Origin: Kitasatospora phosalacinea
GTDB taxonomy: Bacteria > Actinomycetota > Actinomycetes > Streptomycetales > Streptomycetaceae
Assembly: GCF_000716545.1 (NCBI RefSeq)
Contig: NZ_JNWZ01000047.1
Span: 3,197-67,196 of the forward strand
Direction: 5' to 3'
DNA length: 64,000 nt
Both the position numbers and the translations under genes were made by a program. Shown piece by piece: positions 1 through 64,000 of the stretch (position 1 is the first letter of the stretch; each line of letters begins with the position of its first letter). The notes beneath the pieces are model-generated. The model did no database searches, was not told the DNA's origin, and worked only from the letters and a program-made list of their open reading frames with translations.

Positions 1-430
1 AGTCCGCCCACTGCCAGTGGGCGGTGGCCCGGCGCCCGTCGAGGACGCCGGCCTCGGCGAGGGTGAAGGCGCCGCTGCAGAAGCCGATCAGGCGGGCGCC
101 GCGGGCGTGCGCGCGGCGGACGGCGTCCAGCACGGCGGGGCGGCGGGGGACGTCGGTGTCGGGGCGGTTGGGGACGATCAGGGTGTCCGCGGTCTCGGCC
201 GCCTCCAGGCCGGCGACCCCGGTGAGGGTGAAGAAGCCGTCCCGCATCACGGTGGAGGGCTCGGGGGAACAGAGCCGGAAGTCGTAGAGCTCGCGGCCGA
301 TCTCCGGTCTGCGCAGGCCGAAGACCTCGGTGGCGCAGCCGAGTTCGAAGGGGTTCGAGTTCTCGTCCACGATCACGACCACCCGGTGGACGCCCGCCGT
401 GCGGACCCGCTGCGAGGATTCTTTCGACAT
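1..430 (-). CDS. GlxA-type transcriptional regulator, N-terminal part (runs off window)
   Basis: The visible 143 residues start at ATG 430 and form a DJ-1/PfpI (class I glutamine amidotransferase-like) domain. The nucleophile-elbow region reads GFCSGAFTLAEAGVLDGR and the open frame continues to base 1 at HWQWAD. In this family such a domain is followed by a C-terminal AraC-type DNA-binding domain, which would lie outside the window. Family members are transcription factors; the DJ-1-like part is thought to bind a ligand rather than to catalyse. It is divergent from the small cupin gene at 483, with 52 bp between the starts, so the cupin gene is a possible target. The ligand cannot be told from sequence. 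Confidence 0.85.
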   Translation of the reverse strand, partial: MSKESSQRVRTAGVHRVVVIVDENSNPFELGCATEVFGLRRPEIGRELYDFRLCSPEPSTVMRDGFFTLTGVAGLEAAETADTLIVPNRPDTDVPRRPAVLDAVRRAHARGARLIGFCSGAFTLAEAGVLDGRRATAHWQWAD

Positions 431-482
431 GTGCGATTCCTAGCACTCACGTCGCCCGCGCGGGAAGGCCGAGGATGGGGGC

Positions 483-878
483 ATGAGCGACCAGCCGATC
501 TCCCTCTCGCAAGCCCTGGCCTCCTTCGACGCGCTGTGGAGTCCGCGCATCGTCACGCGCGTCAACGACTACGACGTCCGGGTGGCCAAGGTCGAAGGCG
601 AGCACATCTGGCACGTCCACGACGACACCGACGAGTTCTTCCTGGTGCTCGAAGGGGAGTTGAGCATCTCCCTGGACGAGGCCGGGGCCGAGCGCACGGT
701 CCTGCTGCCGAAGGGTTCGGTCTTCACCGTTCCGGCCGGCACGCGGCACAGGCCGTCCTCGGCGTCCGGCGCCGCGATCCTGATGTTCGAGCCGACCGGG
801 ACGCCGACCGTGGGCGACCGCCACGACGAGGTCCCCGCGCACGTGGACGCGACGACCGGGCACCTCCTCGGCTCCTGA
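483..878 (+). CDS. Small cupin-domain protein
   Basis: 131 residues, a single cupin barrel. The first metal-binding motif is visible as HVHDDTDEFFLVLEGE (two His and a Glu), and the second as PKGSVFTVPAGTRHRP. The protein is cytoplasmic (no signal peptide). A good ribosome binding site, GAGGATGGGGG, precedes ATG 483. It is transcribed away from the GlxA-type regulator, the usual arrangement of a regulator and its target. Stand-alone cupins of this size have many roles (mannose isomerase-like, dioxygenase-like, ligand-binding), so no reaction is assigned. Confidence 0.85.
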   Translation: MSDQPISLSQALASFDALWSPRIVTRVNDYDVRVAKVEGEHIWHVHDDTDEFFLVLEGELSISLDEAGAERTVLLPKGSVFTVPAGTRHRPSSASGAAILMFEPTGTPTVGDRHDEVPAHVDATTGHLLGS

Positions 879-1055
879 GCCGCCCGCCGGGGGCGTCCGC
901 GCCGCCGCGTCTGCCCGACCACCCGTCATGATCCTTGCGGCATTGGCCGGTTGTCGCCGGGAAAGGTCACTGTCCGTGCCTCCGGCATCGCTCAGCGGCG
1001 CTACCGTGGGGGCGGACCAAGCCACCGCGACAACCGGCACGTGCAGAGGTGACCC

Positions 1056-1907
1056 ATGGACGACTACCCGGAGACCGGCCCGGAGCGGAAGCCGGAGGAG
1101 TACTACGGGGCCGAGCTGTGCAGGCTGCGGACGGAGGCGGGGCTCTCGCTGAAGGAGGTCGCGGAGCGGGTCTTCATCTCGGCGCTCCTCCTCGACTTCA
1201 TCGAGAACGGCACGCGGCGCCCGCAGGCCGAACTGTCCCGGCAGCTCGACCTGCTGTTCGAGACGGGCGGGTTCTTCGAGCGGCTCTACGGCCGGATCAT
1301 CGCCAAGCGGCGCAAGCAGGTGCCCGAGTACTTCATCGAGGCCGCGGAGTACGAGCGCTTCGCGGAGAGCATCACCGAGTACGCGCCCCTGGTGGTACCG
1401 GGGTTGATCCAGACCAGGGAGTACGCGGAGGCGGTCTTCAAGGCCGCCGGCCGGCTCGGTCGGCCGGAGCTGGCCGAGATGGTCGAGGGCCGGATGGAAC
1501 GGCAGGCGATCTTCGGCGACCCGGAGAGCCCCCACCTGTGGGTGATCTTCGACGAGTCGGTGTTCCACCGGGTGGTCGGCAGCAGCGAGATCATGGCCAA
1601 GCAGCTCCGGCGCATCATCGAACTGATCGACCGGCGGCGGCTCGTCGCCCAGATCATCGAGTACGGCGAGGGCGCGCACGGCATGATGCCGGGCCCGCTC
1701 AGCCTGATCACCTCCTTCGACGGCCCGCCGATGGTGTACGTCGAGGGCCCGCACTTCGGCCGGTTGATCGACGACCGGGCGATGATCGAGAAGTGCGAGT
1801 GGTCCCTCGGGCTGGCGCGGGCCGCCGGAATGGCGCCGGACCCGACCCGCCGGCGGATCCAGGAGTTCGCGGAGGAGTTCGAGCGCGCGGCGGCCCGGGA
1901 GTCCTGA
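1056..1907 (+). CDS. Helix-turn-helix regulator with DUF5753 domain (Scr1-type)
   Basis: 283 residues. Residues about 20-75 form an XRE-type helix-turn-helix (LCRLRTEAGLSLKEVAERV, then the recognition helix region SALLLDFIENG). The rest matches the DUF5753 domain, including the LVVPGLIQTREYAEAVF stretch typical of this large streptomycete family. A ribosome binding site AGAGGTGA lies just before ATG 1056. Most such genes have a small DUF397 partner immediately downstream; here the next 45 bp contain no such ORF and the next gene is on the other strand, so this is a solitary member. Role: probable DNA-binding antitoxin-like or developmental regulator; target unknown. Confidence 0.88.
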   Translation: MDDYPETGPERKPEEYYGAELCRLRTEAGLSLKEVAERVFISALLLDFIENGTRRPQAELSRQLDLLFETGGFFERLYGRIIAKRRKQVPEYFIEAAEYERFAESITEYAPLVVPGLIQTREYAEAVFKAAGRLGRPELAEMVEGRMERQAIFGDPESPHLWVIFDESVFHRVVGSSEIMAKQLRRIIELIDRRRLVAQIIEYGEGAHGMMPGPLSLITSFDGPPMVYVEGPHFGRLIDDRAMIEKCEWSLGLARAAGMAPDPTRRRIQEFAEEFERAAARES

Positions 1908-1951
1908 CCGCCGGGACGCGGCCCGCGCCCGCGGGGCGGCGCGCCAGCCGG

Positions 1952-2166
1952 TCAGTCGGAGGCTCCGGTGCGGCGGGCGCGGTGGGTGCGGTGGGCCGCC
2001 ACGTAGTGGCGGTTGGCGCAGGCGGAGGCGGAGCACCAGCGGCGGCGGCCGCGCGAGGTGTCCGGGTGGACCAGGTCGCAGGTCGGGCCCTCGCACTCGC
2101 GCAGCAGGTCGCGGTCGGGCGGGAGCCGAGCAGTCGGACGGCGTCGTGGGCGACGGCCGCGGGTGT
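1952..2166 (-). pseudogene. Remnant of a CGNR zinc-finger regulator, truncated and frameshifted
   Basis: On the minus strand the last ~45 codons encode a clear CGNR zinc finger: CEGPTCDLVHPDTSRGRRRW followed by CSASACANRHYVAAHR. Upstream of it, in a different frame, bases 2166 down to about 2125 encode TPAAVAHDAVRLLGS, which is what normally precedes the finger in this family. One missing C in the run at about 2120-2124 separates the two frames. The frame with TPAAV opens directly after the TGA (2167-2169) of the upstream dehydrogenase, so about 120 N-terminal residues are gone. Family members are DNA-binding regulators of about 180-200 residues; this copy should be non-functional. Confidence 0.75.
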
Positions 2167-3120
2167 TCAGGCGGTGGGGACGACGGCGAGCTTGCCGAGG
2201 CTCGCGCGGCGCTCCATCAGGGCGACGGCCTCCGGGAGGGCGGGGAGCGGGAAGGCGGTGACGGCGGGGCGGAGGGCGCCGGTGGCGAGGTGGTGCCAGA
2301 GGTCGGTGCGGCAGGTTTCGACGAAGTCGGGCCGGTGGCGGGAGAGTCGGGCCATCGCGAGGCCGGTGGCGGTGTGCATGCCGCGGAGCAGGGCGCCCGC
2401 GTCGAGGGTGCCGCCGGCGCCGCTGTTGACGACCAGCCGGCCGAACGGGGCGAGCGTGGCGTGGGCGGCGGTCAGGATCTCGCCGCCCGCGTTGTCGATC
2501 AGCAGGTCGACGGGTCCGAGACCGTCGAGGACGTCGGTGTCGGCGAGGTCGGCGTAGGTCACCACCTCGGTGGCGCCCAGACCGCGCAGGAAGTCGGCCT
2601 TGGCGGGGGAGCCGGCGGCGGCCACCACGCGCTCCGCGCCCAGGGCGCGGGCGAGTTGGACGGCGAGGTGGCCGACGCCGCCGGCCGCCGAGGTGATCAG
2701 CACGGACTCGCCGGGGGCGAGCGCGCCGGTGCGCAGCGCGGCGAGCGCGACCAGGCCGCCGCGGACCACCGCGAGCGCCTCGGGGGCGGGCACCTCCTCG
2801 GCCACCGGGGTGACGAACTCCGGTCGCATGATGGCGAGTTCGGCGTACGCGCCGGAGAAGGCGATGCCGCCGACCCGGTCGCCGGGGCGGTGGGCGGTGA
2901 CGCCCTCGCCGACCGCGAGCACCCGGCCGACCAGGTCGCCGCCGGGGGAGTGCGGCAGCGGGGCCCGGCCGTGGCCGCGCAGGGTGCGCAGCAGGGGCAG
3001 GGTGAGCCCGGCGGCCTCGACCCGGACCAGCAGTTCGCCGGGGCCGGGGGTCGGTTCGGGGGCCTCCCGGAGTCGGAGGCCGGCCGGGCCGTCGTAGCTG
3101 TGCTGGGTGAACTCGCGCAT
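2167..3120 (-). CDS. Zinc-type alcohol dehydrogenase-like / quinone oxidoreductase (MDR family)
   Basis: 317 residues with the medium-chain dehydrogenase/reductase layout: an N-terminal GroES-like half (PGELLVRVEAAGL, HSPGGDLVGRVLAVG) and a Rossmann NAD(P)-binding half with AAGGVGHLAVQLARALGAE around residues 145-165. The zinc-ligand cysteines are absent, placing it with the NADPH:quinone oxidoreductases. It is divergent from the MarR gene, and its promoter (-35 TTGGAC, -10 TACCGT at 3157-3162) overlaps both MarR-type operator copies. It is therefore probably repressed by that MarR and induced by an electrophile, quinone or phenolic compound, which is inference from the arrangement. Confidence 0.88.
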   Translation of the reverse strand: MREFTQHSYDGPAGLRLREAPEPTPGPGELLVRVEAAGLTLPLLRTLRGHGRAPLPHSPGGDLVGRVLAVGEGVTAHRPGDRVGGIAFSGAYAELAIMRPEFVTPVAEEVPAPEALAVVRGGLVALAALRTGALAPGESVLITSAAGGVGHLAVQLARALGAERVVAAAGSPAKADFLRGLGATEVVTYADLADTDVLDGLGPVDLLIDNAGGEILTAAHATLAPFGRLVVNSGAGGTLDAGALLRGMHTATGLAMARLSRHRPDFVETCRTDLWHHLATGALRPAVTAFPLPALPEAVALMERRASLGKLAVVPTA

Positions 3121-3142
3121 GGGGGAAGGCCCTTCGAGAAGT

Positions 3143-3159
3143 CATTGGACGCCCCAACG
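3143..3159. promoter_or_regulatory. MarR-type operator, copy 1
   Basis: CATTGGACGCCCCAACG is an imperfect palindrome: CATTGG, 5 bp, then CCAACG. It overlaps the -10 of the minus-strand dehydrogenase promoter. Copy 2 lies exactly 30 bp away. Confidence 0.65.
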
Positions 3160-3172
3160 GTAGCCCGCGATT

Positions 3173-3189
3173 CATTGGGATGTCCAACG
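3173..3189. promoter_or_regulatory. MarR-type operator, copy 2
   Basis: CATTGGGATGTCCAACG has the same half sites and 5-bp spacing as copy 1 and the same orientation, 30 bp (about three helical turns) further on. It overlaps the -35 regions of both divergent promoters and an upstream ATG (3180), which argues that translation of marR does not start there. Confidence 0.65.
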
Positions 3190-3199
3190 TTTTCGGGGG

Positions 3200-3205
3200 T
3201 AGGAT
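3200..3205 (+). promoter_or_regulatory. -10 box for a leaderless marR transcript
   Basis: TAGGAT fits the actinobacterial TANNNT consensus and ends 7 bases before ATG 3213, the distance expected when transcription starts at the A of the start codon. Confidence 0.55.
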
Positions 3206-3212
3206 TCCGGCC

Positions 3213-3647
3213 ATGGACGATCCCGCGCTCACCCGCCTCCAGTCCCTGCCCAGCTGGCTGCTCGGCCGGGCCGGTGCGCTCGCCCACCGCCTGGTCGCCG
3301 AACGCCTCGCCGAGGCGGGTCTGCGGATGGGCCACCACGCGGTGCTCTGCGCCCTCGCCGAGTACGGCCCGCTGGCCCAGGCCGAGCTGTCCCGCACCGT
3401 CCGGATCGACCCCAAGGACATGGTCGCCGCGCTCAACGAACTGCAGTCCCGCGCCCTGGTCACCCGCGAACGCGACCCCCGGGACGCCCGCAAGAACCTG
3501 ATCACCCTCTCGGCCGCCGGCCGCACCCTGCTCCACGAGGCGGAGGAGCTCGGCCGCCGGGCCAACGCCGACCTCACCGCCCCCCTCACCCCGGCCGAAC
3601 GCGAGCAGCTGACCACCCTGGTCGGCAAGCTCCTCACCGGCCGCTGA
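3213..3647 (+). CDS. MarR family transcriptional regulator
   Basis: 144 residues from ATG 3213. Winged helix-turn-helix with LAQAELSRTVRIDPKDMVAA as the recognition segment and RERDPRDARKNLITLSAAG as the wing, flanked by dimerisation helices. An upstream in-frame ATG at 3180 lies inside an operator copy and is rejected in favour of 3213, which has a -10 box 7 bases upstream (leaderless). It should bind the twin operators between itself and the divergent dehydrogenase and repress both genes until a small phenolic or oxidising ligand binds. Ligand not predictable. Confidence 0.9.
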   Translation: MDDPALTRLQSLPSWLLGRAGALAHRLVAERLAEAGLRMGHHAVLCALAEYGPLAQAELSRTVRIDPKDMVAALNELQSRALVTRERDPRDARKNLITLSAAGRTLLHEAEELGRRANADLTAPLTPAEREQLTTLVGKLLTGR

Positions 3648-3797
3648 ACCGGCCGCTGAACCGGCCGCCGGACCGGCGCCCGGCGGCAGCGGGCGGACCT
3701 GGGCGCCGCCGCGGGCGGTGCGGACGGCCTCCGGGGGGTCGTTTTCGGCCACGGCACGAACCGTCCCGCGAGGCGGGCCGCCCCCGTGAGGTGAACC

Positions 3798-3841
3798 GTC
3801 CCGCCCGCGCCGTCTTGAGCGGGACGGGGCGCGGGCGGGAC
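3798..3841. terminator. Bidirectional terminator-like hairpin between convergent genes
   Basis: A 14-bp perfect stem, GTCCCGCCCGCGCC (3798-3811) with GGCGCGGGCGGGAC (3828-3841), loop of 16. It sits between the ends of marR and the ROK gene, which converge here. Confidence 0.6.
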
Positions 3842-3891
3842 GGGGTCGGTGCGACCGGGCCGGAGCCGGTCGGCCGGGGCGGCCGGGTCGG

Positions 3892-5127
3892 TCAGACGGC
3901 GGCGACGGCCGCCAGGTGGTCGGGCATCTCGCCGCCGCTGTCCAGGAAGTGGGTCAGCGGCAGCGTCGCCGCGCCGAGCGTCACCGCGTCCGGGCCGAGG
4001 TCGGAGAGCGTGATGGTGGTGCGGGAGCGGGGGTAGGCGAGGGCGTGGCGGGTGGCGGCCTCGCCGATCGCGGGCAGCAGCCGGGGGCCGAGCAGCAGTC
4101 CGGCCCAGCCGCCGATGACGATCCGTTCGGGGTTGAACAGGTTGACCAGGTCGGCGATGGACGCGCCGAGCAGTTCGGCGGCCTCGTCGAGCAGGGCGAC
4201 GGCGCCGGGCTGCCCGTCCTCGGCGGCCCGCAGCAGTGCCGCCAGGCCGGCCTTCTCGCTGGTGCCGGGCACGGTGCCGTCCCAGCGCTCGACCAGCGCC
4301 TCGGCGCCCACGTACGCCTCCAGGCAGCCGCGCGAGCCGCAGCGGCAGGGGCGGCCGCCGACGTGCACCTTGGTGTGGCCCCACTCGCCGGCCGAGCTGG
4401 TCGCGCCGCGGAAGCGGACGCCGTCGGCGATCACGCAGGCGCCGACGCCTGAGCCGAACAGGGCGACCACGGCGTGCCGGCTGCCGCGTCCGGCGCCGAA
4501 CCACATCTCGGCCTGGCCGAGGGTCTTGGCGCCGTTGTCGACGTACAGCGGCAGCGGGGTGTGCTCGCGCAGCATCCGGCCGAACGGGACGGCGTCCCAG
4601 CCGAAGGTCTGGCCGTACACGACGGTGTCGGCGCCGGGGTCGGCGCCGGTGCCCTGCTCGACGATGCCGGGGACGCCGATGCCGATGCCGAGCACGTTCT
4701 CGGCGGGGACGCCGGCGGCGGTGAGCACCTGGTCGAGGCCGCTGGCGATCATCCGGACCACCCGCTCGGGGTCGTGCGCGGCGAGCAACGGCTGGTCGGC
4801 GGAGGCGAGTTCGGTCAGCGCGAGGTCGAACAGGGTGACCCGGACCTGGGTCTCGCCGATGTCGATGCCGACCAGGTGGGCCTGACCGGGCGCGACGCGG
4901 AGCAGGATGCGGGGGCGGCCGCCGTCGGACTCGACGGACCCGCACTCCTCGATCAGCCCGTCGGTGAGCAACTCGCCCGTCACGTTGCTGACCGATCCGG
5001 CGCTCAGTCCGGTCGCGGTGCCCAGCTCCTGGCGGCTCAGCGGACCGTGGAAGTACAGGTGTCGAAGTAGCGTGGAACGGCTGCTCCGGCGCAGGTCGCG
5101 AACGGTCTGCTTACCTCGCGGTGTCAT
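3892..5127 (-). CDS. ROK family transcriptional repressor
   Basis: 411 residues from ATG 5127, preceded by GAAGGGAAA as ribosome binding site. Residues about 15-70 form a winged helix (LSRQELGTATGLSAGSVSNV), followed by a ROK/ASKHA sugar-binding fold with GIDIGETQVRVTLFDL and the zinc-binding CRCGSRGCLEAYVG (CxCGxxGCxE). Such proteins repress sugar uptake operons and are released by a sugar or sugar phosphate. The gene is divergent from a binding-protein ABC operon, and a perfect inverted repeat lies across that operon's promoter, so autoregulated control of the operon is likely. Related streptomycete cellobiose operons usually use a LacI-type repressor (CebR), so a ROK protein here is a different wiring. 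Confidence 0.9.
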   Translation of the reverse strand: MTPRGKQTVRDLRRSSRSTLLRHLYFHGPLSRQELGTATGLSAGSVSNVTGELLTDGLIEECGSVESDGGRPRILLRVAPGQAHLVGIDIGETQVRVTLFDLALTELASADQPLLAAHDPERVVRMIASGLDQVLTAAGVPAENVLGIGIGVPGIVEQGTGADPGADTVVYGQTFGWDAVPFGRMLREHTPLPLYVDNGAKTLGQAEMWFGAGRGSRHAVVALFGSGVGACVIADGVRFRGATSSAGEWGHTKVHVGGRPCRCGSRGCLEAYVGAEALVERWDGTVPGTSEKAGLAALLRAAEDGQPGAVALLDEAAELLGASIADLVNLFNPERIVIGGWAGLLLGPRLLPAIGEAATRHALAYPRSRTTITLSDLGPDAVTLGAATLPLTHFLDSGGEMPDHLAAVAAV

Positions 5128-5169
5128 CGGTTTCCCTTCTTCGTTGCAGAATCTACGCCGTCGCGCCTC

Positions 5170-5198
5170 TTGACGTCTACTTTTCTCAGACGTTAAAT
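5170..5198 (+). promoter_or_regulatory. Promoter and overlapping ROK operator for the sugar uptake operon
   Basis: -35 TTGACG (5170-5175), 17-bp spacer, -10 TTAAAT (5193-5198). The inverted repeat TTGACGTCT (5170-5178) / AGACGTTAA (5188-5196), spaced by 9 bp and with one mismatch in the 9-bp arms, covers both promoter elements. Repressor bound here would block RNA polymerase completely. Confidence 0.7.
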
Positions 5199-5270
5199 CT
5201 CGGCGTGAAGTAAGCAGTTCCACATGCTTCTTCACCCCCACGAGACGACAGCCCGAGAGGGGCTCCTCCC

Positions 5271-6581
5271 ATGCGCACCCACCGGATCTCCGCCGCCCTC
5301 GCCCTGACCGCCGCGATCGTTCTGACCGCCTCCGCCTGTGGCGGCGGCGACAGCGGCGGCGGCAGCAACTCCAGCCCGAAGACCCTGACGTACTGGGCTT
5401 CCAACCAGGGCAGCAGCCTGGAGAACGACAAGCAGGTGCTGGAGCCCGAGCTCAAGAAGTTCGAGCAGCAGACCGGCATCAAGGTCAACCTCGAAGTCAT
5501 CCCCTGGTCCGACCTGCTGAACAGAATCCTGGCCGCCACCGCGTCCGGCCAGGGCCCGGACGTGCTGAACATCGGCAACACCTGGTCCGCCTCCCTCCAG
5601 GCCACCGGTGCGCTGCTCCCGTTCGACCAGGCCACCTTCGACAAGATCGGCGGCAAGGACCGCTTCCTGGAGTCGACCATCGCCTCGGCCGGCGCCAAGG
5701 GCAAGGACCCGGCCGCCGTGCCGCTGTACTCGATGGCCTACGGCCTCTACTACAACAAGAAGCTGTTCCAGGCGGCCGGCATCGCCAACCCGCCCGCCAC
5801 CTGGGAGGAGCTGGTCCAGGACGGCAAGAAGCTGACCGGCGGCGACAAGTACGGCCTGGCGATCGAGGGCGGCAACGTCTCGGAGAACGTGCACCACGCC
5901 TTCACCCTGGGCATGCAGCACGGCACCGGCTTCTACGACGCCTCGGGCAAGCCGCAGTTCGACAGCCCGGAGGCGGTCGCCGCGGTCAAGCAGTACGTGG
6001 ACTTCATCGCCAACGACAAGATCGCCGCCCCCGGCAACGCCGAGTACGCCGCCAACCAGTCGGTGACCGACTTCGCCACCGGCAAGGCCGCGATGCTGAT
6101 GTGGCAGTCCGCGGGCGCCAACCTCAAGTCGCACGGCATGAACCCGGACGACTACGGCGTCGTCCCCGTCCCGGCCCCGGCCGGCGCCACCGGCGACAAG
6201 GCCACCACCTCGATGGTGGCCGGCATCAACATGGCGGTCTTCAAGAACACCAAGAACCTCGATGGCGCCCTGAACTTCGTGAAGTTCATGACCAGCGACG
6301 AGGAGCAGAAGACCCTCAACGGCACCTACGGCTCGCTGCCGCCGGTCAAGGCCGCGCAGTCCGACGCCGCGTTCGCCACCCCGGAGCTGCAGACCCTCGC
6401 CGGCGTCCTGCAGAAGAGCGCCGCGCCGCTCCCGCAGGTCCCCACCGAGAGCCAGTTCGAGACGCTGATCGGCACCGCGGTGAAGAACCTGCTGGCGTCC
6501 GCCGCCGCGGGCAAGCCGGTCACCGAGGCCACGGTCAAGGACGAGCTGTCCAAGGCCCAGCAGCAGATGCCGGCGAGCTGA
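5271..6581 (+). CDS. Sugar ABC transporter solute-binding lipoprotein
   Basis: 436 residues of the family 1 (maltose/cellobiose-type) extracellular solute-binding proteins. A lipoprotein signal is visible: hydrophobic residues 8-20, lipobox TASAC with Cys23, then a Gly/Ser-rich linker. The body carries TYWASNQGS, the NIGNTWSASLQATGALLPF region and the C-terminal helices typical of the family. It is anchored outside the membrane and delivers an oligosaccharide to the two permeases encoded downstream. First gene of an operon binding protein-permease-permease-GH1, the order seen in cebEFG-bglC. A cello-oligosaccharide or other beta-glucoside is the likely substrate because of the GH1 gene. Confidence 0.9.
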   Translation: MRTHRISAALALTAAIVLTASACGGGDSGGGSNSSPKTLTYWASNQGSSLENDKQVLEPELKKFEQQTGIKVNLEVIPWSDLLNRILAATASGQGPDVLNIGNTWSASLQATGALLPFDQATFDKIGGKDRFLESTIASAGAKGKDPAAVPLYSMAYGLYYNKKLFQAAGIANPPATWEELVQDGKKLTGGDKYGLAIEGGNVSENVHHAFTLGMQHGTGFYDASGKPQFDSPEAVAAVKQYVDFIANDKIAAPGNAEYAANQSVTDFATGKAAMLMWQSAGANLKSHGMNPDDYGVVPVPAPAGATGDKATTSMVAGINMAVFKNTKNLDGALNFVKFMTSDEEQKTLNGTYGSLPPVKAAQSDAAFATPELQTLAGVLQKSAAPLPQVPTESQFETLIGTAVKNLLASAAAGKPVTEATVKDELSKAQQQMPAS

Positions 6582-6585
6582 CGCC

Positions 6586-7578
6586 GTGCCCGAGAAAGTG
6601 ATCGACCGTCAGGCCGTCGGCAAGGAGGCCGCCCCGCAGGGGGCGGCCCCCGCCCGCCGGCGCTTCCGCGAGAAGTTCGGGCGCGGCGCACTGCCCTACC
6701 TGCTGCTGCTCCCGGCCCTGCTGGCCGAACTGCTGATCCACCTGGTGCCGATGGTCACCGGCATCGTGATGGCGTTCAAGCAGCTCACCCAGTTCTTCAT
6801 CCGCGACTGGTCCTCCGCCCCGTGGTCCGGTCTCGACAACTTCAAGGTGGCGCTGGAGTTCAACGCCCCGGTCGGCAAGGCGCTGCTGCACTCGTTCTGG
6901 GTGACCTGCATGTTCACCGTGCTGTCGGTGGGCCTGTCCTGGCTGATCGGCGTCACCGCCTCGGTCTTCACCCAGGACGCCTTCCGCGGCCGCGGCCTGC
7001 TGCGCGCGGCGTTCATGCTGCCGTACGCGCTGCCGGTGTTCGCGGCCGTGATCACCTGGTCGTTCATGTTCCAGCGGGACACCGGCCTGATCAACCACGT
7101 GCTGCACGACCAGCTGCACCTGACCAGCGACAAGCCGTTCTGGCTGATCGGCGACAACAGCTTCTGGGCGCTGCTGACCGTCTCGGTCTGGAAGTCCTGG
7201 CCGTTCGCCTTCCTCACCCTCACCGCGGGCCTGCAGAACATCCCGCGCGAGCTGTACGAGGCCGCCGCGCTGGACGGCGCGGGCGTGTGGCAGCAGATCC
7301 GCCGGATCACCCTGCCCTCGCTGCGCCCGGTCAACCTGGTGCTGGTGCTGGTCCTCTTCCTGTGGACCTTCAACGACTTCAACACGCCGTTCGTGCTGTT
7401 CGGCAAGTCCGCCCCGCAGGCCGCGGACCTGATCTCGATCCACATCTACCAGTCCTCCTTCATCACCTGGAACTTCGGCCAGGGCTCGGCGATGTCGGTC
7501 CTGCTGCTGCTGTTCCTGCTGCTGGTGACCGCGGTCTACCTGTTCGCCACCAACCGCCGTAGGGGGGACGCAGAATGA
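6586..7578 (+). CDS. Sugar ABC transporter permease, MalF/CebF type
   Basis: 330 residues, GTG start 4 bp after the previous stop. Six membrane segments can be traced (first about residues 32-60). The cytoplasmic EAA loop that contacts the ATPase is visible as EAAALDGAGVWQQIRRITLP around residue 225. It forms a heterodimer channel with the next gene product. No ATPase gene is present in the operon; streptomycete sugar importers of this kind share the MsiK ATPase encoded elsewhere, which is the expected partner here. Confidence 0.92.
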   Translation: MPEKVIDRQAVGKEAAPQGAAPARRRFREKFGRGALPYLLLLPALLAELLIHLVPMVTGIVMAFKQLTQFFIRDWSSAPWSGLDNFKVALEFNAPVGKALLHSFWVTCMFTVLSVGLSWLIGVTASVFTQDAFRGRGLLRAAFMLPYALPVFAAVITWSFMFQRDTGLINHVLHDQLHLTSDKPFWLIGDNSFWALLTVSVWKSWPFAFLTLTAGLQNIPRELYEAAALDGAGVWQQIRRITLPSLRPVNLVLVLVLFLWTFNDFNTPFVLFGKSAPQAADLISIHIYQSSFITWNFGQGSAMSVLLLLFLLLVTAVYLFATNRRRGDAE

Positions 7579-8417
7579 TCAACCCGCCCGCCTCCTTCCG
7601 CTGGCTGCGCCGGATCGTGCTGCTGGTGCTGGCCGTCTTCACGCTGACCCCGGTCGCGGTGATGCTGAGCTCCTCGCTCAAGCCGCTCCAGGACGTCCAG
7701 GGCCCGTGGCGCTGGATGCCCAGCCACCTGACCTTCCGGCCGTACGTCGACATCTGGAAGACCGTCCCGCTCGCGAAGTACTTCACCAACTCGCTGATCG
7801 TCGCGGGCTCGGCCACCGGCCTGTCCGTGCTGATCGCGCTGCTGGCCGGCTACGCGGTGAGCCGCTACCGCTTCCGCGGCAAGAAGATCTTCACGATCAC
7901 CGTGCTGTCCACCCAGATGTTCCCCGGCATCCTGTTCCTGCTGCCGCTCTTCCTGATCTTCGTCAACATCGGCAACTCCACCGGCATCGCGCTGTACGGC
8001 AGCCGCGGCGGCCTGATCCTCACCTACCTGACCTTCTCGCTGCCGTTCTCCATCTGGATGCTGGCCGGGTACCTGGACTCCATCCCGCGCGACCTCGACG
8101 AGGCCGCCGCCGTCGACGGCTGCGGGCCGATCCGCACCCTGGTGCAGATCATCGTCCCCGCCGCCCTGCCCGGCATCATCGCGGTCGCCGTGTACGCCTT
8201 CATGACCGCCTGGGGCGAGGTGCTGTTCGCCTCCGTCATGACCAACGACCAGACCCGCACGCTGGCCGTCGGGCTCCAGGGGTACGCCACGCAGACCGAC
8301 GTCTACTGGAACCAGGTGATGGCCGCCTCGCTGGTCGTCAGCCTCCCCGTGGTTGCCGGATTCCTGCTGCTGCAGCGCTACCTGGTGGCCGGTCTGACCG
8401 CAGGCGCCGTCAAGTGA
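7575..8417 (+). CDS. Sugar ABC transporter permease, MalG/CebG type
   Basis: 280 residues. The start codon overlaps the stop of the preceding permease gene (ATGA), so the two subunits are translationally coupled. Six membrane segments; EAA loop EAAAVDGCGPIRTLVQIIVP around residue 180. Ends with the short AGAVK tail common in this subfamily. It pairs with the upstream permease to form the membrane channel of the oligosaccharide importer. Confidence 0.92.
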   Translation: MINPPASFRWLRRIVLLVLAVFTLTPVAVMLSSSLKPLQDVQGPWRWMPSHLTFRPYVDIWKTVPLAKYFTNSLIVAGSATGLSVLIALLAGYAVSRYRFRGKKIFTITVLSTQMFPGILFLLPLFLIFVNIGNSTGIALYGSRGGLILTYLTFSLPFSIWMLAGYLDSIPRDLDEAAAVDGCGPIRTLVQIIVPAALPGIIAVAVYAFMTAWGEVLFASVMTNDQTRTLAVGLQGYATQTDVYWNQVMAASLVVSLPVVAGFLLLQRYLVAGLTAGAVK

Positions 8418-8488
8418 GGCACCGTCAGGGTGCCGTCAACTGACGCCCCGTCAGGCCCGCCGCCCCCCCACCCTCGAAAGGACCCCCC

Positions 8489-9832
8489 GTGAACCACCTC
8501 GACGCGCTGCCGGCCAACTTCCGCTGGGGCGCCGCCACCGCCGCCTACCAGATCGAGGGCGCCGCGAGCACCGACGGCCGCGCGCCGTCGATCTGGGACA
8601 CCTTCTCGCACACCCCCGGCAAGGTCGACAACGGCGACACCGGCGACACCGCCTGCGACCACTACCACCGCTGGCCGCAGGACCTCGACCTGGCCGCCTC
8701 GCTCGGCCTGGACGCCTACCGCTTCTCCATCGCCTGGCCCCGGGTCGTCCCGCTGGCCGACGGCAGGGTCAACGCGGCCGGCCTCGACTTCTACGACCGC
8801 CTGGTCGACGGCATGCTGGAGCGCGGCCTCACCCCCTTCCCCACCCTCTACCACTGGGACCTCCCGCAGGCCCAGCAGGACCGCGGCGGCTGGCCCGAGC
8901 GCTCCACCGCCGAGCGCTTCGCCGAGTACGCGGCCGTGGTCGCCGAGCGCCTCGGCGACCGGGTCCGCGACTGGTGCACCCTCAACGAGCCGCTCTGCTC
9001 CTCCTGGATCGGCCACCTGGAGGGCAAGATGGCCCCGGGCCTGACCGACCTCACCGCCGCCGTCCGCACCTCCTACCACCTGCACCTCGGCCACGGCCTC
9101 GCCGTCCAGGCGCTGCGCGCCGCCGTCCCCGGCGCCCGGATCGGCATCGTCAACAACCTCTCCACCATCGAGCCCGCCTCGCAGTCCGACGCCGACCTCG
9201 CCGCCGCCCTGCGCGCCGACGGCCACATCAACCGCTGGTGGCTCGACCCGGTCCTCGGCCGCGGCTACCCGCAGGACATGGTCGACCTCTACGGCGTCGA
9301 ACTGCCCGTCCGGGACGGCGACCTGGAGCTCATCTCGGCCCCGCTCGACTGGGTCGGCCTGAACTACTACTTCCGCCAGATCGTCGCCGACGACCCCACC
9401 GGCCCCGTCCCGAACTTCCGCCAGGTCCCCGGCCCCAACCCCGAGCGCACCGCCATGGACTGGGAGGTGCACGCCCCCGGCATCGAGGAGCTCCTGCTGC
9501 GCCTCACCGAGGACTACGGCGTCCGCGAGATCTACGTGACCGAGAACGGCTCCGCCTACCGCGACACCGTCACCGCCGACGGCCGCGTCGACGACCCCGA
9601 GCGCACCGCCTACCTCGAGTCCCACCTCGCCGCCTGCGCCCGCGCCGTCGCCAAGGGCGCCCCGCTGGCCGGCTACTTCGCCTGGTCCCTGCTCGACAAC
9701 TTCGAGTGGGCCTACGGCTACGACAAGCGCTTCGGCCTGATCCACGTCGACTACGACACCCAGGCCCGCACCGTGAAGTCCAGCGGCGAACGCTACGCCC
9801 AGCTCATCGCCGCCCACCGCGCCCGCGCCTGA
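8489..9832 (+). CDS. GH1 family beta-glucosidase
   Basis: 447 residues, GTG start with GAAAGGA upstream. The acid/base Glu167 lies in TLNEP and the nucleophile Glu352 in YVTENG, both intact; the N-terminal [15 protein letters not shown] is typical. No signal peptide, so it acts in the cytoplasm on sugars delivered by the transporter encoded immediately upstream. It probably hydrolyses cellobiose or another beta-glucoside to glucose. Product of imported sugar hydrolysis would complete the uptake pathway. The exact linkage preference cannot be read from sequence. Confidence 0.92.
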
Positions 9833-9849
9833 CGGCCCCGACGGGCAGG

Positions 9850-9896
9850 AGGGGCAGGGCCCCGGGAGCAGCCGACGCTCCCGGGGCCCTGCCCCT
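9850..9896. terminator. Strong bidirectional terminator hairpin
   Basis: A 20-bp uninterrupted stem (9850-9869 with 9877-9896, built on GGGGCAGGGCCCCGGGAGC) and a 7-base loop lie between the convergent GH1 and chitinase genes. The stem is unusually long and perfect. Confidence 0.8.
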
Positions 9897-9924
9897 GTCC
9901 GGGCTCCCCGCCGACCGCGGGGCG

Positions 9925-11589
9925 TCAGCGGCCCTGGAGGGCCTTGACGTTGTCGCCGAAGCTCCAGCCCTTCGAGCCGTCCCAGTTGAGGGACCAGGTC
10001 ATCAGGCCCTTCAGCTGGCCGTTGAAGGAGCCGTACGCCTGGGAGACCAGGCTGGGGGCCATGTAGCCGCCGCCCGCGCCCGGCTGGGCCGGGAGGCCGG
10101 GGACCTGCTTGTCGTAGGGGACCTTGACGGTGGTGCCCTGGATGGTCAGGCCGTTGTTGAGGCAGGTGGTCTGGGCGGTGAAGCCCTGGACGGTGCCGGC
10201 CGAGTAGGAGTCGCCGGAGCAGCCGTACATCGAGCCGTTGTAGTACTGCATGTTCAGCCACCACAGCCGGCCGTTGTCGACGTACTTCTTGATGATCGGC
10301 AGGTACGAGCCCCAGATGGAGCCGTAGGTGACGCTGCCGCCGGTGACGTACGCGGTCTCGGGCGCCATGGTGAGGCCGAAGCCGGCCGGCATCTGGGCGA
10401 GGACGCCGTCGATGATGCGGATCAGGTTCGACTGCGAGGCGGACAGGGTGCCGATGCTGCCGCTGCCGGACAGGCCGGTCTCGATGTCGATGTCGATGCC
10501 GTCGAAGTTGTACTTCTTCAGGATCGGGACGATGGTCGCCACGAACTTGTCGGCGACCGCGCTGGAGCTGAGGTCGATGCCCGCGGCGGCGCCGCCGATG
10601 GACATCAGGATGGTCGCGCCGTTGGCCTTGGCCTGGCACATCTCGGCGGGGGTGGCCACCTTGACGCCGGTGTCCATGCCGTCCTGCCAGAGCACGGTGC
10701 CGTCGGACAGGATCACCGGGAAGGCGGTGTTGATGACGTTGTAGCCGTGCTGGGCGATCCGGCTGTCGGTGATCGGCGTCCAACCGAGGCCCGGGTGCAC
10801 GCCGTTGGAGGCGCCGTCCCAGTTCTCCCAGTAGCCCTGCAGCACCTTGCCGGCCGGCTTGGGCTTGGTCGGGCAGGTGACGTCACCGCCGGGCGGGTTG
10901 CTGGTCGGCGGCTGGGACGTCGGCGGCTGCGAGGTCGGCGGCTGGGACGTCGGGGGCTGCGAGGTGGGCGGCTGCGAGGTCGGCGCGCTGGTGGACGGGG
11001 ACGGGCTGCCGCTGCCGCCGGGGCCGCTGAGCACCAGGTCGTCGGCGTAGAACGCGGGCTGGCCGTACCAGCCGTGCACGAAGACGGTCACCGAGGTGGT
11101 GGAGGCGCCGGTGGAGAAGGTGGTGCTGAGCTGGCCGTACGAGGCGTTGCCCGGGGCCCAGGTGGAGGCGTTCACGCCGGTGCCGGTGGCGCCGAGGTAG
11201 ACGTAGCTGCCCTGGACGAAGCCGCTCAGGGTGTACTGCGAGTTCGGCTGGACGCTGACGGTCTGCGAGCACTGCGCGGTGTCCTGGCCGGTGGGGGTGG
11301 CCTTGAGCGCGGAGGTGCCGCCGTGCACCGGGGTGCTGACGACCGAGCCGGAGTTGCCGGTGCAGGTCCAGTTGCCGAGCCCGCTCTCGAAGCCGGGGTT
11401 GGCGATCAGGTTGGCGACGTCGGCGGAGGCGGTGACCGAGCCCGCCACGGCGAGGCCGGCGCCGATCACGGCGGCGGCGCTGACCCCGGCCAGCGTGCGC
11501 CGGGCGGCGCTCGGGCCGCTCCGGGCGTGGCTGGCCCGGGGCGCCTGCGCGGCGCGCTCCACGGGCGTGTACGACCTTCGACGGAACAT
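9925..11589 (-). CDS. Secreted GH18 chitinase with N-terminal carbohydrate-binding module
   Basis: 554 residues. A long basic N-region is followed by a hydrophobic signal segment (about 33-56, ending near TASA). Residues about 57-190 form a jelly-roll carbohydrate-binding module (NLIANPGFESGLGNWTCTG). A linker of repeated SQPPT units covers about 204-232. The GH18 catalytic domain (about 240-554) carries DGIDIDIE at 363-370, with Glu370 as the catalytic acid. It should degrade chitin outside the cell. The promoter carries the tandem repeats known from streptomycete chitinase genes, so it is probably controlled by DasR and N-acetylglucosamine, unlike its convergent neighbour operon. Confidence 0.93.
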   Translation of the reverse strand: MFRRRSYTPVERAAQAPRASHARSGPSAARRTLAGVSAAAVIGAGLAVAGSVTASADVANLIANPGFESGLGNWTCTGNSGSVVSTPVHGGTSALKATPTGQDTAQCSQTVSVQPNSQYTLSGFVQGSYVYLGATGTGVNASTWAPGNASYGQLSTTFSTGASTTSVTVFVHGWYGQPAFYADDLVLSGPGGSGSPSPSTSAPTSQPPTSQPPTSQPPTSQPPTSQPPTSNPPGGDVTCPTKPKPAGKVLQGYWENWDGASNGVHPGLGWTPITDSRIAQHGYNVINTAFPVILSDGTVLWQDGMDTGVKVATPAEMCQAKANGATILMSIGGAAAGIDLSSSAVADKFVATIVPILKKYNFDGIDIDIETGLSGSGSIGTLSASQSNLIRIIDGVLAQMPAGFGLTMAPETAYVTGGSVTYGSIWGSYLPIIKKYVDNGRLWWLNMQYYNGSMYGCSGDSYSAGTVQGFTAQTTCLNNGLTIQGTTVKVPYDKQVPGLPAQPGAGGGYMAPSLVSQAYGSFNGQLKGLMTWSLNWDGSKGWSFGDNVKALQGR

Positions 11590-11698
11590 CGTGCTCCCTT
11601 CCCGCCGAACACCTGGTCATGGGCATGACCAGCGCTGTGGGGGCGCGGTGCCGGGCTGTGGGTGAGGTGGGGACATGTGGGGGGTTGTGCCCAGCCGG

Positions 11699-11727
11699 AT
11701 CGTAGGAGCGGGGGCAGAGGGCGTCAA
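11699..11727 (-). promoter_or_regulatory. Chitinase promoter
   Basis: On the minus strand: -35 TTGACG (11727-11722), 17-bp spacer, -10 TACGAT (11704-11699). This predicts a leader of about 100 bases before the chitinase ATG at 11589. Confidence 0.7.
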
Positions 11728-11728
11728 T

Positions 11729-11759
11729 AGGTCTGGACCAATAGCGAGGGTCTGGACCA
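11729..11759 (-). promoter_or_regulatory. Tandem chitinase-type repeats / DasR-like sites
   Basis: On the minus strand TGGTCCAGACCC (11759-11748) and TGGTCCAGACCT (11740-11729) lie 19 bp apart, immediately upstream of the -35. They match the 12-bp direct repeats of known streptomycete chitinase promoters and the core of the DasR responsive element (consensus near TGGTCTAGACCA). Confidence 0.75.
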
Positions 11760-11888
11760 CCCGGGGAAGGGTCGCCGGTCCGGAGCGGGGCGCCGGGCGC
11801 GCCCGTGCCCCCGTACGCCCTCCCTGCCCGCGACCGCCCCGGCGCAGACTGGGCCCGCCCCCGGACGCCGAGCGGAACGAGCCCAGAC

Positions 11889-12545
11889 GTGGACGTGGCG
11901 CACCCGATCCCCGCCGTCCTGCTCGCCGGGGCCTGCGCCGCCGCCGGACGACCCAGCGCCGGAGCGGAGTTGATCCGGGCCGGCGAGAACGCCCTGCGCC
12001 GCCTGCACCGGCTCCCGCCGCCGCGGGCCCCGCTGCCCGCCCTGGACCCGTTCGTCCGCCTCCCCGACCGGATCGACGCCGCCGGCCTGGACGAGCCGCA
12101 CCGCCGCCGGCTGCGCGCCCGGCTCGCCGAACTGCGCACCGCCTGGCGCGAACTCGCCCTCGCCGCAAGGGATCCGCGCGTCGTCCACGGCGACGCCTGG
12201 AGCGGCAACCTCGCGGTCACCGCCACCACCGCCCACCTGCTGGACTTCGAACGCACCGCGCTCGGCCCGGTCGAATGGGACTTGACCACCACCGCCGTCG
12301 GCCACCACACCTTCGGCACCGTCCCGCCCGAGACGTACGCCGCGTTCTGCGCCGCCTACGGCGCCCACGTCACCGAGTCGCCCGCCTACCCGCTGCTCCG
12401 CGACCTGCGCGAACTGAGGCTCACCTGCTACGCGCTGCAGCAGTCCGGCACCGACCCGCGCCACCGCCCCGAGGCCCGCTACCGGCTGGCCTGCCTGCTC
12501 GGCGAGCACGGATCCCGGCCCTGGGGCTGGACGCCGCTCGACTGA
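11889..12545 (+). pseudogene. Phosphotransferase (APH family) with internal deletion
   Basis: The ORF of about 218 residues (GTG 11889 with GGAACGAG upstream; open frame from 11805) keeps the catalytic lobe of aminoglycoside/choline-kinase-like phosphotransferases: VVHGDAWSGNL (catalytic loop) and LLDFERTALGPVEWDL (metal-binding Asp). The N-terminal lobe is missing: AELIRAGENAL, which normally leads into the ATP-binding strands, is joined directly to RRLHRLPPP, which normally follows about 85-100 residues later. The nucleotide-binding Lys and first beta strands are therefore absent. The deletion is in frame, so a protein may be made but should not bind ATP normally. The family comparison is from memory. 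Confidence 0.7.
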
Positions 12546-12718
12546 GGCCGTGGGCAAGGGAGTCGACGGGCTGGTCGAACCGTGACCCGGGAACCTCCGC
12601 GACGCCTCCCCGCAGCCGGTACCGCCGGCGCACGAGCGGCTGATCGGCCGGAGGGGAAGCGCGCAGCCGCTGGAAGCGGACGATCCGCGGGAACCGGGGG
12701 TCTCCGCCCGCTCCGCCG

Positions 12719-14071
12719 TCAGTCCACGCAGGGCACCCCGCCCAGCTCCACCGGCTCCGGCGCGCGCGGTGCGATGCCGGTGGTGGCGGCGGTGGGGGAG
12801 GGGGAGGCGAGGGCGGCGGACGGCTCCGAGGGGGTGGGCGCCGCCGGGTCGCCGCCGGTCAGGAGTTCGCGGGCCGCGCCCGTCGGCGCCCGGAGGCCGG
12901 TGCCGCCGTCCGGCACCACCGGCAGCGTCCGGAAGACGCCCTTCCCGGCGGCCAGCGCCGGCACCTGGCGGACGAAGTCCACCGGGTTCCAGCCCTGGTC
13001 CACCACCACGGCGCCGTCCAGCGACCGGTACAGCTCGGACAGCTTCGAGGCGTCCGACAGCACCCCGCCGGTCCGCAGCTTCTCCACCACCCCCGCCAGC
13101 AGCGCCTGCGCCCGCCGGGTGCGCACCAGGTCGGAGCCGTCGCCGACGCCGTGCCGCTGGCGGACGAAGGCCAGCGCCTGGGCCGCCCCCAACTCCTGCC
13201 GCCCGGCCGGCAGGCTCGCCCCGCTGAGCGGGTCGTCCACCGCGCGGTTCAGGCAGACCGGGATCCCGCCGAGAGCCCGCGCGGCGCGGTAGAAGCCGAC
13301 CATCGACACCTCCGCGTAGTGGTCCACCCGGACGCCGGTCAGCTGCTCGACCGACTTGAGCAGCGCCAGCCGTCCCGACTCCCGGGCGCGGGTGCGCAGC
13401 GCCTCGTCCGACCCGCCGTCCCCGTTCAGGCTCTGCACCGCGAGCCTCTCGGCGTCCGAGTAGATCCCGCCGAGCTCCACCTCCTTGCCGAAGGGGCCCG
13501 GCACCAGCAGGTCCCGGGGCAGCGACAGCTGCCGCACCTCGCCGCCGCCCGCCGGGATGTGCACCAGCATCAGGGTGTCGGTGACGTCCGCCCGGCCCGC
13601 CGCGCCGCTGTGCAGGTCGCCGCTGTGCAGGCCGCCGCGGCGCAGGTCCTCCGGCACCGGCCCGCTCTGCGCGTCCAGGGTGCTGTCGGTGCCGACCAGC
13701 AGCAGCGTCACCCCGTCGGCCGGCTGCGGCGCCGGGTCCTGGCCCGAGTGCGCCAGCTCCACCGCCGAGGTCCGCTGCCCGGGCAGGTCGCGCGGCAGCG
13801 CCAGCGCCCCCGCGCCGACCACCACCGCCGCGGTCAGCGCCCCCGCCAGCAGCGCCGTGCGCCGCCGCCTGGCCCGCCGCAGCCGGCGCCCCTCGGCCAG
13901 TCCGCCGTCGACCAGCCGGGCCGTCACCTCCGGCTCCGGTCCGCCGCCCGTCAGCCCGAAGGCCGCCCCCAACTGCACCTCGAACTCTCCGTCCTCGCCG
14001 TCCCCGCCGCGCACCGCGCCGTTCGCCCCGCCGTCCACCGCACCCCTCCGTCCGTCGCGTCCCGGATTCAT
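12719..14071 (-). CDS. LytR-CpsA-Psr (LCP) family membrane protein
   Basis: 450 residues. A cytoplasmic acidic N-terminus of about 60 residues, one membrane helix (about 70-90), then an extracellular LCP domain: TLLLVGTDST, VTDTLMLVHIPAGG, LSLPRDLLVPGPF, HYAEVSMVGFYRAARALGGI, and the FVRQRHGVGDGSDLVRTRRAQ block with its lipid-phosphate-binding arginines. LCP enzymes transfer undecaprenyl-linked glycopolymers to the cell wall; some members regulate. The start ATG 14071 overlaps the stop of the upstream sigma factor gene (ATGA), so expression is coupled to a SigE-type sigma factor; no dedicated anti-sigma gene is present and this membrane protein occupies its place. Confidence 0.88.
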   Translation of the reverse strand: MNPGRDGRRGAVDGGANGAVRGGDGEDGEFEVQLGAAFGLTGGGPEPEVTARLVDGGLAEGRRLRRARRRRTALLAGALTAAVVVGAGALALPRDLPGQRTSAVELAHSGQDPAPQPADGVTLLLVGTDSTLDAQSGPVPEDLRRGGLHSGDLHSGAAGRADVTDTLMLVHIPAGGGEVRQLSLPRDLLVPGPFGKEVELGGIYSDAERLAVQSLNGDGGSDEALRTRARESGRLALLKSVEQLTGVRVDHYAEVSMVGFYRAARALGGIPVCLNRAVDDPLSGASLPAGRQELGAAQALAFVRQRHGVGDGSDLVRTRRAQALLAGVVEKLRTGGVLSDASKLSELYRSLDGAVVVDQGWNPVDFVRQVPALAAGKGVFRTLPVVPDGGTGLRAPTGAARELLTGGDPAAPTPSEPSAALASPSPTAATTGIAPRAPEPVELGGVPCVD

Positions 14072-14604
14072 CGCGCCACCAGCTCCGCCAGGTCCCCGCC
14101 CAGCAGCCCGCGCAGCTTGGCCAGCGCCCGCGAGCACCTGGTCCGCACCGCCGCCGAACTGTCCTTCACGATCGCCGCGGTCTCCTCCACGCTGCGGTCC
14201 TCCCAGTACCTGAGCACCACCACCGCCCGGTCGCGGGGCGGGAGTTGGGCCAGCGCCTCGACCAGCGCGAGGCGCAGCGCCGAGTCCGGCCCGTCCTCCG
14301 CGACCTCCGGCAGCGCCTGGCTGGGCCGCTCGCTGCTGCTGCGCCGCCGCCGGTGCGACAGGTACGCCCGGACCAGCACGGTCTGCGCGTAGCCGGCCGG
14401 GTTGTCGATCCGCCCGGCCCAGCTCGGCCGGTGCAGCCGGTGCCAGTGCGCGTACATCTGCCCCAGGGTGTCCTGCACCAGGTCCTCCGACAGGTGGGCG
14501 TCCCCGCCGGTGAGGAAGTACGCCGAGCGGTAGAGCTGCCCGGACCGGGCCGTCGCGAACGCGACGAACTCGTCCTCCATGGCGGCCCGCCGACCACTGC
14601 CCAC
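14068..14604 (-). CDS. SigE-type ECF RNA polymerase sigma factor
   Basis: 178 residues from GTG 14604, which has GGGGAGACGAGAA immediately upstream (an ATG lies 24 bases downstream). Region 2 is visible as LYRSAYFLTGGDAHLSEDLV with QDTLGQMY, and region 4 as LAQLPPRDRAVVVLRYWEDR with SVEETAAIVKDSSAAVRTR. It matches the SigE-like (SigE70-E) group common in streptomycetes. Coupled to the LCP gene downstream. The divergent ABC transporter gene is separated by a region with several perfect palindromes. Regulation might come from the LCP protein, which is inference. Confidence 0.9.
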   Translation of the reverse strand: MGSGRRAAMEDEFVAFATARSGQLYRSAYFLTGGDAHLSEDLVQDTLGQMYAHWHRLHRPSWAGRIDNPAGYAQTVLVRAYLSHRRRRSSSERPSQALPEVAEDGPDSALRLALVEALAQLPPRDRAVVVLRYWEDRSVEETAAIVKDSSAAVRTRCSRALAKLRGLLGGDLAELVAR

Positions 14605-14641
14605 TTCTCGTCTCCCCTCGACCGATCCGCCCTATGACGGT

Positions 14642-14739
14642 GCGGGGGCCCCGCGATGTTTCACCCGGGTCCGGACCGGACCCGGAGCGTTCGGAGGACA
14701 CGCCCGTCAGTGGAGTATCACTGTCCGGTTGCGGACAGT
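14642..14739. promoter_or_regulatory. Cluster of three perfect inverted repeats between sigma factor and ABC exporter
   Basis: GCGGGG-G-CCCCGC (14642-14654); a 21-bp palindrome with 10-bp arms CCGGGTCCGG / CCGGACCCGG around 14675; and ACTGTCCG-GTTG-CGGACAGT (14720-14739). They are candidate operators for the divergent genes; which protein binds is unknown. Confidence 0.45.
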
Positions 14740-14808
14740 CCGAGGGCCCCCGCCCGCTGGAAGGATGGGACGGCACCGCCTGCTCGTACCCCTTACTGGA
14801 GTCCCCCC

Positions 14809-16575
14809 ATGGCCCTGCCCGACGGATCGCTCAGCCACCGCTACCGGGGCGAGCACCCCGTCCGCACCCTGCTGTTCCTCTTCCGCCCCGACCGCGCCCG
14901 GGTCCTCGGCGCGGTCGGCGTCTTCTTCGCCAAGCACGCCCCCGTCTGGCTGCTGCCCCTGATCACCGCCAACATCGTCGACGTCGTGGTCAAGCACCGC
15001 GACATATCCGTGCTGTGGTGGAACTCCGCCGTCCTGCTGGTCATCCTGCTGTTCAACCTGCCCCTGCACATGCTGTACGTGCACTGGATGCACGGCTCCA
15101 TCCGCCGGATGGGCACCCGGCTGCGCTCCGCGCTGTGCCACCGGATGCAGCAGCTGTCCATCGGCTACCACTCCCGGGTCAGCGACGGCGTCCTGCAGGC
15201 CAAGGTGATCCGCGACGTCGAGGGCATCGAGACCGCCTCCCAGCAGACCGCCGACAACGGCCTGGCCGCGATCGCCACCCTGCTCGGCGGCCTGGTCGTC
15301 ATCGCCGTCCAGACCCCCGCCTTCCTGCCGGTCTTCCTGGTCCTCGTCCCGGCCAGCGCCCTGCTGGTGGTCCGGCTGCGCGAGCGGCTGCGCAGCCAGA
15401 ACGAGTCCTTCCGCCGCGAGGTCGAGCAACTGTCCTCCCGCATCGGCGAGATGACCACCCTGATCCCGATCACCCGGGCGCACGGCCTGGAGCGCACCGC
15501 GCTGCGCCGGGTCGACCGCACCCTGGGCCGGGTCCTCGACGCGGGCCTGCGCCTGGACCTGCTGAACGGCCGCTTCGGCTCGATGTCCTGGATCCTGCTC
15601 AACTCGATCGGCGTCGGGTGCCTGGCCGGCTCCGCGCTGGTCGCCTACTACGGCTGGTTGAACGTCACCCCCGGCGCCGTCGTCATGCTCAGCGCCTACT
15701 TCTCCTCGCTCACCGGCTCCGTCACCACCCTGCTCACCCTCACCCCGCAGCTCGGCAAGGGCCTGGCCTCGGTCCGCTCGGCCGGCGAGGTGCTCCAGGC
15801 CCCCGACCTGGAGGAGAACTCCGGCAAGGCGGACGTCGCCGGCGTCACCGGCCGGATCGACTTCCAGGGCGTCGGCCACAGCTACCCCGGCGCGGACGCC
15901 CCGTCCGTCACCGGCTTCGACCTCTCGGTCCGCCCCGGCGAGACCATCGCCCTGGTCGGCGCGTCCGGCGCGGGCAAGTCCACCGTCCTCAACCTGGTGA
16001 TCGGCTTCCTGCGCCCCACCGAGGGCCGGATCCTGCTCGACGGCCGCGACATGGAGGAACTGGACCTGCGCTCCTACCGCAAGTTCCTCTCCGTCGTCCC
16101 GCAGGAGTCCATCCTGTTCGAGGGCAGCATCCGGGAGAACGTCACCTACGGCATGAAGGACGTCCCCGAGGAGACCGTGCTGGCCGCCCTGCGCGACGCC
16201 AACGCCATGGAGTTCATCGAGCGCCTCCCCGACGGCCTGGACACCGTGGTCGGCGAACGCGGCGCCCGCCTGTCCGGCGGTCAGAAGCAACGCCTGGCCA
16301 TCGCCCGCGCCCTGATCCGCGACCCGCGGGTGCTCATCCTCGATGAGGCCACCTCCGCCCTCGACTCCCGCTCCGAGGCGCTCGTCCAGCAGGCCCTGGC
16401 CCGCCTGGTGCGCGGCCGCACCGTCTTCGTCGTCGCCCACCGCCTGTCCACCATCCGCGGCGCCGACCGGATCGTCGTCATGCACGACGGACGGATCGCC
16501 GAGATCGGCTCCCACTCGGAACTCCTGCGCACCGGCGGCCCGTACGCCGGCCTGCAGGCCGCCCAGCTCGCCTGA
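14809..16575 (+). CDS. ABC exporter, fused membrane and ATPase domains
   Basis: 588 residues from ATG 14809 (GGAG 8 bases upstream). Residues about 35-320 are a six-helix type IV exporter membrane domain; 345-588 the nucleotide-binding domain with Walker A GASGAGKST (about 384-392), the signature LSGGQKQRLAIARAL, Walker B VLILDEATSALD and the switch His in VVAHRLST. It works as a homodimer or with a second half transporter, but no partner gene is adjacent. Substrate (drug, lipid or peptide) is not predictable. The following GNAT gene lies 35 bp downstream and is probably cotranscribed. Confidence 0.92.
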   Translation: MALPDGSLSHRYRGEHPVRTLLFLFRPDRARVLGAVGVFFAKHAPVWLLPLITANIVDVVVKHRDISVLWWNSAVLLVILLFNLPLHMLYVHWMHGSIRRMGTRLRSALCHRMQQLSIGYHSRVSDGVLQAKVIRDVEGIETASQQTADNGLAAIATLLGGLVVIAVQTPAFLPVFLVLVPASALLVVRLRERLRSQNESFRREVEQLSSRIGEMTTLIPITRAHGLERTALRRVDRTLGRVLDAGLRLDLLNGRFGSMSWILLNSIGVGCLAGSALVAYYGWLNVTPGAVVMLSAYFSSLTGSVTTLLTLTPQLGKGLASVRSAGEVLQAPDLEENSGKADVAGVTGRIDFQGVGHSYPGADAPSVTGFDLSVRPGETIALVGASGAGKSTVLNLVIGFLRPTEGRILLDGRDMEELDLRSYRKFLSVVPQESILFEGSIRENVTYGMKDVPEETVLAALRDANAMEFIERLPDGLDTVVGERGARLSGGQKQRLAIARALIRDPRVLILDEATSALDSRSEALVQQALARLVRGRTVFVVAHRLSTIRGADRIVVMHDGRIAEIGSHSELLRTGGPYAGLQAAQLA

Positions 16576-16610
16576 CCCGACCTCCCACCACCGAACAGGA
16601 CCCCTCCGGC

Positions 16611-17156
16611 ATGACCGACCCGCTCAGCGGCAGACTCGTCCGGCTCAGAGAACTCCGCGAGACCGACCTGCCCCGGCTCACCGCCTGGTGGCGCGAACCC
16701 GGCCTCGCCATCCAGCAGGTCACCGGCCCCGTGCACCCCCAGCCCGACGCCCGGCTCGCCGACATGTTCCGCTCCTGGAGCCAGAACACCGGCACCGACC
16801 TCGGCCTCTCCGTCGAGACCCTCGACACCGGGGACCTGGCCGGCCACGTCACCCTCTACGGCGCCACCCCCAAGGACCGCTGCGCCACTCTCGCCATCAT
16901 CATCGGCCCGCCCCACCAGGACCGCGGCCTCGGCACCGACGTCCTGCGCACCACCATCCGCTACGGCTTCGCCGAACTCGGCCTCCACCGCATCGAGCTC
17001 ACCGTCAACGGCTACAACACCCGCGCCCTCGCCGCCTACCGCCGGGCCGGCTTCACCGAGGAGGGCCGCCGCCGCGAAGCCGTCTTCCGGGCCAGCGGCT
17101 GGCACGACCAGGTCCAGATGGGCGTCCTCTCCACGGAGTGGCAGGACGACGTCTGA
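16611..17156 (+). CDS. GNAT family N-acetyltransferase
   Basis: 181 residues, RimJ/RimL-like. The acetyl-CoA pyrophosphate loop is visible as PPHQDRGLGTDVLRTTIRYG and the C-terminal signature as VNGYNTRALAAYRRAGFTEE. Short spacing behind the ABC exporter gene suggests one operon, so acetylation of the exported compound or of a protein is possible. Substrate unknown. Confidence 0.88.
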   Translation: MTDPLSGRLVRLRELRETDLPRLTAWWREPGLAIQQVTGPVHPQPDARLADMFRSWSQNTGTDLGLSVETLDTGDLAGHVTLYGATPKDRCATLAIIIGPPHQDRGLGTDVLRTTIRYGFAELGLHRIELTVNGYNTRALAAYRRAGFTEEGRRREAVFRASGWHDQVQMGVLSTEWQDDV

Positions 17157-17239
17157 CGCCGCACCCCGGGGGCGCGGGGGACCGCGCCCCCGTTCGCCCG
17201 GGTTTCGCCCCCGGCGCCCCGCGGGTAGCGTCGCGTTCC

Positions 17240-17857
17240 ATGGACGTGGTGATCGCAGGTGGGCACGGCAAGATCGCGTTGCGGCTCTCGAAGCTGCTCT
17301 CCGCCCGGGGCGACGCCGTCGCCGGGCTGATCCGGAACCCCGCGCAGGCGGGGGACCTGCACGCGGTGGGGGCCCGGCCGGTGGTGTGCGACCTGGAGGC
17401 GGCCCCGGTGGAGGAGCTGGCCGGGCACCTGGAGGGCGCGGACGCGGTGGTGTTCGCGGCCGGGGCCGGGCCGGGCAGCGGATCGGCCCGGAAGGAGACG
17501 GTGGACCGGGACGGGGCGGTGCTGCTGGCGGACGCGGCGCGGCTGGCGGGGGTGCGGCGGTACCTGCTGGTGTCCTCGATGGGGCTGGACCGGATCGGCG
17601 ACCCGGAGGTCTCGCCGGAGTTCGACGCGTACCTGAGGGCGAAGCGGGCGGCCGAGGAGGCGGTGAAGGAGCGCCCGCTGGACTGGACGGTGCTGCGCCC
17701 GGGCGGCCTGACCGACGAGCCCACCGAGCGGCACGCGCACCTCGCACCGCCGCCGAACCGCTTCGGCCAGGTCTCCCGGGACGAGGTCGCGCACACCCTG
17801 GTGCGGCTGCTGGACGACGCGTCGACGATCCACCAGACCCTGGAGCTCACGACCTGA
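17240..17857 (+). CDS. NAD(P)H-binding SDR-like protein (NmrA/YwnB type)
   Basis: 205 residues, atypical short-chain dehydrogenase fold. N-terminal MDVVIAGGHGKIALRLSKLL is the dinucleotide-binding GxxGxxxx motif; VSSMGLDR and the C-terminal DEVAHTLVRLLDD are typical of NAD(P)-dependent epimerase-like proteins. The start is ATG 17240: a -10 box TAGCGT (17226-17231) ends 8 bases upstream and no ribosome binding site is visible, so the transcript is probably leaderless. Substrate unknown. Confidence 0.88.
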   Translation: MDVVIAGGHGKIALRLSKLLSARGDAVAGLIRNPAQAGDLHAVGARPVVCDLEAAPVEELAGHLEGADAVVFAAGAGPGSGSARKETVDRDGAVLLADAARLAGVRRYLLVSSMGLDRIGDPEVSPEFDAYLRAKRAAEEAVKERPLDWTVLRPGGLTDEPTERHAHLAPPPNRFGQVSRDEVAHTLVRLLDDASTIHQTLELTT

Positions 17858-17954
17858 CCGCGGCCCCACTACGTCCCACTGCGGCCCCGCCGCGGCGCGA
17901 CCGCGGTTGCCCGGCGCCGGGTCGGGCGGGATGGTGGTGGTTGAGGTGAGTGCG

Positions 17955-18422
17955 ATGGCCGAGATCGCCCTGCAGGTCGATGTCGCGGCGCCCCGGGAGC
18001 GGCTGCTGGCGGCGCTGGACACCCGCGAGGGGCTGGCGTCCTGGTGGACCACCGAGCTGGACCGGGACGGCGACGACCTGCTGTTCACGGTGGACGACGC
18101 CCCGCAGCCGCTCCGGTTGCGCCGGGAGCGCGCGGACCTGGAGCGGGTGGCCTGGCGCAGCGTCGGGGTGTTCCCGCCGGCCTGGCAGGGGACGACGGTG
18201 ACCTGGGACTTCTTCGACCACCCGGACGGCGCGCGGCAGTCGCTGCTGCTGTTGCGCCACCTCGGCTGGCCCGTCGACGCGGGCCCCTCGGTGCCGGTGG
18301 CGGCGGGCCGGTGGGCGGAGCTGGTCGTCCGGTTGAAGGACTACGTGCAGAGCGGCCGCCGGCAGCCGCTGTTCGTCCCGGCGGCGCACCCGCACCCGGG
18401 GGTGCACGCGGAGGCGGACTGA
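17955..18422 (+). CDS. SRPBCC (START/Bet v1-like) domain protein
   Basis: 155 residues from ATG 17955, with GAGGTG 7 bases upstream. The fold is recognised from [20 protein letters not shown] and SWWTT near the N-terminus, [12 protein letters not shown] in the strand region and the C-terminal helix [15 protein letters not shown]. Such proteins bind hydrophobic ligands or are AHA1-like. It may be cotranscribed with its neighbours, but spacing (97 bp from the previous gene) is loose. No specific function can be assigned. Confidence 0.8.
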
Positions 18423-18496
18423 CGGCGTGCGCGGTGCGACGCGCCGGTTCGGACGATGACCGGCATGGAGCGGCGCGTACGGGTGAGACTGGCTGC

Positions 18497-19243
18497 ATGT
18501 TGGGACTTCCGGACCGCATCAAGGGCTTCCTGTTCGACCTGGACGGGGTGCTGACCCAGACCGCGAAGGTGCACGCCGCGGCGTGGAAGGACATGTTCGA
18601 CACCTTCCTGCGGGCCGAAGCGGCGCGCACCGGCGGAGAGTTCACGCCGTTCGACCCGGCCGGCGACTACGACAGGTACGTGGACGGGCGGCCCCGGCTG
18701 GACGGCACCCGGCAGTTCCTGGCCTCGCGCGGGATCGAGCTGCCCGAGGGCACCCCGCAGGACCCGCCGGGCACCCGCACCGTCAACGGCCTGTCGAGCG
18801 CGAAGAACGACACCGTGCTGCGGCTGATCCGCGAGCGGGGCGTGCAGCCGTACCAGGGCTCGGTGGCGTACCTGCGCCGGCTGCGCGAACTCGGGCTGCC
18901 GCGCGCGGTGGTGTCCTCCAGCGCGAACTGCCGGGACGTGCTGCGGGCCGCCGGGATCGACGACTTCTTCGAGGTGGTGGTGGACGGGCTGACCCTGGCC
19001 CGCGACCACCTGGCGGGCAAGCCCGCCCCCGACACCTTCCTGGCGGCGGCGGAGCGGCTGGGGGTGCCCCCGGAGCACGCCGCGGTGTTCGAGGACGCGC
19101 TGGCGGGCGTCGCGGCCGGGCGGGCCGGCGGCTTCGGCGCGGTGGTGGGCGTGAACCGCACCGGGCAGGCCGCGGCGCTGCGCGAGCACGGCGCGTCCGT
19201 GGTGGTGGACGACCTCGCGGAACTGCTGGAGGAGCGCGGATGA
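18497..19243 (+). CDS. pgmB: Beta-phosphoglucomutase (HAD superfamily)
   Basis: 248 residues. HAD motif [20 protein letters not shown] carries the phosphorylated Asp and the acid/base Asp; motif II is VVSSSANC, motif III Lys is in [12 protein letters not shown], and motif IV is [12 protein letters not shown]. The enzyme converts beta-glucose 1-phosphate to glucose 6-phosphate. The stop overlaps the start of the GH65 gene (ATGA), and GH65 phosphorylases release exactly beta-glucose 1-phosphate, so the two form a catabolic pair. Confidence 0.92.
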
Positions 19244-21642
19244 GCCCGTCCGAGTCGTTCACCGTCGACCCGTGGGGGATCACCGAGCACGGCCTCGACC
19301 TGCCCGGACAGGCCCGCGCCGAGTCGGTGTTCGCGCTGTCCAACGGCCACATCGGGCTGCGCGGCAACCTGGACGAGGGCGAGCCGCACGGGCTGCCCGG
19401 CACCTACCTGAACGGCGTGTTCGAGCTGCGCCCGCTGCCGTACGCGGAGAGCGGCTACGGCTTCCCGGAGTCCGGGCAGAGCGTCATCAACGTCACCAAC
19501 GGCAAGCTGATCCGGCTGCTGGTCGACGACGAGCCGTTCGACCTGCGCTACGGCGAACTGCGCAGCCACCGACGGACGTTGGACTTCCGGGACGGCGTGC
19601 TGCACCGGGAGGCCGAGTGGACCTCGCCGGCCGGGCGGACGGTGCGGGTGACCTCGTCCCGGCTGGTGTCGCTGACCCAGCGGGCGGTGTGCGCGGTCGA
19701 CTACACGGTGGAGGCCGTGGACGGGCCGGTGCGGATCGTCCTGCAGTCCGAGCTGGTCGCCAACGAGCAGCTGCCGGGCGAGGCGGGCGACAGCGACCCG
19801 CGGGCGGCGGCCGTGCTGGAGGCCCCGCTGGCCGCCGAGTTGCAGTACGCCCAGGGCACCAAGGGCGTGCTGGTGCACCGCACCCGGTTCTCCGGGCTGC
19901 GGGTGGCCGCTGCGATCGACCACGTGGTCGACGGGCCGGAGCGGATCGACACCACCGCCGAGTCCTCCGACGACCAGGCCAGGATCACCGCCACCACGGT
20001 GCTGAACGCCGGGCAGAAGCTGCGGCTGGTCAAGTACCTGGCGTACGGCTGGTCGGCGACGCGCTCGCTGCCCGCCGTCCGGGACCAGGTGGAGGCGGCG
20101 CTGACCGCCGCCCGGTACACCGGCTGGGACGGGCTGGTGGCCGAGCAGAAGGAGTACCTGGGCCGGTTCTGGGCCGACAACGACATCGAGATCGAGGGTG
20201 ACGTCGAGCTCCAGCAGGCCGTCCGGTTCGCGATGTTCCACGTGCTGCAGGCGGGCGCCCGCAGCGAGGAGCGGGCCATCCCGGCCAAGGGCCTGACCGG
20301 GCCCGGCTACGACGGGCACTCGTTCTGGGACACCGAGACCTTCGTGCTGCCGGTGCTCACCTACTGCCTGCCGGACGCGGTCAAGCAGGCGCTGCGCTGG
20401 CGGCACACCACGCTGCCGATGGCCCGCGAGCGGGCCGCCCAACTCGGCCTGGCGGGCGCGGTGTTCCCGTGGCGGACGATCCGCGGCGAGGAGTGCTCCG
20501 GGTACTGGCCGGCCGGCACCGCCGCGTTCCACATCGGCGCGGACATCGCGGCCGCCGTCGTCCGCTACGTCCGGGCCACCGGCGACACCGAGTTCGAGCG
20601 CACCAACGGCCTGGAACTGCTGGTGGAGACCGCCCGGATGTGGCGCTCGCTGGGCCACCACGACGCCAAGGGCAACTTCCGGATCGAGGGCGTCACCGGG
20701 CCGGACGAGTACTCGGCGGTCGCCGACAACAACGTGTTCACCAACGTGATGGCGCAGTCCAACCTGTGGAACGCGGCGGACACCGCGCTGAAGTACCGGC
20801 ACGAGTCCTCGCTGCTCGGGGTGGACACCGAGGAGGCCGCGGCCTGGCGCGACGCCGCCGACAAGATGTTCATCCCGTACGACGAGCAGATCGGCGTGCA
20901 CCCGCAGGCCGACGGGTTCACCGACCACCAGACGTGGGACTTCGAGGCCACCCCGCCGGAGAAGTACCCGCTGCTGCTGCACTACCCGTACTTCGACCTG
21001 TACCGCAAGCAGGTGGTCAAGCAGGCCGACCTGGTGCTCGCCATGCAGGTCCGCGGCGACGTGTTCACCCCCGAGCAGAAGGCCCGCAACTTCGCCTACT
21101 ACGAGCGCCTGACGGTCCGCGACTCCTCGCTGTCCGCCTGCACCCAGGCGGTGATCGCCGCCGAGGTCGGACAGCTCGACCTGGCCTACGACTACACCGC
21201 CGAAGCCGCCCTGATGGACCTGCACGACCTCGGCGGCAACACCCGCGACGGCCTGCACATGGCCTCGCTGGCCGGCGCCTGCATCGCGCTGGTCGCCGGG
21301 TTCGGCGGCCTGCGCGACCACACCGGGCTGCTCTCCTTCCGCCCCCGGCTGCCCGCCGGGCTGCAGCGGCTGTGCTTCTCGATGAACGTCCGCGAGCACC
21401 TGCTGCGGGTCGACATCACCCACGCCACCACCACGTACACGCTGCGCCGCGGCAGCCTGCTGCCCGTCCTGCACGACGACGAGCAGCTGCGGATCGAGGC
21501 CGGCAAGCCGGTCAGCCGCCCCACCGCCCGGATCGACGCCCCCGAGGAGCGCCCCGCCCAGCCCCCCGGCCGGGAGCCCGCCCGCCGGCACAGCCAGGCC
21601 CGCGTCCAGGTCGGGGCGGTCGACCACCTCCCGGCCGAGTAG
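19240..21642 (+). CDS. GH65 disaccharide phosphorylase (trehalose/kojibiose/maltose type)
   Basis: 800 residues: N-terminal beta-sandwich (about 1-270), linker, (alpha/alpha)6 catalytic barrel (about 320-700) and a C-terminal beta domain. The general acid is Glu490 in [12 protein letters not shown]; the phosphate/substrate region [15 protein letters not shown] and the [20 protein letters not shown] block are typical of GH65. It cleaves an alpha-linked glucose disaccharide with phosphate to beta-glucose 1-phosphate plus glucose. It is translationally coupled to the mutase upstream. Trehalose, kojibiose, nigerose and maltose phosphorylases all fit; the sequence alone does not settle which. The cytoplasmic location implies an internal or imported disaccharide. 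Confidence 0.92.
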
Positions 21643-21775
21643 CCCCTCGGCCGGGCGGGTGAGCGCACGTGTACCGACCTGACCGCCCGTCAACACTCCC
21701 TGCACCCCCGCGAACCGGCGGGTGCGGGAGCATCCGCCTGCCGCCTCCGGTTCCGCCCCCCGAACGGAGGCCCCG

Positions 21776-22939
21776 TTGCGCACCCTCGCGCTCACCGCCG
21801 CCCTGCTCACCGCCCTCACCGCCGCCCCCGCCCACGCCGCCCGCGCCACCCCGCGCTGGGTGCGCACCTGCACCGCCCCCGCCCGCGCCGACACCGCCGG
21901 CTGCGACGCGCTGCGGGTCGTCGGCACGGCGGCCGACGCCGACGACGGCTACGGCCCCGCCGAACTGCGCGCCGCGTACGGGCTGCCCGCCGACGGCGGC
22001 GAAGGCGCCACCATCGCCGTCGTCGACGCCTACGACCACCCCCGCGCCGAAGCCGACCTCGACGTCTACCGCCGCCACTACGGGCTGCCCCCCTGCACCA
22101 CCGACAGCGGCTGCTTCCGCAAGACCGACCAGCGCGGCGGCACGCGGCTGCCGCGCGGCAACACCGCCTGGGCCGGCGAGACCGCGCTCGACCTCGCCAT
22201 GGTCTCCGCGATCGCCCCGCGCGCCCGGATCCTCCTGGTCGAGGCCGACAGCGCCGCCGTCGGCAACCTCGGAACGGCCGTCAACACCGCCGTCGCGCTC
22301 GGCGCCCGGTACGTCTCGATCAGCTGGGGCACCACCGAGAACGCCAACGCGGCCGACTACGACAGCCGCTACTTCGACCACCCCGGCACGGTCATCGCCG
22401 CCGCCTCCGGCGACTCCGGGTACGGCGTCAACTTCCCCGCCTCCTCACCCCACACGGTCGCCGTCGGCGGCACCACCCTGCGCCCCGACGGCTCCGCCCG
22501 CGGCTGGAGCGAGACCGCCTGGACCACCGGCCCGGACGAGGGCGCGGGCAGCGGCTGCTCCGCCCGGCTCCCCAAACCCGAGTGGCAGAGCGACCCCGGC
22601 TGCGACCACCGCACCGTCGCCGACGTGGCCGCCGTCGCCGACCCCGCGACCGGCGTCGCCGTCTACCAGACCTACGGCGGCAACGGCTGGTACACCTACG
22701 GCGGCACCTCCGCCGCCGCCCCGATCATCGCCGCCGCCTACGCCCTCGCCGGCCCCCCGTCCCCCGGCAGCCGCCCCGCCTCCTTCCCCTACCGCCACCC
22801 CGCCGCCCTCCACGACGTCACCACCGGCCCCACCCCCGTCACCTGCACCCCCGCCTACCTCTGCGCGGCGGCACCGGGCTACGACGGCCCGACCGGGCTC
22901 GGCAGCCCGAACGGGGTGGAGGCGTTCCGGGAACCGTGA
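21776..22939 (+). CDS. Secreted S53 (sedolisin-like) serine peptidase
   Basis: 387 residues from TTG 21776, chosen because GGAGG sits 5 bases upstream and the signal peptide (LALTAALLTALTAAPAHA) then starts properly. The sedolisin catalytic residues are all visible: Glu135 and Asp139 in GETALDLAMV and Ser312 in YGGTSAAAP, with the oxyanion Asp in AASGDSGYG. The usual large N-terminal propeptide is missing; the mature domain follows the signal almost directly, so this belongs to the short actinobacterial S53 group. Predicted extracellular acid protease. Confidence 0.87.
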   Translation: MRTLALTAALLTALTAAPAHAARATPRWVRTCTAPARADTAGCDALRVVGTAADADDGYGPAELRAAYGLPADGGEGATIAVVDAYDHPRAEADLDVYRRHYGLPPCTTDSGCFRKTDQRGGTRLPRGNTAWAGETALDLAMVSAIAPRARILLVEADSAAVGNLGTAVNTAVALGARYVSISWGTTENANAADYDSRYFDHPGTVIAAASGDSGYGVNFPASSPHTVAVGGTTLRPDGSARGWSETAWTTGPDEGAGSGCSARLPKPEWQSDPGCDHRTVADVAAVADPATGVAVYQTYGGNGWYTYGGTSAAAPIIAAAYALAGPPSPGSRPASFPYRHPAALHDVTTGPTPVTCTPAYLCAAAPGYDGPTGLGSPNGVEAFREP

Positions 22940-22985
22940 CGCCCCGGGCGCGGGAGACCGGCCGCGCCGGGCGCCCCGCGCCCGC

Positions 22986-23459
22986 TCAGCCCTTCGGCGC
23001 GGGCGTCAGCCGGCTCGTCACGGCCACCCGGTTCAGCGCGTTGATCGCGCAGATCAGGCCGATCAGGTGGGCCAGTTCGGACTCCGAGAAGTGCTTGGCG
23101 GCCTCGTCGAACACCGCGTCGGGGACGCGGGTCCCGGCGACCAGGGTGACCGACTCGGTCAGGGCCAGCGCGGCGCGCTCGCGGGCGGTGAAGTACGGGG
23201 TCTCCCGCCACGCGGCGAGGGTGTCCAGGCGGTGCTCGCGCTCGCCGTTCGCGCGGGCGTCGCTCGCGTGCTTGTCCAGGCAGAACGCGCAGCCGTTGAT
23301 CTGCGAGGCGCGCAGGTTGACCAGCTCGGCGAGCACCGGGTCGGCGAGGCCGGCGATCGCGGCCCGGGAGGCCTCCAGCAGCGGGCGGTGGAAGCCGGGG
23401 GCGCGTTCGCGCAGCGAGATGCGGAGGGCGGGGGCGGGAACGGTGGAGTCGTCGGTCAT
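22986..23459 (-). CDS. Carboxymuconolactone decarboxylase / AhpD-like protein
   Basis: 157 residues. The AhpD-type redox motif is Cys57-x-x-Cys60 followed by His64 (GCAFCLDKH), and the C-terminal ALNRVAVTSRL is typical. Family members act as peroxide-reducing disulfide proteins or as bystanders in oxidative stress. The transcript is probably leaderless: -10 TACGGT (minus strand, 23472-23467) ends 7 bases before ATG 23459. It is divergent from a MocR-type regulator, which probably controls it. Confidence 0.9.
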   Translation of the reverse strand: MTDDSTVPAPALRISLRERAPGFHRPLLEASRAAIAGLADPVLAELVNLRASQINGCAFCLDKHASDARANGEREHRLDTLAAWRETPYFTARERAALALTESVTLVAGTRVPDAVFDEAAKHFSESELAHLIGLICAINALNRVAVTSRLTPAPKG

Positions 23460-23509
23460 ACGGCCCACCGTAGGCGCGCGGTGGACCGGTGGTGTGGTTC
23501 ATTCGGGGA

Positions 23510-24940
23510 ATGGATTCCTGGGCCACTTTCGGCGGCGACCTGCACCTCGACCTGGACGCCGGACGCTCCCGCGGCCTGGGCCTGCGCGCCGCCCTGGAGG
23601 ACGCGCTGCGCACCGCCGTCCGCGACGGCCGCCTCGCCGCCGGGACGCGGCTGCCGTCCTCCCGGGCGCTCGCCGCCGACCTGGGCGTCGCCCGCAACAC
23701 CGTCGCCGAGGCGTACACCCAGCTCGCCGCCGAGGGCTGGCTCGCCTCCCGGCAGGGCTCCGGCACGGTGGTCGCCGAGCGCGGACCGCAGCCCGCCCCC
23801 GCCGCGCCGCCGCCCGGCCTGCCGGTCCCCGAGGTGCCCGTGCACAACCTGCGCCCCGGCTCGCCGGACCTGAGCCGCTTCCCGCGCACCGCCTGGCTGG
23901 CCGCCGCCCGCCGGGCCCTGGCCACCGCCCCGCACGAGGCGTTCGACTACGGCGACCCGCGCGGCCGGATCGAACTGCGCCGCGCCCTGGCCGGCTACCT
24001 GGCCCGGGCCCGCGGCGTGCGCACCGACCCGGAGCGGCTGCTGATCTGCACCGGCTACCTGCAGGGCCTCGGCCTGCTCTGCGCCGCGCTGCGCGAACAC
24101 GGCCTGCGCGCCGTCGCGGTGGAGCAGTACGGACTGTCGCCGCAGCACGCCGCGATCACCGCGCACGGCCTGGCGCTGCGCCCGCTGCCGCTGGACGAGG
24201 GCGGCGCGCTGACCGACCGGCTCGCCCGCACCGACGCCGGACTGGCCGTGCTCACCCCGGCCCACCAGTTCCCCACCGGCGTCCCGCTGCGGGCCTCCCG
24301 GCGGGCCGCCGCGGTCGACTGGGCCCGGCAGTCCGGCGGCTACCTGCTGGAGGACGACTACGACGGCGAGTTCCGCTACGACCGGCACGCGATCGGCGCC
24401 GTGCAGGCGCTCGACCCCGAGCGGGTGGTGTACGCGGGCACCACCTCCAAGTCGCTCGCCCCCGGCCTGCGGCTGGCCTGGCTGGCGCTGCCCGCCGCCC
24501 TGGTCGAACCGGTGGCCCGGCACAAGCGGCTGGCCGACAGGCAGAGCGGCGCCCTGGAACAGCTCACCCTGGCCGAACTGATCGACTCCGGCGACTACGA
24601 CCGGCACGTCCGCCGCAGCCGGCACCTGCTGCGCCGCCGCCGCGACCGGCTGGTCGAGGTGCTCGCCGAACGCGCCCCGGCCGTCCGGGTCACCGGCCTC
24701 AACGCGGGCCTGCACGCCGTCCTGGAACTGCCCGCGGACGGCCCCGGCGAGGACGAACTGCTGCACCGGGCCGGGCGGGCCCGCCTCGCCCTGACCACCC
24801 TCGGCGGGCACCTGGCACCCGGCGCGGACCCCGGGCCCGGACGGCTCCCCGGGCTGGTGATCGGCTACGGCACGCCGCCCGAGCACGCCTTCGAGGCCGC
24901 GCTCGACGCGCTGTGCGACCTGCTCGCTCAGCCCTTGTGA
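23510..24940 (+). CDS. MocR/PdxR-type regulator (GntR helix-turn-helix plus aminotransferase fold)
   Basis: 476 residues from ATG 23510. The N-terminal GntR-type winged helix spans about residues 15-90 (LPSSRALAADLGVARNTVAE), joined by a Pro/Ala linker to a fold-type I aminotransferase domain with EDDYDGEFRYDR and the PLP-binding Lys314 in GTTSKSLAPGLRL. The family uses PLP or a PLP-amino acid adduct as effector and usually controls a divergent gene, here the CMD/AhpD-like protein, 50 bp away. Its end overlaps the end of the small convergent gene at 24928 by 13 bp. Confidence 0.92.
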   Translation: MDSWATFGGDLHLDLDAGRSRGLGLRAALEDALRTAVRDGRLAAGTRLPSSRALAADLGVARNTVAEAYTQLAAEGWLASRQGSGTVVAERGPQPAPAAPPPGLPVPEVPVHNLRPGSPDLSRFPRTAWLAAARRALATAPHEAFDYGDPRGRIELRRALAGYLARARGVRTDPERLLICTGYLQGLGLLCAALREHGLRAVAVEQYGLSPQHAAITAHGLALRPLPLDEGGALTDRLARTDAGLAVLTPAHQFPTGVPLRASRRAAAVDWARQSGGYLLEDDYDGEFRYDRHAIGAVQALDPERVVYAGTTSKSLAPGLRLAWLALPAALVEPVARHKRLADRQSGALEQLTLAELIDSGDYDRHVRRSRHLLRRRRDRLVEVLAERAPAVRVTGLNAGLHAVLELPADGPGEDELLHRAGRARLALTTLGGHLAPGADPGPGRLPGLVIGYGTPPEHAFEAALDALCDLLAQPL

Positions 24941-25107
24941 CCGCCCACGTAGAACAGCAGGAACAGGAAGCCCACGAAGACGTGGCCCGAGACGATGTAG
25001 ATCCACACCCGGATCCACACCCGGTTCGAGGCGCGGTAGCCCGCGTCCATGGTCTCCGCGTACTTCGGGACGGGGGCGTGGGCGGCGGGCTTTCCGGTGT
25101 CGGTCAT
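24928..25107 (-). CDS. Tiny single-span membrane protein (DUF6126-like)
   Basis: 59 residues, ATG 25107 preceded by AGGAG with good spacing. The N-terminal half is hydrophilic (MTDTGKPAAHAPVPKYAE); the C-terminal half is one membrane helix (YIVSGHVFVGFLFLLFYVGG) ending in HKG. Located 58 bp downstream of an XRE-cupin regulator on the same strand, the position where streptomycete DUF6126 proteins are found, as far as I recall. The family has no known function. It overlaps the end of the MocR gene by 13 bp, tail to tail. Confidence 0.75.
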   Translation of the reverse strand: MTDTGKPAAHAPVPKYAETMDAGYRASNRVWIRVWIYIVSGHVFVGFLFLLFYVGGHKG

Positions 25108-25165
25108 GGCGCTGACTCCTGACGTGGAGGGCGTGGAGGGCGGGACGGTCGGGGTGGCGGGGCGG

Positions 25166-25771
25166 CTACAGGCGCGGGGCGTCGCCCAGGCACAGGTCGC
25201 CGCCGGGGCTCTGCAGCAGCGTGTGGACGAAGATCAGGTCGAGGCCGGAGGCGGAGTCCGCGGCGATCACGTGCGGCGTCATCGAGTCGAAGTGCGCCGA
25301 GTCGCCCTCGTCCAGGAAGTGGACCCGGTCGCCGAGCACCAGCTTCATCCGGCCCCCGGTGACGTACAGCCACTCCTCGCCCGGGTGCACCCGCACCACC
25401 GCGTCCTGCGTGCCCGGCGGCACGTGCACCCGCAGCGCCTGCATCGCCCGGCCCGGGGCGCCGGCCCGCTGGTACCCCCAGCCGCCGGCCCGGCCCGGCT
25501 CGACCCGCCCGCCCCGGATCACCGGGTCCGGTGCGCCGGGCTGCTCGCCGAGCAGCTCGGCCACGCTCGTCCCGTACGCCCGGGCCAGGCCCAGCAGCAC
25601 CGGCAGCGAGGGCTGCCGGCGCCCGGTCTCCAGGCGGGACAAGTAGGCTGGCGAGAGGCCCACCCGGGCCGCCGCGACCTCCAGCGTCAACCGGCTGGAG
25701 ACCCGCTGCTCCCGCAGCCGCGCGCCGAGGCCCGCGACTTCCTGGTCCTCGTCGAGGGGGCTGTCCGTCAT
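25166..25771 (-). CDS. XRE-cupin transcriptional regulator
   Basis: 201 residues. An XRE helix-turn-helix in the first 80 residues (LTLEVAAARVGLSPAYLSRL, ETGRRQPSLPVLLGLARAYG) is followed by a cupin sensor domain (about 100-195: VRVHPGEEWLYVTGGRMKLV, SAHFDSMTPHVIAA). ATG 25771 opens the frame; the tiny membrane protein gene follows in the same direction. Two overlapping inverted repeats lie 29 bp upstream, the expected autoregulatory operator. The cupin ligand is unknown. Confidence 0.9.
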   Translation of the reverse strand: MTDSPLDEDQEVAGLGARLREQRVSSRLTLEVAAARVGLSPAYLSRLETGRRQPSLPVLLGLARAYGTSVAELLGEQPGAPDPVIRGGRVEPGRAGGWGYQRAGAPGRAMQALRVHVPPGTQDAVVRVHPGEEWLYVTGGRMKLVLGDRVHFLDEGDSAHFDSMTPHVIAADSASGLDLIFVHTLLQSPGGDLCLGDAPRL

Positions 25772-25799
25772 GGGACAAGTGGACACCCTCCCTGCCTCC

Positions 25800-25826
25800 G
25801 GGGCAACAAACTTGCCCCACAGGCAA
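25800..25826. promoter_or_regulatory. Overlapping inverted repeats upstream of the XRE-cupin gene
   Basis: GGGGCAA-5 bp-TTGCCCC (25800-25818) and TTGCC-5 bp-GGCAA (25812-25826) share the central TTGCC half site. Same spacing in both; a likely two-dimer operator. Confidence 0.55.
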
Positions 25827-25902
25827 ACCGGCTCCCCGTCGCCGGCCCCGGTCTCCCGCTCCCGGCCCTCCCGGCACCAGGGCCGACCGGCCCCGCCTCC
25901 CG

Positions 25903-27636
25903 TCAGGGGCGGGGGATGTTGCGGAGGTTGGAGCGGGCCAGGTCGAGCATCTTGCCGACGCCGCCGGTCAGGACGGTGCGGCCGGCGGCCAGGGCGAAGC
26001 CCTTGAGCTGGGCGGCGGTGATGTGCGGGGGGATGGAGAGGGCGTTGGGGTCGGTGACCACGTCGATCAGGGCGGGGCCGGGGCGCTCCAGGGCGTCGGC
26101 CAGCACCTCGCGGACCTTCGCCGGGTCGGTGACCCGCTTGGCGGCGATGCCGCAGGCCCGGGCGATCGCCGCGTAGTCCACGTCGCCGTTGTCGATCTCG
26201 GCCTCGGGGTAGCCGGAGACCAGCATCTCCAGCTTGATCATGCCGAGCGCCCCGTTGTTGAACACCAACGTCTTCACCGGCAGCCGGTACTTCGCCACGG
26301 TGAGCAGTTCGCCGAGCAGCATGCCGATCCCGCCGTCCCCCGACATCGACACCACCTGCCGTCCGGGGAAAGCGAGTTGGGCGCCGATCGCGTGCGGCAG
26401 CGCGTTGGCCATCGAGCCGTGCAGGAAGGAGCCGATCACCCGGCGGCGCCCGTTGGGGGTGAGGTAGCGGGCGGCCCAGACGTTGCACATGCCGGTGTCG
26501 ACGGTGAACACCGCGTCCTCGGCGGCGACTTCGTCGAGGACCGAGGCGACGTACTCGGGGTGGATCGGCCGGTGCTTGTCGATGTCCTTGGTGTAGGCGC
26601 CCACCACGGTCTCCAGCGCCTTGCAGTGCCGCTCCAGCATGGCGTCCAGGAAGCGGCGGTCGCCCTTGCGCTCCAGCAGCGGCAGCACGGCCCGCAGGGT
26701 GGCGGCGACGTCGCCGTGCACGGCGAGCTCCAGCGGGGTGCGCCGGCCGAGCCGGGTCGCGTCGTGGTCGACCTGGACGGTGCGGGCCTGCGGCAGGAAG
26801 GAGTCGTAGGGGAAGTCGGTGCCCAACAGCAGCACCAACTCGGCTTCGTGCAGGGCCTCGTGGCAGGCGCCGTAGCCGAGCAGGCCGCTCATCCCGACGT
26901 CGTACGGGTTGTCGTACTGCACCCATTCCTTGCCGCGCAGCGAGTGCCCGACGGGGGCGTTCAGCGTCTCGGCGAGGTGCATCAGCTCCTCGTGCGCGCC
27001 CCGGGCGCCCGCGCCGGCGAAGACCGTCACGGTGCCGGCCGAGTTGAGCGCCTCGGCGAGGGCCTGCACCTGGGACCAGGGCGGGGCGGCCACCGCCTGC
27101 TCGGTGAGGAAGGAGCTGCGGCCGGCGGGGGAGGGGGCGGTGAGCGCGGCGACGTCGCCGGGGAAGACCAGCACCGAGACGCCGGGGGAGCCCAGCGCGT
27201 GCTGGATGCCGACCCGCAGCAGCCGGGGCAGCTGGGCCGGGTTGGAGAGCATCTCGCACCAGGAGCTGCAGTCGGTGAACACCCGCTCGGGGTGGGTCTC
27301 CTGGAAGAATCCGGTGCCGATCTGCCCGGACGGGATGTGCGAGGCCAGGGCCAGCACGGGCACGCCGCTGCGCTGGGCGTCGTACAGGCCCTGGATCAGG
27401 TGGGTGTTGCCGGGGCCGCAGCTGCCCGCGCAGACCGCGAGCCGACCGGTCAGTTCGGCCTCGGCGGCGGCCGCGAACGCCCCGGCCTCCTCGTTCCTGA
27501 CGTGCACCCAGGAGATGCCCTCGGCGCGGCGGATCGCGTCGACGACCGGGTTGAGGCTGTCGCCGACCACCCCGTAGACGCGTTCGACCCCGGCCTGCCG
27601 GAGCACCTCCACCATCTGGTCGGCCACGCTGCCCAC
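25903..27636 (-). CDS. poxB: Pyruvate dehydrogenase (quinone), PoxB type
   Basis: 577 residues, thiamine-diphosphate enzyme. Domains in order: TPP-binding PYR domain with GVVGDSLNPVVDAIRRAEG and the activating Glu in VRNEEAGA; central FAD-type domain; C-terminal PP domain with the metal/TPP motif SMSGDGGIGMLLGEL and FNNGALGMIKLEM. It oxidatively decarboxylates pyruvate to acetate at the membrane with FAD and quinone. This is PoxB-like rather than acetolactate synthase because of the HIPSGQIGTGFFQETHP region. No operon partner is visible. Confidence 0.9.
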   Translation of the reverse strand: MGSVADQMVEVLRQAGVERVYGVVGDSLNPVVDAIRRAEGISWVHVRNEEAGAFAAAAEAELTGRLAVCAGSCGPGNTHLIQGLYDAQRSGVPVLALASHIPSGQIGTGFFQETHPERVFTDCSSWCEMLSNPAQLPRLLRVGIQHALGSPGVSVLVFPGDVAALTAPSPAGRSSFLTEQAVAAPPWSQVQALAEALNSAGTVTVFAGAGARGAHEELMHLAETLNAPVGHSLRGKEWVQYDNPYDVGMSGLLGYGACHEALHEAELVLLLGTDFPYDSFLPQARTVQVDHDATRLGRRTPLELAVHGDVAATLRAVLPLLERKGDRRFLDAMLERHCKALETVVGAYTKDIDKHRPIHPEYVASVLDEVAAEDAVFTVDTGMCNVWAARYLTPNGRRRVIGSFLHGSMANALPHAIGAQLAFPGRQVVSMSGDGGIGMLLGELLTVAKYRLPVKTLVFNNGALGMIKLEMLVSGYPEAEIDNGDVDYAAIARACGIAAKRVTDPAKVREVLADALERPGPALIDVVTDPNALSIPPHITAAQLKGFALAAGRTVLTGGVGKMLDLARSNLRNIPRP

Positions 27637-27711
27637 GGGATCACCTCACGCCAGGAACCACGGAAGAAACGGACATCCGCACCATAACGGCTCGGGTGTC
27701 CGGGGGCGCGG

Positions 27712-27969
27712 CTACCGCCCGTCGACGGTCGCGCCGAGGGCCTCGCAGGCGCCGGTGGCGGAGTCGGTGAGCGGGCCGACCACCGGGTACCGGTCCAGGT
27801 CGCGGTGGCACAGCTCGGCGGTGGACGGCAGGGCGCCGTGGTAGCCGGTGTCCAGGCCCTGGGCCTGGCCGAGGCCGCCGGCCTGGGCGATCGGGGCGGC
27901 CTGGGCGGGCGCCTGGGCGAGGGCGATGCCGGCCAGGGACAGGGCGGCGAGGGCGGTGAGCTTCTTCAT
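27712..27969 (-). CDS. Small secreted protein, function unknown
   Basis: 85 residues. Sec signal peptide MKKLTALAALSLAGIALAQA with cleavage near PAQAAP, leaving about 60 mature residues with a Gln/Gly/Leu-rich stretch and two cysteines (AELCHRDLDRY and GACEALGATV) that could form one disulfide. It lies just downstream of the conservon but has its own start; a similar small secreted protein lies upstream of the conservon region at 35892. Not recognised as a chaplin or rodlin. Confidence 0.65.
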   Translation of the reverse strand: MKKLTALAALSLAGIALAQAPAQAAPIAQAGGLGQAQGLDTGYHGALPSTAELCHRDLDRYPVVGPLTDSATGACEALGATVDGR

Positions 27970-28040
27970 GGCAGGTGCAACGAGGACCGTCCCCGCCCGG
28001 TCACGTGGATTGACCCGGCGGGGTCGGTCCGAGCGGCCCG

Positions 28041-29267
28041 TCAGGACAGCCGCACCCGCAGGCTGCTGACGCTGTTGCTGAGGAAGGAGGCGATCGGCCG
28101 CGGCGGCACGTCGTCGGCGCGCCGCAGGCCGGGGAAGCGGGTGAACAGTTCGCGCAGCGCCGTCTCCGCCTCCAGCCGGGCCAGGACCGAGCCGATGCAG
28201 AAGTGCGGCCCGTGCCCGAGCGAGAGGTGCCGGATCGGGGAGCGGGTCAGGTCGAAGCGGTCCGCGTCCTCCCAGTGGCCGGGGTCGCGCCCGGCGGCCG
28301 CGTACGAGGCGAGGATGCCGTCGCCGGCGGGGATCACCACCTCGCCCAGGTCGATGTCCTCCAGCGCGTACCGCATCGGGAAGTGGCCGACGGGGGAGTC
28401 GCGGCGCAGGGTCTCCTCGACCACCGCGGACCACGGGACCTCGCCGCCGAGCACCAGCGCCAGCTGGTCGGGGTGGGCGAGCAGGCCGAGCACCGCGTTG
28501 CAGACCAGGTTGAGGGTGGTCTCGTGGCCGGCCACCACGAGCTGCAGCAGGATGCCGATCAGCTCCTCCTCGCTGAGCCGGTCCTGCTCCTCGCGGGCGG
28601 CGATCAGCGCGCTGGTCAGGTCGTCGGCGGGCGCGGCCCGCTTCTCGGCGACCAGGGCGGCCAGCAGCCCGGCCATGTCGCGGGCGGCGGCGGCGCTCGC
28701 CCCGGGCACGGCGGAGGAGCTGACCAGGACGTCGGACAGTTCGTGCAGCCGGTCCTGCTGTTCCGCCCGCAGGCCCAGCAGTTCGCCGATGACGTCCATC
28801 GGCAGCGGGTAGGCGAACCGGGACCGCAGGTCGACCGACCCGTCCGGTCCGACGGCCCCGGCGAGGTCGTCCAGCAGGCCGAGGACCCGCTGCCGGACGG
28901 CGGGGGCCAGCTCGTTGACCCGGCGCGGGGTGAGGGCCTGGGTGACCAGGCCGCGCAGTCGGCGGTGGCGGGCGCCGTCGGAGGTGGTCAGGCCGGGGAC
29001 GGTGACGAAGGTCATCAGCGGCCAGCCCTCGGGGAGCCGCCCCTCCCGGTACAGCGTCCAGTGCTCGGGGCCCTTGGCCACCCGCGGATCGGCGAGCAGT
29101 TGCTGCAGGGTGGCGTGGTGGCTCACCGACCAGACCACCACCCCACCAGGGAGCTCAACCTGCGTCGCAGGTCCGCGAGCGCGGAGCCGCCGGTTCTCGG
29201 CGAGCTGGTCGGCTCCGGCGGGGTCGAGTCGGTAGGGGCAGACCCGGGCTGCGGCTGCGGCGTCCAT
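28041..29267 (-). CDS. Conservon cytochrome P450, CYP154-like
   Basis: 408 residues. Complete P450: I-helix AGHETT (246-251), K-helix ExxR intact as Glu285-Arg288 in VEETLRRDSP, heme-binding GHGPHFCIG with Cys357. The N-terminus (CPYRLDPAGADQLAENRRLR) resembles the CYP154 family found at the end of streptomycete conservons. Its start overlaps the end of the preceding P450 gene by 145 bp, so it is translationally coupled. Redox partners are not encoded nearby. Confidence 0.9.
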   Translation of the reverse strand: MDAAAAARVCPYRLDPAGADQLAENRRLRARGPATQVELPGGVVVWSVSHHATLQQLLADPRVAKGPEHWTLYREGRLPEGWPLMTFVTVPGLTTSDGARHRRLRGLVTQALTPRRVNELAPAVRQRVLGLLDDLAGAVGPDGSVDLRSRFAYPLPMDVIGELLGLRAEQQDRLHELSDVLVSSSAVPGASAAAARDMAGLLAALVAEKRAAPADDLTSALIAAREEQDRLSEEELIGILLQLVVAGHETTLNLVCNAVLGLLAHPDQLALVLGGEVPWSAVVEETLRRDSPVGHFPMRYALEDIDLGEVVIPAGDGILASYAAAGRDPGHWEDADRFDLTRSPIRHLSLGHGPHFCIGSVLARLEAETALRELFTRFPGLRRADDVPPRPIASFLSNSVSSLRVRLS

Positions 29268-30535
29268 GCGGTCCTCTCGGGCGGGGCGGGGCGGGGCGGG
29301 GTGAAGGAGCTGTACAGCACCGGCAGGCTGACCAGGGCACGCGACCACGGGGACGGCCGCCAGGTCAACTCGTGCGAGGGCACGGCGAGCTGGAGGTCCG
29401 GCAGGCAGTGCAGCAGGGTCTCGATCGAGGTCTCGACGATCAGCCGGGCCGGGTCCTTCGCCGGGCAGACGTGCCGGCCGGCGCCCCAGGCGAGGTGCGC
29501 CCGGTTGCCGCTGAGGCCCTCCGCGCGGTGCACCGCGGGGTCGTCGTTGGCGCCGGCCAGGCCGAGCACCAGCATGTCGCCGGCGCTGATGTACTGGCCG
29601 CCCAGCACGGTGTCCGAAGTGGCCCACCGGCCGGGGAAGTTCTGCACCGGCGGGTCGCGCCACAGCACCTCGTCGAGGGCGTCCGCGACGGTCGACCGGC
29701 CGCCGGTCAGGTTGGTGCGGAAGCGGCGGTCGGTGAGCAGCAGGCGCACCGTGTTGCCGATCCAGTTGATGGTCGACTCGTTGCCCGCGACCAGCAGCAC
29801 CATCAGGTTGTGGACGACCTCCTCGTCGCTCAGCCCGGCGGGGTGGGCCAGCAGCCAGGACGCCAGGTCCTCGCCGGGCCGGGCGCGTCGCCGGCCGACC
29901 AGGGCCGTGAGCATGCCGCCGAAGGCGGCGGCGGAGCGCTGCGCCTCCTCGCCGTTGTCCACCATGCCGGTGATCATCCCCAGCAGTCGCGGACCGTCCT
30001 CCTCGGGCAGGTCCAGCAGCTGGGTGAAGACCAGCAGCGGCAGCCGCCGGGTGAACTGGGCGACCAGGTCGGCGGTGCCGTCCGGCCCCCAGCTCTCGAT
30101 CAGCGCCGTCGCCGCGGCCTCGGTGGTCTCCCGCAGCCACCGGTGGTCGACCCGGCCCAGGGCGTCGCCGACCGCGGTGCTCAGCCGGTGGTGCTCGGCG
30201 CCGTCCATGCTCTGCAGGGTGGGCCGCCACATGGTCATCGGCACCAGGGGCGAGTCGGCCCGCAGCCGCCCCTCCCGGGGCACCCGCCAGTGCCGCGAGT
30301 CCTTGGAGAACAGCTGCTCGTTGCGGGTGAGGTCGAGCATCTCCTGGTAGCCGATGACCAGCCAGCCCTCCACCCCGGGCTCCAGCTCGATCGGCGCGAC
30401 CGGGCCGTGCTCGGCGCGCAGCCGGGCGTACAGGCCGTGCGGGTCGTCGGAGACCGCCGTGCCGTACAGCGGGGCGGCGTCCGGACGTCCGGCGTACGGG
30501 CAGCCGCCGGCCGCCAGGTGTTCGGGAACAGTCAT
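29123..30535 (-). CDS. Conservon cytochrome P450, CYP157-like, non-canonical K-helix
   Basis: 470 residues. I-helix AGNEST (250-255) and heme-binding AWGAGRHVCPAKD with Cys357 are present. The K-helix reads ALDEVLWRDPPVQNF: aligned on the conserved WRDPP, the usual ExxR is replaced, as in the CYP157 family, where EQSLW occurs at this place. The protein has a C-terminal tail of about 60 Pro/Ser/Thr/Arg-rich residues beyond the P450 fold (after SLPVLYSSF) that overlaps the next gene. The start overlaps the stop of the GTPase gene (ATGA). A CYP157-CYP154 pair is characteristic of some conservons. Confidence 0.9.
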   Translation of the reverse strand: MTVPEHLAAGGCPYAGRPDAAPLYGTAVSDDPHGLYARLRAEHGPVAPIELEPGVEGWLVIGYQEMLDLTRNEQLFSKDSRHWRVPREGRLRADSPLVPMTMWRPTLQSMDGAEHHRLSTAVGDALGRVDHRWLRETTEAAATALIESWGPDGTADLVAQFTRRLPLLVFTQLLDLPEEDGPRLLGMITGMVDNGEEAQRSAAAFGGMLTALVGRRRARPGEDLASWLLAHPAGLSDEEVVHNLMVLLVAGNESTINWIGNTVRLLLTDRRFRTNLTGGRSTVADALDEVLWRDPPVQNFPGRWATSDTVLGGQYISAGDMLVLGLAGANDDPAVHRAEGLSGNRAHLAWGAGRHVCPAKDPARLIVETSIETLLHCLPDLQLAVPSHELTWRPSPWSRALVSLPVLYSSFTPPRPAPPERTAWTPQPQPGSAPTDSTPPEPTSSPRTGGSALADLRRRLSSLVGWWSGR

Positions 30536-31128
30536 GACAGCTCCAGGGCGCCGGCCCGCAGGTGGTCGACGAAATCGATCAGCAGTCGGTGGGCGGCGTC
30601 CTGGTCGCGGACGTCGCAGGTGAGGATCGGCACCCCGGGCAGCAGGTCGAGCGCGGCCCGCAGCTCCTCCTCGGGGTGGGTCGGGGTGTCGGGGAAGAGG
30701 TTGACCGCCACGGCGAACGGGATGCGCTGCTCCTCCAGCAGCCCGAGCACGTCGAAGGACTCCTCGATCCGGCGGGAGTCGACCAGCGCGATGGCGCCCA
30801 GCGCCCCGCGCGACAGGTCCTCCCACAGCGGCCAGAAGCGCTGCTGCCCGGGCGTGCCGAACAGGTACAGCGCCAGCCGGCTGCTGAGCGTGATCCGGCC
30901 GAAGTCCAGGGCGACCGTGGTGGTCGACTTGTGCGGACGGCCGGTCAGGTCGTCCACGCCCGCGCCGGCCGAGGTCATGGTCTCCTCGGTGCGCAGCGGG
31001 GAGATCTCGCTCAGCGCGCCGACCAGGGTCGTCTTGCCGACCCCGAACGGCCCGGTGACCAGGATCTTCACCGCGCCCTGCACGCTCGGCGGCAGGTACG
31101 CGGGCTCAACGGAGCTGGCGGAGGCCAA
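30532..31128 (-). CDS. Conservon GTP-binding protein (CvnD-like)
   Basis: 198 residues. A small Ras-like ATP/GTP-binding protein: Walker A GPFGVGKTT (about 27-35), switch region TTTVALDFGR, and LYLFGTPGQQRFWPLWEDL as G3. The G4 motif is NLFPD rather than NKxD, as in other conservon GTPases. It probably switches between nucleotide states under control of the roadblock and kinase proteins. Overlaps the DUF742 gene at its start and the P450 gene at its end. Confidence 0.92.
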   Translation of the reverse strand: MASASSVEPAYLPPSVQGAVKILVTGPFGVGKTTLVGALSEISPLRTEETMTSAGAGVDDLTGRPHKSTTTVALDFGRITLSSRLALYLFGTPGQQRFWPLWEDLSRGALGAIALVDSRRIEESFDVLGLLEEQRIPFAVAVNLFPDTPTHPEEELRAALDLLPGVPILTCDVRDQDAAHRLLIDFVDHLRAGALELS

Positions 31129-31450
31129 CCAGCACCTCCTCGATCAGGGCGAGCGGGGCCCGCTCGGCCGGCCGGACGGGAGGCAGCACCTGGACGGCGC
31201 CCAGCTCCCACAGGTCACCCACCAGCACCTTCAGCACGCTGATCGGCAGGCCGAGGTGGGCGGCCACCTCGGCGACCGACAGCAGCTCCCGGCAGAGCTC
31301 CAGGACCGCCAGCTGTTCCCGGTTGACCACCGTCGGGTCGACCGCCACCCCGGGCACGGTCCGCACCAGGCTCTCGAACTCCGGCACGTTCCGGGGGGCC
31401 CGGCTGCGCCCGCCGGTGATGACGTACGGGCGTACCGGTCCGCGGCTCAC
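31106..31450 (-). CDS. Conservon DUF742 protein (CvnC-like)
   Basis: 114 residues, DUF742: RPYVITGGRSRAP at the start and the helix-turn-helix-like LLSVAEVAAHLGLPISVLKV with VGDLWELGAVQV near the end. Start overlaps the roadblock gene stop (ATGA) and its end overlaps the GTPase gene by 23 bp. Thought to be an adaptor within the membrane-associated conservon complex. Confidence 0.92.
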   Translation of the reverse strand: MSRGPVRPYVITGGRSRAPRNVPEFESLVRTVPGVAVDPTVVNREQLAVLELCRELLSVAEVAAHLGLPISVLKVLVGDLWELGAVQVLPPVRPAERAPLALIEEVLVGLRQLR

Positions 31451-31857
31451 CGCACGTCCCCGGCGGCCGCGCCCTCCTGCCGGGGGGCGGCGGTCAGGTG
31501 CTCGCCGATCCGCCCGACCAGCATCTGCATCTGGTACGCCACCAGACCCGCGTCGACCGACTCCCCGGCCACCACGGCCAGGTGCGCCCCGGCGCCGGCG
31601 GCGACCACGAACAGGTAGCCGCCGCCGTACTCGATGACGATCTGCCGGGTGCTGCCGTCGCCGAAACCGGCGGCCACGCCCCGGGACAGCGACTGCAGCC
31701 CGGAGCAGGCGGCGGCCAGCCGCTCGGCGTCGTCCCGTTCGATCCGCGGGCTGCGGCCGATCTCCAGACCGTCGTTGGACACCACGAGGGCGTGCCGGAC
31801 TTCCGGTACGGAGACGATGTCGGTCAGCAGCCAGCCGAGATCAGGGTTGGTCGTCAT
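31447..31857 (-). CDS. Conservon roadblock/LC7 domain protein (CvnB-like)
   Basis: 136 residues from ATG 31857. Roadblock/LC7 fold with GWLLTDIVSVPEVRHALVVS at the N-terminus, then SNDGLEIGRS and YLFVVAAGAGAHLAVVAGES. Such proteins form dimers and act on the small GTPase, like MglB. It overlaps the end of the kinase gene by 17 bp and the DUF742 gene by 4 bp. Confidence 0.92.
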   Translation of the reverse strand: MTTNPDLGWLLTDIVSVPEVRHALVVSNDGLEIGRSPRIERDDAERLAAACSGLQSLSRGVAAGFGDGSTRQIVIEYGGGYLFVVAAGAGAHLAVVAGESVDAGLVAYQMQMLVGRIGEHLTAAPRQEGAAAGDVR

Positions 31858-33097
31858 GCGGTTCTCCCTGGGGGGAAGCGGGGAATTCGTCAGGACGGTC
31901 CGCGGTGGACCGCCGGTCGCGCCGGGCGGCGTCGCGGCCGTCGGCGGTGCCGCTCTGGAACAGCGACATGAAGGCCTGGGCCTCATCGGCGGAGCGCGGC
32001 GCGACGGCCGGCTCCGCGGGGAACTGGTTCTGCGGGGCGGCGCCCCGGCGGTTGCTCCGGCGGGGCAGGGAGCCGCCCTGCGGGGGCACCGCGGGGACCG
32101 GTGCGGCCCCGGTCCGGGGGGAGACCGGGCGGGTGGGCAGCGGGACGTGCGTCCGGGCCGGGGCCTCGGCGGCCCGCGGGCGGGCCGACGGCAGGCCGTG
32201 CTGCGGCAGCGGGTCGGTGAGCAGCGCGTTCGGCAGCAGCACCACCACCCGCACGCCGCCGTAGGGGGACGGGGTGGAGTGCACGGTGACCCGGAAGCCG
32301 TACTGCCGGGCGAGCAGGCCGACCGCGGCCAGGCCCAGCTGCGGGACCTCGCCGATCCGGGAGACCTCCAGCGTGCCCTCGCCGGACAGCGCGGCGGTGG
32401 CCTTGGCGACCGTCACGTCGGTCATGCCGACGCCGCAGTCGTCGATCTCGATCACCGCGCCGTTGTGCACCGGCATCAGCGTGACGTACACCTGCGAGCT
32501 GGGCGGCGAGTAGCGGGTGGCGTTGTCCAGCAGCTCGGCCACCGCGTGGATCAGCGCCTCGGCGGCCGCGCCGAGCACCGCGGTGTCCACCCGGCTGTGC
32601 ACCACCACCCGCTGGAACGGCAGGATCCGGCCCTGGGCGCCGCGCACCACGTCCTCCAGCGGGACGGGCTCGGGCCAGGTCCGGCCGGCCCGGGAGCCGC
32701 ACAGCACGGCCAGGGTCTGGGCCAGGCGGGCCTGTTGGGCGGCGGCGTGGTCGGCCCGCAGCAGTCCGTCGAGCAGCACCGGGTCGTCGTGGGTGCGCTC
32801 CATCTCGTCCAGCCCGGCCTGCTGGTCGTGCGCCATCACCAGGATCCGGCGGGCCACGTTGAGGAAGGCCCGGCGGGTCGCCGCGTTCAGCTCCTGCTCG
32901 TGCAGGGCGGCTTCGGTGCTGGCCCGTCGGTCGGCCAGTTCGGCGGCCAACCGCTCGCGGGTCTCGGCGAGTTCCCGCTCGCCGAGGGCGAGCCGGTGGC
33001 GCAGGGTCCGGGTGACGGCACGTGAGCGGGCGGTGGCCGCGAGGGCGATGAGGGCGAGCAAAGCGGTTGCTGCCAAGCACCATTGAGTGGTCGTCAC
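31841..33097 (-). CDS. Conservon sensor histidine kinase-like protein (CvnA-like), short form
   Basis: 418 residues. One N-terminal membrane helix (about 5-23), a coiled-coil region (about 30-75), a dimerisation segment (FLNVARRILVMAHDQQAGLD) and an HATPase domain with N box ELLDNATRYSPP, DDCGVGM and GLAAVGLLARQYG. It lacks the extracellular nitrate/sensor and HAMP regions seen in larger conservon kinases. The C-terminal ~120 residues are Pro/Arg-rich and probably disordered. It heads the six-gene conservon, with an AT-rich upstream region holding the promoter. Confidence 0.92.
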   Translation of the reverse strand: MTTTQWCLAATALLALIALAATARSRAVTRTLRHRLALGERELAETRERLAAELADRRASTEAALHEQELNAATRRAFLNVARRILVMAHDQQAGLDEMERTHDDPVLLDGLLRADHAAAQQARLAQTLAVLCGSRAGRTWPEPVPLEDVVRGAQGRILPFQRVVVHSRVDTAVLGAAAEALIHAVAELLDNATRYSPPSSQVYVTLMPVHNGAVIEIDDCGVGMTDVTVAKATAALSGEGTLEVSRIGEVPQLGLAAVGLLARQYGFRVTVHSTPSPYGGVRVVVLLPNALLTDPLPQHGLPSARPRAAEAPARTHVPLPTRPVSPRTGAAPVPAVPPQGGSLPRRSNRRGAAPQNQFPAEPAVAPRSADEAQAFMSLFQSGTADGRDAARRDRRSTADRPDEFPASPQGEPHDDQP

Positions 33098-33197
33098 AGG
33101 CGGAGTTTATGGTGGTGTTACTACTTGCGTATGAACGGTTCCAACTTCCGCTGTTCAGATTCCGTCAATTTCGGACAGGTCGGGCGGAACCGATCCG
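33098..33197 (-). promoter_or_regulatory. AT-rich promoter region of the conservon
   Basis: These 100 bp are clearly more AT-rich than the surroundings. On the minus strand TTGACG and TTGGAA occur as possible -35 boxes and TAACAC near GTAGTAAC as a possible -10; none is clean enough to fix a transcription start. Confidence 0.4.
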
Positions 33198-35375
33198 TCA
33201 GCGGTCCTCCGCGTCGGTGGAGACCCGGTGCAGGAGGAGCAACGCCACGTCGTCCTGGCGCACTTCACGCTCCGTCACGTTCAGCGTGAGCAGGTCCGCC
33301 AGCCGCTCCAGCGCCCCCGGACGCTCCAGCCGGCCGGCCCCGCCGGCCTCCGCCGTCCACAGCTCCAGCCCGCCCAGCATCCGCTGCACCGACTCGTCGT
33401 AGTCCTCGTCCCGGACCTCCACCAGACCGTCCGTGTAGGCCAGCAGCGTCTCGCCCGGCGCCAGCCGCGCCTCCACCAGCGGATAGCGCACCCCCGGCAG
33501 CACCCCCAGCGGCGGGCCGCCCGGCAGCTCCAGCTCCGCCGCCCCGCCCGCTCCGATCCGCACCGGCTGCGGGTGCCCCGCCCGGGCCGCCCGCAGTGCG
33601 CCGGTCACCGGATCCAGCACCACGTACACGCAGGTGGCGAACAGCTCGGTCTCCATCTCCGACAGCAGCCAACTGGTCCGCTCCAGCGCCGCCGCCGGAT
33701 CGTTCCCCTCCGTCGCGTACGCCCACAGCACCGAGCGCAACTGGCCCATCACCGCGGTCGCCTCCGCGTTGTGGCCCTGCACGTCGCCGATCACCAGCCC
33801 GACCAGGCCGTCGGGCAGCCGCAGCAGGTCGTACCAGTCGCCGCCGATCTGCATGCCCTCGGTGGACGGCAGGTAGCGCGCCGCCGAGGAGATCCCCGGC
33901 AGCACCGGCAACGAGCGCGGCAGCATCGCCCGCTGCAGCTCGCTGGCCCGCTCGTGGTGCACGTCGTACAGCCGGGCCCGCTCCAGCGACTGCGCCAGGA
34001 TGCCCGCGAACGCCGAGAACATGGTGCGGTCCTCGCGGCTGAAGGACCGCTCGGTGGCGAAGGTGATCAGGCAGGAGCCGACCTGCCGGCCCGAGGCCAC
34101 CAGCGGCAGCACCGTCCAGGCGGCCGGCGCGTCCGGGCCCCGGCGCTCCCGGCCCGGCTCGCTGAACAGCGGCGTGGCCCGGGCCAGCGCGTGCTCCATC
34201 ACCCCGCCCGCCAGGTCGTGCAGCCGGTTCAGCTCCGCCCGGTGCGGGCCGCCGTACACCGCCGGGGAGACCGGCGTCAGCCGGCCCTCGTCCACCAGGT
34301 CCAGCACCACGCCGGCCGCGCCCAGCGCCGGGCGCGCCACGTCGGTCAGCGCCGTGGTCACCTCGCGCACCGTCACCGCCCGGGACAGTGCCCTGGTCAG
34401 CGCCAGCAGCAGGGTGGAGCGCGCCCCCGCCGCCGCCGCGGAAACGCCCGCGGGGCCGGGCCGCCACTCCCGTCCGGTCAGCAGCCCCGCCGTCCGCACC
34501 GGCCGCCGGTGCACGTCGAGCATCACCTCGCCGGCCTCGTCCACCTGCCAGGGCGAACCGTCCGGCCGCACCACCCGGTACGAGATCCGGTACGGGCCGC
34601 CGGTCGCCAGCGCCTCCGCCAGCGCGGCCTGCACGTCCGGCAGGTCCTCCGGGTGCACCACGTCCGCCAGGTCCGGCGCCCGCCCGGTCGCCCCCGGCGG
34701 CCGCCGGCCCACCACCCGGTACGCCTGCGCGTCCCACAGCGTCTCGCCGGTCACCAAGTCCCGCTCGAACGCCCCGGCGCCCGCCGAGCGCACCGCCAGC
34801 GACAGCAACTGCCCCTCGGCGGACGGCGGTCGCTCCCGGAGGCCGGCCGCGGTCGGATCGGCCGCGTGCCCGGGGTGCGGCAGGTGCACGAGCCGGTGCG
34901 CCACCACGTCGGCGAAGGTCTCCAGCAGTTCGACGTCCCGCCGCGGGACGGCCCCGCGGTGGGCCAGCGCGAGCGCCAGCGAACCCACCGGGTCCCCGTC
35001 CACCACCAACGGCAGCACCGCCAGCGCGACCAGGCCGGTGCCCAGGCCCGCCGCCGTGTTCGGGTAGTCCGCGCTGGTCTGCTGCGGGCTCAGCAGCACC
35101 GGCTCCCGCCGCCGCAGCGCCAGCGCGGCGGGCAGCCCGCTCGCCGGGTCGATCACCCCGTACTTGCGGTGCACCCACTCGGGCAGTTCGTGCGAGGCGA
35201 TCAGCCGGAGCACCCCGCCGTCCAGCAGGTACAGCGCCGAGCCCTCGCCGGTGATCCACGCCGGGCCCTCGGTCAGCAGCGTCGCCAGCAGTTCCGCCGC
35301 GCTCGACGCCCGCAGCAGCGCCCGTACGCACCGCAGTTCGGAGCGGTTGGCACGGCGCGGAGAGCTCTGGTCCAT
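33198..35375 (-). CDS. GAF-PAS-GAF-SpoIIE (PP2C-type) serine phosphatase
   Basis: 725 residues. N-terminal GAF (about 15-165), PAS (about 190-300, with DVVHPEDLPDVQAALAEAL and SYRVVRPDGSPWQVDE), second GAF (about 315-470) and a SpoIIE phosphatase domain (about 490-715) with the metal-binding Asp residues in GGDWYDLL, VIGDVQGHNAEA, YTDGLVE and RQDDVALLLL. Such phosphatases dephosphorylate STAS anti-anti-sigma factors; no STAS or anti-sigma gene is adjacent. It lies immediately upstream of the conservon in the same direction, but with its own spacing. Confidence 0.92.
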   Translation of the reverse strand: MDQSSPRRANRSELRCVRALLRASSAAELLATLLTEGPAWITGEGSALYLLDGGVLRLIASHELPEWVHRKYGVIDPASGLPAALALRRREPVLLSPQQTSADYPNTAAGLGTGLVALAVLPLVVDGDPVGSLALALAHRGAVPRRDVELLETFADVVAHRLVHLPHPGHAADPTAAGLRERPPSAEGQLLSLAVRSAGAGAFERDLVTGETLWDAQAYRVVGRRPPGATGRAPDLADVVHPEDLPDVQAALAEALATGGPYRISYRVVRPDGSPWQVDEAGEVMLDVHRRPVRTAGLLTGREWRPGPAGVSAAAAGARSTLLLALTRALSRAVTVREVTTALTDVARPALGAAGVVLDLVDEGRLTPVSPAVYGGPHRAELNRLHDLAGGVMEHALARATPLFSEPGRERRGPDAPAAWTVLPLVASGRQVGSCLITFATERSFSREDRTMFSAFAGILAQSLERARLYDVHHERASELQRAMLPRSLPVLPGISSAARYLPSTEGMQIGGDWYDLLRLPDGLVGLVIGDVQGHNAEATAVMGQLRSVLWAYATEGNDPAAALERTSWLLSEMETELFATCVYVVLDPVTGALRAARAGHPQPVRIGAGGAAELELPGGPPLGVLPGVRYPLVEARLAPGETLLAYTDGLVEVRDEDYDESVQRMLGGLELWTAEAGGAGRLERPGALERLADLLTLNVTEREVRQDDVALLLLHRVSTDAEDR

Positions 35376-35508
35376 GGGAAGCGCCCGGCCCTTCCGGTCG
35401 ACGTGCCAGTGCTGCCCATCTTATGGACGCGCCGGGCGGGCGGGCGCTTTCGCGACGCGTGGTGCACGGACGGCGTTTCCGACACCCCGCCGGTGGCGGA
35501 CCGGCCCG

Positions 35509-35733
35509 CTACTGGCCGTCGACCTCGCCGTACCCGCGCTGCGGACGCGCCGGGACCGGCCGCAGCGCGCGCAGCCCGCGCACCACCGCGACCCCGTGCC
35601 GCAGCGCGGTGGCCCAGCCCTCCGAACCCCGCTCCGCCGCCGGGCGCGGGTCGCCGGGCACGCCGTCCGGCGCCGTCCGGGGAACCGGGATCAGTCCCGT
35701 GCCGGGCTCGGTCTGCTGAGTCGCCTGCGGCAT
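35509..35733 (-). CDS. Hypothetical small basic protein
   Basis: 74 residues from ATG 35733, preceded by GGAGGAT. The N-terminal half is Pro/Gln/Gly-rich, the C-terminal half basic (WATALRHGVAVVRGLRALRP, VPARPQRGYGEVDGQ). No signal peptide or known domain. Coding seems likely because of the ribosome binding site and codon bias, but I do not recognise it. Confidence 0.5.
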   Translation of the reverse strand: MPQATQQTEPGTGLIPVPRTAPDGVPGDPRPAAERGSEGWATALRHGVAVVRGLRALRPVPARPQRGYGEVDGQ

Positions 35734-35891
35734 GTCCCTGATCCTCCGTGCTTGTCGGCCACACCCGTGGAAGGTCTCCACGCGGTATGACTTCCCGACC
35801 GAAGGACAGTGTTACGCACCGATGGTGTCGAAACGATGGGCAGGAGGTTGCGAAAAGGTGTGCGCGGCGCGCGACCAGGGCTTTCCCGCGG

Positions 35892-36086
35892 TCAGGCGTC
35901 CGGCAGGTCGGCCGCGGTCTGCCGGGCGAGGTCCTCGGCGACCGGCAGGTCCGGGGCGGAGAGGGTGTCCTTGAGCGGGCCGAGCCCGGTGCGGTGCTCC
36001 GGCGCGGCGTGCGCACCGGGGGCGGTGAGGGAGGCGACCACGCCGACGGCGAGCGAGGCAAAGGCGAGCATGCTGCGCTTCTTCAT
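35892..36086 (-). CDS. Small secreted protein, function unknown
   Basis: 64 residues. Signal peptide MKKRSMLAFASLAVGVVASL with cleavage after GAHA, leaving a mature peptide of about 37 residues rich in Leu, Pro and Asp with no cysteine. It resembles the small secreted protein at 27712 in size and in its MKK start, but the mature parts differ. No RiPP maturation genes are nearby, so a peptide natural product is not supported. Confidence 0.6.
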   Translation of the reverse strand: MKKRSMLAFASLAVGVVASLTAPGAHAAPEHRTGLGPLKDTLSAPDLPVAEDLARQTAADLPDA

Positions 36087-36116
36087 ACCGGGTAGAACGC
36101 GGCAGCGCCCCGGAGG

Positions 36117-36701
36117 TCACGCGCCTTCCGCACCGGGCCAGTTGGCCAGCCCCTCGACCAGCACCCCGGTCAGCCGCTCCAGCGTGACGTCCGTACCCTC
36201 GGCGAGCTGGAACGCCCCCGCCGTGGTCAACGAGGCGAACCCGTGGGCCGCCGCGCGCAGCGTCCGCACCGCGTGCACCGCCTCCGAGCCCTCCAGCCCG
36301 TAGCCGCGCAGCACCGCGAACAGCACCCCCACCAGCCGCTCGGCGGCGGCGGTCAGCTCCGGGCCCGGGTCCGGGTCGGGCACCTGCGGCAGCGCCGCGT
36401 ACCGGCGCGGGTGGCGCAGGGCGTACCCGGCGTAGGCGGCCAGCAGGGCGCGCACGGCCGCGTCCCGGGAGCGGCCGAGGACGGCGGCGGCCAGGTGGTC
36501 GGCCAGCTCGCCGGTGGTGCGGACGGCGACCAGGCGGCGCAGCTCGGGCAGGCCGCCGGCCACGTGCTTGTACAGCGAGGGGGTGGCGACGCCCGCCCGG
36601 GCGGCGACCGCGGCCAGGGTGAGCGCCTCGGCGCCCCGCTCGTCGACCAGTTCGAGGGCGTGGTCCACCACGGCGGCGGTGGAGAGTCCGGCGCGGGGCA
36701 T
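36117..36701 (-). CDS. TetR family transcriptional regulator
   Basis: 194 residues. N-terminal helix-turn-helix ALTLAAVAARAGVATPSLYK, then a C-terminal ligand domain of the WHG type (LRAAAHGFASLTTAGAFQLA). The start shares one base with the stop of the upstream hydrolase gene (TGATG), so it is the second gene of an operon. The perfect 21-bp palindrome inside the operon promoter at 37624-37644 is its likely operator, giving autoregulation. Confidence 0.9.
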   Translation of the reverse strand: MPRAGLSTAAVVDHALELVDERGAEALTLAAVAARAGVATPSLYKHVAGGLPELRRLVAVRTTGELADHLAAAVLGRSRDAAVRALLAAYAGYALRHPRRYAALPQVPDPDPGPELTAAAERLVGVLFAVLRGYGLEGSEAVHAVRTLRAAAHGFASLTTAGAFQLAEGTDVTLERLTGVLVEGLANWPGAEGA

Positions 36702-37555
36702 CAGCGGGCGGTCCCGTTCTCGCCGGCCGCCGCGTCCAGCTCGGCCAGGAAGGGCAGCAGGGCGTCGGCGACGGCCTGCGGGCGGCCGGCCATCGGGTAG
36801 TGGCCGGCGCCCTCGATCATCACCTTGCGGCCGCGCAGCGCGGCGGTCTGCCGGTCGGCGACCAGCTCCGGCTTCGGGAAGTCCGGGTCCGCGGTGCCCA
36901 TCAGCACCAGCGCGGGCACGTCGACGTCCGCGCACCAGCCGACCGGCGCGGAGTCGCCCTTCAGGTAGCCGCGCAGCGCCGCCTTGCGGGCGGGCTCGCG
37001 GAGCATCGCGGACAGGCCGGCCCGGTAGGCGTCGAAGTCGGCGGGGCGGGCGCCGGCCGGGTAGTAGAACTTCTGCATCGCGCCCCACAGGCCGGGGAAC
37101 GCGCTGACCAGCGGGGCGGCCAGGCCGAACAGCGCCTTCTGGAAGGCGTTCAGCGGCAGGTTCTCGATGAACGCGTCGATCAGCACCACCCCGCCGGTCC
37201 GCCCGGGGGCGAGCGCGGCGGCCCGGACCACGGTGGCGCCGGTGTACGAGCTGCCGACCAGGACGGCGCCGCGCAGGTCCAGGTGGTCCAGCAGGGCCGT
37301 CAGGTCCTCGGCGAGCGCGGCCGGGCCGTGGTCGGTGAAGCCGGTGGAGGACTCGCCCATGCCGCGCAGGTCCATGGTGACCACCCGGTGCCCGGCGGCG
37401 GTCAGCAGCGGGACGAGGTGGCGGTAGACGGCGCGCTTGTCGAGCATGCCGGGCAGCAGGACGACCGGGGCGCCGGTGCCGGGGGTGTCGTCGTAGGCGA
37501 TCCGGCCGCCGGTGACGTCGAGGTACCGGGTGGTGGTGCCGAGGGTGCTGTTCAT
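36701..37555 (-). CDS. Alpha/beta hydrolase
   Basis: 284 residues. Catalytic elements: nucleophile region LVGSSYTGATVV (Ser102/103), acid Asp in LMGTADPDFPKPE and His in IEGAGHYPMAGRPQ. The oxyanion region is VVLLPGMLDKRAVYRHL. Cytoplasmic. It resembles haloperoxidase- or carboxylesterase-like hydrolases; substrate unknown. First gene of a two-gene operon with a TetR regulator, suggesting the hydrolase acts on the compound that the regulator senses. Confidence 0.9.
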   Translation of the reverse strand: MNSTLGTTTRYLDVTGGRIAYDDTPGTGAPVVLLPGMLDKRAVYRHLVPLLTAAGHRVVTMDLRGMGESSTGFTDHGPAALAEDLTALLDHLDLRGAVLVGSSYTGATVVRAAALAPGRTGGVVLIDAFIENLPLNAFQKALFGLAAPLVSAFPGLWGAMQKFYYPAGARPADFDAYRAGLSAMLREPARKAALRGYLKGDSAPVGWCADVDVPALVLMGTADPDFPKPELVADRQTAALRGRKVMIEGAGHYPMAGRPQAVADALLPFLAELDAAAGENGTAR

Positions 37556-37621
37556 CGCTGGCCTCCTGGCGGGCGTCCGGCGCTCCGGGCTTCTGGCGCC
37601 CGGCTGCTGCCGATAGCCACA

Positions 37622-37650
37622 AAGCTAAGGCTAATAGCCTTAGCCGTCAA
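37622..37650 (-). promoter_or_regulatory. Promoter with embedded TetR operator
   Basis: Minus strand: -35 TTGACG (37650-37645), 17-bp spacer, -10 TAGCTT (37627-37622). A perfect 21-bp palindrome, arms GCTAAGGCTA / TAGCCTTAGC around A37634, fills the spacer and part of the -10. Binding there would shut the hydrolase-tetR operon. Confidence 0.75.
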
Positions 37651-37683
37651 CCCCGGCCGGGCGCCCGTTCCCCGCGCGCCGCC

Positions 37684-37974
37684 TCAGAGCCCCTCCACCT
37701 TGAACGGGTCGTGCTCGGAGAGCAGCTTCTCCAGTCGGGCCTGGTCGACCCGGCTGGTGAGCGCGCCCTCCTCCTGGCGGTCCCGGACCACCTTGGCCAG
37801 CGTGAACGCGGAGGTGACCGCGTAGAGCAGGCCGACGGCGAGGAAGGCGCGCATCCAGGCGCTGACCGGGAGGTAGGCGATCCCGAGGGCCAGGGCGGCC
37901 GTCGCGAACGCGAAGGACGCGACGGCCTGCAGGAAGTAGGCGGAAGTGGTGCGGCGCGGCACGGGAGCGGTCAT
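37684..37974 (-). CDS. YiaA/YiaB-like two-helix membrane protein
   Basis: 96 residues. Two membrane helices (about 12-33 and 40-60: AFATAALALGIAYLPVSAWM, AFLAVGLLYAVTSAFTLAKV) followed by a charged cytoplasmic tail with DRQEEGALTSRVDQARLEKL. This is the YiaAB two-helix domain architecture. Function unknown; inner-membrane location. A palindrome 36 bp upstream of the start may control it. Confidence 0.85.
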   Translation of the reverse strand: MTAPVPRRTTSAYFLQAVASFAFATAALALGIAYLPVSAWMRAFLAVGLLYAVTSAFTLAKVVRDRQEEGALTSRVDQARLEKLLSEHDPFKVEGL

Positions 37975-38009
37975 GGGCCCAGGGTCCCGCCGGGGCGCGG
38001 GCGGAGTCG

Positions 38010-38025
38010 TGAGTACGGATACTCA
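38010..38025. promoter_or_regulatory. Palindrome upstream of the YiaAB gene
   Basis: TGAGTA-CGGA-TACTCA is a perfect 6-bp inverted repeat around 4 bp, 36 bp before ATG 37974. A candidate binding site for a dimeric regulator; the regulator is unknown. Confidence 0.45.
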
Positions 38026-38204
38026 ACCGGCCCGTCACGGTCCGTCATGGCCGAATCCGGGCGGGTCGACGAACCGTCACAAATCGCCCATAGGGCGTCA
38101 GGAAAGTTTCACTGCACCCAGGAAGGCGCTTGGAATCATGGGGTCCATAGGATTAACGTTTGATAACGCAGCGCGGTCGGCAACGCCGTAACCATGCGGC
38201 ACCG

Positions 38205-38352
38205 TGCGCCACGCCTAATCCATCCGGTCCTGCCCCCGCGGCAGGTCCAGGAGCCGGGGAACCACTTTCCACCGGGGTGAATCGGGACGGCCCTGGGCCC
38301 GACCGTAGGAGACCTTCCACCTCCGAACCCGTCAGCTAACCCGGTCGGCGGC
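38205..38352 (+). ncRNA. ydaO-yuaA type cyclic di-AMP riboswitch
   Basis: The stretch carries the conserved blocks of this riboswitch class in order: GCCTAATCC, GGGGAACC, GGGGTGAATCGG, the variable stem, GTAGGAGACC, and the 3' block CGAACCCGTCAGCTAACC, ending in GGCGG before a Shine-Dalgarno run. It stands directly before an M23 peptidase gene, the same type of target (with rpfA-like genes) reported for this riboswitch in streptomycetes. High c-di-AMP should reduce expression. Boundaries are approximate. Confidence 0.85.
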
Positions 38353-38375
38353 AGGGAAGGAAGGAGCGCGCCTCC

Positions 38376-39170
38376 GTGGCGTCGACCTACACCGAGAGCA
38401 CCGGCACCCAGCTGCTCGACCACCCGGTCGAGGCCGAGACCCTCCGGCACCGGCTGCCCCGCCAGGCCCGCACCGGCGCGCCCCTGCTGGGCGTCACCGC
38501 GATGACCGCCGCGCTCGGCGCCACCGGCCTCGCCACCGCCCCCGCCCAGGCCGCCACCGTGCCCGCCCCGGCCCCCGTCACCGCCGCCGACGAGGTCTCC
38601 GACGGTCTGCTCGCCGCCGACCCCGGACTCGCCCTCGCCGCCCGCATCCTGCAGCAGGCCGACGGGCAGCGCACCGCCACCGAGGAGTCCGCCCGGCTCG
38701 CCGCCGCCCAGGAGGCCGAGGCCAAGCGCGCCGACCGGCAGGCCGAGCCGGCCGCCCCGGCCGCCGCCGACCACTCCGCGCCCGCCCTGCCGGTGGCCGG
38801 CCACCGGCTGGCCGCGCGGTTCGTCCAGGCCGGCGCGCACTGGGCGCACCTGCACAACGGGCTGGACTTCGCCGCCCGCACCGGCACCCCCGTCACCGCC
38901 GTCACCTCGGGCACCGTGACCGCGGCCGGCTGGTCCGGCGCCTACGGCTACCGCGTCGTCCAGACCCTCCCCGACGGCACCGAGCTCTGGTACTGCCACC
39001 TCTCCGGGATCACCACCGCCTCCGGCGAGGTCACCCCCGCCACCGTCCTCGGCACCGTCGGCAGCACCGGCAGCGCCACCACCCCGCACCTCCACCTGGA
39101 GGTCCGCCCCGCCGGCGGCGCCCCGATCGACCCCCTCCCCTGGCTCCAGCACCTCGGCCTCCGGCCGTAA
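38376..39170 (+). CDS. Secreted M23 family cell-wall endopeptidase
   Basis: 264 residues, GTG 38376 with GGAAGGAAGGAG upstream. Twin signal-like N-region (about 40-60: TAMTAALGATGLATAPAQAA), a helical Ala/Glu-rich linker (about 75-135) and a LytM/M23 domain (about 145-260). Zinc ligands are in LHNGLDF (HxxxD) and PHLHLEV (HxH), both intact. It should cut peptidoglycan cross-links. Expression is predicted to be under the c-di-AMP riboswitch directly upstream, which links wall hydrolysis to c-di-AMP level. Confidence 0.93.
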   Translation: MASTYTESTGTQLLDHPVEAETLRHRLPRQARTGAPLLGVTAMTAALGATGLATAPAQAATVPAPAPVTAADEVSDGLLAADPGLALAARILQQADGQRTATEESARLAAAQEAEAKRADRQAEPAAPAAADHSAPALPVAGHRLAARFVQAGAHWAHLHNGLDFAARTGTPVTAVTSGTVTAAGWSGAYGYRVVQTLPDGTELWYCHLSGITTASGEVTPATVLGTVGSTGSATTPHLHLEVRPAGGAPIDPLPWLQHLGLRP

Positions 39171-39263
39171 CCCCCGAGGGGCGCCGCCCCGCCGAGCCCG
39201 GCCCGGGGCTCCCCGGGGCCGCCCGGGGCCGCCCGCGTGACGGCTCCCGGGGCCGCTCCGCCC

Positions 39264-40052
39264 TCAGCTCGCCTGGCCGGTCGGCATCACGGTGACCTGC
39301 TGCAGGTTGACGCGCGGCGGCAGGGCGGCCAGGAACCCGACCGTCCTGGCGATGTCGCCGGGGGTGAGCCACTCCATCGCCTCCTTGGAACCGGCCAGCC
39401 AGTCGAGCGCTCCCCGGTCGGTGACGTGCGACTGGAGCTCGGTGCCGACGATGCCGGGCTCGATCGTCGAGACGCGGACGCGCTTCGCGCCGAGCTCGGC
39501 CCGCAGGTGGCGCGAGAGGTGGGTGACGTAGGCCTTGGTCGCGGAGTAGACGGCGAAGGTCGGGAAGATGTTCTGCGCCGCGATCGAAGAGGTGTTGACC
39601 AGGTCGGCGACGCCGCGCTCGGCCGCGGCCGCGACCAACTGCGGGGTGAACGCGCCGATGACGTTCATCAGGCCGGAGACGTTGAGGTCGATCTGCCGCT
39701 GCCACTGGTCCACGGCCAGCTCCTCGACCGGCGCCGGAAGCATCACCCCCGCGTTGTTGAACAGCAGGTCCGCCCCGCCCAGTTCGGCGGCGACCCGGTC
39801 GGCGGCCGCCCGCACCGCGGCCCGGTCGGTGACGTCCGCGACGATGGCCACGGCGGTGCCGCCGGCGTGCTCGATCCGGTCGACCAGCGCGCCCAGCCGC
39901 TCGGCGCGGCGGGCCAGGACGACGACGCGGGCGCCGAGCCCGGCGAGCTCCTCGGCGGTGGCCTCGCCGATGCCGCTGGAGGCGCCGGTGACCACGGCGG
40001 TGCGGCCGGCGAGGGGCAGTGCGACGGGGGTGGACGTGGTGGAGGTCGACAT
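39264..40052 (-). CDS. SDR family oxidoreductase
   Basis: 262 residues, classical short-chain dehydrogenase: TGASSGIGEATAEEL (cofactor), NNAGVM, catalytic Ser in NTSSIAAQ and YSATK with Tyr and Lys about 4 apart, then EPGIVGTELQSHV. NADP preference is suggested by the ARRAER segment after the second strand. Divergent from an MmyB-type regulator, a combination often seen in streptomycetes, where the regulator represses the dehydrogenase. Confidence 0.92.
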   Translation of the reverse strand: MSTSTTSTPVALPLAGRTAVVTGASSGIGEATAEELAGLGARVVVLARRAERLGALVDRIEHAGGTAVAIVADVTDRAAVRAAADRVAAELGGADLLFNNAGVMLPAPVEELAVDQWQRQIDLNVSGLMNVIGAFTPQLVAAAAERGVADLVNTSSIAAQNIFPTFAVYSATKAYVTHLSRHLRAELGAKRVRVSTIEPGIVGTELQSHVTDRGALDWLAGSKEAMEWLTPGDIARTVGFLAALPPRVNLQQVTVMPTGQAS

Positions 40053-40226
40053 GGTGTGCCTTCCTTGCGGGACAGGTGAGTTGCGGCACCGGGAAGCTCC
40101 GGGCCCGGATCCAGCAGACCAGTTCGGCGGGCCCGCGAACGGCCCCGAGCGGACCTTGCGCCGACTGGTACCGCCAGGGCCACCCACGCCCCGCCGGCGC
40201 GCCCTCCGCTCCCGCACACTTGGTCC

Positions 40227-41075
40227 ATGGAACGCAGCACCGAGATCGCCGACTTCCTCCGCACCCGCCGCGCCGCGATCGCCCCGGAGGCGGCGGGGCT
40301 GCCCGCGGACGGCAGGGTGCGGCGGGTGCCCGGCCTGCGCCGCGACGAGGTGGCCCGGCTGGCCGGCGTCAGCACCGAGTACTACACGCGCCTGGAACAG
40401 GGCCGGGCCGGGCACCCGTCCGCCGAGGTGGTCCAGGCGCTGGCCCGCGCCCTGCGGCTCGACCACTCGGAGCGCGAACACCTCGCCGACCTGCTGCTGC
40501 CCGCCCCGCACGCGGCCCGCCGCGCCCCGGAACGGCCGCAGCGGGTCAGGCCGGGGCTGCACCTGATGCTGGAGACGCTGGCGCACGTCCCGGCGTTCGT
40601 CCTCGGCCGGCGCACCGACGTCCTGGCCGCCAACCGCCTGGCCCGGGAGATCCTCACCGACTTCGACGCGCTCCCGGCCACCCGCCGCAACATGGCCCGC
40701 TACTACCTGCTCGACCCGCAGGCCCGCGAACGGGTCGGCGACTGGGCGACGATCGCCGCCGAGACGGTGGCCATGCTCCGCCTGGAGGCCGGCCGGTACC
40801 CCGACGACCGCCGCCTCGCCGAGCTGATCGGCGAACTCACCCTGCGCTGTCCGGAGTTCACCACCTGGTGGAACGACCACCGGGTGCTCCGCCGCACCCA
40901 CGGCGCCAAGCACTACGTCCACCCCCTGGTGGGAGACCTGCACTTCTCCTACGAGTCCTTCCAGGCCCCCGGCGACCCCGACCAGACGCTGTGCGTCTAC
41001 TCCGTGGAACCCGCCTCCCCCACCGCCGACGCCCTGCGCCTGCTGGCCGGCTGGAGCGCCCCGGCCGCCACCTGA
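40227..41075 (+). CDS. Helix-turn-helix regulator with MmyB-like ligand-binding domain
   Basis: 282 residues. N-terminal XRE-type helix-turn-helix (PGLRRDEVARLAGVSTEYYT, RLEQGRAGHPSAEVVQALAR) followed by the PAS-like MmyB ligand domain (about 105-280: VLGRRTDVLAANRLAREIL, FTTWWNDHRV, GDLHFSYESF). No ribosome binding site is obvious; CACACT ends 6 bases before the ATG, so a leaderless start is possible. Probably represses the divergent SDR gene. Confidence 0.92.
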   Translation: MERSTEIADFLRTRRAAIAPEAAGLPADGRVRRVPGLRRDEVARLAGVSTEYYTRLEQGRAGHPSAEVVQALARALRLDHSEREHLADLLLPAPHAARRAPERPQRVRPGLHLMLETLAHVPAFVLGRRTDVLAANRLAREILTDFDALPATRRNMARYYLLDPQARERVGDWATIAAETVAMLRLEAGRYPDDRRLAELIGELTLRCPEFTTWWNDHRVLRRTHGAKHYVHPLVGDLHFSYESFQAPGDPDQTLCVYSVEPASPTADALRLLAGWSAPAAT

Positions 41076-41121
41076 CTCCGCGCCACCTGGCTCCGCGCCG
41101 CCCGACTCCGCGCCGCCGACG

Positions 41122-41632
41122 TCACACCGCCCGCCGGCGCCGCGGCATCCGTCGGCCGAACGCGGCCAGCGCGAACAGCACTCCGCCGGCCAGGAAGAAC
41201 GGCTCGTACAGGAAGGTCGCGAAGCGGGCCGTCGCGTCCAGGTCGGTGGCCGACCGGTGGCCGAGGGCCAGGGCCGCCCAGTCCGGCACCGACGGGGCGG
41301 CGTGGACGACCAGCAGGACGGCGGTGCCCCGGGCGGCGAGCAGGAGGCGGTGGGCCGGTATTCGGGCGCCCGGGGCGGGCCAGTGCCAGCGCCAGCGCGG
41401 CGGCCGCCGCGCACAGCGGCACCGCCGCGACGTCCACGACCAGCAGCGGGGTGTCGTCCAGGACGGACAGGCCGTCGGGCAGACCGGCCCGGCCGCCCAA
41501 CAGCCAGTACAGGTGCACCAGCGAGAACAGGGCGGACCAGGCGGCGGCCGCGTAGGCCGCGTAGGCCGGGCGGGCGGCGGGGGCGGCGGGGGCGGCGCGG
41601 AGGTGAGGGGCGGTGGGAGTCGTCCGGGTCAT
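41122..41632 (-). pseudogene. DUF3995-like four-helix membrane protein, broken by a 1-bp frameshift
   Basis: Reading from ATG 41632 gives MTRTTPTAPHLRAAP then membrane segments (AAWSALFSLVHLYWLLGG; LLVVDVAAVPLCAAAAALAL). At about 41363-41371 the frame runs into Pro/Arg-rich nonsense, while one frame over (one extra base in the GC run) the protein continues with HRLLLAARGTAVLLVVHAAP, FATFLYEPFFLAGGVLFALA and a natural stop at 41122. Together they make about 170 residues with four membrane helices, resembling DUF3995 proteins. A genuine inactivating indel or a sequencing error in a GC homopolymer both fit. Confidence 0.72.
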
Positions 41633-41747
41633 GGTTCGATCCTGCCCCCGCCCGGAGCCGCAAGGATCCTCCGCACGTCCATGGTTGACGCACCGTCAGG
41701 TGGATGCCGGGGTCGTCCGAACGGCCGACCCCGACCCCGGGGAACCC

Positions 41748-42560
41748 TCAGTACTCCTCGGGGGCCAGGTCGGGGAACTCCTCCAGGAGCAGCCGCGGCA
41801 GCCCCGGGACGGTCCACTCCCCGCACAGGTCGATCGCGGCCTGCGCGACCGCCTCCTCGAAATCCTCGAACGCGCCCGAGAGTTCGGCGGGCATCGGCAG
41901 CCCGCGGGAGTTCAGCTCGGCCAGGTTGCGGTAGCTGCGCCGCATCAGGCCCTGCTCCAGCAGCCGCCGGGCCCCGTCGGTGGAGACCCCGATCAGCAGC
42001 GGGCGCCCCGGCTGGTCCCAGTTGCCGTCCCCGTCCAGGCCGGGCGCCCGGTCGAAGGCGGCGAACCGCTCCTCCTCCGGCAGCTCCCGGAACGCCGCCA
42101 GCCACTCCCGCACCCGGCCGAGGTCGCCGGTCGGCACCCCGTCCGCGCGCAGCAGCAGCGCGTACAGCCGGGGCCAGGTCACCAGGTCGGAGCGGCGCAG
42201 CAGGGTGAGCAGCACCTCGCCCTGCCAGTCCGCCTCGGCGCGCAGCTTCTCCGCGCGCTTGGCGTTCAGCCGGCGGGCCGCCCGCTGCCACTCGATCAGC
42301 AGCCGCACCGCCGCCGGGTACCGGGCCGGGTCGCCGTCCGGCTGCACGTACAGGTGCAGCTGCTCGTACAGCAGGTGCTCCAGCACCGGGGAGGACAGCT
42401 CGGGGAGGCCGTCGTGCAGCCGGGCCCCGCCCAGCTCCAGCAGCGTCAGCACCGTCCGCACCGCGGGTTCGGGCACCGGGTCGAGGCCCGCTCCGGCCGC
42501 CCAGTCCAGCAGGTCGGCGGCGCGGGTGCGGGGCAGCAGGTGCAGGTCTTCGTCGTCCAC
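41748..42560 (-). CDS. Conserved hypothetical protein
   Basis: 270 residues from GTG 42560, placed there because a -10 box TACCGT (42573-42568) ends exactly 7 bases upstream and there is no ribosome binding site (leaderless). Mostly helical, acidic, cytoplasmic, with stretches such as HLLPRTRAADLLDWAAGAGL, EWQRAARRLNAKRAEKLRAE and a C-terminus LLLEEFPDLAPEEY. No domain recognised. Divergent from the GNAT gene across only 51 bp. Confidence 0.8.
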   Translation of the reverse strand: MDDEDLHLLPRTRAADLLDWAAGAGLDPVPEPAVRTVLTLLELGGARLHDGLPELSSPVLEHLLYEQLHLYVQPDGDPARYPAAVRLLIEWQRAARRLNAKRAEKLRAEADWQGEVLLTLLRRSDLVTWPRLYALLLRADGVPTGDLGRVREWLAAFRELPEEERFAAFDRAPGLDGDGNWDQPGRPLLIGVSTDGARRLLEQGLMRRSYRNLAELNSRGLPMPAELSGAFEDFEEAVAQAAIDLCGEWTVPGLPRLLLEEFPDLAPEEY

Positions 42561-42611
42561 CCCCGGTACGGTAGCCGGTCGCCGCGGGGGCGCCCGGTAG
42601 GGTCGGCGGCC

Positions 42612-43184
42612 ATGGAGACCCTCCGGCTGGCCGGCCCCCGCCTCACCCTGCGGGAGTACCGGCACACCCCGGAGGAGGTGGCCGCGCTGCACGCCGTGCA
42701 CGGCGACCCCGAGACGGTCCGCCACCTGCCGTTCGGCGTCCGGGACTTCGAGGACTGCGCCGACCAGCTCGAGCTGTACCTCGAAGCGGCCGAGGAGGAG
42801 CCCCGGACGCACTACCGGCTGGCCGTCGACGACCCGGCGGGGGAGCCGGTCGGCCAGGCCGCGCTCACCCGCGAGGGCGAGCACGCCGCCTGGCTCGGCT
42901 GCGTCCTGCGCCGCGACACCTGGGGCCGGGGCCACGCCGCCGAGGTCACCGCGCTGCTGTGCCTGCTCGGCTTCGAGACCCTCGGCCTGTACCGGCTGGC
43001 CGCCCGCTGCGACCCGGCCAACACCGCCTCGGTGAAGGTCCTGACCAGGGCCGGTTTCCGGTACGAGGGACGGATCCGGGCCGAGTCGCACCGGGACGGC
43101 GCCTGGCACGACGCGCTGCAGTACTCGCTGCTCGCCCCCGAGTGGAGCGGCCCGTCCTGGCGGCGCGCGGGGGCGGGCCACTGA
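42612..43184 (+). CDS. GNAT family N-acetyltransferase (RimJ/RimL-like)
   Basis: 190 residues. Acetyl-CoA site RDTWGRGHAAEVTALLCLLG and C-terminal NTASVKVLTRAGFRYEGRIR are diagnostic. Leaderless transcript predicted: TAGGGT (42598-42603) ends 8 bases before ATG 42612. It shares a 51-bp divergent promoter region with the hypothetical gene at 42560. Substrate unknown; protein N-terminal or small-molecule acetylation are both possible. Confidence 0.9.
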   Translation: METLRLAGPRLTLREYRHTPEEVAALHAVHGDPETVRHLPFGVRDFEDCADQLELYLEAAEEEPRTHYRLAVDDPAGEPVGQAALTREGEHAAWLGCVLRRDTWGRGHAAEVTALLCLLGFETLGLYRLAARCDPANTASVKVLTRAGFRYEGRIRAESHRDGAWHDALQYSLLAPEWSGPSWRRAGAGH

Positions 43185-43330
43185 GCCCGCCCCCAGGGAG
43201 AACCGGGGGTTAACCCCACCACGAAGTCGGCAGCAGGCGTCATTACGCCGGACCGGACGGCGCGGCAGATTGGTACTCGTGCCCGGCACCGCCGACCGGC
43301 GGAGCCGCCCGACGACCCGAAGGACCGCGG

Positions 43331-44029
43331 ATGTCCACCGCTGCGTACCCCGCCACCGCCCCCGGCGGCCACCCCGACCGGCCCGGGTTCTGGCGCGCCC
43401 CGTTCTCCCGGGAGACCTTCCAGGAGTTCGGCTTCGTGCTCACCGGCCTGCCGATGGCCGTGCTCGGCTTCACCCTGGTCGTCACGCTCTTCTGCACCGG
43501 CCTCGGCCTCGCCGTGACGGTCATCGGCCTGCCCGTCCTCGCCCTGCTGCTGGCCGTCGCCCGCGGCCTCGGCGGCGCCGAACGGCTGCGGATCCGCACC
43601 ATGCTCGGCGAGGAACTGCCCGCCCCACCGGAGCTGACGGTCCGCCGGGAGGGCGCCTGGGGCCGGATCACCGCCCGGCTGGCCGACCCGGCCGGCTGGA
43701 AGGCCGCGGTGCACCAGTTCGCGATGCTGCCCTGGGCGATCTTCAGCTTCACGGTCTCCACCGTCTTCTTCACCCTCGGCTGGTCACTCGCCCTCTTCCC
43801 CGTCTACCAGTGGGTGTTCCGCCGCTACACCCCCTGGGACGGCTACCGGGTCGCCGAATGGACCACTTCGGACGGCGCCCACCACGTCTACGAGATCACC
43901 TCGCTCTGGCAGATCGCCGGCGTCTGCCTGCTCGGCCTGGTCGTCCTCTTCCTCACCCCGCACCTGATCCGCGGCCTGACCGGCGTCAACCGGTTCGCCG
44001 CCCGGGCCCTGCTCTCCAGCACCGACTGA
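43331..44029 (+). CDS. Stand-alone membrane sensor domain (kinase-type sensor without kinase)
   Basis: 232 residues. Four membrane helices: GLPMAVLGFTLVVTLFCTGL, VTVIGLPVLALLLAVARGLG, AMLPWAIFSFTVSTVFFTLG and IAGVCLLGLVVLFLTPHLI. The sequence matches the sensor module that in streptomycetes usually precedes a NarL-type histidine kinase, up to LTGVNRFAARALLSSTD, where the kinase coiled-coil would start; here a stop codon follows. No kinase fragment is found downstream, only short tandem repeats, so it is either a natural stand-alone sensor or the remnant of a kinase gene. Confidence 0.8.
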   Translation: MSTAAYPATAPGGHPDRPGFWRAPFSRETFQEFGFVLTGLPMAVLGFTLVVTLFCTGLGLAVTVIGLPVLALLLAVARGLGGAERLRIRTMLGEELPAPPELTVRREGAWGRITARLADPAGWKAAVHQFAMLPWAIFSFTVSTVFFTLGWSLALFPVYQWVFRRYTPWDGYRVAEWTTSDGAHHVYEITSLWQIAGVCLLGLVVLFLTPHLIRGLTGVNRFAARALLSSTD

Positions 44030-44030
44030 G

Positions 44031-44084
44031 ACCACCGACCGGCCCCACCGACCGGCCCCACCGACCGGCCCCACCGACTGAGAC
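44031..44084. repeat. 13-bp tandem repeats after the sensor gene
   Basis: ACCGACCGGCCCC occurs three times in a row, flanked by further partial units, directly after the sensor stop codon. ACCGACTGAGACC, which contains that stop codon context, also recurs at about 44083. Slippage repeats; possibly left from deletion of a downstream kinase part. Confidence 0.6.
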
Positions 44085-44201
44085 CGCTGGCCGGGACCAC
44101 CGACCGGACCAGCGACTGAACGTGCGACACCCCCGGGCCCGTGGTCGGATGACCACGGGCCCGGGCCGCACCCCGGGCCCGCCGAACGTCCGGAGGCCCC
44201 C

Positions 44202-44933
44202 GTGCGCCAGACCGCCCCGCCCAGGCCCGCGGCCGCCCAGCCCGTCCTGGTCACCTCCCGGCCGCTCGACGAGTACTGCGCCTGCTTCGGCCTCACCCGC
44301 GCCGAGCTCGGCCGGCTGACCGGCCCCGTCCTCGACTGCCCCGGCGGCGCCGCCGCCCTCGCCGCCGAGGCCCGCGAACTCGGCTGCGAGGTGGTCGCCG
44401 CCGACCCCGGCTACGCGCTCGGCCCGCACCGCCTCGCCGCGCTCGCCGCCGACGGCCGCGCCGTGATGGCCGACGCCATCCGGCGCGACCCCCGCGGCCA
44501 CCTGCCCGCCGGCCGCCGGCGCCGCCCCGAGAAGTACCTGCGCAGCTGGGACCGCGCCCGCCGGCTGTTCGCCGCCGACGCCGCCGCCCGCCCCGAGCGC
44601 TACGTCGCCGCTGCGCTGCCCCGGCTCCCGTTCGCCGACGGCACCTTCGCCCTCACCCTCAGCTCCTACCTGCTGTTCGCCTACCCGGCCGTCTTCGGCC
44701 CCGCCGAACAGCTCCGCGCGCTGCGCGAACTCGCCCGGGTCACCGCACCCGGCGGCGAGGCCCGGGTCTACCCCCTGTACGACGAACGCGGCCGCCCCTG
44801 CCCGCACCTGACCGAACTGCGCGCCGCCCTGCGCCACCACCGCATCGCCAGCCGCGTCCTGCGCACCGGCCCGGGCGGCCGCGTCCTCGTCCTGCGGGCG
44901 CGCCCGGCTAGGCCCCGGCCCCGGCCCCGGTGA
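44202..44933 (+). CDS. SAM-dependent methyltransferase-like protein
   Basis: 243 residues, GTG 44202 with CCGGAGG upstream. The class I fold is recognised by VLDCPGGAAALAAEARELGC (a Cys/Pro variant of the glycine-rich SAM loop), the acidic VVAADPGYAL after strand 2 and LPFADGTFALTLSSYLLF as motif IV. The C-terminal 10 residues are a Pro/Arg repeat that overlaps the convergent merR gene by 26 bp. Substrate unknown. Confidence 0.82.
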   Translation: MRQTAPPRPAAAQPVLVTSRPLDEYCACFGLTRAELGRLTGPVLDCPGGAAALAAEARELGCEVVAADPGYALGPHRLAALAADGRAVMADAIRRDPRGHLPAGRRRRPEKYLRSWDRARRLFAADAAARPERYVAAALPRLPFADGTFALTLSSYLLFAYPAVFGPAEQLRALRELARVTAPGGEARVYPLYDERGRPCPHLTELRAALRHHRIASRVLRTGPGGRVLVLRARPARPRPRPR

Positions 44934-45285
44934 GCGCGCGCACCGCCCCCAGGTAGGCGCCCACCGCGTCCCGGCTGCGGGACAGGCACTCCACCCGCTC
45001 GACCAGCTGCCGGTACTCGCGCTCCAGCGCGGCCAGCGTCTGGGGCGCGGCGTCACGGACGTGGAACTGCCCGTCCAGCAGGCAGGGCAGCACCGTGCGG
45101 ATGGTGCGGGTGGACAGGCCGGAGGCCAGCAGCGAGCGGATCTGCCGGACGCGCTCCACCAGCGCCTCGTCGTACTCCCGGTAGCCGTTCGCGGACCGCC
45201 CCGGCTTCAGCAGCCCCTGCTCCTCGTAGTAGCGCAGCAGCCGGGGCGCCACCCCCGTCCGGGCCGCCAGTTCGCCGATCCGCAC
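44908..45285 (-). CDS. MerR family transcriptional regulator
   Basis: 125 residues from GTG 45285 with GGGGGAAG upstream. Helix-turn-helix VRIGELAARTGVAPRLLRYY, wing EEQGLLKPGRSANGYREYDE, then a coiled-coil dimerisation helix (LAALEREYRQLVERVECLSR). No metal-binding cysteine cluster at the C-terminus, so a small-molecule or redox-independent member. Divergent from an MFS transporter with a perfect 22-bp palindrome between them. Confidence 0.92.
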   Translation of the reverse strand: MRIGELAARTGVAPRLLRYYEEQGLLKPGRSANGYREYDEALVERVRQIRSLLASGLSTRTIRTVLPCLLDGQFHVRDAAPQTLAALEREYRQLVERVECLSRSRDAVGAYLGAVRALTGAGAGA

Positions 45286-45310
45286 AGCTTCCCCCGTCCT
45301 CGGGAAGGAC

Positions 45311-45343
45311 TTGACTCTCACACCGGTGTGAGAGTTCGACCAT
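45311..45343 (+). promoter_or_regulatory. MerR-controlled promoter with 22-bp perfect palindrome
   Basis: ACTCTCACACC (45314-45324) and its exact reverse complement (45325-45335) form the operator. -35 TTGACT (45311-45316) overlaps it, and the best -10 (GACCAT, 45338-45343) gives a 21-bp spacer, longer than normal, as at MerR-activated promoters. The MFS start codon follows 6 bases later. Confidence 0.7.
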
Positions 45344-45349
45344 ACCGGC

Positions 45350-46687
45350 ATGGCAACCACGCACCCCGAAACCCGCACCCGGGCGGGGGCCGCGGCCGGA
45401 GCCCCGCGCCTGCGCTGGTCCCCGCTGCTGGCCCTGGCCACCGCCGCCTTCCTCGGCATCGTCACCGAGGCGCTGCCCGCCGGCGTCCTCCCCGAGATGG
45501 CCCGCGACCTGCGGGTCGGCGAATCCGCGATGGGCCAGTCGCTGACCGGCTACGCCCTCGCCACCGGCCTGTCCGCGATCCCGCTGGCCCGGGCCACCGC
45601 GCACTGGTCCCGCAAGCGGCTGGTGCTCGCCGCCGTCGCCGTCCTGCTGCTGGCCGACGCCGTCACCGCGCTCTCCCCGTCCTACCCGCTCACCATGGCC
45701 GTCCGGATCGCCGCCGGCGTCGCCGTCGCCGCGATCTGGGCCGAACTCGTCGGCTACGCCCGCCGGCTGACCCCGCCCGAACTGCACGGCCGGGCCATCG
45801 CCGTCACCGGCCTCGGCGTGCCGCTCGCGCTCTCCCTCGGCATCCCGCTCGGCACCTGGTCCGGCCGGCTGATCGGCTGGCGGCCCACCTTCGCGCTGGT
45901 CGCCGTCCTCGCCGCCGCCCTGCTGCTGTGGATCGCCGCCGCCGTCCCCGACGCCCTCGGCCGCCGCCGCGGCGACCGCCCCGAACCCGTCCGCGCCGCG
46001 CTCCGGCTGCCCGGCGTCCGGCCCGTGCTGTTCGTCACCGGCGCGTACGTCCTCGCCCACAACGTCCTCTACACGTACGTCGCCGCGCTGCTCGACCACT
46101 CCGGCGCGGCCGGCCGCCGCGACCTGCCGCTGCTCGTCCTCGGGCTCGCCTCGGTGCTCGGCCTCGCCGTCACCGGCCTGCTGGTCGACCGGCGGCTGCG
46201 GCACCTCATGCTCGCCGCCACCGCCGCGTTCCTCGCCGCCGCCGGGCTCCTGCTGCTGCCCGCCCCCGCCGCGCCCCTGGTCCTGCTGGCCGCCGCGCTC
46301 TGGGGCCTCGGCTGGGGCAGCGCCGCCCCGCTCTTCCAGACCGCCGTCTCCGACGCCGGCGGCGAGCGCGGCCAGACCCTGCTGGTCGCCACCTGGAACA
46401 CCTCGATGGGCCTCGGCGGCGCCACCGGCGGCCTCCTGCTCGACCTGCTCGGCCCCGGCTCCTTCCCCTGGTTCGCCCTCGCCCTGCTGGTCCCCGTCCT
46501 CACCGTCACCGCCCTGGCCCGCCGCCACGGCTTCCCGCCCCGCCGCGACGCGACCACCCCCGGGACCGCCCCCGCGACCGCCCCCGGGAACGCAGACGGC
46601 CCGCGGGCTGCTCCTCGGACCGCCGCCCCCTGGGGGGACGGCGACCGAGGCACCGGGGATGTGCCGGTGAGCCCGCGGGCCGGGTGA
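45350..46687 (+). CDS. MFS transporter, drug or sugar efflux type
   Basis: 445 residues with twelve membrane helices over residues 25-400, of the AraJ/DHA1-like group (GIVTEALPAGVLPEMARDLR in helix 1, RIAAGVAVAAIWAELVGYAR in helix 4). The C-terminal 40 residues are Pro/Gly/Ala/Arg-rich and coincide with a strongly structured nucleic acid region on the other strand. Probably leaderless. Divergent from merR; export of the compound sensed by MerR is the simple reading. Substrate unknown. Confidence 0.92.
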   Translation: MATTHPETRTRAGAAAGAPRLRWSPLLALATAAFLGIVTEALPAGVLPEMARDLRVGESAMGQSLTGYALATGLSAIPLARATAHWSRKRLVLAAVAVLLLADAVTALSPSYPLTMAVRIAAGVAVAAIWAELVGYARRLTPPELHGRAIAVTGLGVPLALSLGIPLGTWSGRLIGWRPTFALVAVLAAALLLWIAAAVPDALGRRRGDRPEPVRAALRLPGVRPVLFVTGAYVLAHNVLYTYVAALLDHSGAAGRRDLPLLVLGLASVLGLAVTGLLVDRRLRHLMLAATAAFLAAAGLLLLPAPAAPLVLLAAALWGLGWGSAAPLFQTAVSDAGGERGQTLLVATWNTSMGLGGATGGLLLDLLGPGSFPWFALALLVPVLTVTALARRHGFPPRRDATTPGTAPATAPGNADGPRAAPRTAAPWGDGDRGTGDVPVSPRAG

Positions 46688-46813
46688 CTGCTGGGAATTC
46701 GCCTGAGCCGGAGACCTGACGGCCTCACCACTGCACAGGCAGGGGCGGCTCTAGCGAGCAGCCACCTCACGCATCCTGAAGGAACTCAACTCAGGATCAC
46801 CTCCTTTCAGTGT
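46597..46813 (-). ncRNA. Orphan structured leader RNA with perfect Shine-Dalgarno and 7-codon ORF
   Basis: On the minus strand a predicted transcript starts near 46813 and begins with GAAAGGAGGTGATCC, fully complementary to the 3' end of 16S rRNA. A short ORF (MREVAAR, 46774-46751) follows, then a nested fold: P1, 13 bp (46682-46670 with 46609-46597); P2, CACCGG/CCGGTG (46651-46669); P3, CCTCGG/CCGAGG plus CGCCG/CGGCG (46613-46650). No sense ORF follows; downstream is antisense to the MFS gene. It looks like an attenuator leader without its gene, or a regulatory RNA. Not assigned to a known family. Confidence 0.42.
46751..46774 (-). CDS. Seven-residue leader ORF (MREVAAR)
   Basis: ATG 46774 to TAG 46751. 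The AGGAGG core lies about 26 bases upstream of this ATG, further than normal for initiation, so ribosomes may bind upstream and scan or stand by. Evidence is positional only. Confidence 0.35.
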   Translation of the reverse strand: MREVAAR

Positions 46814-46819
46814 GCGGCC

Positions 46820-46849
46820 ACCTTAGGCACCGTCCGCCGGACCAGGCAA
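46820..46849 (-). promoter_or_regulatory. Promoter of the orphan leader RNA
   Basis: Minus strand: -35 TTGCCT (46849-46844), 18-bp spacer, -10 TAAGGT (46825-46820). Predicted start near 46813, 5 bases before the perfect Shine-Dalgarno. Confidence 0.55.
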
Positions 46850-46867
46850 CGGATTTATTCGGCCAGA

Positions 46868-46967
46868 CACGACGAAGGCCCGGAGGCGGTGCCTCCGGGC
46901 CTTCGTTGCTACTGAGTAGCGGGGACAGGATTTGAACCTGCGACCTCTGGGTTATGAGCCCAGCGAG
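46868..46967 (-). repeat. 100-bp direct repeat, copy 1: initiator tRNA 3' half plus terminator
   Basis: On the minus strand the unit begins at the anticodon arm of initiator tRNA-Met (CTGGGCTCATAACCCAG, three G:C pairs and anticodon CAT), continues through variable and T arm to the discriminator base (46917), then the natural 3' flank with a rho-independent hairpin. The 5' half (acceptor and D arm) is absent; unrelated sequence joins at 46968. Identical over 100 bp to 47208-47307. Confidence 0.9.
46872..46906 (-). terminator. tRNA terminator hairpin, copy 1
   Basis: 16-bp stem around GAAGGCCCGGAGGC / GCCTCCGGGCCTTC with a 3-base loop; it follows the tRNA half on the minus strand. Confidence 0.85.
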
Positions 46968-46989
46968 GGTCCGCGGCGGGCTGCGGTTC

Positions 46990-47200
46990 GGGCCGCGGTT
47001 CGGGCAGCGGCTCACGGGGACGGTCGCCGCCGTCCGGGCGCCGGGGCGACCGGCGCCTTCGTCGACGTCGGCCCGCCGGTGGCCGGTTTCGTCCACGCCC
47101 TGCTGCTGCCCGAGGACGCGGAGCGCTGGCCGCGCGGGGGCGAGGGGGCGCGGAGGCCGAGTTCGAGGTCTGGTGGGCCGACGACCGGCGCGAGGAGTGA
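46990..47200 (+). pseudogene. Decayed S1-like RNA-binding domain gene between the two repeats
   Basis: Three pieces in three frames read as one degraded protein: RLTGTVAAVRAPG (from about 47008), then ATGAFVDVGPPVAGFVHALL with LPEDAERWPRG (47046 on), then AEFEVWWADDRREE and stop (47156-47200). The pieces resemble the short S1-like domain proteins of streptomycetes (GAFVD, glycine turn, ERWP, EVWW). At least two frameshifts and no start: a dead fragment. Family assignment is by eye. Confidence 0.5.
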
Positions 47201-47207
47201 ACGCGGG

Positions 47208-47307
47208 CACGACGAAGGCCCGGAGGCGGTGCCTCCGGGCCTTCGTTGCTACTGAGTAGCGGGGACAGGATTTGAACCTGCGACCTCTGGGTTATGAGCC
47301 CAGCGAG
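47208..47307 (-). repeat. 100-bp direct repeat, copy 2: initiator tRNA 3' half plus terminator
   Basis: Exact duplicate of 46868-46967, shifted by 340 bp. Its tRNA half is fused to the end of the PrsW gene: the frame of PrsW enters the anticodon arm and stops at the TAA formed by the anticodon loop. The tRNA part is 47257-47307. Confidence 0.9.
47212..47246 (-). terminator. tRNA terminator hairpin, copy 2
   Basis: Same 16-bp stem and 3-base loop as copy 1. It now terminates transcripts coming from the PrsW gene. Confidence 0.85.
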
Positions 47308-48485
47308 ACCAGGGCCGCGAAGCACGGCACCATCACCAGGCCGTACACCAGCAGGAAGCCGTCCGTGCCCAGCCCGGCGGCGGCGTTCCACACCCCGTGC
47401 AGGCCCATCGCCAGCAGCAGGCCCGCCGGGGCGCCCAGCCGGGCGAGCCGGCGTCGGCCGGTGGTCAGGGTGAGCGCCAGGCCCAGCCCGGTCAGCGCGG
47501 TGAACAGCGGGTGCGCGAACGGCGAGAGCAGCGCCCGCAGGACGAAGGTGTGCACCGTCCCGTCGAAGTCCCGCAGGCTGGGCGGCTCGCCGAGGCCGAT
47601 CGCGTCCAGCCGGGCCTGCCGGTCCGCGGTGAACGCCCGCCCCAGGTAGAGCGCGTTCTCGGTGAACGCGAACCCGCAGGCCGTCACCCCGCCCAGCACC
47701 ACCCCCGCCGCCAGGGTGCGCGGGCGGGAGCGGGCCCGCCGCCGGCCCCCCGGGGCCGGGCGGAAGTGCGCGGGGCGGCCGGTGCAGGGGCGGTGCCACA
47801 GCAGGCGGCGCCAGCGGCCGCACGGGCGGTCCGCCTCGCAGCGGTGCCGCCGCCGCAGCGGCAGCAGCAGCACCAGCAGCGCCGAGCCCTTCGCGATCTC
47901 CTCGATCAGCGGCGTCGCGAACTCCGCGCCGAGCGTCTCGCCGCGCGCGCCCCGGTGGGCGATCAGGAAGTCGCTGGCCCACCCGTTCGCCAGGATCGCC
48001 ACCGTGGTCGCGGCGCACGCCCCCCAGGCCAGGCAGAACAGGGTGTGCCGGGTCGGCACCCGCGCGGTCCGGTTCAGCCAGGCCAGCGCGCCCAGCACGA
48101 ACGGCAGCGGCAGCAGCGCCAGGCCCAGCCCCACCAGCAGCCCCGTCGTCCCGGTCTGCCGCTGCACCAGGCGCAGGATCAGCACCCCCGAACCGGCCAG
48201 CGCCAGCGCCGCCACCGCCGAGGACACCGCGGGCCGCCGCAGCGGCCACAACCGCCGCCACAGCGGCGGCACCGTCCGGGCCGCGGCCGGGCCGCCCTGC
48301 TGTCCGGGGATCCGCCCGCTCAGCACCGGCCGCTGCGGCGACCGGCCCGGGAGCAGCCCGCCGGACCGGCGCGCGGTCGGTCCGGGGAGCGACCGAAAGC
48401 CGGTGGGGGTCGGGGAATCGGCGGCCGTGGCGGCGGCCACCACGGGCGGGCCGGGGGAGGCCTTGCCGCTGGGCGGACTGCTCAC
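47292..48485 (-). CDS. PrsW family intramembrane metalloprotease, C-terminus cut by tRNA repeat
   Basis: 397 residues from GTG 48485 (leaderless: TACGCT at 48498-48493 ends 7 bases upstream). A disordered N-region of about 90 residues, then eight or so membrane helices. PrsW motifs are intact: EEIAKG, FTENALY and the zinc His in MGLHGVWNAAAG. The protein ends at CFAALVSLGS, where the last four or five codons are inside the initiator tRNA repeat, so the native cytoplasmic tail is lost. PrsW proteases cut membrane anti-sigma factors; substrate unknown here. Probably still active, since all motifs precede the break. Confidence 0.88.
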   Translation of the reverse strand: MSSPPSGKASPGPPVVAAATAADSPTPTGFRSLPGPTARRSGGLLPGRSPQRPVLSGRIPGQQGGPAAARTVPPLWRRLWPLRRPAVSSAVAALALAGSGVLILRLVQRQTGTTGLLVGLGLALLPLPFVLGALAWLNRTARVPTRHTLFCLAWGACAATTVAILANGWASDFLIAHRGARGETLGAEFATPLIEEIAKGSALLVLLLPLRRRHRCEADRPCGRWRRLLWHRPCTGRPAHFRPAPGGRRRARSRPRTLAAGVVLGGVTACGFAFTENALYLGRAFTADRQARLDAIGLGEPPSLRDFDGTVHTFVLRALLSPFAHPLFTALTGLGLALTLTTGRRRLARLGAPAGLLLAMGLHGVWNAAAGLGTDGFLLVYGLVMVPCFAALVSLGS

Positions 48486-48731
48486 CCGCAGCAGCGTAGG
48501 CGAACCCCTCCCTCCGGGGGGAGGGGTCGGAACAATACGCATCCGACCGGTGACCGATCGTCAGCACGGCGGAGCGGCGCCCACCGCCCGGCCGGACCCG
48601 TGACATCCGTCATGCCGAGCCGGTGACGGCGGATCCTGGGGCGGCACCGGCCCCGGCGGGCACAGTGGTGACCACCGCGGGGAGGGCCCGGCGGGGCGGG
48701 AACGACACGGGAACCACACGGGGGAGACACC

Positions 48732-49229
48732 ATGGGCAGCACCACGATCGCGACGGCCGTCCGCACCGCGGAGGCGCCCGTCGATGCGCTGAACGTCGAG
48801 GCGCCGGCCGTCGAGGCGCCGGCCGTGACGCCGAGCGTCGCCGAGATGCGGCTGCCGGTCTGGTTCTTCGGCTTCGAGGGCGTCCTGGCCGGGGCCTTCG
48901 ACCTGCTGCGCGCCGCCCCCTCGGCCTGGCCCGCGCTGGTCGCCCTGGCGGTCGTCAACATCGGCGTCTCGCTGACCCTGATGCGCCCCCGCCTCAAGCT
49001 CGCCAAGCTGCTGTGGCGCGGCAAGGGCACCCGCAACGTGGCCCTCGGCCTGGTCGGCCTGCGCCTGGGCAGCCACCTGGTGCTCGGCCTGCTCGGCACG
49101 GCGGTGACCACCGCCCTCGGGCACGTGCTGTTCGCGCTGGTGATGAGCACGGTGACGGTCGCCCTGCTCGCCTACGTCCAGCGGACGGCGCTCGGCGCGC
49201 TGGTCGCCGCCGGCAAGGCCACCGCCTGA
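48732..49229 (+). CDS. Hypothetical membrane protein
   Basis: 165 residues from ATG 48732, with GGGGGAGA upstream. The first 45 residues are Ala/Val/Glu-rich with a 15-bp tandem duplication (VEAPAVEAPAV). Three membrane segments follow (ALVALAVVNIGVSLTLMRP; LVGLRLGSHLVLGLLGTAVT; HVLFALVMSTVTVALLAYVQ). No family recognised. Lies between divergent prsW and convergent trmB. Confidence 0.8.
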   Translation: MGSTTIATAVRTAEAPVDALNVEAPAVEAPAVTPSVAEMRLPVWFFGFEGVLAGAFDLLRAAPSAWPALVALAVVNIGVSLTLMRPRLKLAKLLWRGKGTRNVALGLVGLRLGSHLVLGLLGTAVTTALGHVLFALVMSTVTVALLAYVQRTALGALVAAGKATA

Positions 49230-49257
49230 GCGGGTCGGCCCGGTCGGCCCGGGGGCG

Positions 49258-50094
49258 TCAGCGGCGGCGGAACAGCAGGTCGTGCACCACGTGGCCCTTG
49301 GCCAGGCCGGCCCGCTCGAACTTCGTCACCGGGCGCCACCCGGGCCGCGGCGCGTACCCGGGCACGCTGCCCGCCGGGTGCTCGGCCGGTTCCAGCCAGG
49401 CGGAGCCGTCGCCCTCCGGGTGCAGGTTCACCAGCTCCGGCGAGGCCCCCAGCACCGCCAGCATCTGCTCCGCGTACGGCTCCCAGTCGGTCGCGCAGTG
49501 CACCAGCGCGCCCGGGGCCAGTCGGGGCAGCACCAAGTCCAGGAACGAGGCCTGGATCAGGCGGCGCTTGTGGTGCTTCGGCTTGGGCCAGGGGTCCGGG
49601 AAGAAGACCCGCAGGCCCGCCAGCGAGGCGTCCGGCAGCATGTCGCGCAGCAGGATCACCGCGTCGCCCGCCGCGAGCCGGACGTTCTCCGAGCCGTCCC
49701 GCTCCAGGAACTGCAGCAGGTTGCCGTGGCCCGGGGTGTGGACGTCGGCCGCGAGGATGCCCGAGGACGGGTCGGCGGCGGCCATCGCGGCCGTGGTGTC
49801 GCCCATCCCGAAGCCGATCTCCAGCGTCACCGGACGGCCGTCGAACAGCGCCGGCAGGTCCAGCGGAGTCCCGTCGATCGCCAGCCCGTACCGCTCCCAG
49901 CCGCGGTCCAGCGCGCTCGCCTGCGCCTTGGTCATCCGGCCGCGGCGCGGCTGGAAGCTGCGGATCCGCTGCTCGCGGTGCTGGGCCTCGGTGGCCTTGT
50001 GCGGGTACATCGGCGCGGGGTACGCCGCCGGGGCGGCGGAGAGCCGGGCCGACGCGGACAACTGGGTGCTGGGGGCGGAGGAGGTCACAATCAC
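49258..50094 (-). CDS. trmB: tRNA (guanine-N7-)-methyltransferase
   Basis: 278 residues. TrmB signatures: SAM loop LEIGFGMGDTTAAMAAADP, the catalytic FFPDPWPKPKHHKRRLIQ and C-terminal TKFERAGLAKGHVVHDLLF. It forms m7G46 in tRNA. GTG 50094 opens the frame; a second GTG at 50088 lies 9 bases after a -10 box TAGACT (50103-50098), so the real start may be 50088 with a leaderless message. Chromosomal housekeeping gene, convergent with the membrane protein gene. Confidence 0.95.
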   Translation of the reverse strand: MIVTSSAPSTQLSASARLSAAPAAYPAPMYPHKATEAQHREQRIRSFQPRRGRMTKAQASALDRGWERYGLAIDGTPLDLPALFDGRPVTLEIGFGMGDTTAAMAAADPSSGILAADVHTPGHGNLLQFLERDGSENVRLAAGDAVILLRDMLPDASLAGLRVFFPDPWPKPKHHKRRLIQASFLDLVLPRLAPGALVHCATDWEPYAEQMLAVLGASPELVNLHPEGDGSAWLEPAEHPAGSVPGYAPRPGWRPVTKFERAGLAKGHVVHDLLFRRR

Positions 50095-50147
50095 ACGAGT
50101 CTAAGGGAGCCGCGGCGCGGGCCCGGGGGCGTGCGTTCCCGCCCTGC

Positions 50148-51380
50148 TCACTCCGCCCGCAGCGCCGCCACCGCCCGGCGGGCGACCTCGCGGCCGATGC
50201 CGAGCGAGGCCGTCGCCGCCGGCGAGGGCGCGTTGAGGACGTGGACGGTCCGGCGGGGGGGGCGGGGGTCGGCGGGGTCGAAGCCGGCGAAGGCGAAGTC
50301 GTCGAGGAGGGTGCCGTCCCGGGCGACGGCCTGGGCGCGGACACCGGCGGTGGCGGGGACGAGGTCGGCCTCGGTGACGGCGGGCAGCAGGCGGCGGACG
50401 GCGGTGGTGAAGGCGCGCTTGGAGAGCGAGCGGTGCAGTTCGCCGAGCTCGTGGCGCCAGTGCCGGCGGGCGATCCGCCAGGTGCCGGGGAAGCGCACCG
50501 TCTCGGCGGTGTCCCGGGCGCTGAAGGTGCGCCAGTCGTAGCCCTCGCGGGCCAGCGCGGGCACCGCGTTCGGCCCGACGTGGACGTCGCCGTGGACGCC
50601 CCGGGTGAGGTGCACGCCGAGGAACGGGAACGCCGGGTCGGGGACGGGGTAGACCAGCCCGCGCACCAGCGTCCGCCGCTCGGGCGCCAGTTCGTAGTAC
50701 TCGCCGCGGAACGGGACGATCCGCACCCCCGGGTCGTCGCCGGCCAGCCGGGCGATCCGGTCGCTGTGCAGCCCGGCGCAGTTGACCAGCACCGCGCAGC
50801 GGACCTCGCCGCGCGGGGTGGTGACGGTGACGCCGTCCGCCCGCCGGGCGATGCCCAGGACGGGGGTGCCGAGCCGCAGTTCGGCCCCGGCCGCGCCCGC
50901 GAGGTCGGCGTAGCGGCGGGCCACCGCCGGGTAGTCGCAGATGCCGGTGGTGGCCAGGTGCAGCCCGGCGACGCCGGTGACCTCCGGCTCGTGCGCGCGG
51001 ATGCCGGCCGGGTCGAGCTCGGTCAGCGGGATGCCGTTGGCGCGGCCGCGCTCGGCGAGCGCGGCGAGGCGGGGGAGCTCGGCCGGGTCGGTGGCGACGA
51101 TCAGCTTGCCGGTGACCTCGTGGGCGATGCCCTGCTCGCGGCAGAACGCGACCATCTCGCGGGCCCCGCCGGTGGCGTACCCGGCCTTGAGCGAGCCGGG
51201 CCGGTAGTAGACGCCGCTGTGGATCACCCCGCTGTTGCGGCCGGTCTGGTGGGTGGCGGGGGCGGCCTCCTTCTCCAGCACGGCGACGCTGGTGCCGGGG
51301 TGCTCCCGGGTCAGGGCGTACGCGGTGGACAGGCCGACGATGCCGCCGCCGACCACCAGGACCTGGACGTCGTGCTTCAA
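50148..51380 (-). CDS. lhgO: L-2-hydroxyglutarate oxidase
   Basis: 410 residues from TTG 51380, chosen because GAGGGG stands 8 bases upstream and the FAD motif VLVVGGGIVGLSTAYAL follows at once. The HQTGRNSGVIHSGVYYRPGS block and GLHLATTGICDYPAVARRYA are typical of LhgO (FAD-dependent oxidoreductase, DAO family). It oxidises L-2-hydroxyglutarate to 2-oxoglutarate, passing electrons to quinone or oxygen. Near but separate from trmB (53 bp). Confidence 0.92.
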   Translation of the reverse strand: MKHDVQVLVVGGGIVGLSTAYALTREHPGTSVAVLEKEAAPATHQTGRNSGVIHSGVYYRPGSLKAGYATGGAREMVAFCREQGIAHEVTGKLIVATDPAELPRLAALAERGRANGIPLTELDPAGIRAHEPEVTGVAGLHLATTGICDYPAVARRYADLAGAAGAELRLGTPVLGIARRADGVTVTTPRGEVRCAVLVNCAGLHSDRIARLAGDDPGVRIVPFRGEYYELAPERRTLVRGLVYPVPDPAFPFLGVHLTRGVHGDVHVGPNAVPALAREGYDWRTFSARDTAETVRFPGTWRIARRHWRHELGELHRSLSKRAFTTAVRRLLPAVTEADLVPATAGVRAQAVARDGTLLDDFAFAGFDPADPRPPRRTVHVLNAPSPAATASLGIGREVARRAVAALRAE

Positions 51381-51442
51381 CCCCGCCACCCCTCGACTCG
51401 GAAGACCGCTCCGAATGCTGCCACGGCGGGGCCGGGGGCGGG

Positions 51443-52864
51443 TCAAGTCGACGAAGTGGCCAGGACCAGGCGGGCGCGTTCGGTCAGCTCCTTGACGCGC
51501 TGCTCGTTCTGGAAGGGCTCCAGGCGGCGCAGCAGCTCGACCATGTACTCGCGGCTGCGGTGCGAGGAGATCCGCCCGGCCACCTCGACGGCCCGCTCGC
51601 CGGCGGCCACCGCCGCGTCCAGGTCGCCGGCCTCGGCCTCGGCCATCGCGGAGACCACCAGCCGCAGGCCGTGCGAGCGGACGTACCCCTCGGTCGGGCG
51701 GGCCAGCGCCTCGCGGGTGAACTGCCGGACCTTGGACGGGACGCCGAGGTCGCGGAAGCACTCGGCGGCGTCGGCGGCGAGGCGGTCGTAGGCGAAGAAG
51801 TCGATCCAGGTCGGGTCCGGGTCGCCGGGGCGGGCGCGGTCCAGGGCGGTCTCGGCGGCGGCCAGCGCGGTGGCGCAGGCCGGGGCGTTGCCGGCCTTGG
51901 CGTGGGCGCGGGCCTCGACCAGGTGGAAGAAGCTCATGGTGCGGGCGGTGGCCAGGCCCCGGTTGCGCTCCAGGGCGGCCTGGGCGAGGTCGACCGCCTC
52001 GTCCGGGAAGGAGCGGTAGGCGGCCTGCAGGCTCATCGAGGCCAGCACGTACCCGCCGAGCGGGACGTCCCCGGCCGCGCGGGCCAGCCGCAGGGCCTGG
52101 ATGTAGTAGCGCTGGGCGGCCTCGTGCTGGCCGGTGTCGAAGGCCATCCAGCCCGCCAGCCTGGTCAGTTCGGCGGTGGCCCCGAACAGCGCCCGGCCCA
52201 CCGCGTCGCTGTACGAGGCGAGCAGCAGCGGGGCGGCCTCGACCCGCAGGCACTCCGGCACCATCGAGGAGCGCCAGTCGCCGCCGCCGTACTTGGAGTC
52301 CCAGCGGCGGGCCTCCTGGGCGGCCTCGCGCAGCTTCGCGGCGTCCGAGTGCCCGACCCGGTAGCCGGCCAGGTCGGGGACGGCCTCGCGGGCCACCGAG
52401 CCGTCGGCGGGCGTGATCAGCCAGCGCGAGACGGGCGTGGCGTACGCGGCGACCGAGAAGGTGCCGGCCAGGCTGTCGCTCCACCGGCCGCCGCCGGGGC
52501 CGCGCCGCAGGTCCAGGTCGACCCGCCACAGTTCGGTGGCGGAGCGGACCGCCTCCGGCACCTCGCGCGGGAACTCCAGGCCCAGCTCGGGGGTGGGGTG
52601 CGAGTCGGCGAGGCCGATCTCCTCCAGCGGGACGGGGCGGCCCAGCTTGTTGCCGAGCGCGGTGGCGATCAGGTGCGGCACCGGGCGCTGCGGGACCATC
52701 CCCTTGGTGACCCAGCGGGCCACCGAGGTCTTGTCGTAACGGAGCGTCAGGCCGCGCTGCGCGCCCAGGTCGTTGACCCGGCGGGCGAGCCCGGCGTTGC
52801 TGATCTGGGCGAGCGCGAGGAGTGCCCCGAGCCGGTCGTTCGGCCCTCGTGAGCTGACGGTCAT
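51443..52864 (-). CDS. Helix-turn-helix regulator with TPR-like repeats (sporulation-associated type)
   Basis: 473 residues from ATG 52864. The N-terminus ([40 protein letters not shown]) is an atypical DNA-binding domain; the remainder is helical repeats of TPR type ([60 protein letters not shown]). This architecture is shared by NsdA-like regulators of development and antibiotic production in streptomycetes. From memory, the S. coelicolor gene near atrA (SCO4114) is a sporulation-associated protein of this type; the synteny here fits. Confidence 0.85.
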
Positions 52865-53544
52865 GGTGGCGGTGGCACCCCCTGGCGACGTCGTGCGCGG
52901 ATGGCGGCGGGTCGCGACGGCCGCGGCGCGCCACCGGACTGCTTGCACCTAGCGTAGTCGTCCGCGTTCCGAGGGTTAAGGGGCTGCATTCCGGTTGGCG
53001 GGAACGCGCCGCGCCCGCGCCGGGCGCCCGGACGCCCGGCCGGTACCCCGGGAGCGATTGCCGGACGCCCGTGCTCCGGTCCCGTGCCCGCGTGCGCCAT
53101 CCGTGCTCCCTGGCCGCAGCGGCAGGTGGGCGATTCGCTAAAGCCTGTGGATCGGCCCGCCGTCGAGGACCCGGCGGGCCGGGGGAAACGCTGCCTCATT
53201 CCCCGCGGGCAGCTGCGCGTCCGGGAGGGCATGCGGATGCCCTCCCGGGTCGTGCAACGGCTTTCGGCCAACTTCGGTCGGACCGTGGCGGTCGCGGCCG
53301 TCCCCGCACCGCCCTGCCCGGCCACCGGCCTTGCCCCGGGCGGCAGTTGGAGACCCGCACGGCCCGGGCCCCGGAGGGGGAGGCCCGGTCCGTGCGTTCC
53401 CGGGGGCCCGGAAGCCCGACCCGTGCCCGAAAGCCCGGCGCTCATCCGCCCCATCGGTGGCACGATGTCTCCTGACGGCGCGCCAACCCCACCCGCCCGC
53501 CCGGGGTTTCGCCGCGCGCCCGCAGCACCACAGGTGGAGGCGCG
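52865..53544. other. 680-bp intergenic region with one strong hairpin
   Basis: No credible gene on either strand: the ORFs present have poor codon periodicity and no ribosome binding sites. It contains the upstream region of the TPR regulator and of the asparagine-synthase-like gene. The only clear structure is the hairpin at 53221-53248. No lasso-peptide precursor was found although an Asn-synthase-like gene follows. Confidence 0.6.
53221..53248. terminator. Perfect 12-bp hairpin in the intergenic region
   Basis: CCGGGAGGGCAT-GCGG-ATGCCCTCCCGG. No T-run follows, and no gene ends nearby, so a role in RNA structure or protein binding is as likely as termination. Confidence 0.5.
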
Positions 53545-55626
53545 ATGCGGTGGCTCACCGGCTGGAGCGGCCTGACCGCCGCCGACCCGGCCCTCGCCGC
53601 GGTCCGCCCGCTGGCCGGCACCCTGCTCTGGGGCGGCCTGGGCCCGCTCTGGGCGGTCGGCGACTGGCGCCCCGACGAACTGCGCCTCGCCGTGCTCCGC
53701 CCCGGCGGCCCCGCCACCGTCCGCGGCGGCCTCGACCCGGGCGACCCCACCGACAGCGCCGACCACGACACCCCCGCCACCCTGCGCCTCGCCGTCGCCG
53801 GCCGCTGCGGCGCCACCGACCGCGAACTCGCCGACGGCCTGGCCGCCGCCCGCGGCGGCGCGCTGCGCCACCTCACCCACTGGCCCGGCAGTTACACCGT
53901 CGTGCTGCGCGCCGGCACCCGCTCCACCGTGCTGCTCACCGACCTGGCCGGCGCCCAGCCGGTCTTCCACACCCCGTTCGCCGGCGGCACCGCCTACGCC
54001 ACCGCCGCCCTCCCGCTCGCCGACCTGGTCGGCGCACCCGTCGACGCCGCCCACCTGGCCGCCCGGCTCGCCACCCCCGAGACCCCCGAGACGCTCGGCG
54101 ACCGCACCCCCTACCAGGGCGTGCGCCGCGTCCCGCCCGGCCACGCGCTCGGCATCCGGGGCGGGCGGGCCGACCACAGCCCGTACCCGGAGGACCAGGC
54201 CGAGGAGCGCGCCGAGGCACCCGCCGTCCGCGAACTCACCCGCGCCCTGCTGGAAGCCGTCCGCTGCCGGGTCCGCGCCACCGCCCCCGCCGACCGTCCC
54301 CGGCTCGGCGTCGACCTCTCCTACGGCACCGCCTCCGCCACCGTCGCCCTGCTGGCCGCGGCCGTCCCGCTCCCCGCCGGGCCCGGCGCCGACACCGCCC
54401 CCGAGCGGTCCGCCGCCCGCACCGGCGCGATCAAGGGCTCCTGGGCCCGCCGCGCCGAACCGCCCGAACCCGAACCCCTCCCCGCCGTCACCCTCGGCGA
54501 CGCCGACGGACTCGCCCTCGCCGTCCACGCCCCCCGCCTGCGCCACCTGGTCGTCCCGCCCGTCGCCCCGTACACCGGTCTCGCCGACCCCCTCGCCGGA
54601 CCGCTCACCGACGAGCCCGGCCCCGCCCTGGTCGAGGCCGCCCGGCACGCCGCCGCGCACCGGGCCGGCGGCGCCGACCACCTCACCGGCCACGGCGCCC
54701 GCCAGGTCCTCGACGGCCACCCCGCCCGGCTCGCCGACCTGGTCCGCTCCGGCCGGTCACTCGACCTGCTCGCCCCGATCGCCGCCCTGGCCGGGGCCGA
54801 CCGGGCCACCGCGGGCGCCCTCGCCGGCACCCTGCACACCCCCGTCACCGTCCTGCGCGCCGCCCGCCGCCTGGCCCGCGCCCGCTACGCCGACGCCCTC
54901 GACGACCTCGCCCTCGAGCTGACGCTCCGCCAGGAGCAGCCCGCCCAGCGGACGATGGGGCGCGCCCTGGCCGCCGACCTCGCCTGGCACCGCCCCGGCC
55001 CCGCCGCCCACCTGCTCGCCGACGAACCGCTCGCCGCCCTCGCCCAGCACCTGCGCACCGCGGCCCGCGACGGCGCCCCCACCGAACCCCCCGGCGCCCG
55101 CCGCGCCCGCCTCGCCCTGCACCGGCACGCCGCCCACTACCGCACCCTGGTGCACGCCACCGAACAGCACGGCCAACGCCTGCACGCCCCCTTCCTCGAC
55201 AACCAGGTCGTCCGCGCCGCCCGGCTGCTCCCCGACGACCTGCGCCTGCAACCCGGCGCCCGGCACGCCCTGCTCGCCGCCGTGCTGGCCGGCGCCGGCC
55301 GCACCGACCTCCCCGCCGACTGGGGCCGCGCCACCGGCCCCGACCCGCACGACCCGGCCCGCCGCGGCCTGCGCGAGGCCGCCCCCGCGCTCACCGAACT
55401 GCTCGACCGCCCGCTGCTCGGCGAAGCCGGACTGATCGACACCCCCGCCGCCCGCAAGACCCTCGCCGCCGCCACCGACCCCGCGCAGAGCGTCCCGCCC
55501 GGCACCCTCGCCGCCCTCGCCGACCTGATCGCCGTCGAACTCTGGCTGCGCCGGCTGGCCGCCCGCCGCCCCGGCTCCTCCTGGACCGGCCTGCCCGCCC
55601 CGCGCCGCACCGCGCTCGAAACCTGA
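53545..55626 (+). CDS. Asparagine-synthase-like protein with degenerate active sites
   Basis: 693 residues, built like AsnB/lasso-cyclase proteins: an N-terminal Ntn-hydrolase-like half (about 1-210, with GRCGATDRELADGLAAARGG, WPGSYTVVLR and VRRVPPGHALGI) and a C-terminal synthetase-like half (about 225-660, with HAPFLDNQVVRAARLLPDDL). The N-terminal catalytic Cys is absent (MRWLTG), so no glutaminase. The PP-loop SGGxDS is SYGTAS at 259-264, missing the Gly and Asp needed for ATP. It is thus probably a pseudoenzyme or a highly divergent one. No precursor peptide, RRE protein or peptidase gene is adjacent. Confidence 0.82.
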   Translation: MRWLTGWSGLTAADPALAAVRPLAGTLLWGGLGPLWAVGDWRPDELRLAVLRPGGPATVRGGLDPGDPTDSADHDTPATLRLAVAGRCGATDRELADGLAAARGGALRHLTHWPGSYTVVLRAGTRSTVLLTDLAGAQPVFHTPFAGGTAYATAALPLADLVGAPVDAAHLAARLATPETPETLGDRTPYQGVRRVPPGHALGIRGGRADHSPYPEDQAEERAEAPAVRELTRALLEAVRCRVRATAPADRPRLGVDLSYGTASATVALLAAAVPLPAGPGADTAPERSAARTGAIKGSWARRAEPPEPEPLPAVTLGDADGLALAVHAPRLRHLVVPPVAPYTGLADPLAGPLTDEPGPALVEAARHAAAHRAGGADHLTGHGARQVLDGHPARLADLVRSGRSLDLLAPIAALAGADRATAGALAGTLHTPVTVLRAARRLARARYADALDDLALELTLRQEQPAQRTMGRALAADLAWHRPGPAAHLLADEPLAALAQHLRTAARDGAPTEPPGARRARLALHRHAAHYRTLVHATEQHGQRLHAPFLDNQVVRAARLLPDDLRLQPGARHALLAAVLAGAGRTDLPADWGRATGPDPHDPARRGLREAAPALTELLDRPLLGEAGLIDTPAARKTLAAATDPAQSVPPGTLAALADLIAVELWLRRLAARRPGSSWTGLPAPRRTALET

Positions 55627-55718
55627 CGGCCGCCGGGCCCCGGGTGCGCCTGCGCCGCCGACGGGCACCCGCTGGGTAGCGTCGGAAGACCCCCGCCCCC
55701 CTCCCCGGAGACCGCGCC

Positions 55719-56216
55719 ATGACCGCCACCCTCCCCGTGCGGCGCGAACCGCCGCCGCCCGGCCCCGCGATCCTCACCGGCTGCGACGGCTCGGACGCCG
55801 CGCTCTGGGCCCTCGACCGCGCCATGACCGAGGCCGAGGCGCACCACCTCCCGCTGCACGTCCTCGCCGTGGTCAACCCCTCGCCGACCGGCTACCCGCC
55901 CGGCATGGCCGACCTGGTGCAGGAGAGCGTCGAGCGGCTGGTCGAGAGCATGTCCGACGGCCTGCGCCGCGCCGTCGCCACCGTCCAGTCCGCCCGCACC
56001 CGCCCGTACGCCGGGCAGCTCACCCTGCACGTCGTCCTCGGCAACGTCATCGAGGTCCTGCTGCAGGCCGCCGACGGGCGGCACACCCTGGTCGTCGGGA
56101 CCCGCGGCAACGGCGGCTTCGCCCGGCTGCTGCTCGGCTCGGTCAGCACCGCCGCCGTGCACCACGCCACCTGCCCGGTGCTGGTCGTCCCCGCGCCCGC
56201 CGCCGAGGAGGGCTGA
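55719..56216 (+). CDS. Universal stress protein (UspA family)
   Basis: 165 residues, a single Usp domain. The ATP-binding motif is complete: GTRGNGGFARLLLGSVS (G-2x-G-9x-GS type), with ILTGCDGSDAALWALDRAM at the N-terminus. Ribosome binding site GGAGA before ATG 55719, and TAGCGT about 35 bases upstream as likely -10. Cytoplasmic nucleotide-binding stress protein; partner unknown. Confidence 0.92.
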   Translation: MTATLPVRREPPPPGPAILTGCDGSDAALWALDRAMTEAEAHHLPLHVLAVVNPSPTGYPPGMADLVQESVERLVESMSDGLRRAVATVQSARTRPYAGQLTLHVVLGNVIEVLLQAADGRHTLVVGTRGNGGFARLLLGSVSTAAVHHATCPVLVVPAPAAEEG

Positions 56217-56315
56217 ACCGGGCGACCGGAATGCCCACGAATGGTTGAGCGTTCACCTTCCGTCGAACGGCCGCCCGGTCGTCGAGCCGACCACCCCGAC
56301 AGGAGCACGCCCGCC

Positions 56316-57011
56316 ATGAAGGTCGAAATCTACTCGGACATCGCCTGCCCCTGGTGCTACGTCGGCAAGCGGCGCTTCGAGCAGGCGCTCGGGCAGTTCG
56401 AGGGCAAGGACGGCGTCGAGGTGGTCTACCGCCCCTACCAGCTCGTCCCCGACGCCCCCGAGCAGGCCCGCCCCCACCGCGAGTGGCTCGCCGAGCGCTA
56501 CGGCCCGCAGTCCCTCGCCATGGACGCCCGGATCACCGAGGTCGGCAGGAGCGTCGGCATCGACTACGACTTCGAGGCCGCGCTGGAGGTCAACACCCTG
56601 CGCGCCCACCGCCTGCTCCACCTCGCCGAGACCGAGTACGGCGCCGCCGTCCAGGCCGCCCTCAAGGAGCGCCTGCTCAGGGCCCACTTCTCCGAGGGCG
56701 TCGACGTCGGCGACACCGAAGCCCTCGTCGGCCTCGCCGCCGAGACCGGCATCGACCGGGAGCGCGCCGCGGCGTACCTGGCCGGGAACGAGGGCGAGGC
56801 CGAGACGCTCGCCGCCCTCGCCGAGGCCCGCGCCATCGGCGTCACCGCCGTCCCCACCTTCGTCTTCGAGGGCAAGTGGGCCGTCCAGGGCGGCCAGGAG
56901 GCCGAGACCTTCCTCCAGGTGCTCCGCCAGGTCGAGGCCGAGACCGCCGGGCGGATCACCCCGGTCGCCCCGCCCGCGGCCACCTGCGAGGACGGCACCT
57001 GCGCGGTCTGA
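56316..57011 (+). CDS. DsbA family oxidoreductase (FrnE-like)
   Basis: 231 residues from ATG 56316 with AGGAG upstream. The thioredoxin-fold active site is Cys11-Pro-Trp-Cys14 at the N-terminus (SDIACPWCYVG), then the helical insert and the cis-Pro loop GVTAVPTFVFEGKWAVQG. No signal peptide, so it is a cytoplasmic FrnE-like protein. A further Cys pair lies at the C-terminus (ATCEDGTCAV), as in FrnE proteins with a second redox motif. Probable disulfide oxidoreductase/isomerase in oxidative stress. Confidence 0.92.
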   Translation: MKVEIYSDIACPWCYVGKRRFEQALGQFEGKDGVEVVYRPYQLVPDAPEQARPHREWLAERYGPQSLAMDARITEVGRSVGIDYDFEAALEVNTLRAHRLLHLAETEYGAAVQAALKERLLRAHFSEGVDVGDTEALVGLAAETGIDRERAAAYLAGNEGEAETLAALAEARAIGVTAVPTFVFEGKWAVQGGQEAETFLQVLRQVEAETAGRITPVAPPAATCEDGTCAV

Positions 57012-57040
57012 GCGGGCCCGTAGGCGCCGCGTCCCGCGTC

Positions 57041-59026
57041 TCAGCAGGTCAGCCGCGCCTGCGCCCAGTCCACCAGGTCGACCACCGGGACGGAGCCGCG
57101 GACCGGGGTGACCACCAGGCGGATCGACGTCTGGCCGTCCAGCGGGACGTGCACGGGGACGGGGCGGTCGCCCGGGGAGATCGCGGGGGAGCTCCACAGC
57201 ACCCGGCCGTCGCCGCCCTGCACCGAGAACACCACCTCGCCGTACGTCACGCCGAAGTCGTCCAGCCCCGCGACGGCGTCGAAGGAACGGCAGGGGCGGT
57301 TCAGGTCGACGGTCACCCGCGAGGGCACCCGGGCCGCCAGCACGTGCTGGTAGCGGGTGCCGTGCAGCCAGGCCGAGGGCCGTTGCAGGACCTGGCCGCC
57401 GCCGCGGATGGTCGGGGTTTCGGCCGCGGCCCGGTGGCCCCGGTCCAACGGCACCTCGTCCAGCCAGAACTGGCGTGACGCCGACGGGGTGGGCGTCGGG
57501 GACGGCGTGGGCGTGGGCGTCGGTGTCGGCGTGGGGGTCGGCGGCGGCGCGGGCGCCGGGGCGGGCGGCGCCCCCCGGCGCGGGGTCGGCGTCGGGGAGG
57601 GCTTCGGCTTCGGCGACGGTTTCGGCGTGGGGGTCGGTGACGGCGTCGGGGACGGCGTGGGCGTCGGGCTCGGCGTCGGGCTGGGCGTCGGGGACGGCCT
57701 GGGGGCCGGCGGCGGCGGGGAGGTCTCCGGTACGGCGGCGGCCGGCGGCGCGGCCACCGGCGGGGCGGGCTCCGGCGAGCCGGTGAGCGCGAACGCGGCG
57801 ACCGCCGCCGCGACCACGGCGATCCCGGCCGCGATCCCGGCCTTCGCCGCGGTGCCCAGCCCCTCCCCGGCCACCGCCGTCGCCCCGCCGCCGGACGAAC
57901 CGGCGCCGCCGGTCGCGCCCGCGGCACCCGCGGTGGTGGTCGCCGCTCCGCCGGCCGCCGCCGCCCCGATCGCGCCGGTGACGGCGGCGCCGCCGACCGC
58001 CGCCGCGGCGACGGTGAACCAGCCGGTGCCGACCCAGAGCAGCGCGCCGCCGGGCAGCACGGCCCGCAGGCTGTGGTTGATGTCGGCGAGCTCCAGGTAC
58101 GCGGCGGTGCAGCGGGCGCAGTCCTGGACGTGCTTGCCGACCTCCGCCGAGGCGCGCTTGCGCAGCGAGCCGCGGGCGTACGCGCCGAGCCGGTTGGCGT
58201 ACCCGGCGCAGCCGGACTCCTGGCTGCCCGACACGTGCGCCTGCAGGAAGGCGGCGGCCAGCCGGTCGCGGGCCCGGTGGGCCTGGACGGCGGTGGCGTT
58301 GGCGGTCTTGCCGAGCATCACCGCGACGGTCTTGGGCGACTCCCGCTCGACCTCGGTGTGCCAGAGCACCACCCGGTCGTCCTCGGGCAGTTCGGCGTAG
58401 GCGCGCATCACCATGCGCTGGTCGGCGAGGGCCAGCGCCCAGGCGTCGGCGCCGGGGTCGGCGAGGTCGAATTCGACGGTGGCGGCGGAGGTCTCGGCGA
58501 ACCCGGTGAAGTCGTCGACCAGTTGCTCGCGCCGGTCCGAACGGGCCCAGGCCGCGGCCACGTTCCGCACCGCGGTCAACAGGTAGGCCCGGACCGCGAA
58601 CTCGGGTCCCTTGCCGGCCTTGAGCGCCTGCAGGGTGCGGGCGAACACCTCGCCCGCCAAGTCCTCCGCGGTGAAGCTGTCCCGGCAGCAGGTGCGGGCG
58701 TAGCGGCGGACGGCGTCCGCGTGCCGGCGGTAGACCTCCTCGTACGCGGCGTCGTCCCCGGCCCGCACCCGGGCGGTCAACTCGGCGTCGGAGGGCGGGC
58801 GTTCGCCGTCGACCGGGTCGGCGGGCGCGGGCACCGCGGTGCGCGCCGGAAGCTCCTCGCCGATGAACGCCTCGGGGGCGACGCCGCCCTGCCCGGCCGG
58901 GGCCTGGCCGGGCACCCGGCCGCTCAGCGACTCCCGGGCCGGGCTGCCGCCCTGGTCCGGCACCTGCCCCGGGGTCTCCAGGCCGGAGCCGAACTCGCCC
59001 GCGTCGCCCTGTTCTTCGGGGTTCAC
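57041..59026 (-). CDS. ECF sigma factor fused to zinc finger, membrane segment and NPCBM-like domain
   Basis: 661 residues from GTG 59026. Order: acidic/Pro-rich N-tail (1-75); sigma region 2 and 4 (about 80-260: DDAAYEEVYRRHADAVRRYA; LPEDDRVVLWHTEVERESPK); zf-HC2-like HVQDCARC (about 298-305); hydrophobic Ala/Gly stretch (about 327-360); membrane helix GIAAGIAVVAAAVAAFALTG (about 394-414); Pro-Thr/Ser linker with repeated PTPSPT (about 440-520); C-terminal NPCBM-like beta domain (about 525-661: FWLDEVPLDRGHRAAA, VTVDLNRPCRSFDAVAGLDD). Sigma factor, anti-sigma-like anchor and glycan sensor are joined in one chain. It resembles ECF groups with large C-terminal extensions (ECF53, from memory). 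Confidence 0.88.
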   Translation of the reverse strand: MNPEEQGDAGEFGSGLETPGQVPDQGGSPARESLSGRVPGQAPAGQGGVAPEAFIGEELPARTAVPAPADPVDGERPPSDAELTARVRAGDDAAYEEVYRRHADAVRRYARTCCRDSFTAEDLAGEVFARTLQALKAGKGPEFAVRAYLLTAVRNVAAAWARSDRREQLVDDFTGFAETSAATVEFDLADPGADAWALALADQRMVMRAYAELPEDDRVVLWHTEVERESPKTVAVMLGKTANATAVQAHRARDRLAAAFLQAHVSGSQESGCAGYANRLGAYARGSLRKRASAEVGKHVQDCARCTAAYLELADINHSLRAVLPGGALLWVGTGWFTVAAAAVGGAAVTGAIGAAAAGGAATTTAGAAGATGGAGSSGGGATAVAGEGLGTAAKAGIAAGIAVVAAAVAAFALTGSPEPAPPVAAPPAAAVPETSPPPPAPRPSPTPSPTPSPTPTPSPTPSPTPTPKPSPKPKPSPTPTPRRGAPPAPAPAPPPTPTPTPTPTPTPSPTPTPSASRQFWLDEVPLDRGHRAAAETPTIRGGGQVLQRPSAWLHGTRYQHVLAARVPSRVTVDLNRPCRSFDAVAGLDDFGVTYGEVVFSVQGGDGRVLWSSPAISPGDRPVPVHVPLDGQTSIRLVVTPVRGSVPVVDLVDWAQARLTC

Positions 59027-59378
59027 CTGGCACCGCCCCGGCGCGCGGCGCGCGACAGGAGCCGCCCCGCGGAATCGGCGGCGGTCACGGTGCGCAACGG
59101 AACAATGGCTCCAACCACGGGCAAAGAATGGCATAGCGCAGGGACCACCGGTAGCCGGGTCCGCCCCGGCCCACCCGTCCGGGCCGTCGCCCGCTGAAGT
59201 GTTCGGAGCCCGGCGGCACAGGCACCGCGCGTACCCGGAACGTTCCGCGCCGCTTCCGTTCCGGCCGGCGCTCCCGGGGGCTCCCCGTTCACCCGAACGG
59301 CGTGCCCCGACCGGCCCGGGACCCGCCCCGCGGCGGCCCGCCCGCACGGTGCGTCAGCTCCCCGCCCGGCGGCGCGGG
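59027..59378. other. Intergenic region upstream of the sigma-fusion gene
   Basis: 352 bp between two minus-strand genes. It should hold the promoter of the sigma-fusion gene; a locally AT-richer part at about 59095-59150 on the minus strand is the best candidate. No further gene or RNA is recognised. Confidence 0.5.
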
Positions 59379-60173
59379 TCAGGCCGCGCGCAGCCCCTGC
59401 AGCAGGATCTGCAGCAGCCGGTGACCGGCCCCGCCCTCGCTCTCGCCCTCCCGCACCGGGACGGCCGCCGAGGCGTGCACCGGCACCGCCGCCGTCAGCA
59501 CCAGCACCACGTCGGCCACCGTCACCCCGGGGCGCAGCTCCCCGGCCGCGCCGGCCCGGGCCACCAGCGCCGCCAGCAGCTGCAGCAGCAGCCGCGGGTC
59601 GGCGCTCTGCTCGCCCTCGGCGACCGGCGCGCCGCCGAACGCCCGCAGCTCGGTGCCGCGCTGCTCGGGGACGCGGCCGATCTCCTCGGCGTACCGGAAC
59701 GCCTCCGGCGGCAGCAGCCGCCCGGCGCCCGAGGCCGCCGCCCGCTGCAGGAAGCCAGCCAGCGCGTCCCACGGGCCGGTCAGCCCGCCGTACAGCGACT
59801 CCCGGGCCTGGGCGGTCAGCCAGGAGACCTCCTCGGCGGCGATCCGCTGGACCAGCACCTCCTTGCTCGGGAAGCGCCGGTACACGGTGCCCACGCCGAC
59901 CCCGGCCCGCCGGGCGACCTCCTCCATCGGCGCCCCGTAACCGAGCTCGCCGAACACCTCACGGGCGGCCCGCAGCACGCTCTCCAGGTTCCGCCGGGCG
60001 TCCACCCGCAGGCGCGAGCCCGCGCCCCGCCCCGCCCCCTCCGGGCGCTCGCCGCCGGAGAAGCCGTACCGCTCCCGCTCGTCGGGGCCCCGCTGCTCCG
60101 GCACCACGTCCACCGTGGTCCGCCCGAACGCCGCGACCGGCACCCGCCCCGCCAACTGATCCTGCTCCGACAT
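59379..60173 (-). CDS. atrA: TetR family regulator, probable AtrA orthologue
   Basis: 264 residues from ATG 60173, with GGGGGAGG upstream. An N-terminal extension of about 65 residues (GRVPVAAFGRTTVDVVPEQR) precedes the helix-turn-helix (YGAPMEEVARRAGVGVGTVY, RRFPSKEVLVQRI); the C-terminal ligand domain follows. Divergent from a type II NADH dehydrogenase, as in S. coelicolor, where AtrA (SCO4118) adjoins a NADH dehydrogenase gene and activates actII-ORF4. The assignment rests on this synteny, the length and the extension; direct comparison was not possible. Confidence 0.78.
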   Translation of the reverse strand: MSEQDQLAGRVPVAAFGRTTVDVVPEQRGPDERERYGFSGGERPEGAGRGAGSRLRVDARRNLESVLRAAREVFGELGYGAPMEEVARRAGVGVGTVYRRFPSKEVLVQRIAAEEVSWLTAQARESLYGGLTGPWDALAGFLQRAAASGAGRLLPPEAFRYAEEIGRVPEQRGTELRAFGGAPVAEGEQSADPRLLLQLLAALVARAGAAGELRPGVTVADVVLVLTAAVPVHASAAVPVREGESEGGAGHRLLQILLQGLRAA

Positions 60174-61027
60174 GCCAAACCTCCCCCGAGGCACCCCGTC
60201 CCGGGCACCCGAACGGCTACTGCGCCCCCTGGTGTGCGCTGCCGACACCGGCCGTGGTCCGACGTCCGCGCACTACCTTCCCCGGATGGCTCCCGAGCAG
60301 TCCGCGTCGGTGCCACCAGGTCCAGGACGAACGGACCGGCACCATCGGCGGTCCGAATCACAATCCGACCATAGTTCAGGGAAGTTCGCCGCAGAAGTGG
60401 ACCACTCGTCGCCCCGGCCCGGTCCGATCCGGGCCCTACGTGCGGACAAATCCCCTCACGCACCGCCCGCGGGCCCACGTGAGACGAATCACAACCCGAG
60501 GATCCCCGCGCGGAACGCCTCCCTTCGTCCCGACTCGCCTATCTCCAGCAGCCCTTGACGAACAGTCAGGCTTCGCTAAAGGTGCCGCCTCGGTTCAACG
60601 CCAACGATCGGATGTACACATCCTCACTTCTGCCACATCCGTTCCACCGCCGACGCGACGACACGCTCGTACCGCGACCGCACACCCTGCCGACGGTGCC
60701 GTTCGGCGTCGGCTGTTCCGGTCCGACTCCTTGATCGACGTCGACGGGACGGCCAGGGCGATCACTCCGGCGGTTGCGCCCCGGATTGCACGGGGTTCCT
60801 CGCAGCCCGGCAGCCGGCAGGACCACCCCCACTGACCGCACCGGCACCCGCCCGCCCGCCGCCCCCGCCGCCCGCCGGCCGGGGCGGCGCGGTGTCTTCC
60901 GGGGCCCGCCCCGGGCAGCCGGATTCGGTCCGATCCGGCCCTGACTGTGGACAAGAGACCACCCGCGGGTGCGTCATAGGGGGAACGTGAAACGGGTCAC
61001 AGCCCCAGGGCCGGCCGGAGGTGCCCC
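60174..61027. other. 854-bp divergent intergenic region between atrA and ndh
   Basis: Less GC-rich than the genes around it and without a credible ORF. It holds a forward promoter (TTGACG 60555-60560, 16 bp, TAAAGG 60577-60582), a short inverted repeat GGATGT-AC-ACATCC (60610-60623) and a Rex-like site at 60986-61001. The long leader between the promoter and ndh may carry regulation; a small RNA cannot be excluded. Confidence 0.5.
60986..61001. promoter_or_regulatory. Possible Rex-type half-site pair upstream of ndh
   Basis: CGTGAAACGGGTCACA resembles the streptomycete Rex operator (TGTGAACGCGTTCACA) in its outer parts GTGAA and TCACA but not in the centre (11 of 16 positions). It lies 27 bp before the ndh start. 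A NADH-sensing repressor would suit an NADH dehydrogenase gene. Confidence 0.3.
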
Positions 61028-62365
61028 ATTCGAGTCCTGATCATCGGCGGCGGCTGCGCCGGACTGAGCGCCGCGCTGCGCCTCCAGCAACTGCTGCGCG
61101 CCCAGTTGAAAGAGCGTCGGGTCGAGCTGACGATCGTCGAGCCGCAGCCCTACCTGACCTTCCAGCCGCTGCTGGCCGAGGTCGCCGCGGGCTCCATCGA
61201 CCCGCGCCACGTGGTGGTCCCGCTGCGCGCCGCGCTCCCCGACTGCCGGGTGCTCACCGCCCGCGTCACCAGGATCGACCACGCCACCCGCACCGCCTGG
61301 GTGGACGCCGCCCCGCGCGGTGAGCTCCGGCTGCCCACCGAAGTCCCGTACGACGTCCTGGTGATGGCGCCCGGCTCGGTCTCCCGCACCGCACCCGTCC
61401 CCGGCCTGGCCGAGCACGGCATGGGCTTCGCCACTGTCGGCGAGGCGGTCGCCCTGCGCAACCACGTACTGGAACAGCTCGACCTGGCCTCCTCCACCCG
61501 CGACCCCGAACTGCGCCACGCCGCACTGACGTTCGTCTTCGTCGGGGCCGGCTACGCGGGCGTCGGCGCGCTCGCCGAACTGGAGGACATGGCCCGAACC
61601 GCCGCCAAGGGCTACCACAACCTCGACCCCGACGACCTGCGCTGGGTCCTGGTCGAGGCCAGGGACCGCATCCTCGGCGAGGAGACCTCCGAACTCGCCG
61701 CCCACACCCTCGCCGAACTGCGCGAACGCAACATCGACGTCCGGCTCTCCACCACCCTGGAGTCCGCCGCCGACCGGCTCATGGTGCTCTCCGACGGCAG
61801 CCGCTTCGCCGCCCGCACCCTGGTCTGGACGGCCGGCATCCGCCCCGCCCCCGTGCTCTCCCTCACCGACCTCCCGCTCGACGGCACCGGCCGGATCACC
61901 TGCCTGCCCACCCTGCGGATCGCCACCCCCGACGGCACCCCCCTGCCCGACGCCTGGGCCGCCGGAGACTGCGCCGCCGTCCCCGACCACACCGGCGAAC
62001 CCTGCGCCCCCAACGCCCAACACGCCCTCGCCCAAGCCAAGTTGCTCGCCGAGAACCTGGCCGCCGAGCTGGCCGGCCGCCCGCTCACCGCCTATCGGCC
62101 CGAGCACCCCGCCTGCTCCACCTCGCTCGGCCTGCGCCGCGCCGTCGCCCACACCAGGCGCGGCACCCGGCTCACCGGCCGCCGGGCCTGGTGGCTGCAC
62201 CGGGCCCGCCAACTGCGCCGCCTGCCCACCCGGGAGCGCCGGATCCGGGTGCTGACGGACTGGCTGTTCGGCGGCCTCTTCCAGCGCGAAATCGTTTCGC
62301 TGGGCACCATCGAGCACCCCCGGGCCGAGTTCGAGTCCGGTTTCACCGCCGGCCCCGGCGCCTGA
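61028..62365 (+). CDS. ndh: Type II NADH dehydrogenase, ATT start codon
   Basis: 445 residues. FAD site RVLIIGGGCAGLSAALRLQQ opens directly at the start; NADH site FVFVGAGYAGVGALAELEDM; conserved AWAAGDCAAV near residue 315 and EPQPYLTFQPLLAEVAAGSI as in Ndh-2. Single-subunit, membrane-peripheral NADH:quinone oxidoreductase. In-frame codons between the upstream stop (TAG 60977) and 61028 include no ATG, GTG, TTG or CTG; GGAGG (61018-61022) is 5 bases before ATT 61028. The next in-frame TTG (61106) would delete the FAD loop. So ATT is the only workable start, as in E. coli infC. Confidence 0.9.
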   Translation: MRVLIIGGGCAGLSAALRLQQLLRAQLKERRVELTIVEPQPYLTFQPLLAEVAAGSIDPRHVVVPLRAALPDCRVLTARVTRIDHATRTAWVDAAPRGELRLPTEVPYDVLVMAPGSVSRTAPVPGLAEHGMGFATVGEAVALRNHVLEQLDLASSTRDPELRHAALTFVFVGAGYAGVGALAELEDMARTAAKGYHNLDPDDLRWVLVEARDRILGEETSELAAHTLAELRERNIDVRLSTTLESAADRLMVLSDGSRFAARTLVWTAGIRPAPVLSLTDLPLDGTGRITCLPTLRIATPDGTPLPDAWAAGDCAAVPDHTGEPCAPNAQHALAQAKLLAENLAAELAGRPLTAYRPEHPACSTSLGLRRAVAHTRRGTRLTGRRAWWLHRARQLRRLPTRERRIRVLTDWLFGGLFQREIVSLGTIEHPRAEFESGFTAGPGA

Positions 62366-62568
62366 CCCGCAGCCCCCGCCGCCCGCCGTCCCGCCGTCCC
62401 GCCGTCCCACGTCACCGTCACCACCGCCGGCCCTTCTGCGGGAGCGCGATCCAGGCGCGCGCCCTCCAGAACGCGCCGTACCGGGGGCTCGACTTCCGGA
62501 ATCACACCGGAGCCTGACAGGATCGACCCGACGGAGCCATCACGGCGAGTACAGAACCGCGCACACTT

Positions 62569-62581
62569 TGTGATCATCACA
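62569..62581. promoter_or_regulatory. Palindrome TGTGAT-C-ATCACA upstream of the SpoIIE gene
   Basis: Perfect 6-bp inverted repeat around one base, 57 bp before the start of the phosphatase gene. Half sites look like TGTGA/TCACA (CRP-like) but with 3-bp spacing, which is too short for CRP. Confidence 0.35.
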
Positions 62582-62637
62582 CCGCAGTTGCCCTCCGCAG
62601 GTACCACCCCCATCAGTCCCCGAGGAAGCGGCCGACG

Positions 62638-63882
62638 TTGAACCTCATGCGCTGGAGCGCCCGGCTCACCGGAGCCGCCTGGCGGGCCACCCCCGCCACC
62701 GCGGACGAACCCGTCACCGTCCCCGGCCCGCGCGACCCGGCCGTCCCCGACCTCCGCGACGCCGAACAGCTCTACGACCTGCGCGACGTCCTGCGCCGCC
62801 TGCCGGCCCCCGTCGCACTCACCCACGGCCCCCGGCACCAGCTCGGCTACGCGAACCGGGCCTACCGAGACCTGTTCGGCGCCCGCACCCCCGGCCGCCC
62901 CGCCGCCGAGTCCCTCCCCGAACTCGCCGCCCTCGGCGTGCTCCCGCTGCTCGACCAGGTCCTGCGCAGCGGACGCCCGCGCAGCGTGAAGTCCCGCTGC
63001 ATCCTCGGCCTCGGCGGCAACCGCTACTACAACATCGCCTGCGTCCCGCTCGGCCCCGACGAGCACGCCACCCCTGCCGGCGTCCTGATCTTCGCCACCG
63101 AGGTCACCGACCAGGTCCAGTCCGCCGGCCGCCTCCGCGAAGCCGAACGCCGCCAGCGCGAAGCCGCCGTCACCCTCCAGCACAGCCTCCTCCCGCAGAA
63201 ACTCGAACAGCCCGCCGACCTCCACGTCGCCGCCACCTACCAACCCGGCGGAGCCGACGCCGCGGTCGGCGGCGACTGGTACGACGTCATCGGCCTCGGC
63301 GGCGGACGCACCGCACTCGTCATCGGCGACGTCATGGGCCGCGGCCTGCGCGCCGCCGCCGTCATGGGCCAGCTCCGCACCGCCGTCCGCGCCTACGCCC
63401 GCCTCGACCTCCCCCCGCACGAGGTGATGACACTCCTCGACGGCCTCGCCATGGAGATCGACGCCAACCAGATCGCCACCTGCACCTACGCCGTCTGGGA
63501 CCCGACCGCCACCACCCTCGTCTACGCCTCCGCCGGCCACCTCCCCCTGCTCCTCCGCGGCCCCGACGGCACCGTCCTGCGCGGCGAGGAACAGAACGGC
63601 CCGCCCCTCGGCACCGGCGGCGTCGGCCACCTCTCCCACACCCTGCGCCTCCTCCCCGGCACCACCGGCGTCCTCTACACCGACGGCCTGGTCGAACGCC
63701 GCGACCAGGACATCGACCAGGGCATCGACCACCTCGCCCGCACCCTCACCGGCCCCGTCGGCACCGCCGAGACCGTCTGCTCCCGCCTGCTGCGCGCCCT
63801 CGGCGTCACCGCGGAGCACGACGACGACGTCGCGGTGCTGGTCTTCCAGGTGCCCCTTGATCCCGAGCCCGTGGGTGTGTAG
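62638..63882 (+). CDS. PAS-SpoIIE (PP2C-type) serine phosphatase
   Basis: 414 residues from TTG 62638 (GAGGAAG 9 bases upstream; an ATG lies 9 bases further). A PAS-like domain (about 50-160: LPAPVALTHGPRHQLGYANR, RYYNIACVPLGPDEHATPAG) and a SpoIIE domain (about 175-405) with metal-binding Asp residues in GGDWYDVIGL, VIGDVMGRGLRAAAVM, YTDGLVERRD and HDDDVAVLVF. It would dephosphorylate STAS anti-anti-sigma proteins; no such gene is nearby. Follows ndh, as I recall also for S. coelicolor. Confidence 0.92.
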   Translation: MNLMRWSARLTGAAWRATPATADEPVTVPGPRDPAVPDLRDAEQLYDLRDVLRRLPAPVALTHGPRHQLGYANRAYRDLFGARTPGRPAAESLPELAALGVLPLLDQVLRSGRPRSVKSRCILGLGGNRYYNIACVPLGPDEHATPAGVLIFATEVTDQVQSAGRLREAERRQREAAVTLQHSLLPQKLEQPADLHVAATYQPGGADAAVGGDWYDVIGLGGGRTALVIGDVMGRGLRAAAVMGQLRTAVRAYARLDLPPHEVMTLLDGLAMEIDANQIATCTYAVWDPTATTLVYASAGHLPLLLRGPDGTVLRGEEQNGPPLGTGGVGHLSHTLRLLPGTTGVLYTDGLVERRDQDIDQGIDHLARTLTGPVGTAETVCSRLLRALGVTAEHDDDVAVLVFQVPLDPEPVGV

Positions 63883-64000
63883 AGTTCTTCGAGTTGCCTG
63901 ACAGGGAGCACCGGACACGCATCTGTGTGGACGGTCCCGGGGCGGCCAATCCCCTGAGAAACCAGTTCGATGATCCGTGACGGGTCGCGTCCTTTTCGCG

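What the first reader, a model, noticed from the sequence alone, without database searches (positions are those of the whole stretch)
46597..46849. Orphan minus-strand leader: promoter, perfect Shine-Dalgarno, 7-codon ORF and three-way junction, but no gene
Seen directly: -35 TTGCCT, 18 bp, -10 TAAGGT (46849-46820), then GAAAGGAGGTGATCC (46808-46794), which pairs along all 15 bases with the 3' end of 16S rRNA, then ATG-TAG encoding MREVAAR, then a nested fold with 13-, 6- and 6+5-bp stems closed at 46597/46682. This is the layout of a ribosome-controlled attenuator, yet downstream the strand is antisense to the MFS gene. It could be a regulatory RNA that binds the 16S 3' end or 30S subunits, an attenuator whose gene was lost, or an antisense control of the MFS mRNA.
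Basis: partly seen in the sequence, partly recalled or inferred. Interest (0 to 1): 0.72.

Follow-up and report, generated by a model that had tools for sequence, protein, structure and literature searches.

The report
Translated, pseudoknotted small RNA of actinobacteria
The 'orphan leader' is a known but unexplained small RNA found in many lineages of the actinobacterial phylum, and comparison of relatives suggests that it carries a tiny reading frame kept for ribosomes to run through, while the peptide itself is not conserved.

Summary
It is the window's copy of Rfam RF02471 (Ms_IGR-5, 'Actinobacteria sRNA'; 76.7 bits, cut-off 45), a family with published transcripts in Streptomyces and Mycobacterium and published ribosome footprints; I found no function in the papers searched.

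From comparison: (1) The frame starts at TTG 46789, not ATG 46774: 12 codons. All 154 distinct homologues anchored keep an open frame from a Shine-Dalgarno-spaced codon to a stop at nearly one place (canonical start in 138); the other frames are usually blocked. The peptide is not conserved; one group reads the conserved motif in another phase. (2) The coding sequence is itself one side of covarying pairings: P1a around the Shine-Dalgarno, P2, and a pseudoknot between codons 5-6 and a loop of the 3' three-way junction, which excludes the ribosome-site hairpin P1b. (3) My covariance model finds it in 144 of 396 phylum genomes, the Rfam model in 70.

Best reading: a stand-alone RNA whose fold is reset by ribosome transit; its target is unknown. 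A lost-gene attenuator or anti-MFS role is not supported; no single downstream gene recurs across lineages, though within lineages some do.

The parts
46844..46849 (-). -35 element TTGCCT
   Evidence: TTG at 16-18 nt from the -10 in 30 of 30 own-genus loci and 93 of 111 other loci of the class
46820..46825 (-). -10 element TAAGGT
   Evidence: TANNNT 11-14 nt before the GAAAGG in 141 of 141 class loci (window searched 9-18 nt); 17 of 38 in other classes
46810..46814 (-). P1a 5' strand CACAC (near the inferred RNA 5' end), pairs with 46768-46772 (one A.C mismatch in this strain)
   Evidence: P1a 97.3% of cells paired, 3 of 4 pairs with changes on both sides; not predicted by RNAalifold nor, in this register, in the window's own minimum-energy fold
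46794..46808 (-). extended Shine-Dalgarno GAAAGGAGGTGATCC
   Evidence: complementary to the 16S 3' end of congeners
46791..46797 (-). P1b 5' strand ATCCTGA, pairs with 46773-46779
   Evidence: P1b core 92.0% of cells paired, 1 of 4 pairs with changes on both sides; not predicted
46751..46789 (-). 12-codon open reading frame TTG...TAG (M S S F R M R E V A A R); the peptide is not conserved
   Evidence: frame open in 154 of 154 distinct homologues, canonical start in 138; 58 of 58 anchored loci of a second set
46773..46779 (-). P1b 3' strand TCAGGAT
46772..46776 (-). pseudoknot strand GGATG inside codons 5-6, pairs with CATCC 46657-46661
   Evidence: Y:R pair 120 of 120 and next pair 93 of 120 (shuffle maximum 112 and 71)
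46768..46772 (-). P1a 3' strand GCGTG
46758..46766 (-). P2 5' strand GGTGGCTGC (last coding codons)
   Evidence: found de novo by RNAalifold
46703..46757 (-). P3 hairpin region, containing the stop codon at its foot
   Evidence: 71.5% of cells paired, covariation score above all 500 shuffles; alignment is gappy here
46692..46704 (-). conserved unpaired segment AGGCGAATTCCCA
46683..46691 (-). P2 3' strand GCAGTCACC
46597..46682 (-). P4: 3' three-way junction (13-bp outer stem, hairpin a 46669-46651, hairpin b 46650-46613)
46657..46661 (-). loop of hairpin a, CATCC: pseudoknot partner of codons 5-6
   Evidence: RUCC lies 18-27 nt after P2 in 141 of 141 class loci; a stem of at least 4 bp around an RUCC found in 136 of 141
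46591..46813 (-). match to Rfam RF02471 Ms_IGR-5
   Evidence: 76.7 bits, gathering score 45, E 6.3e-17

Best explanation
This is the Ms_IGR-5 small RNA of this strain: an independent transcript with its own conserved promoter and a structured 3' end. A ribosome binds the extended Shine-Dalgarno, which sits between P1a and P1b, starts at TTG and runs 12 codons to a stop placed just after P2. Codons 5-12 are also strands of P1a, P1b, P2 and the pseudoknot, so initiation and transit must open these pairings and release lets them reform. I infer that selection is on ribosome passage and stop position, not on the peptide, and that the RNA reports translation (free 30S, initiation capacity) by switching between an untranslated, pseudoknotted form and a translated form. 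Shown by comparison: family identity, frame, stop, lack of peptide conservation, P1a, P2, pseudoknot. Weaker: P1b, P3. Inferred: the switch, and action in trans through the freed conserved segment GCGAAUUCCCA-GCAGUCACC or through the ribosome itself.
For: RF02471 match. Frame: open in 154/154 distinct sequences against 64/154 and 16/154 in the other frames; stop at the end site 154/154 against 0 and 0; canonical start 138/154 against 7 and 7; stops TAG 137, TGA 10, TAA 7; L080 has lost the usual stop and ends one codon later. Second set found only with my model: 58/58 anchored loci open (54 distinct), 52 canonical starts; the other frames blocked in 37 and 49 of 58. Peptide not conserved: L173, L178, L179, L182 and seven loci of the second set read the motif in another phase yet keep start and stop in frame. 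Covariation: 176 cells changed on both sides, shuffles 41.4 (sd 5.1); P2 found de novo; pseudoknot run of at least 5 bp in 120/152, re-dealt partners at most 69. Promoter kept. Published ribosome footprints on Ms_IGR-5 homologues in two mycobacteria (section read) and transcripts in Streptomyces (passages).
Against: No direct data for this strain. The footprint paper warns that many non-coding RNAs show footprints. 16 of 154 sequences (6 of 58 in the second set) have only near-cognate codons at the start spacing, which occur about as often by chance in the other frames (28 and 35 of 154). RNAalifold found neither P1a nor P1b and put a 3-bp hairpin in the Shine-Dalgarno instead; the window's minimum-energy fold pairs the Shine-Dalgarno with UUCCUUCAG rather than forming P1b. 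The number of pairs with changes on both sides (10) was reached by 51 of 500 shuffles. P1b is less supported than the pseudoknot, so the switch is inferred. In this genus a same-strand gene family follows in 15 of 30 loci, which leaves room for a cis role. 12 of 70 congeners lack the RNA by both models with strict filters. L173, L178, L179 and L182 have no three-way junction and no pseudoknot. No target is known.
Confidence: 0.57

Rival explanations
1. Ribosome decoy: the RNA mainly sequesters 30S subunits through its long Shine-Dalgarno and the pseudoknot in front of the start complex, a trapping mechanism like that described (recalled) for rpsO mRNA.
For: By reading, the block GAAAGGAGGTGGTCC or a close variant is present in the anchored loci (the anchor itself demanded GGAGGTG or GGGGGTG, so that core is not a test); pseudoknot just downstream of the start codon; near-cognate starts in some lineages.
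Against: A decoy needs no kept stop codon and no open frame, yet both are kept in 154 of 154 and 58 of 58. RNA abundance relative to ribosomes is unknown.
Confidence: 0.2
2. Cis leader or attenuator: the RNA controls read-through into a downstream gene in some lineages, and lost or changed that gene in others, this window included.
For: Layout: strong Shine-Dalgarno, short frame overlapping a helix, mutually exclusive pairings, 3' hairpin domain. In this genus one same-strand membrane-protein family follows in 15 of 30 loci; overall the nearest supported downstream frame is on the same strand in 45 of 119 loci and 12 of 60.
Against: No family recurs across lineages: the genus has that membrane protein, others CitA, a substrate-binding protein, or convergent PdxH or nitrobindin-like genes; opposite strand in 61 of 119 (none found in 13) and 24 of 60 (none in 24). 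In the window the downstream gene is antisense. Gene calls are crude.
Confidence: 0.12
3. Dual-function sRNA whose short peptide is the functional product.
For: Kept frame; -EVAAR/-EVTAR-like ends in many loci; published footprints.
Against: Residues 2-5 vary widely; the similar C-terminus is explained by P2 pairing; other loci read EVTGC, EVMRR or EVPDR, and one group reads another phase.
Confidence: 0.06
4. Antisense control of the convergent MFS mRNA.
For: P4 overlaps the predicted 3' end of the MFS frame (45350-46687), whose Pfam match ends at residue 360 of 445.
Against: The downstream neighbour differs even within the genus, whereas the RNA is kept.
Confidence: 0.03

Closest known systems
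Rfam RF02471 Ms_IGR-5 (Actinobacteria sRNA)
   Same: Full-length match over the gathering score; one place per genome in nearly all matching genomes listed; same 5' Shine-Dalgarno, GUGAGGUGGCUGC motif, GGCGAAU...GCAGUCACC and 3' stem.
   Different: Rfam's first helix (Shine-Dalgarno with the end of the frame) shows no compensatory change in my alignment (0 cells); P1a, P2 and the pseudoknot are absent from its consensus structure line as printed. The RNA reaches other classes of the phylum, often below the family's cut-off.
Ribosome-mediated attenuators (trp/his-type leaders; recalled)
   Same: Short frame with strong Shine-Dalgarno overlapping one strand of a helix; alternative pairings; 3' hairpin.
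   Different: No common downstream gene across lineages, no conserved control codons, peptide not conserved.
Dual-function sRNAs (SgrS/SgrT, RNAIII/hld, Spot 42/SpfP; recalled)
   Same: Small RNA with a short frame.
   Different: There a specific peptide is made; here the peptide is free to change while start, stop and frame are kept.
rpsO and alpha-operon mRNA pseudoknots (recalled)
   Same: Pseudoknot next to a ribosome site, able to hold or exclude the 30S.
   Different: Those regulate ribosomal-protein genes in cis; here no such gene was seen.
CC2171 (RF01867), Caulobacter sRNA
   Same: Shares the 5' GAAAGGAGGUGAUCC block.
   Different: 22.6 bits against a cut-off of 75. Not a member.

Membership tests
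RF02471 Ms_IGR-5 | covariance-model score over the curated cut-off, full length | tested here: met
   76.7 bits against 45, model positions 1-184
RF02471 Ms_IGR-5 | conservation across actinobacteria | tested here: met
   58 of 70 congeners, 249 of 394 class genomes, 70 of 396 phylum genomes at E <= 0.001
RF02471 Ms_IGR-5 | independent transcription | not testable with these tools
   published for homologues in S. lividans and S. avermitilis (passages) and M. smegmatis (passages); none for this strain
RF02471 Ms_IGR-5 | Rfam consensus helix 1 (positions 14-19 with 55-60) | tested here: inconclusive
   89.7% of cells paired but no compensatory change and no excess over shuffles
ribosome-mediated attenuator | conserved short frame overlapping one arm of alternative helices | tested here: met
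   translation itself not tested here
ribosome-mediated attenuator | regulated gene downstream on the same strand | tested here: not met
   not met in the window (MFS is antisense); across 119 loci same strand in 45, opposite in 61, none found in 13, with no family shared across lineages; in this genus one same-strand family in 15 of 30 loci
ribosome-mediated attenuator | conserved control codons in the leader peptide | tested here: not met
   codons 2-5 vary widely; phase change in one group
dual-function (peptide-encoding) sRNA | conserved peptide sequence | tested here: not met
antisense RNA of the MFS gene | conserved overlap with the MFS gene | tested here: not met
   downstream gene differs within the genus
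CC2171 (RF01867) | score over the curated cut-off | tested here: not met
   22.6 against 75 bits

The most novel reading that the evidence does not exclude
A translation-status sensor spread over many lineages of the phylum: a message with no gene, whose only translated product of consequence is the ribosome's own passage. Initiation pulls the Shine-Dalgarno and P1b apart, transit opens the pseudoknot and P2, and the refolding or freed 3' segment acts in trans (on other RNAs, on a protein, or on the ribosome), so that cells read out free ribosomes or initiation capacity.
Probability: 0.32. Interest if true: 0.86.

Novelty: new variant of a known kind. Interest (0 to 1): 0.68.

Why it matters
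An sRNA family curated as a non-coding sRNA gene appears to be a minimal message with a kept ribosome site and a frame whose peptide does not matter. If ribosome transit is the selected function, it is an old and widespread way to couple an RNA's fold to translation, testable at once in harmless Streptomyces and in M. smegmatis. The comparison also corrects the family's structure model and doubles the number of genomes in which it is detected in a phylum sample (144 against 70 of 396).

Tried and rejected
Rejected: ATG 46774 as start (not conserved, 15 nt further from the Shine-Dalgarno); Rfam helix 1; sixth pseudoknot pair (11 of 120 paired); anti-MFS role; CC2171 membership. Mended after a check of this report: I had written that no same-strand downstream gene recurs in any lineage; one search shows one in 15 of 30 own-genus loci, so the cis-leader rival was raised from 0.08 to 0.12, the best reading lowered from 0.60 to 0.57 and the novel case from 0.33 to 0.32. 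The promoter and terminator scanner found nothing here, so P4 as terminator is inferred; L178 has a plain hairpin followed by a T run. The peptide-string paper search was useless (matched ordinary words). Anti-Shine-Dalgarno searches gave nothing relevant in their listings, CC2171 none, guessed M. tuberculosis sRNA names none. Of 44 papers, 30 were listed and only a few opened. The original Ms_IGR-5 paper is not held. A genome-contig scan for the deep lineages gave 5 stretches titled only 'Actinomycetota bacterium', so the other classes remain unnamed. The first P2 register was off by one, corrected.

Rows dropped: L068, whose search pattern included CTAG (within 4 substitutions); read it has ATG...TGA in frame. 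So 119 of the 179 loci were located with a pattern that contains the usual stop; the other 60 by model coordinates. L141-L148 repeat genomes already held; L189-L193 and L254 were not analysed. Of the 179 loci 52 were left out by hand as near-duplicates before alignment and 11 more by hand, giving the 116 of A1. 38 of the 42 other-class RF02471 hits were fetched. L208 and L234 were not anchored (by eye both read ATT or ATA...TAG in frame). 60 R1-only loci were fetched; weak and further ones were not.

Full report
WHAT IS THERE. The stretch 46813-46591 on the minus strand is a full-length match to Rfam RF02471, Ms_IGR-5, 'Actinobacteria sRNA' (76.7 bits, gathering score 45, E 6.3e-17), the only match in this genome. 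So the element is not an orphan leader but the local copy of a known sRNA family. From passages I read: a homologue in S. lividans (SLIV_16488) is listed as transcribed (PMC8079986); in S. avermitilis an sRNA transcription unit matched Ms_IGR-5 (PMC8780764); in M. smegmatis it overlaps ncMSMEG15794c (PMC10454040); and Ms_IGR-5 homologues carry ribosome footprints in M. abscessus and M. smegmatis (PMC4974804, section read), whose authors note that many non-coding RNAs do. The original description (cited there as RNA 2013;19:74) is not held. My paper searches showed me no function, no named reading frame and no pseudoknot for the family; I saw listings and passages, not whole papers.

DISTRIBUTION. 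At E <= 0.001, RF02471 matches 58 of 70 genomes of the genus, 249 of 394 of the class and 70 of 396 of the phylum sample (35 of 396 over the cut-off). I fetched 38 of the 42 hits in other classes; all 38, down to about 25 bits, show the same blocks when read. A covariance model built here from 116 sequences, some of them from the same sample (R1), finds 144 of 396 phylum genomes, 58 of 70 in the genus and 246 of 388 in the class. E-values of R1 are rough, and searches over 40 genomes use strict filters. The same twelve of 70 congeners lack it with both models, three of them single-contig assemblies.

THE READING FRAME. I anchored 179 loci on the Shine-Dalgarno (GGAGGTG or GGGGGTG demanded) and the GAGGT motif. 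Of these, 119 had first been located with a pattern that includes the usual CTAG, within 4 substitutions; the other 60 came by model coordinates. 154 are distinct. In 154 of 154 one frame is open from the Shine-Dalgarno to a stop that begins 15 nt from the G of GAG (14 in four loci, where the stop chose the frame; 18 in L080). The other two frames have a stop in the body in 90 and 138 of 154 and no stop at the end site. A canonical ATG/GTG/TTG lies at the right spacing in 138 (TTG 71, ATG 52, GTG 15; starts 6-11 nt after GGAGGTG, 4-12 searched); the first base varies while TG is kept, as expected of a start codon. Stops are TAG 137, TGA 10, TAA 7. The frame is 10-15 codons. In the window it is TTG AGT TCC TTC AGG ATG CGT GAG GTG GCT GCT CGC TAG (46789-46751). 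In L173, L178, L179 and L182 the frame reads the conserved motif in another phase, yet start and stop remain in frame, so the peptide cannot be what is conserved. As a second set, 60 loci found only by R1 were fetched: 58 anchored (54 distinct), 58 of 58 open, 52 canonical starts, 6 near-cognate, 7 in the other phase; the other two frames were blocked in 37 and 49 of 58. R1 selected these loci, so the motif is not independent, but the frame is not part of its scoring except through base conservation. The remaining 16 of 154 have only CTG, ATC, ATT, ACG or ATA; such codons also occur by chance in the other frames (28 and 35 of 154), so whether these lineages use non-AUG starts or have weakened initiation is open. 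Related sequences are not independent events; no tree was made.

THE FOLD. RNAalifold on the MAFFT alignment A1 found P2 without guidance (GGUGGCUGC with GCAGUCACC); it did not predict P1a or P1b and instead put a 3-bp hairpin inside the Shine-Dalgarno. Counting pairs for P1a, P1b and P2 on A1: 94.0% of 2060 cells paired (slid versions at most 39.1%), 176 cells with changes on both sides (shuffles 41.4, sd 5.1), covariation score 0.314 against 0.132; the number of pairs with changes on both sides (10) was reached by 51 of 500 shuffles. P1a (5' end CACG-like with CGUG-like just before AGGUG) is 97.3% paired, with all four Watson-Crick types at two of its pairs. P2 in the class: 95.3% of cells in 120 rows, 69 both-side cells against a shuffle maximum of 31. 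New loci add pairs such as GGTACCCGG with CCGGGTACC; contiguous runs of at least 8 occur in 30 of 58 against a re-dealt maximum of 24, and 28 of 58 do not reach 8. P3 is supported but gappy (71.5%). Rfam's helix 1 shows no compensatory change.

THE PSEUDOKNOT. A motif RUCC lies 18-27 nt after P2 in 141 of 141 class loci; a hairpin of at least 4 bp around an RUCC was found in 136 of 141, in a few at another offset. It pairs with GGAY in codons 5-6: the Y:R pair holds in 120 of 120 distinct rows (shuffle maximum 112; outside the own genus the change rests on three loci), the next pair in 93 of 120 (mean 56.8, maximum 71; G-C 50, U-A 21, A-U 16; without the own genus 74 Watson-Crick of 107, shuffle maximum 53), the sixth does not pair (11 of 120). 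In this genus GGAUG meets CAUCC where most others have GGACN with NGUCC. Over 152 distinct loci (L173, L178, L179, L182, with a plain hairpin, left out) 120 have a run of at least 5 Watson-Crick pairs, against 53 on average and at most 69 when partners are re-dealt. In other classes GGACC meets GGUCC, and UCGACC meets GGUCGA in L149. The same GGAY is the 3' strand of P1b beside the Shine-Dalgarno, so P1b and the pseudoknot exclude each other. P1b's closing pair holds in 114 of 120 and its covariation is weaker, so the switch is an inference.

CONTEXT. A promoter is kept: TTG at -35 in 30 of 30 own-genus loci and 93 of 111 other class loci, TANNNT at -10 in 141 of 141; in the other classes TANNNT was found in 17 of 38 (20 without, 1 too short). 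Downstream, by crude gene calling on 119 loci, the nearest supported frame is on the same strand in 45, opposite in 61 and not found in 13; in this genus one same-strand membrane-protein family recurs in 15 of 30, and CitA-, nitrobindin-like and PdxH-type genes recur in other groups. For L121-L188 it is 12 same, 24 opposite, 24 none of 60. No downstream family spans the lineages.

MECHANISM. The Shine-Dalgarno sits between P1a and P1b; codons 5-6, 6-8 and 8-11 are partners of the pseudoknot/P1b, P1a and P2; the stop lies at the foot of P3. A ribosome at the stop would cover the P2 5' strand and leave the conserved GCGAAUUCCCA and GCAGUCACC free (inference from the usual ribosome footprint). 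With frame and stop kept, the peptide not, and no gene common to the lineages downstream, the most economical reading is an RNA whose fold is reset by ribosome passage and which acts in trans or on the ribosome. A 30S decoy and, within some lineages, a cis leader are the main rivals. What is shown is comparative; no experiment here touches function.

Noticed in passing
46868-46967 and 47208-47307: Perfect 100-nt direct repeat: 3' part of tRNA-Met(CAU) plus its terminator-like hairpin, minus strand, both without a proper 5' half. Of 18 own-genus loci scanned (the window's own L001 included), ARAGORN calls one or two tRNA-Met genes in 16. Looks like integration or rearrangement scars at a tRNA, or an assembly artefact.
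   Followed up: partly
38202-38365: c-di-AMP riboswitch (RF00379), plus strand, 72.2 bits.
   Followed up: no
L051, L151, L154, L159, L161, L164, L172, L248 and others: Near-cognate codons (ATT, ATC, ATA, CTG, ACG) at the conserved start position in some lineages; ATT starts recall (from memory) the IF3-controlled infC start. Chance is not excluded.
   Followed up: partly
L173, L178, L179, L182: Group in which P4 is a plain hairpin (with a T run in L178), the pseudoknot is gone and the frame is shifted relative to the motif.
   Followed up: partly
window 46742-46816: Weak match to the Caulobacter sRNA CC2171 (RF01867, 22.6 bits, cut-off 75), with a shared 5' block GAAAGGAGGUGAUCC: another phylum may have an sRNA with a full-length Shine-Dalgarno.
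   Followed up: no
own-genus loci such as L004 265-1414 downstream of the GAG motif: A same-strand membrane-protein family follows the RNA in 15 of 30 own-genus loci, but not in the window, where a convergent MFS gene lies there.
   Followed up: partly
G039, G058, G059 and nine other congeners: The same 12 of 70 genomes of the genus lack the RNA with both models, three of these being single-contig assemblies.
   Followed up: no
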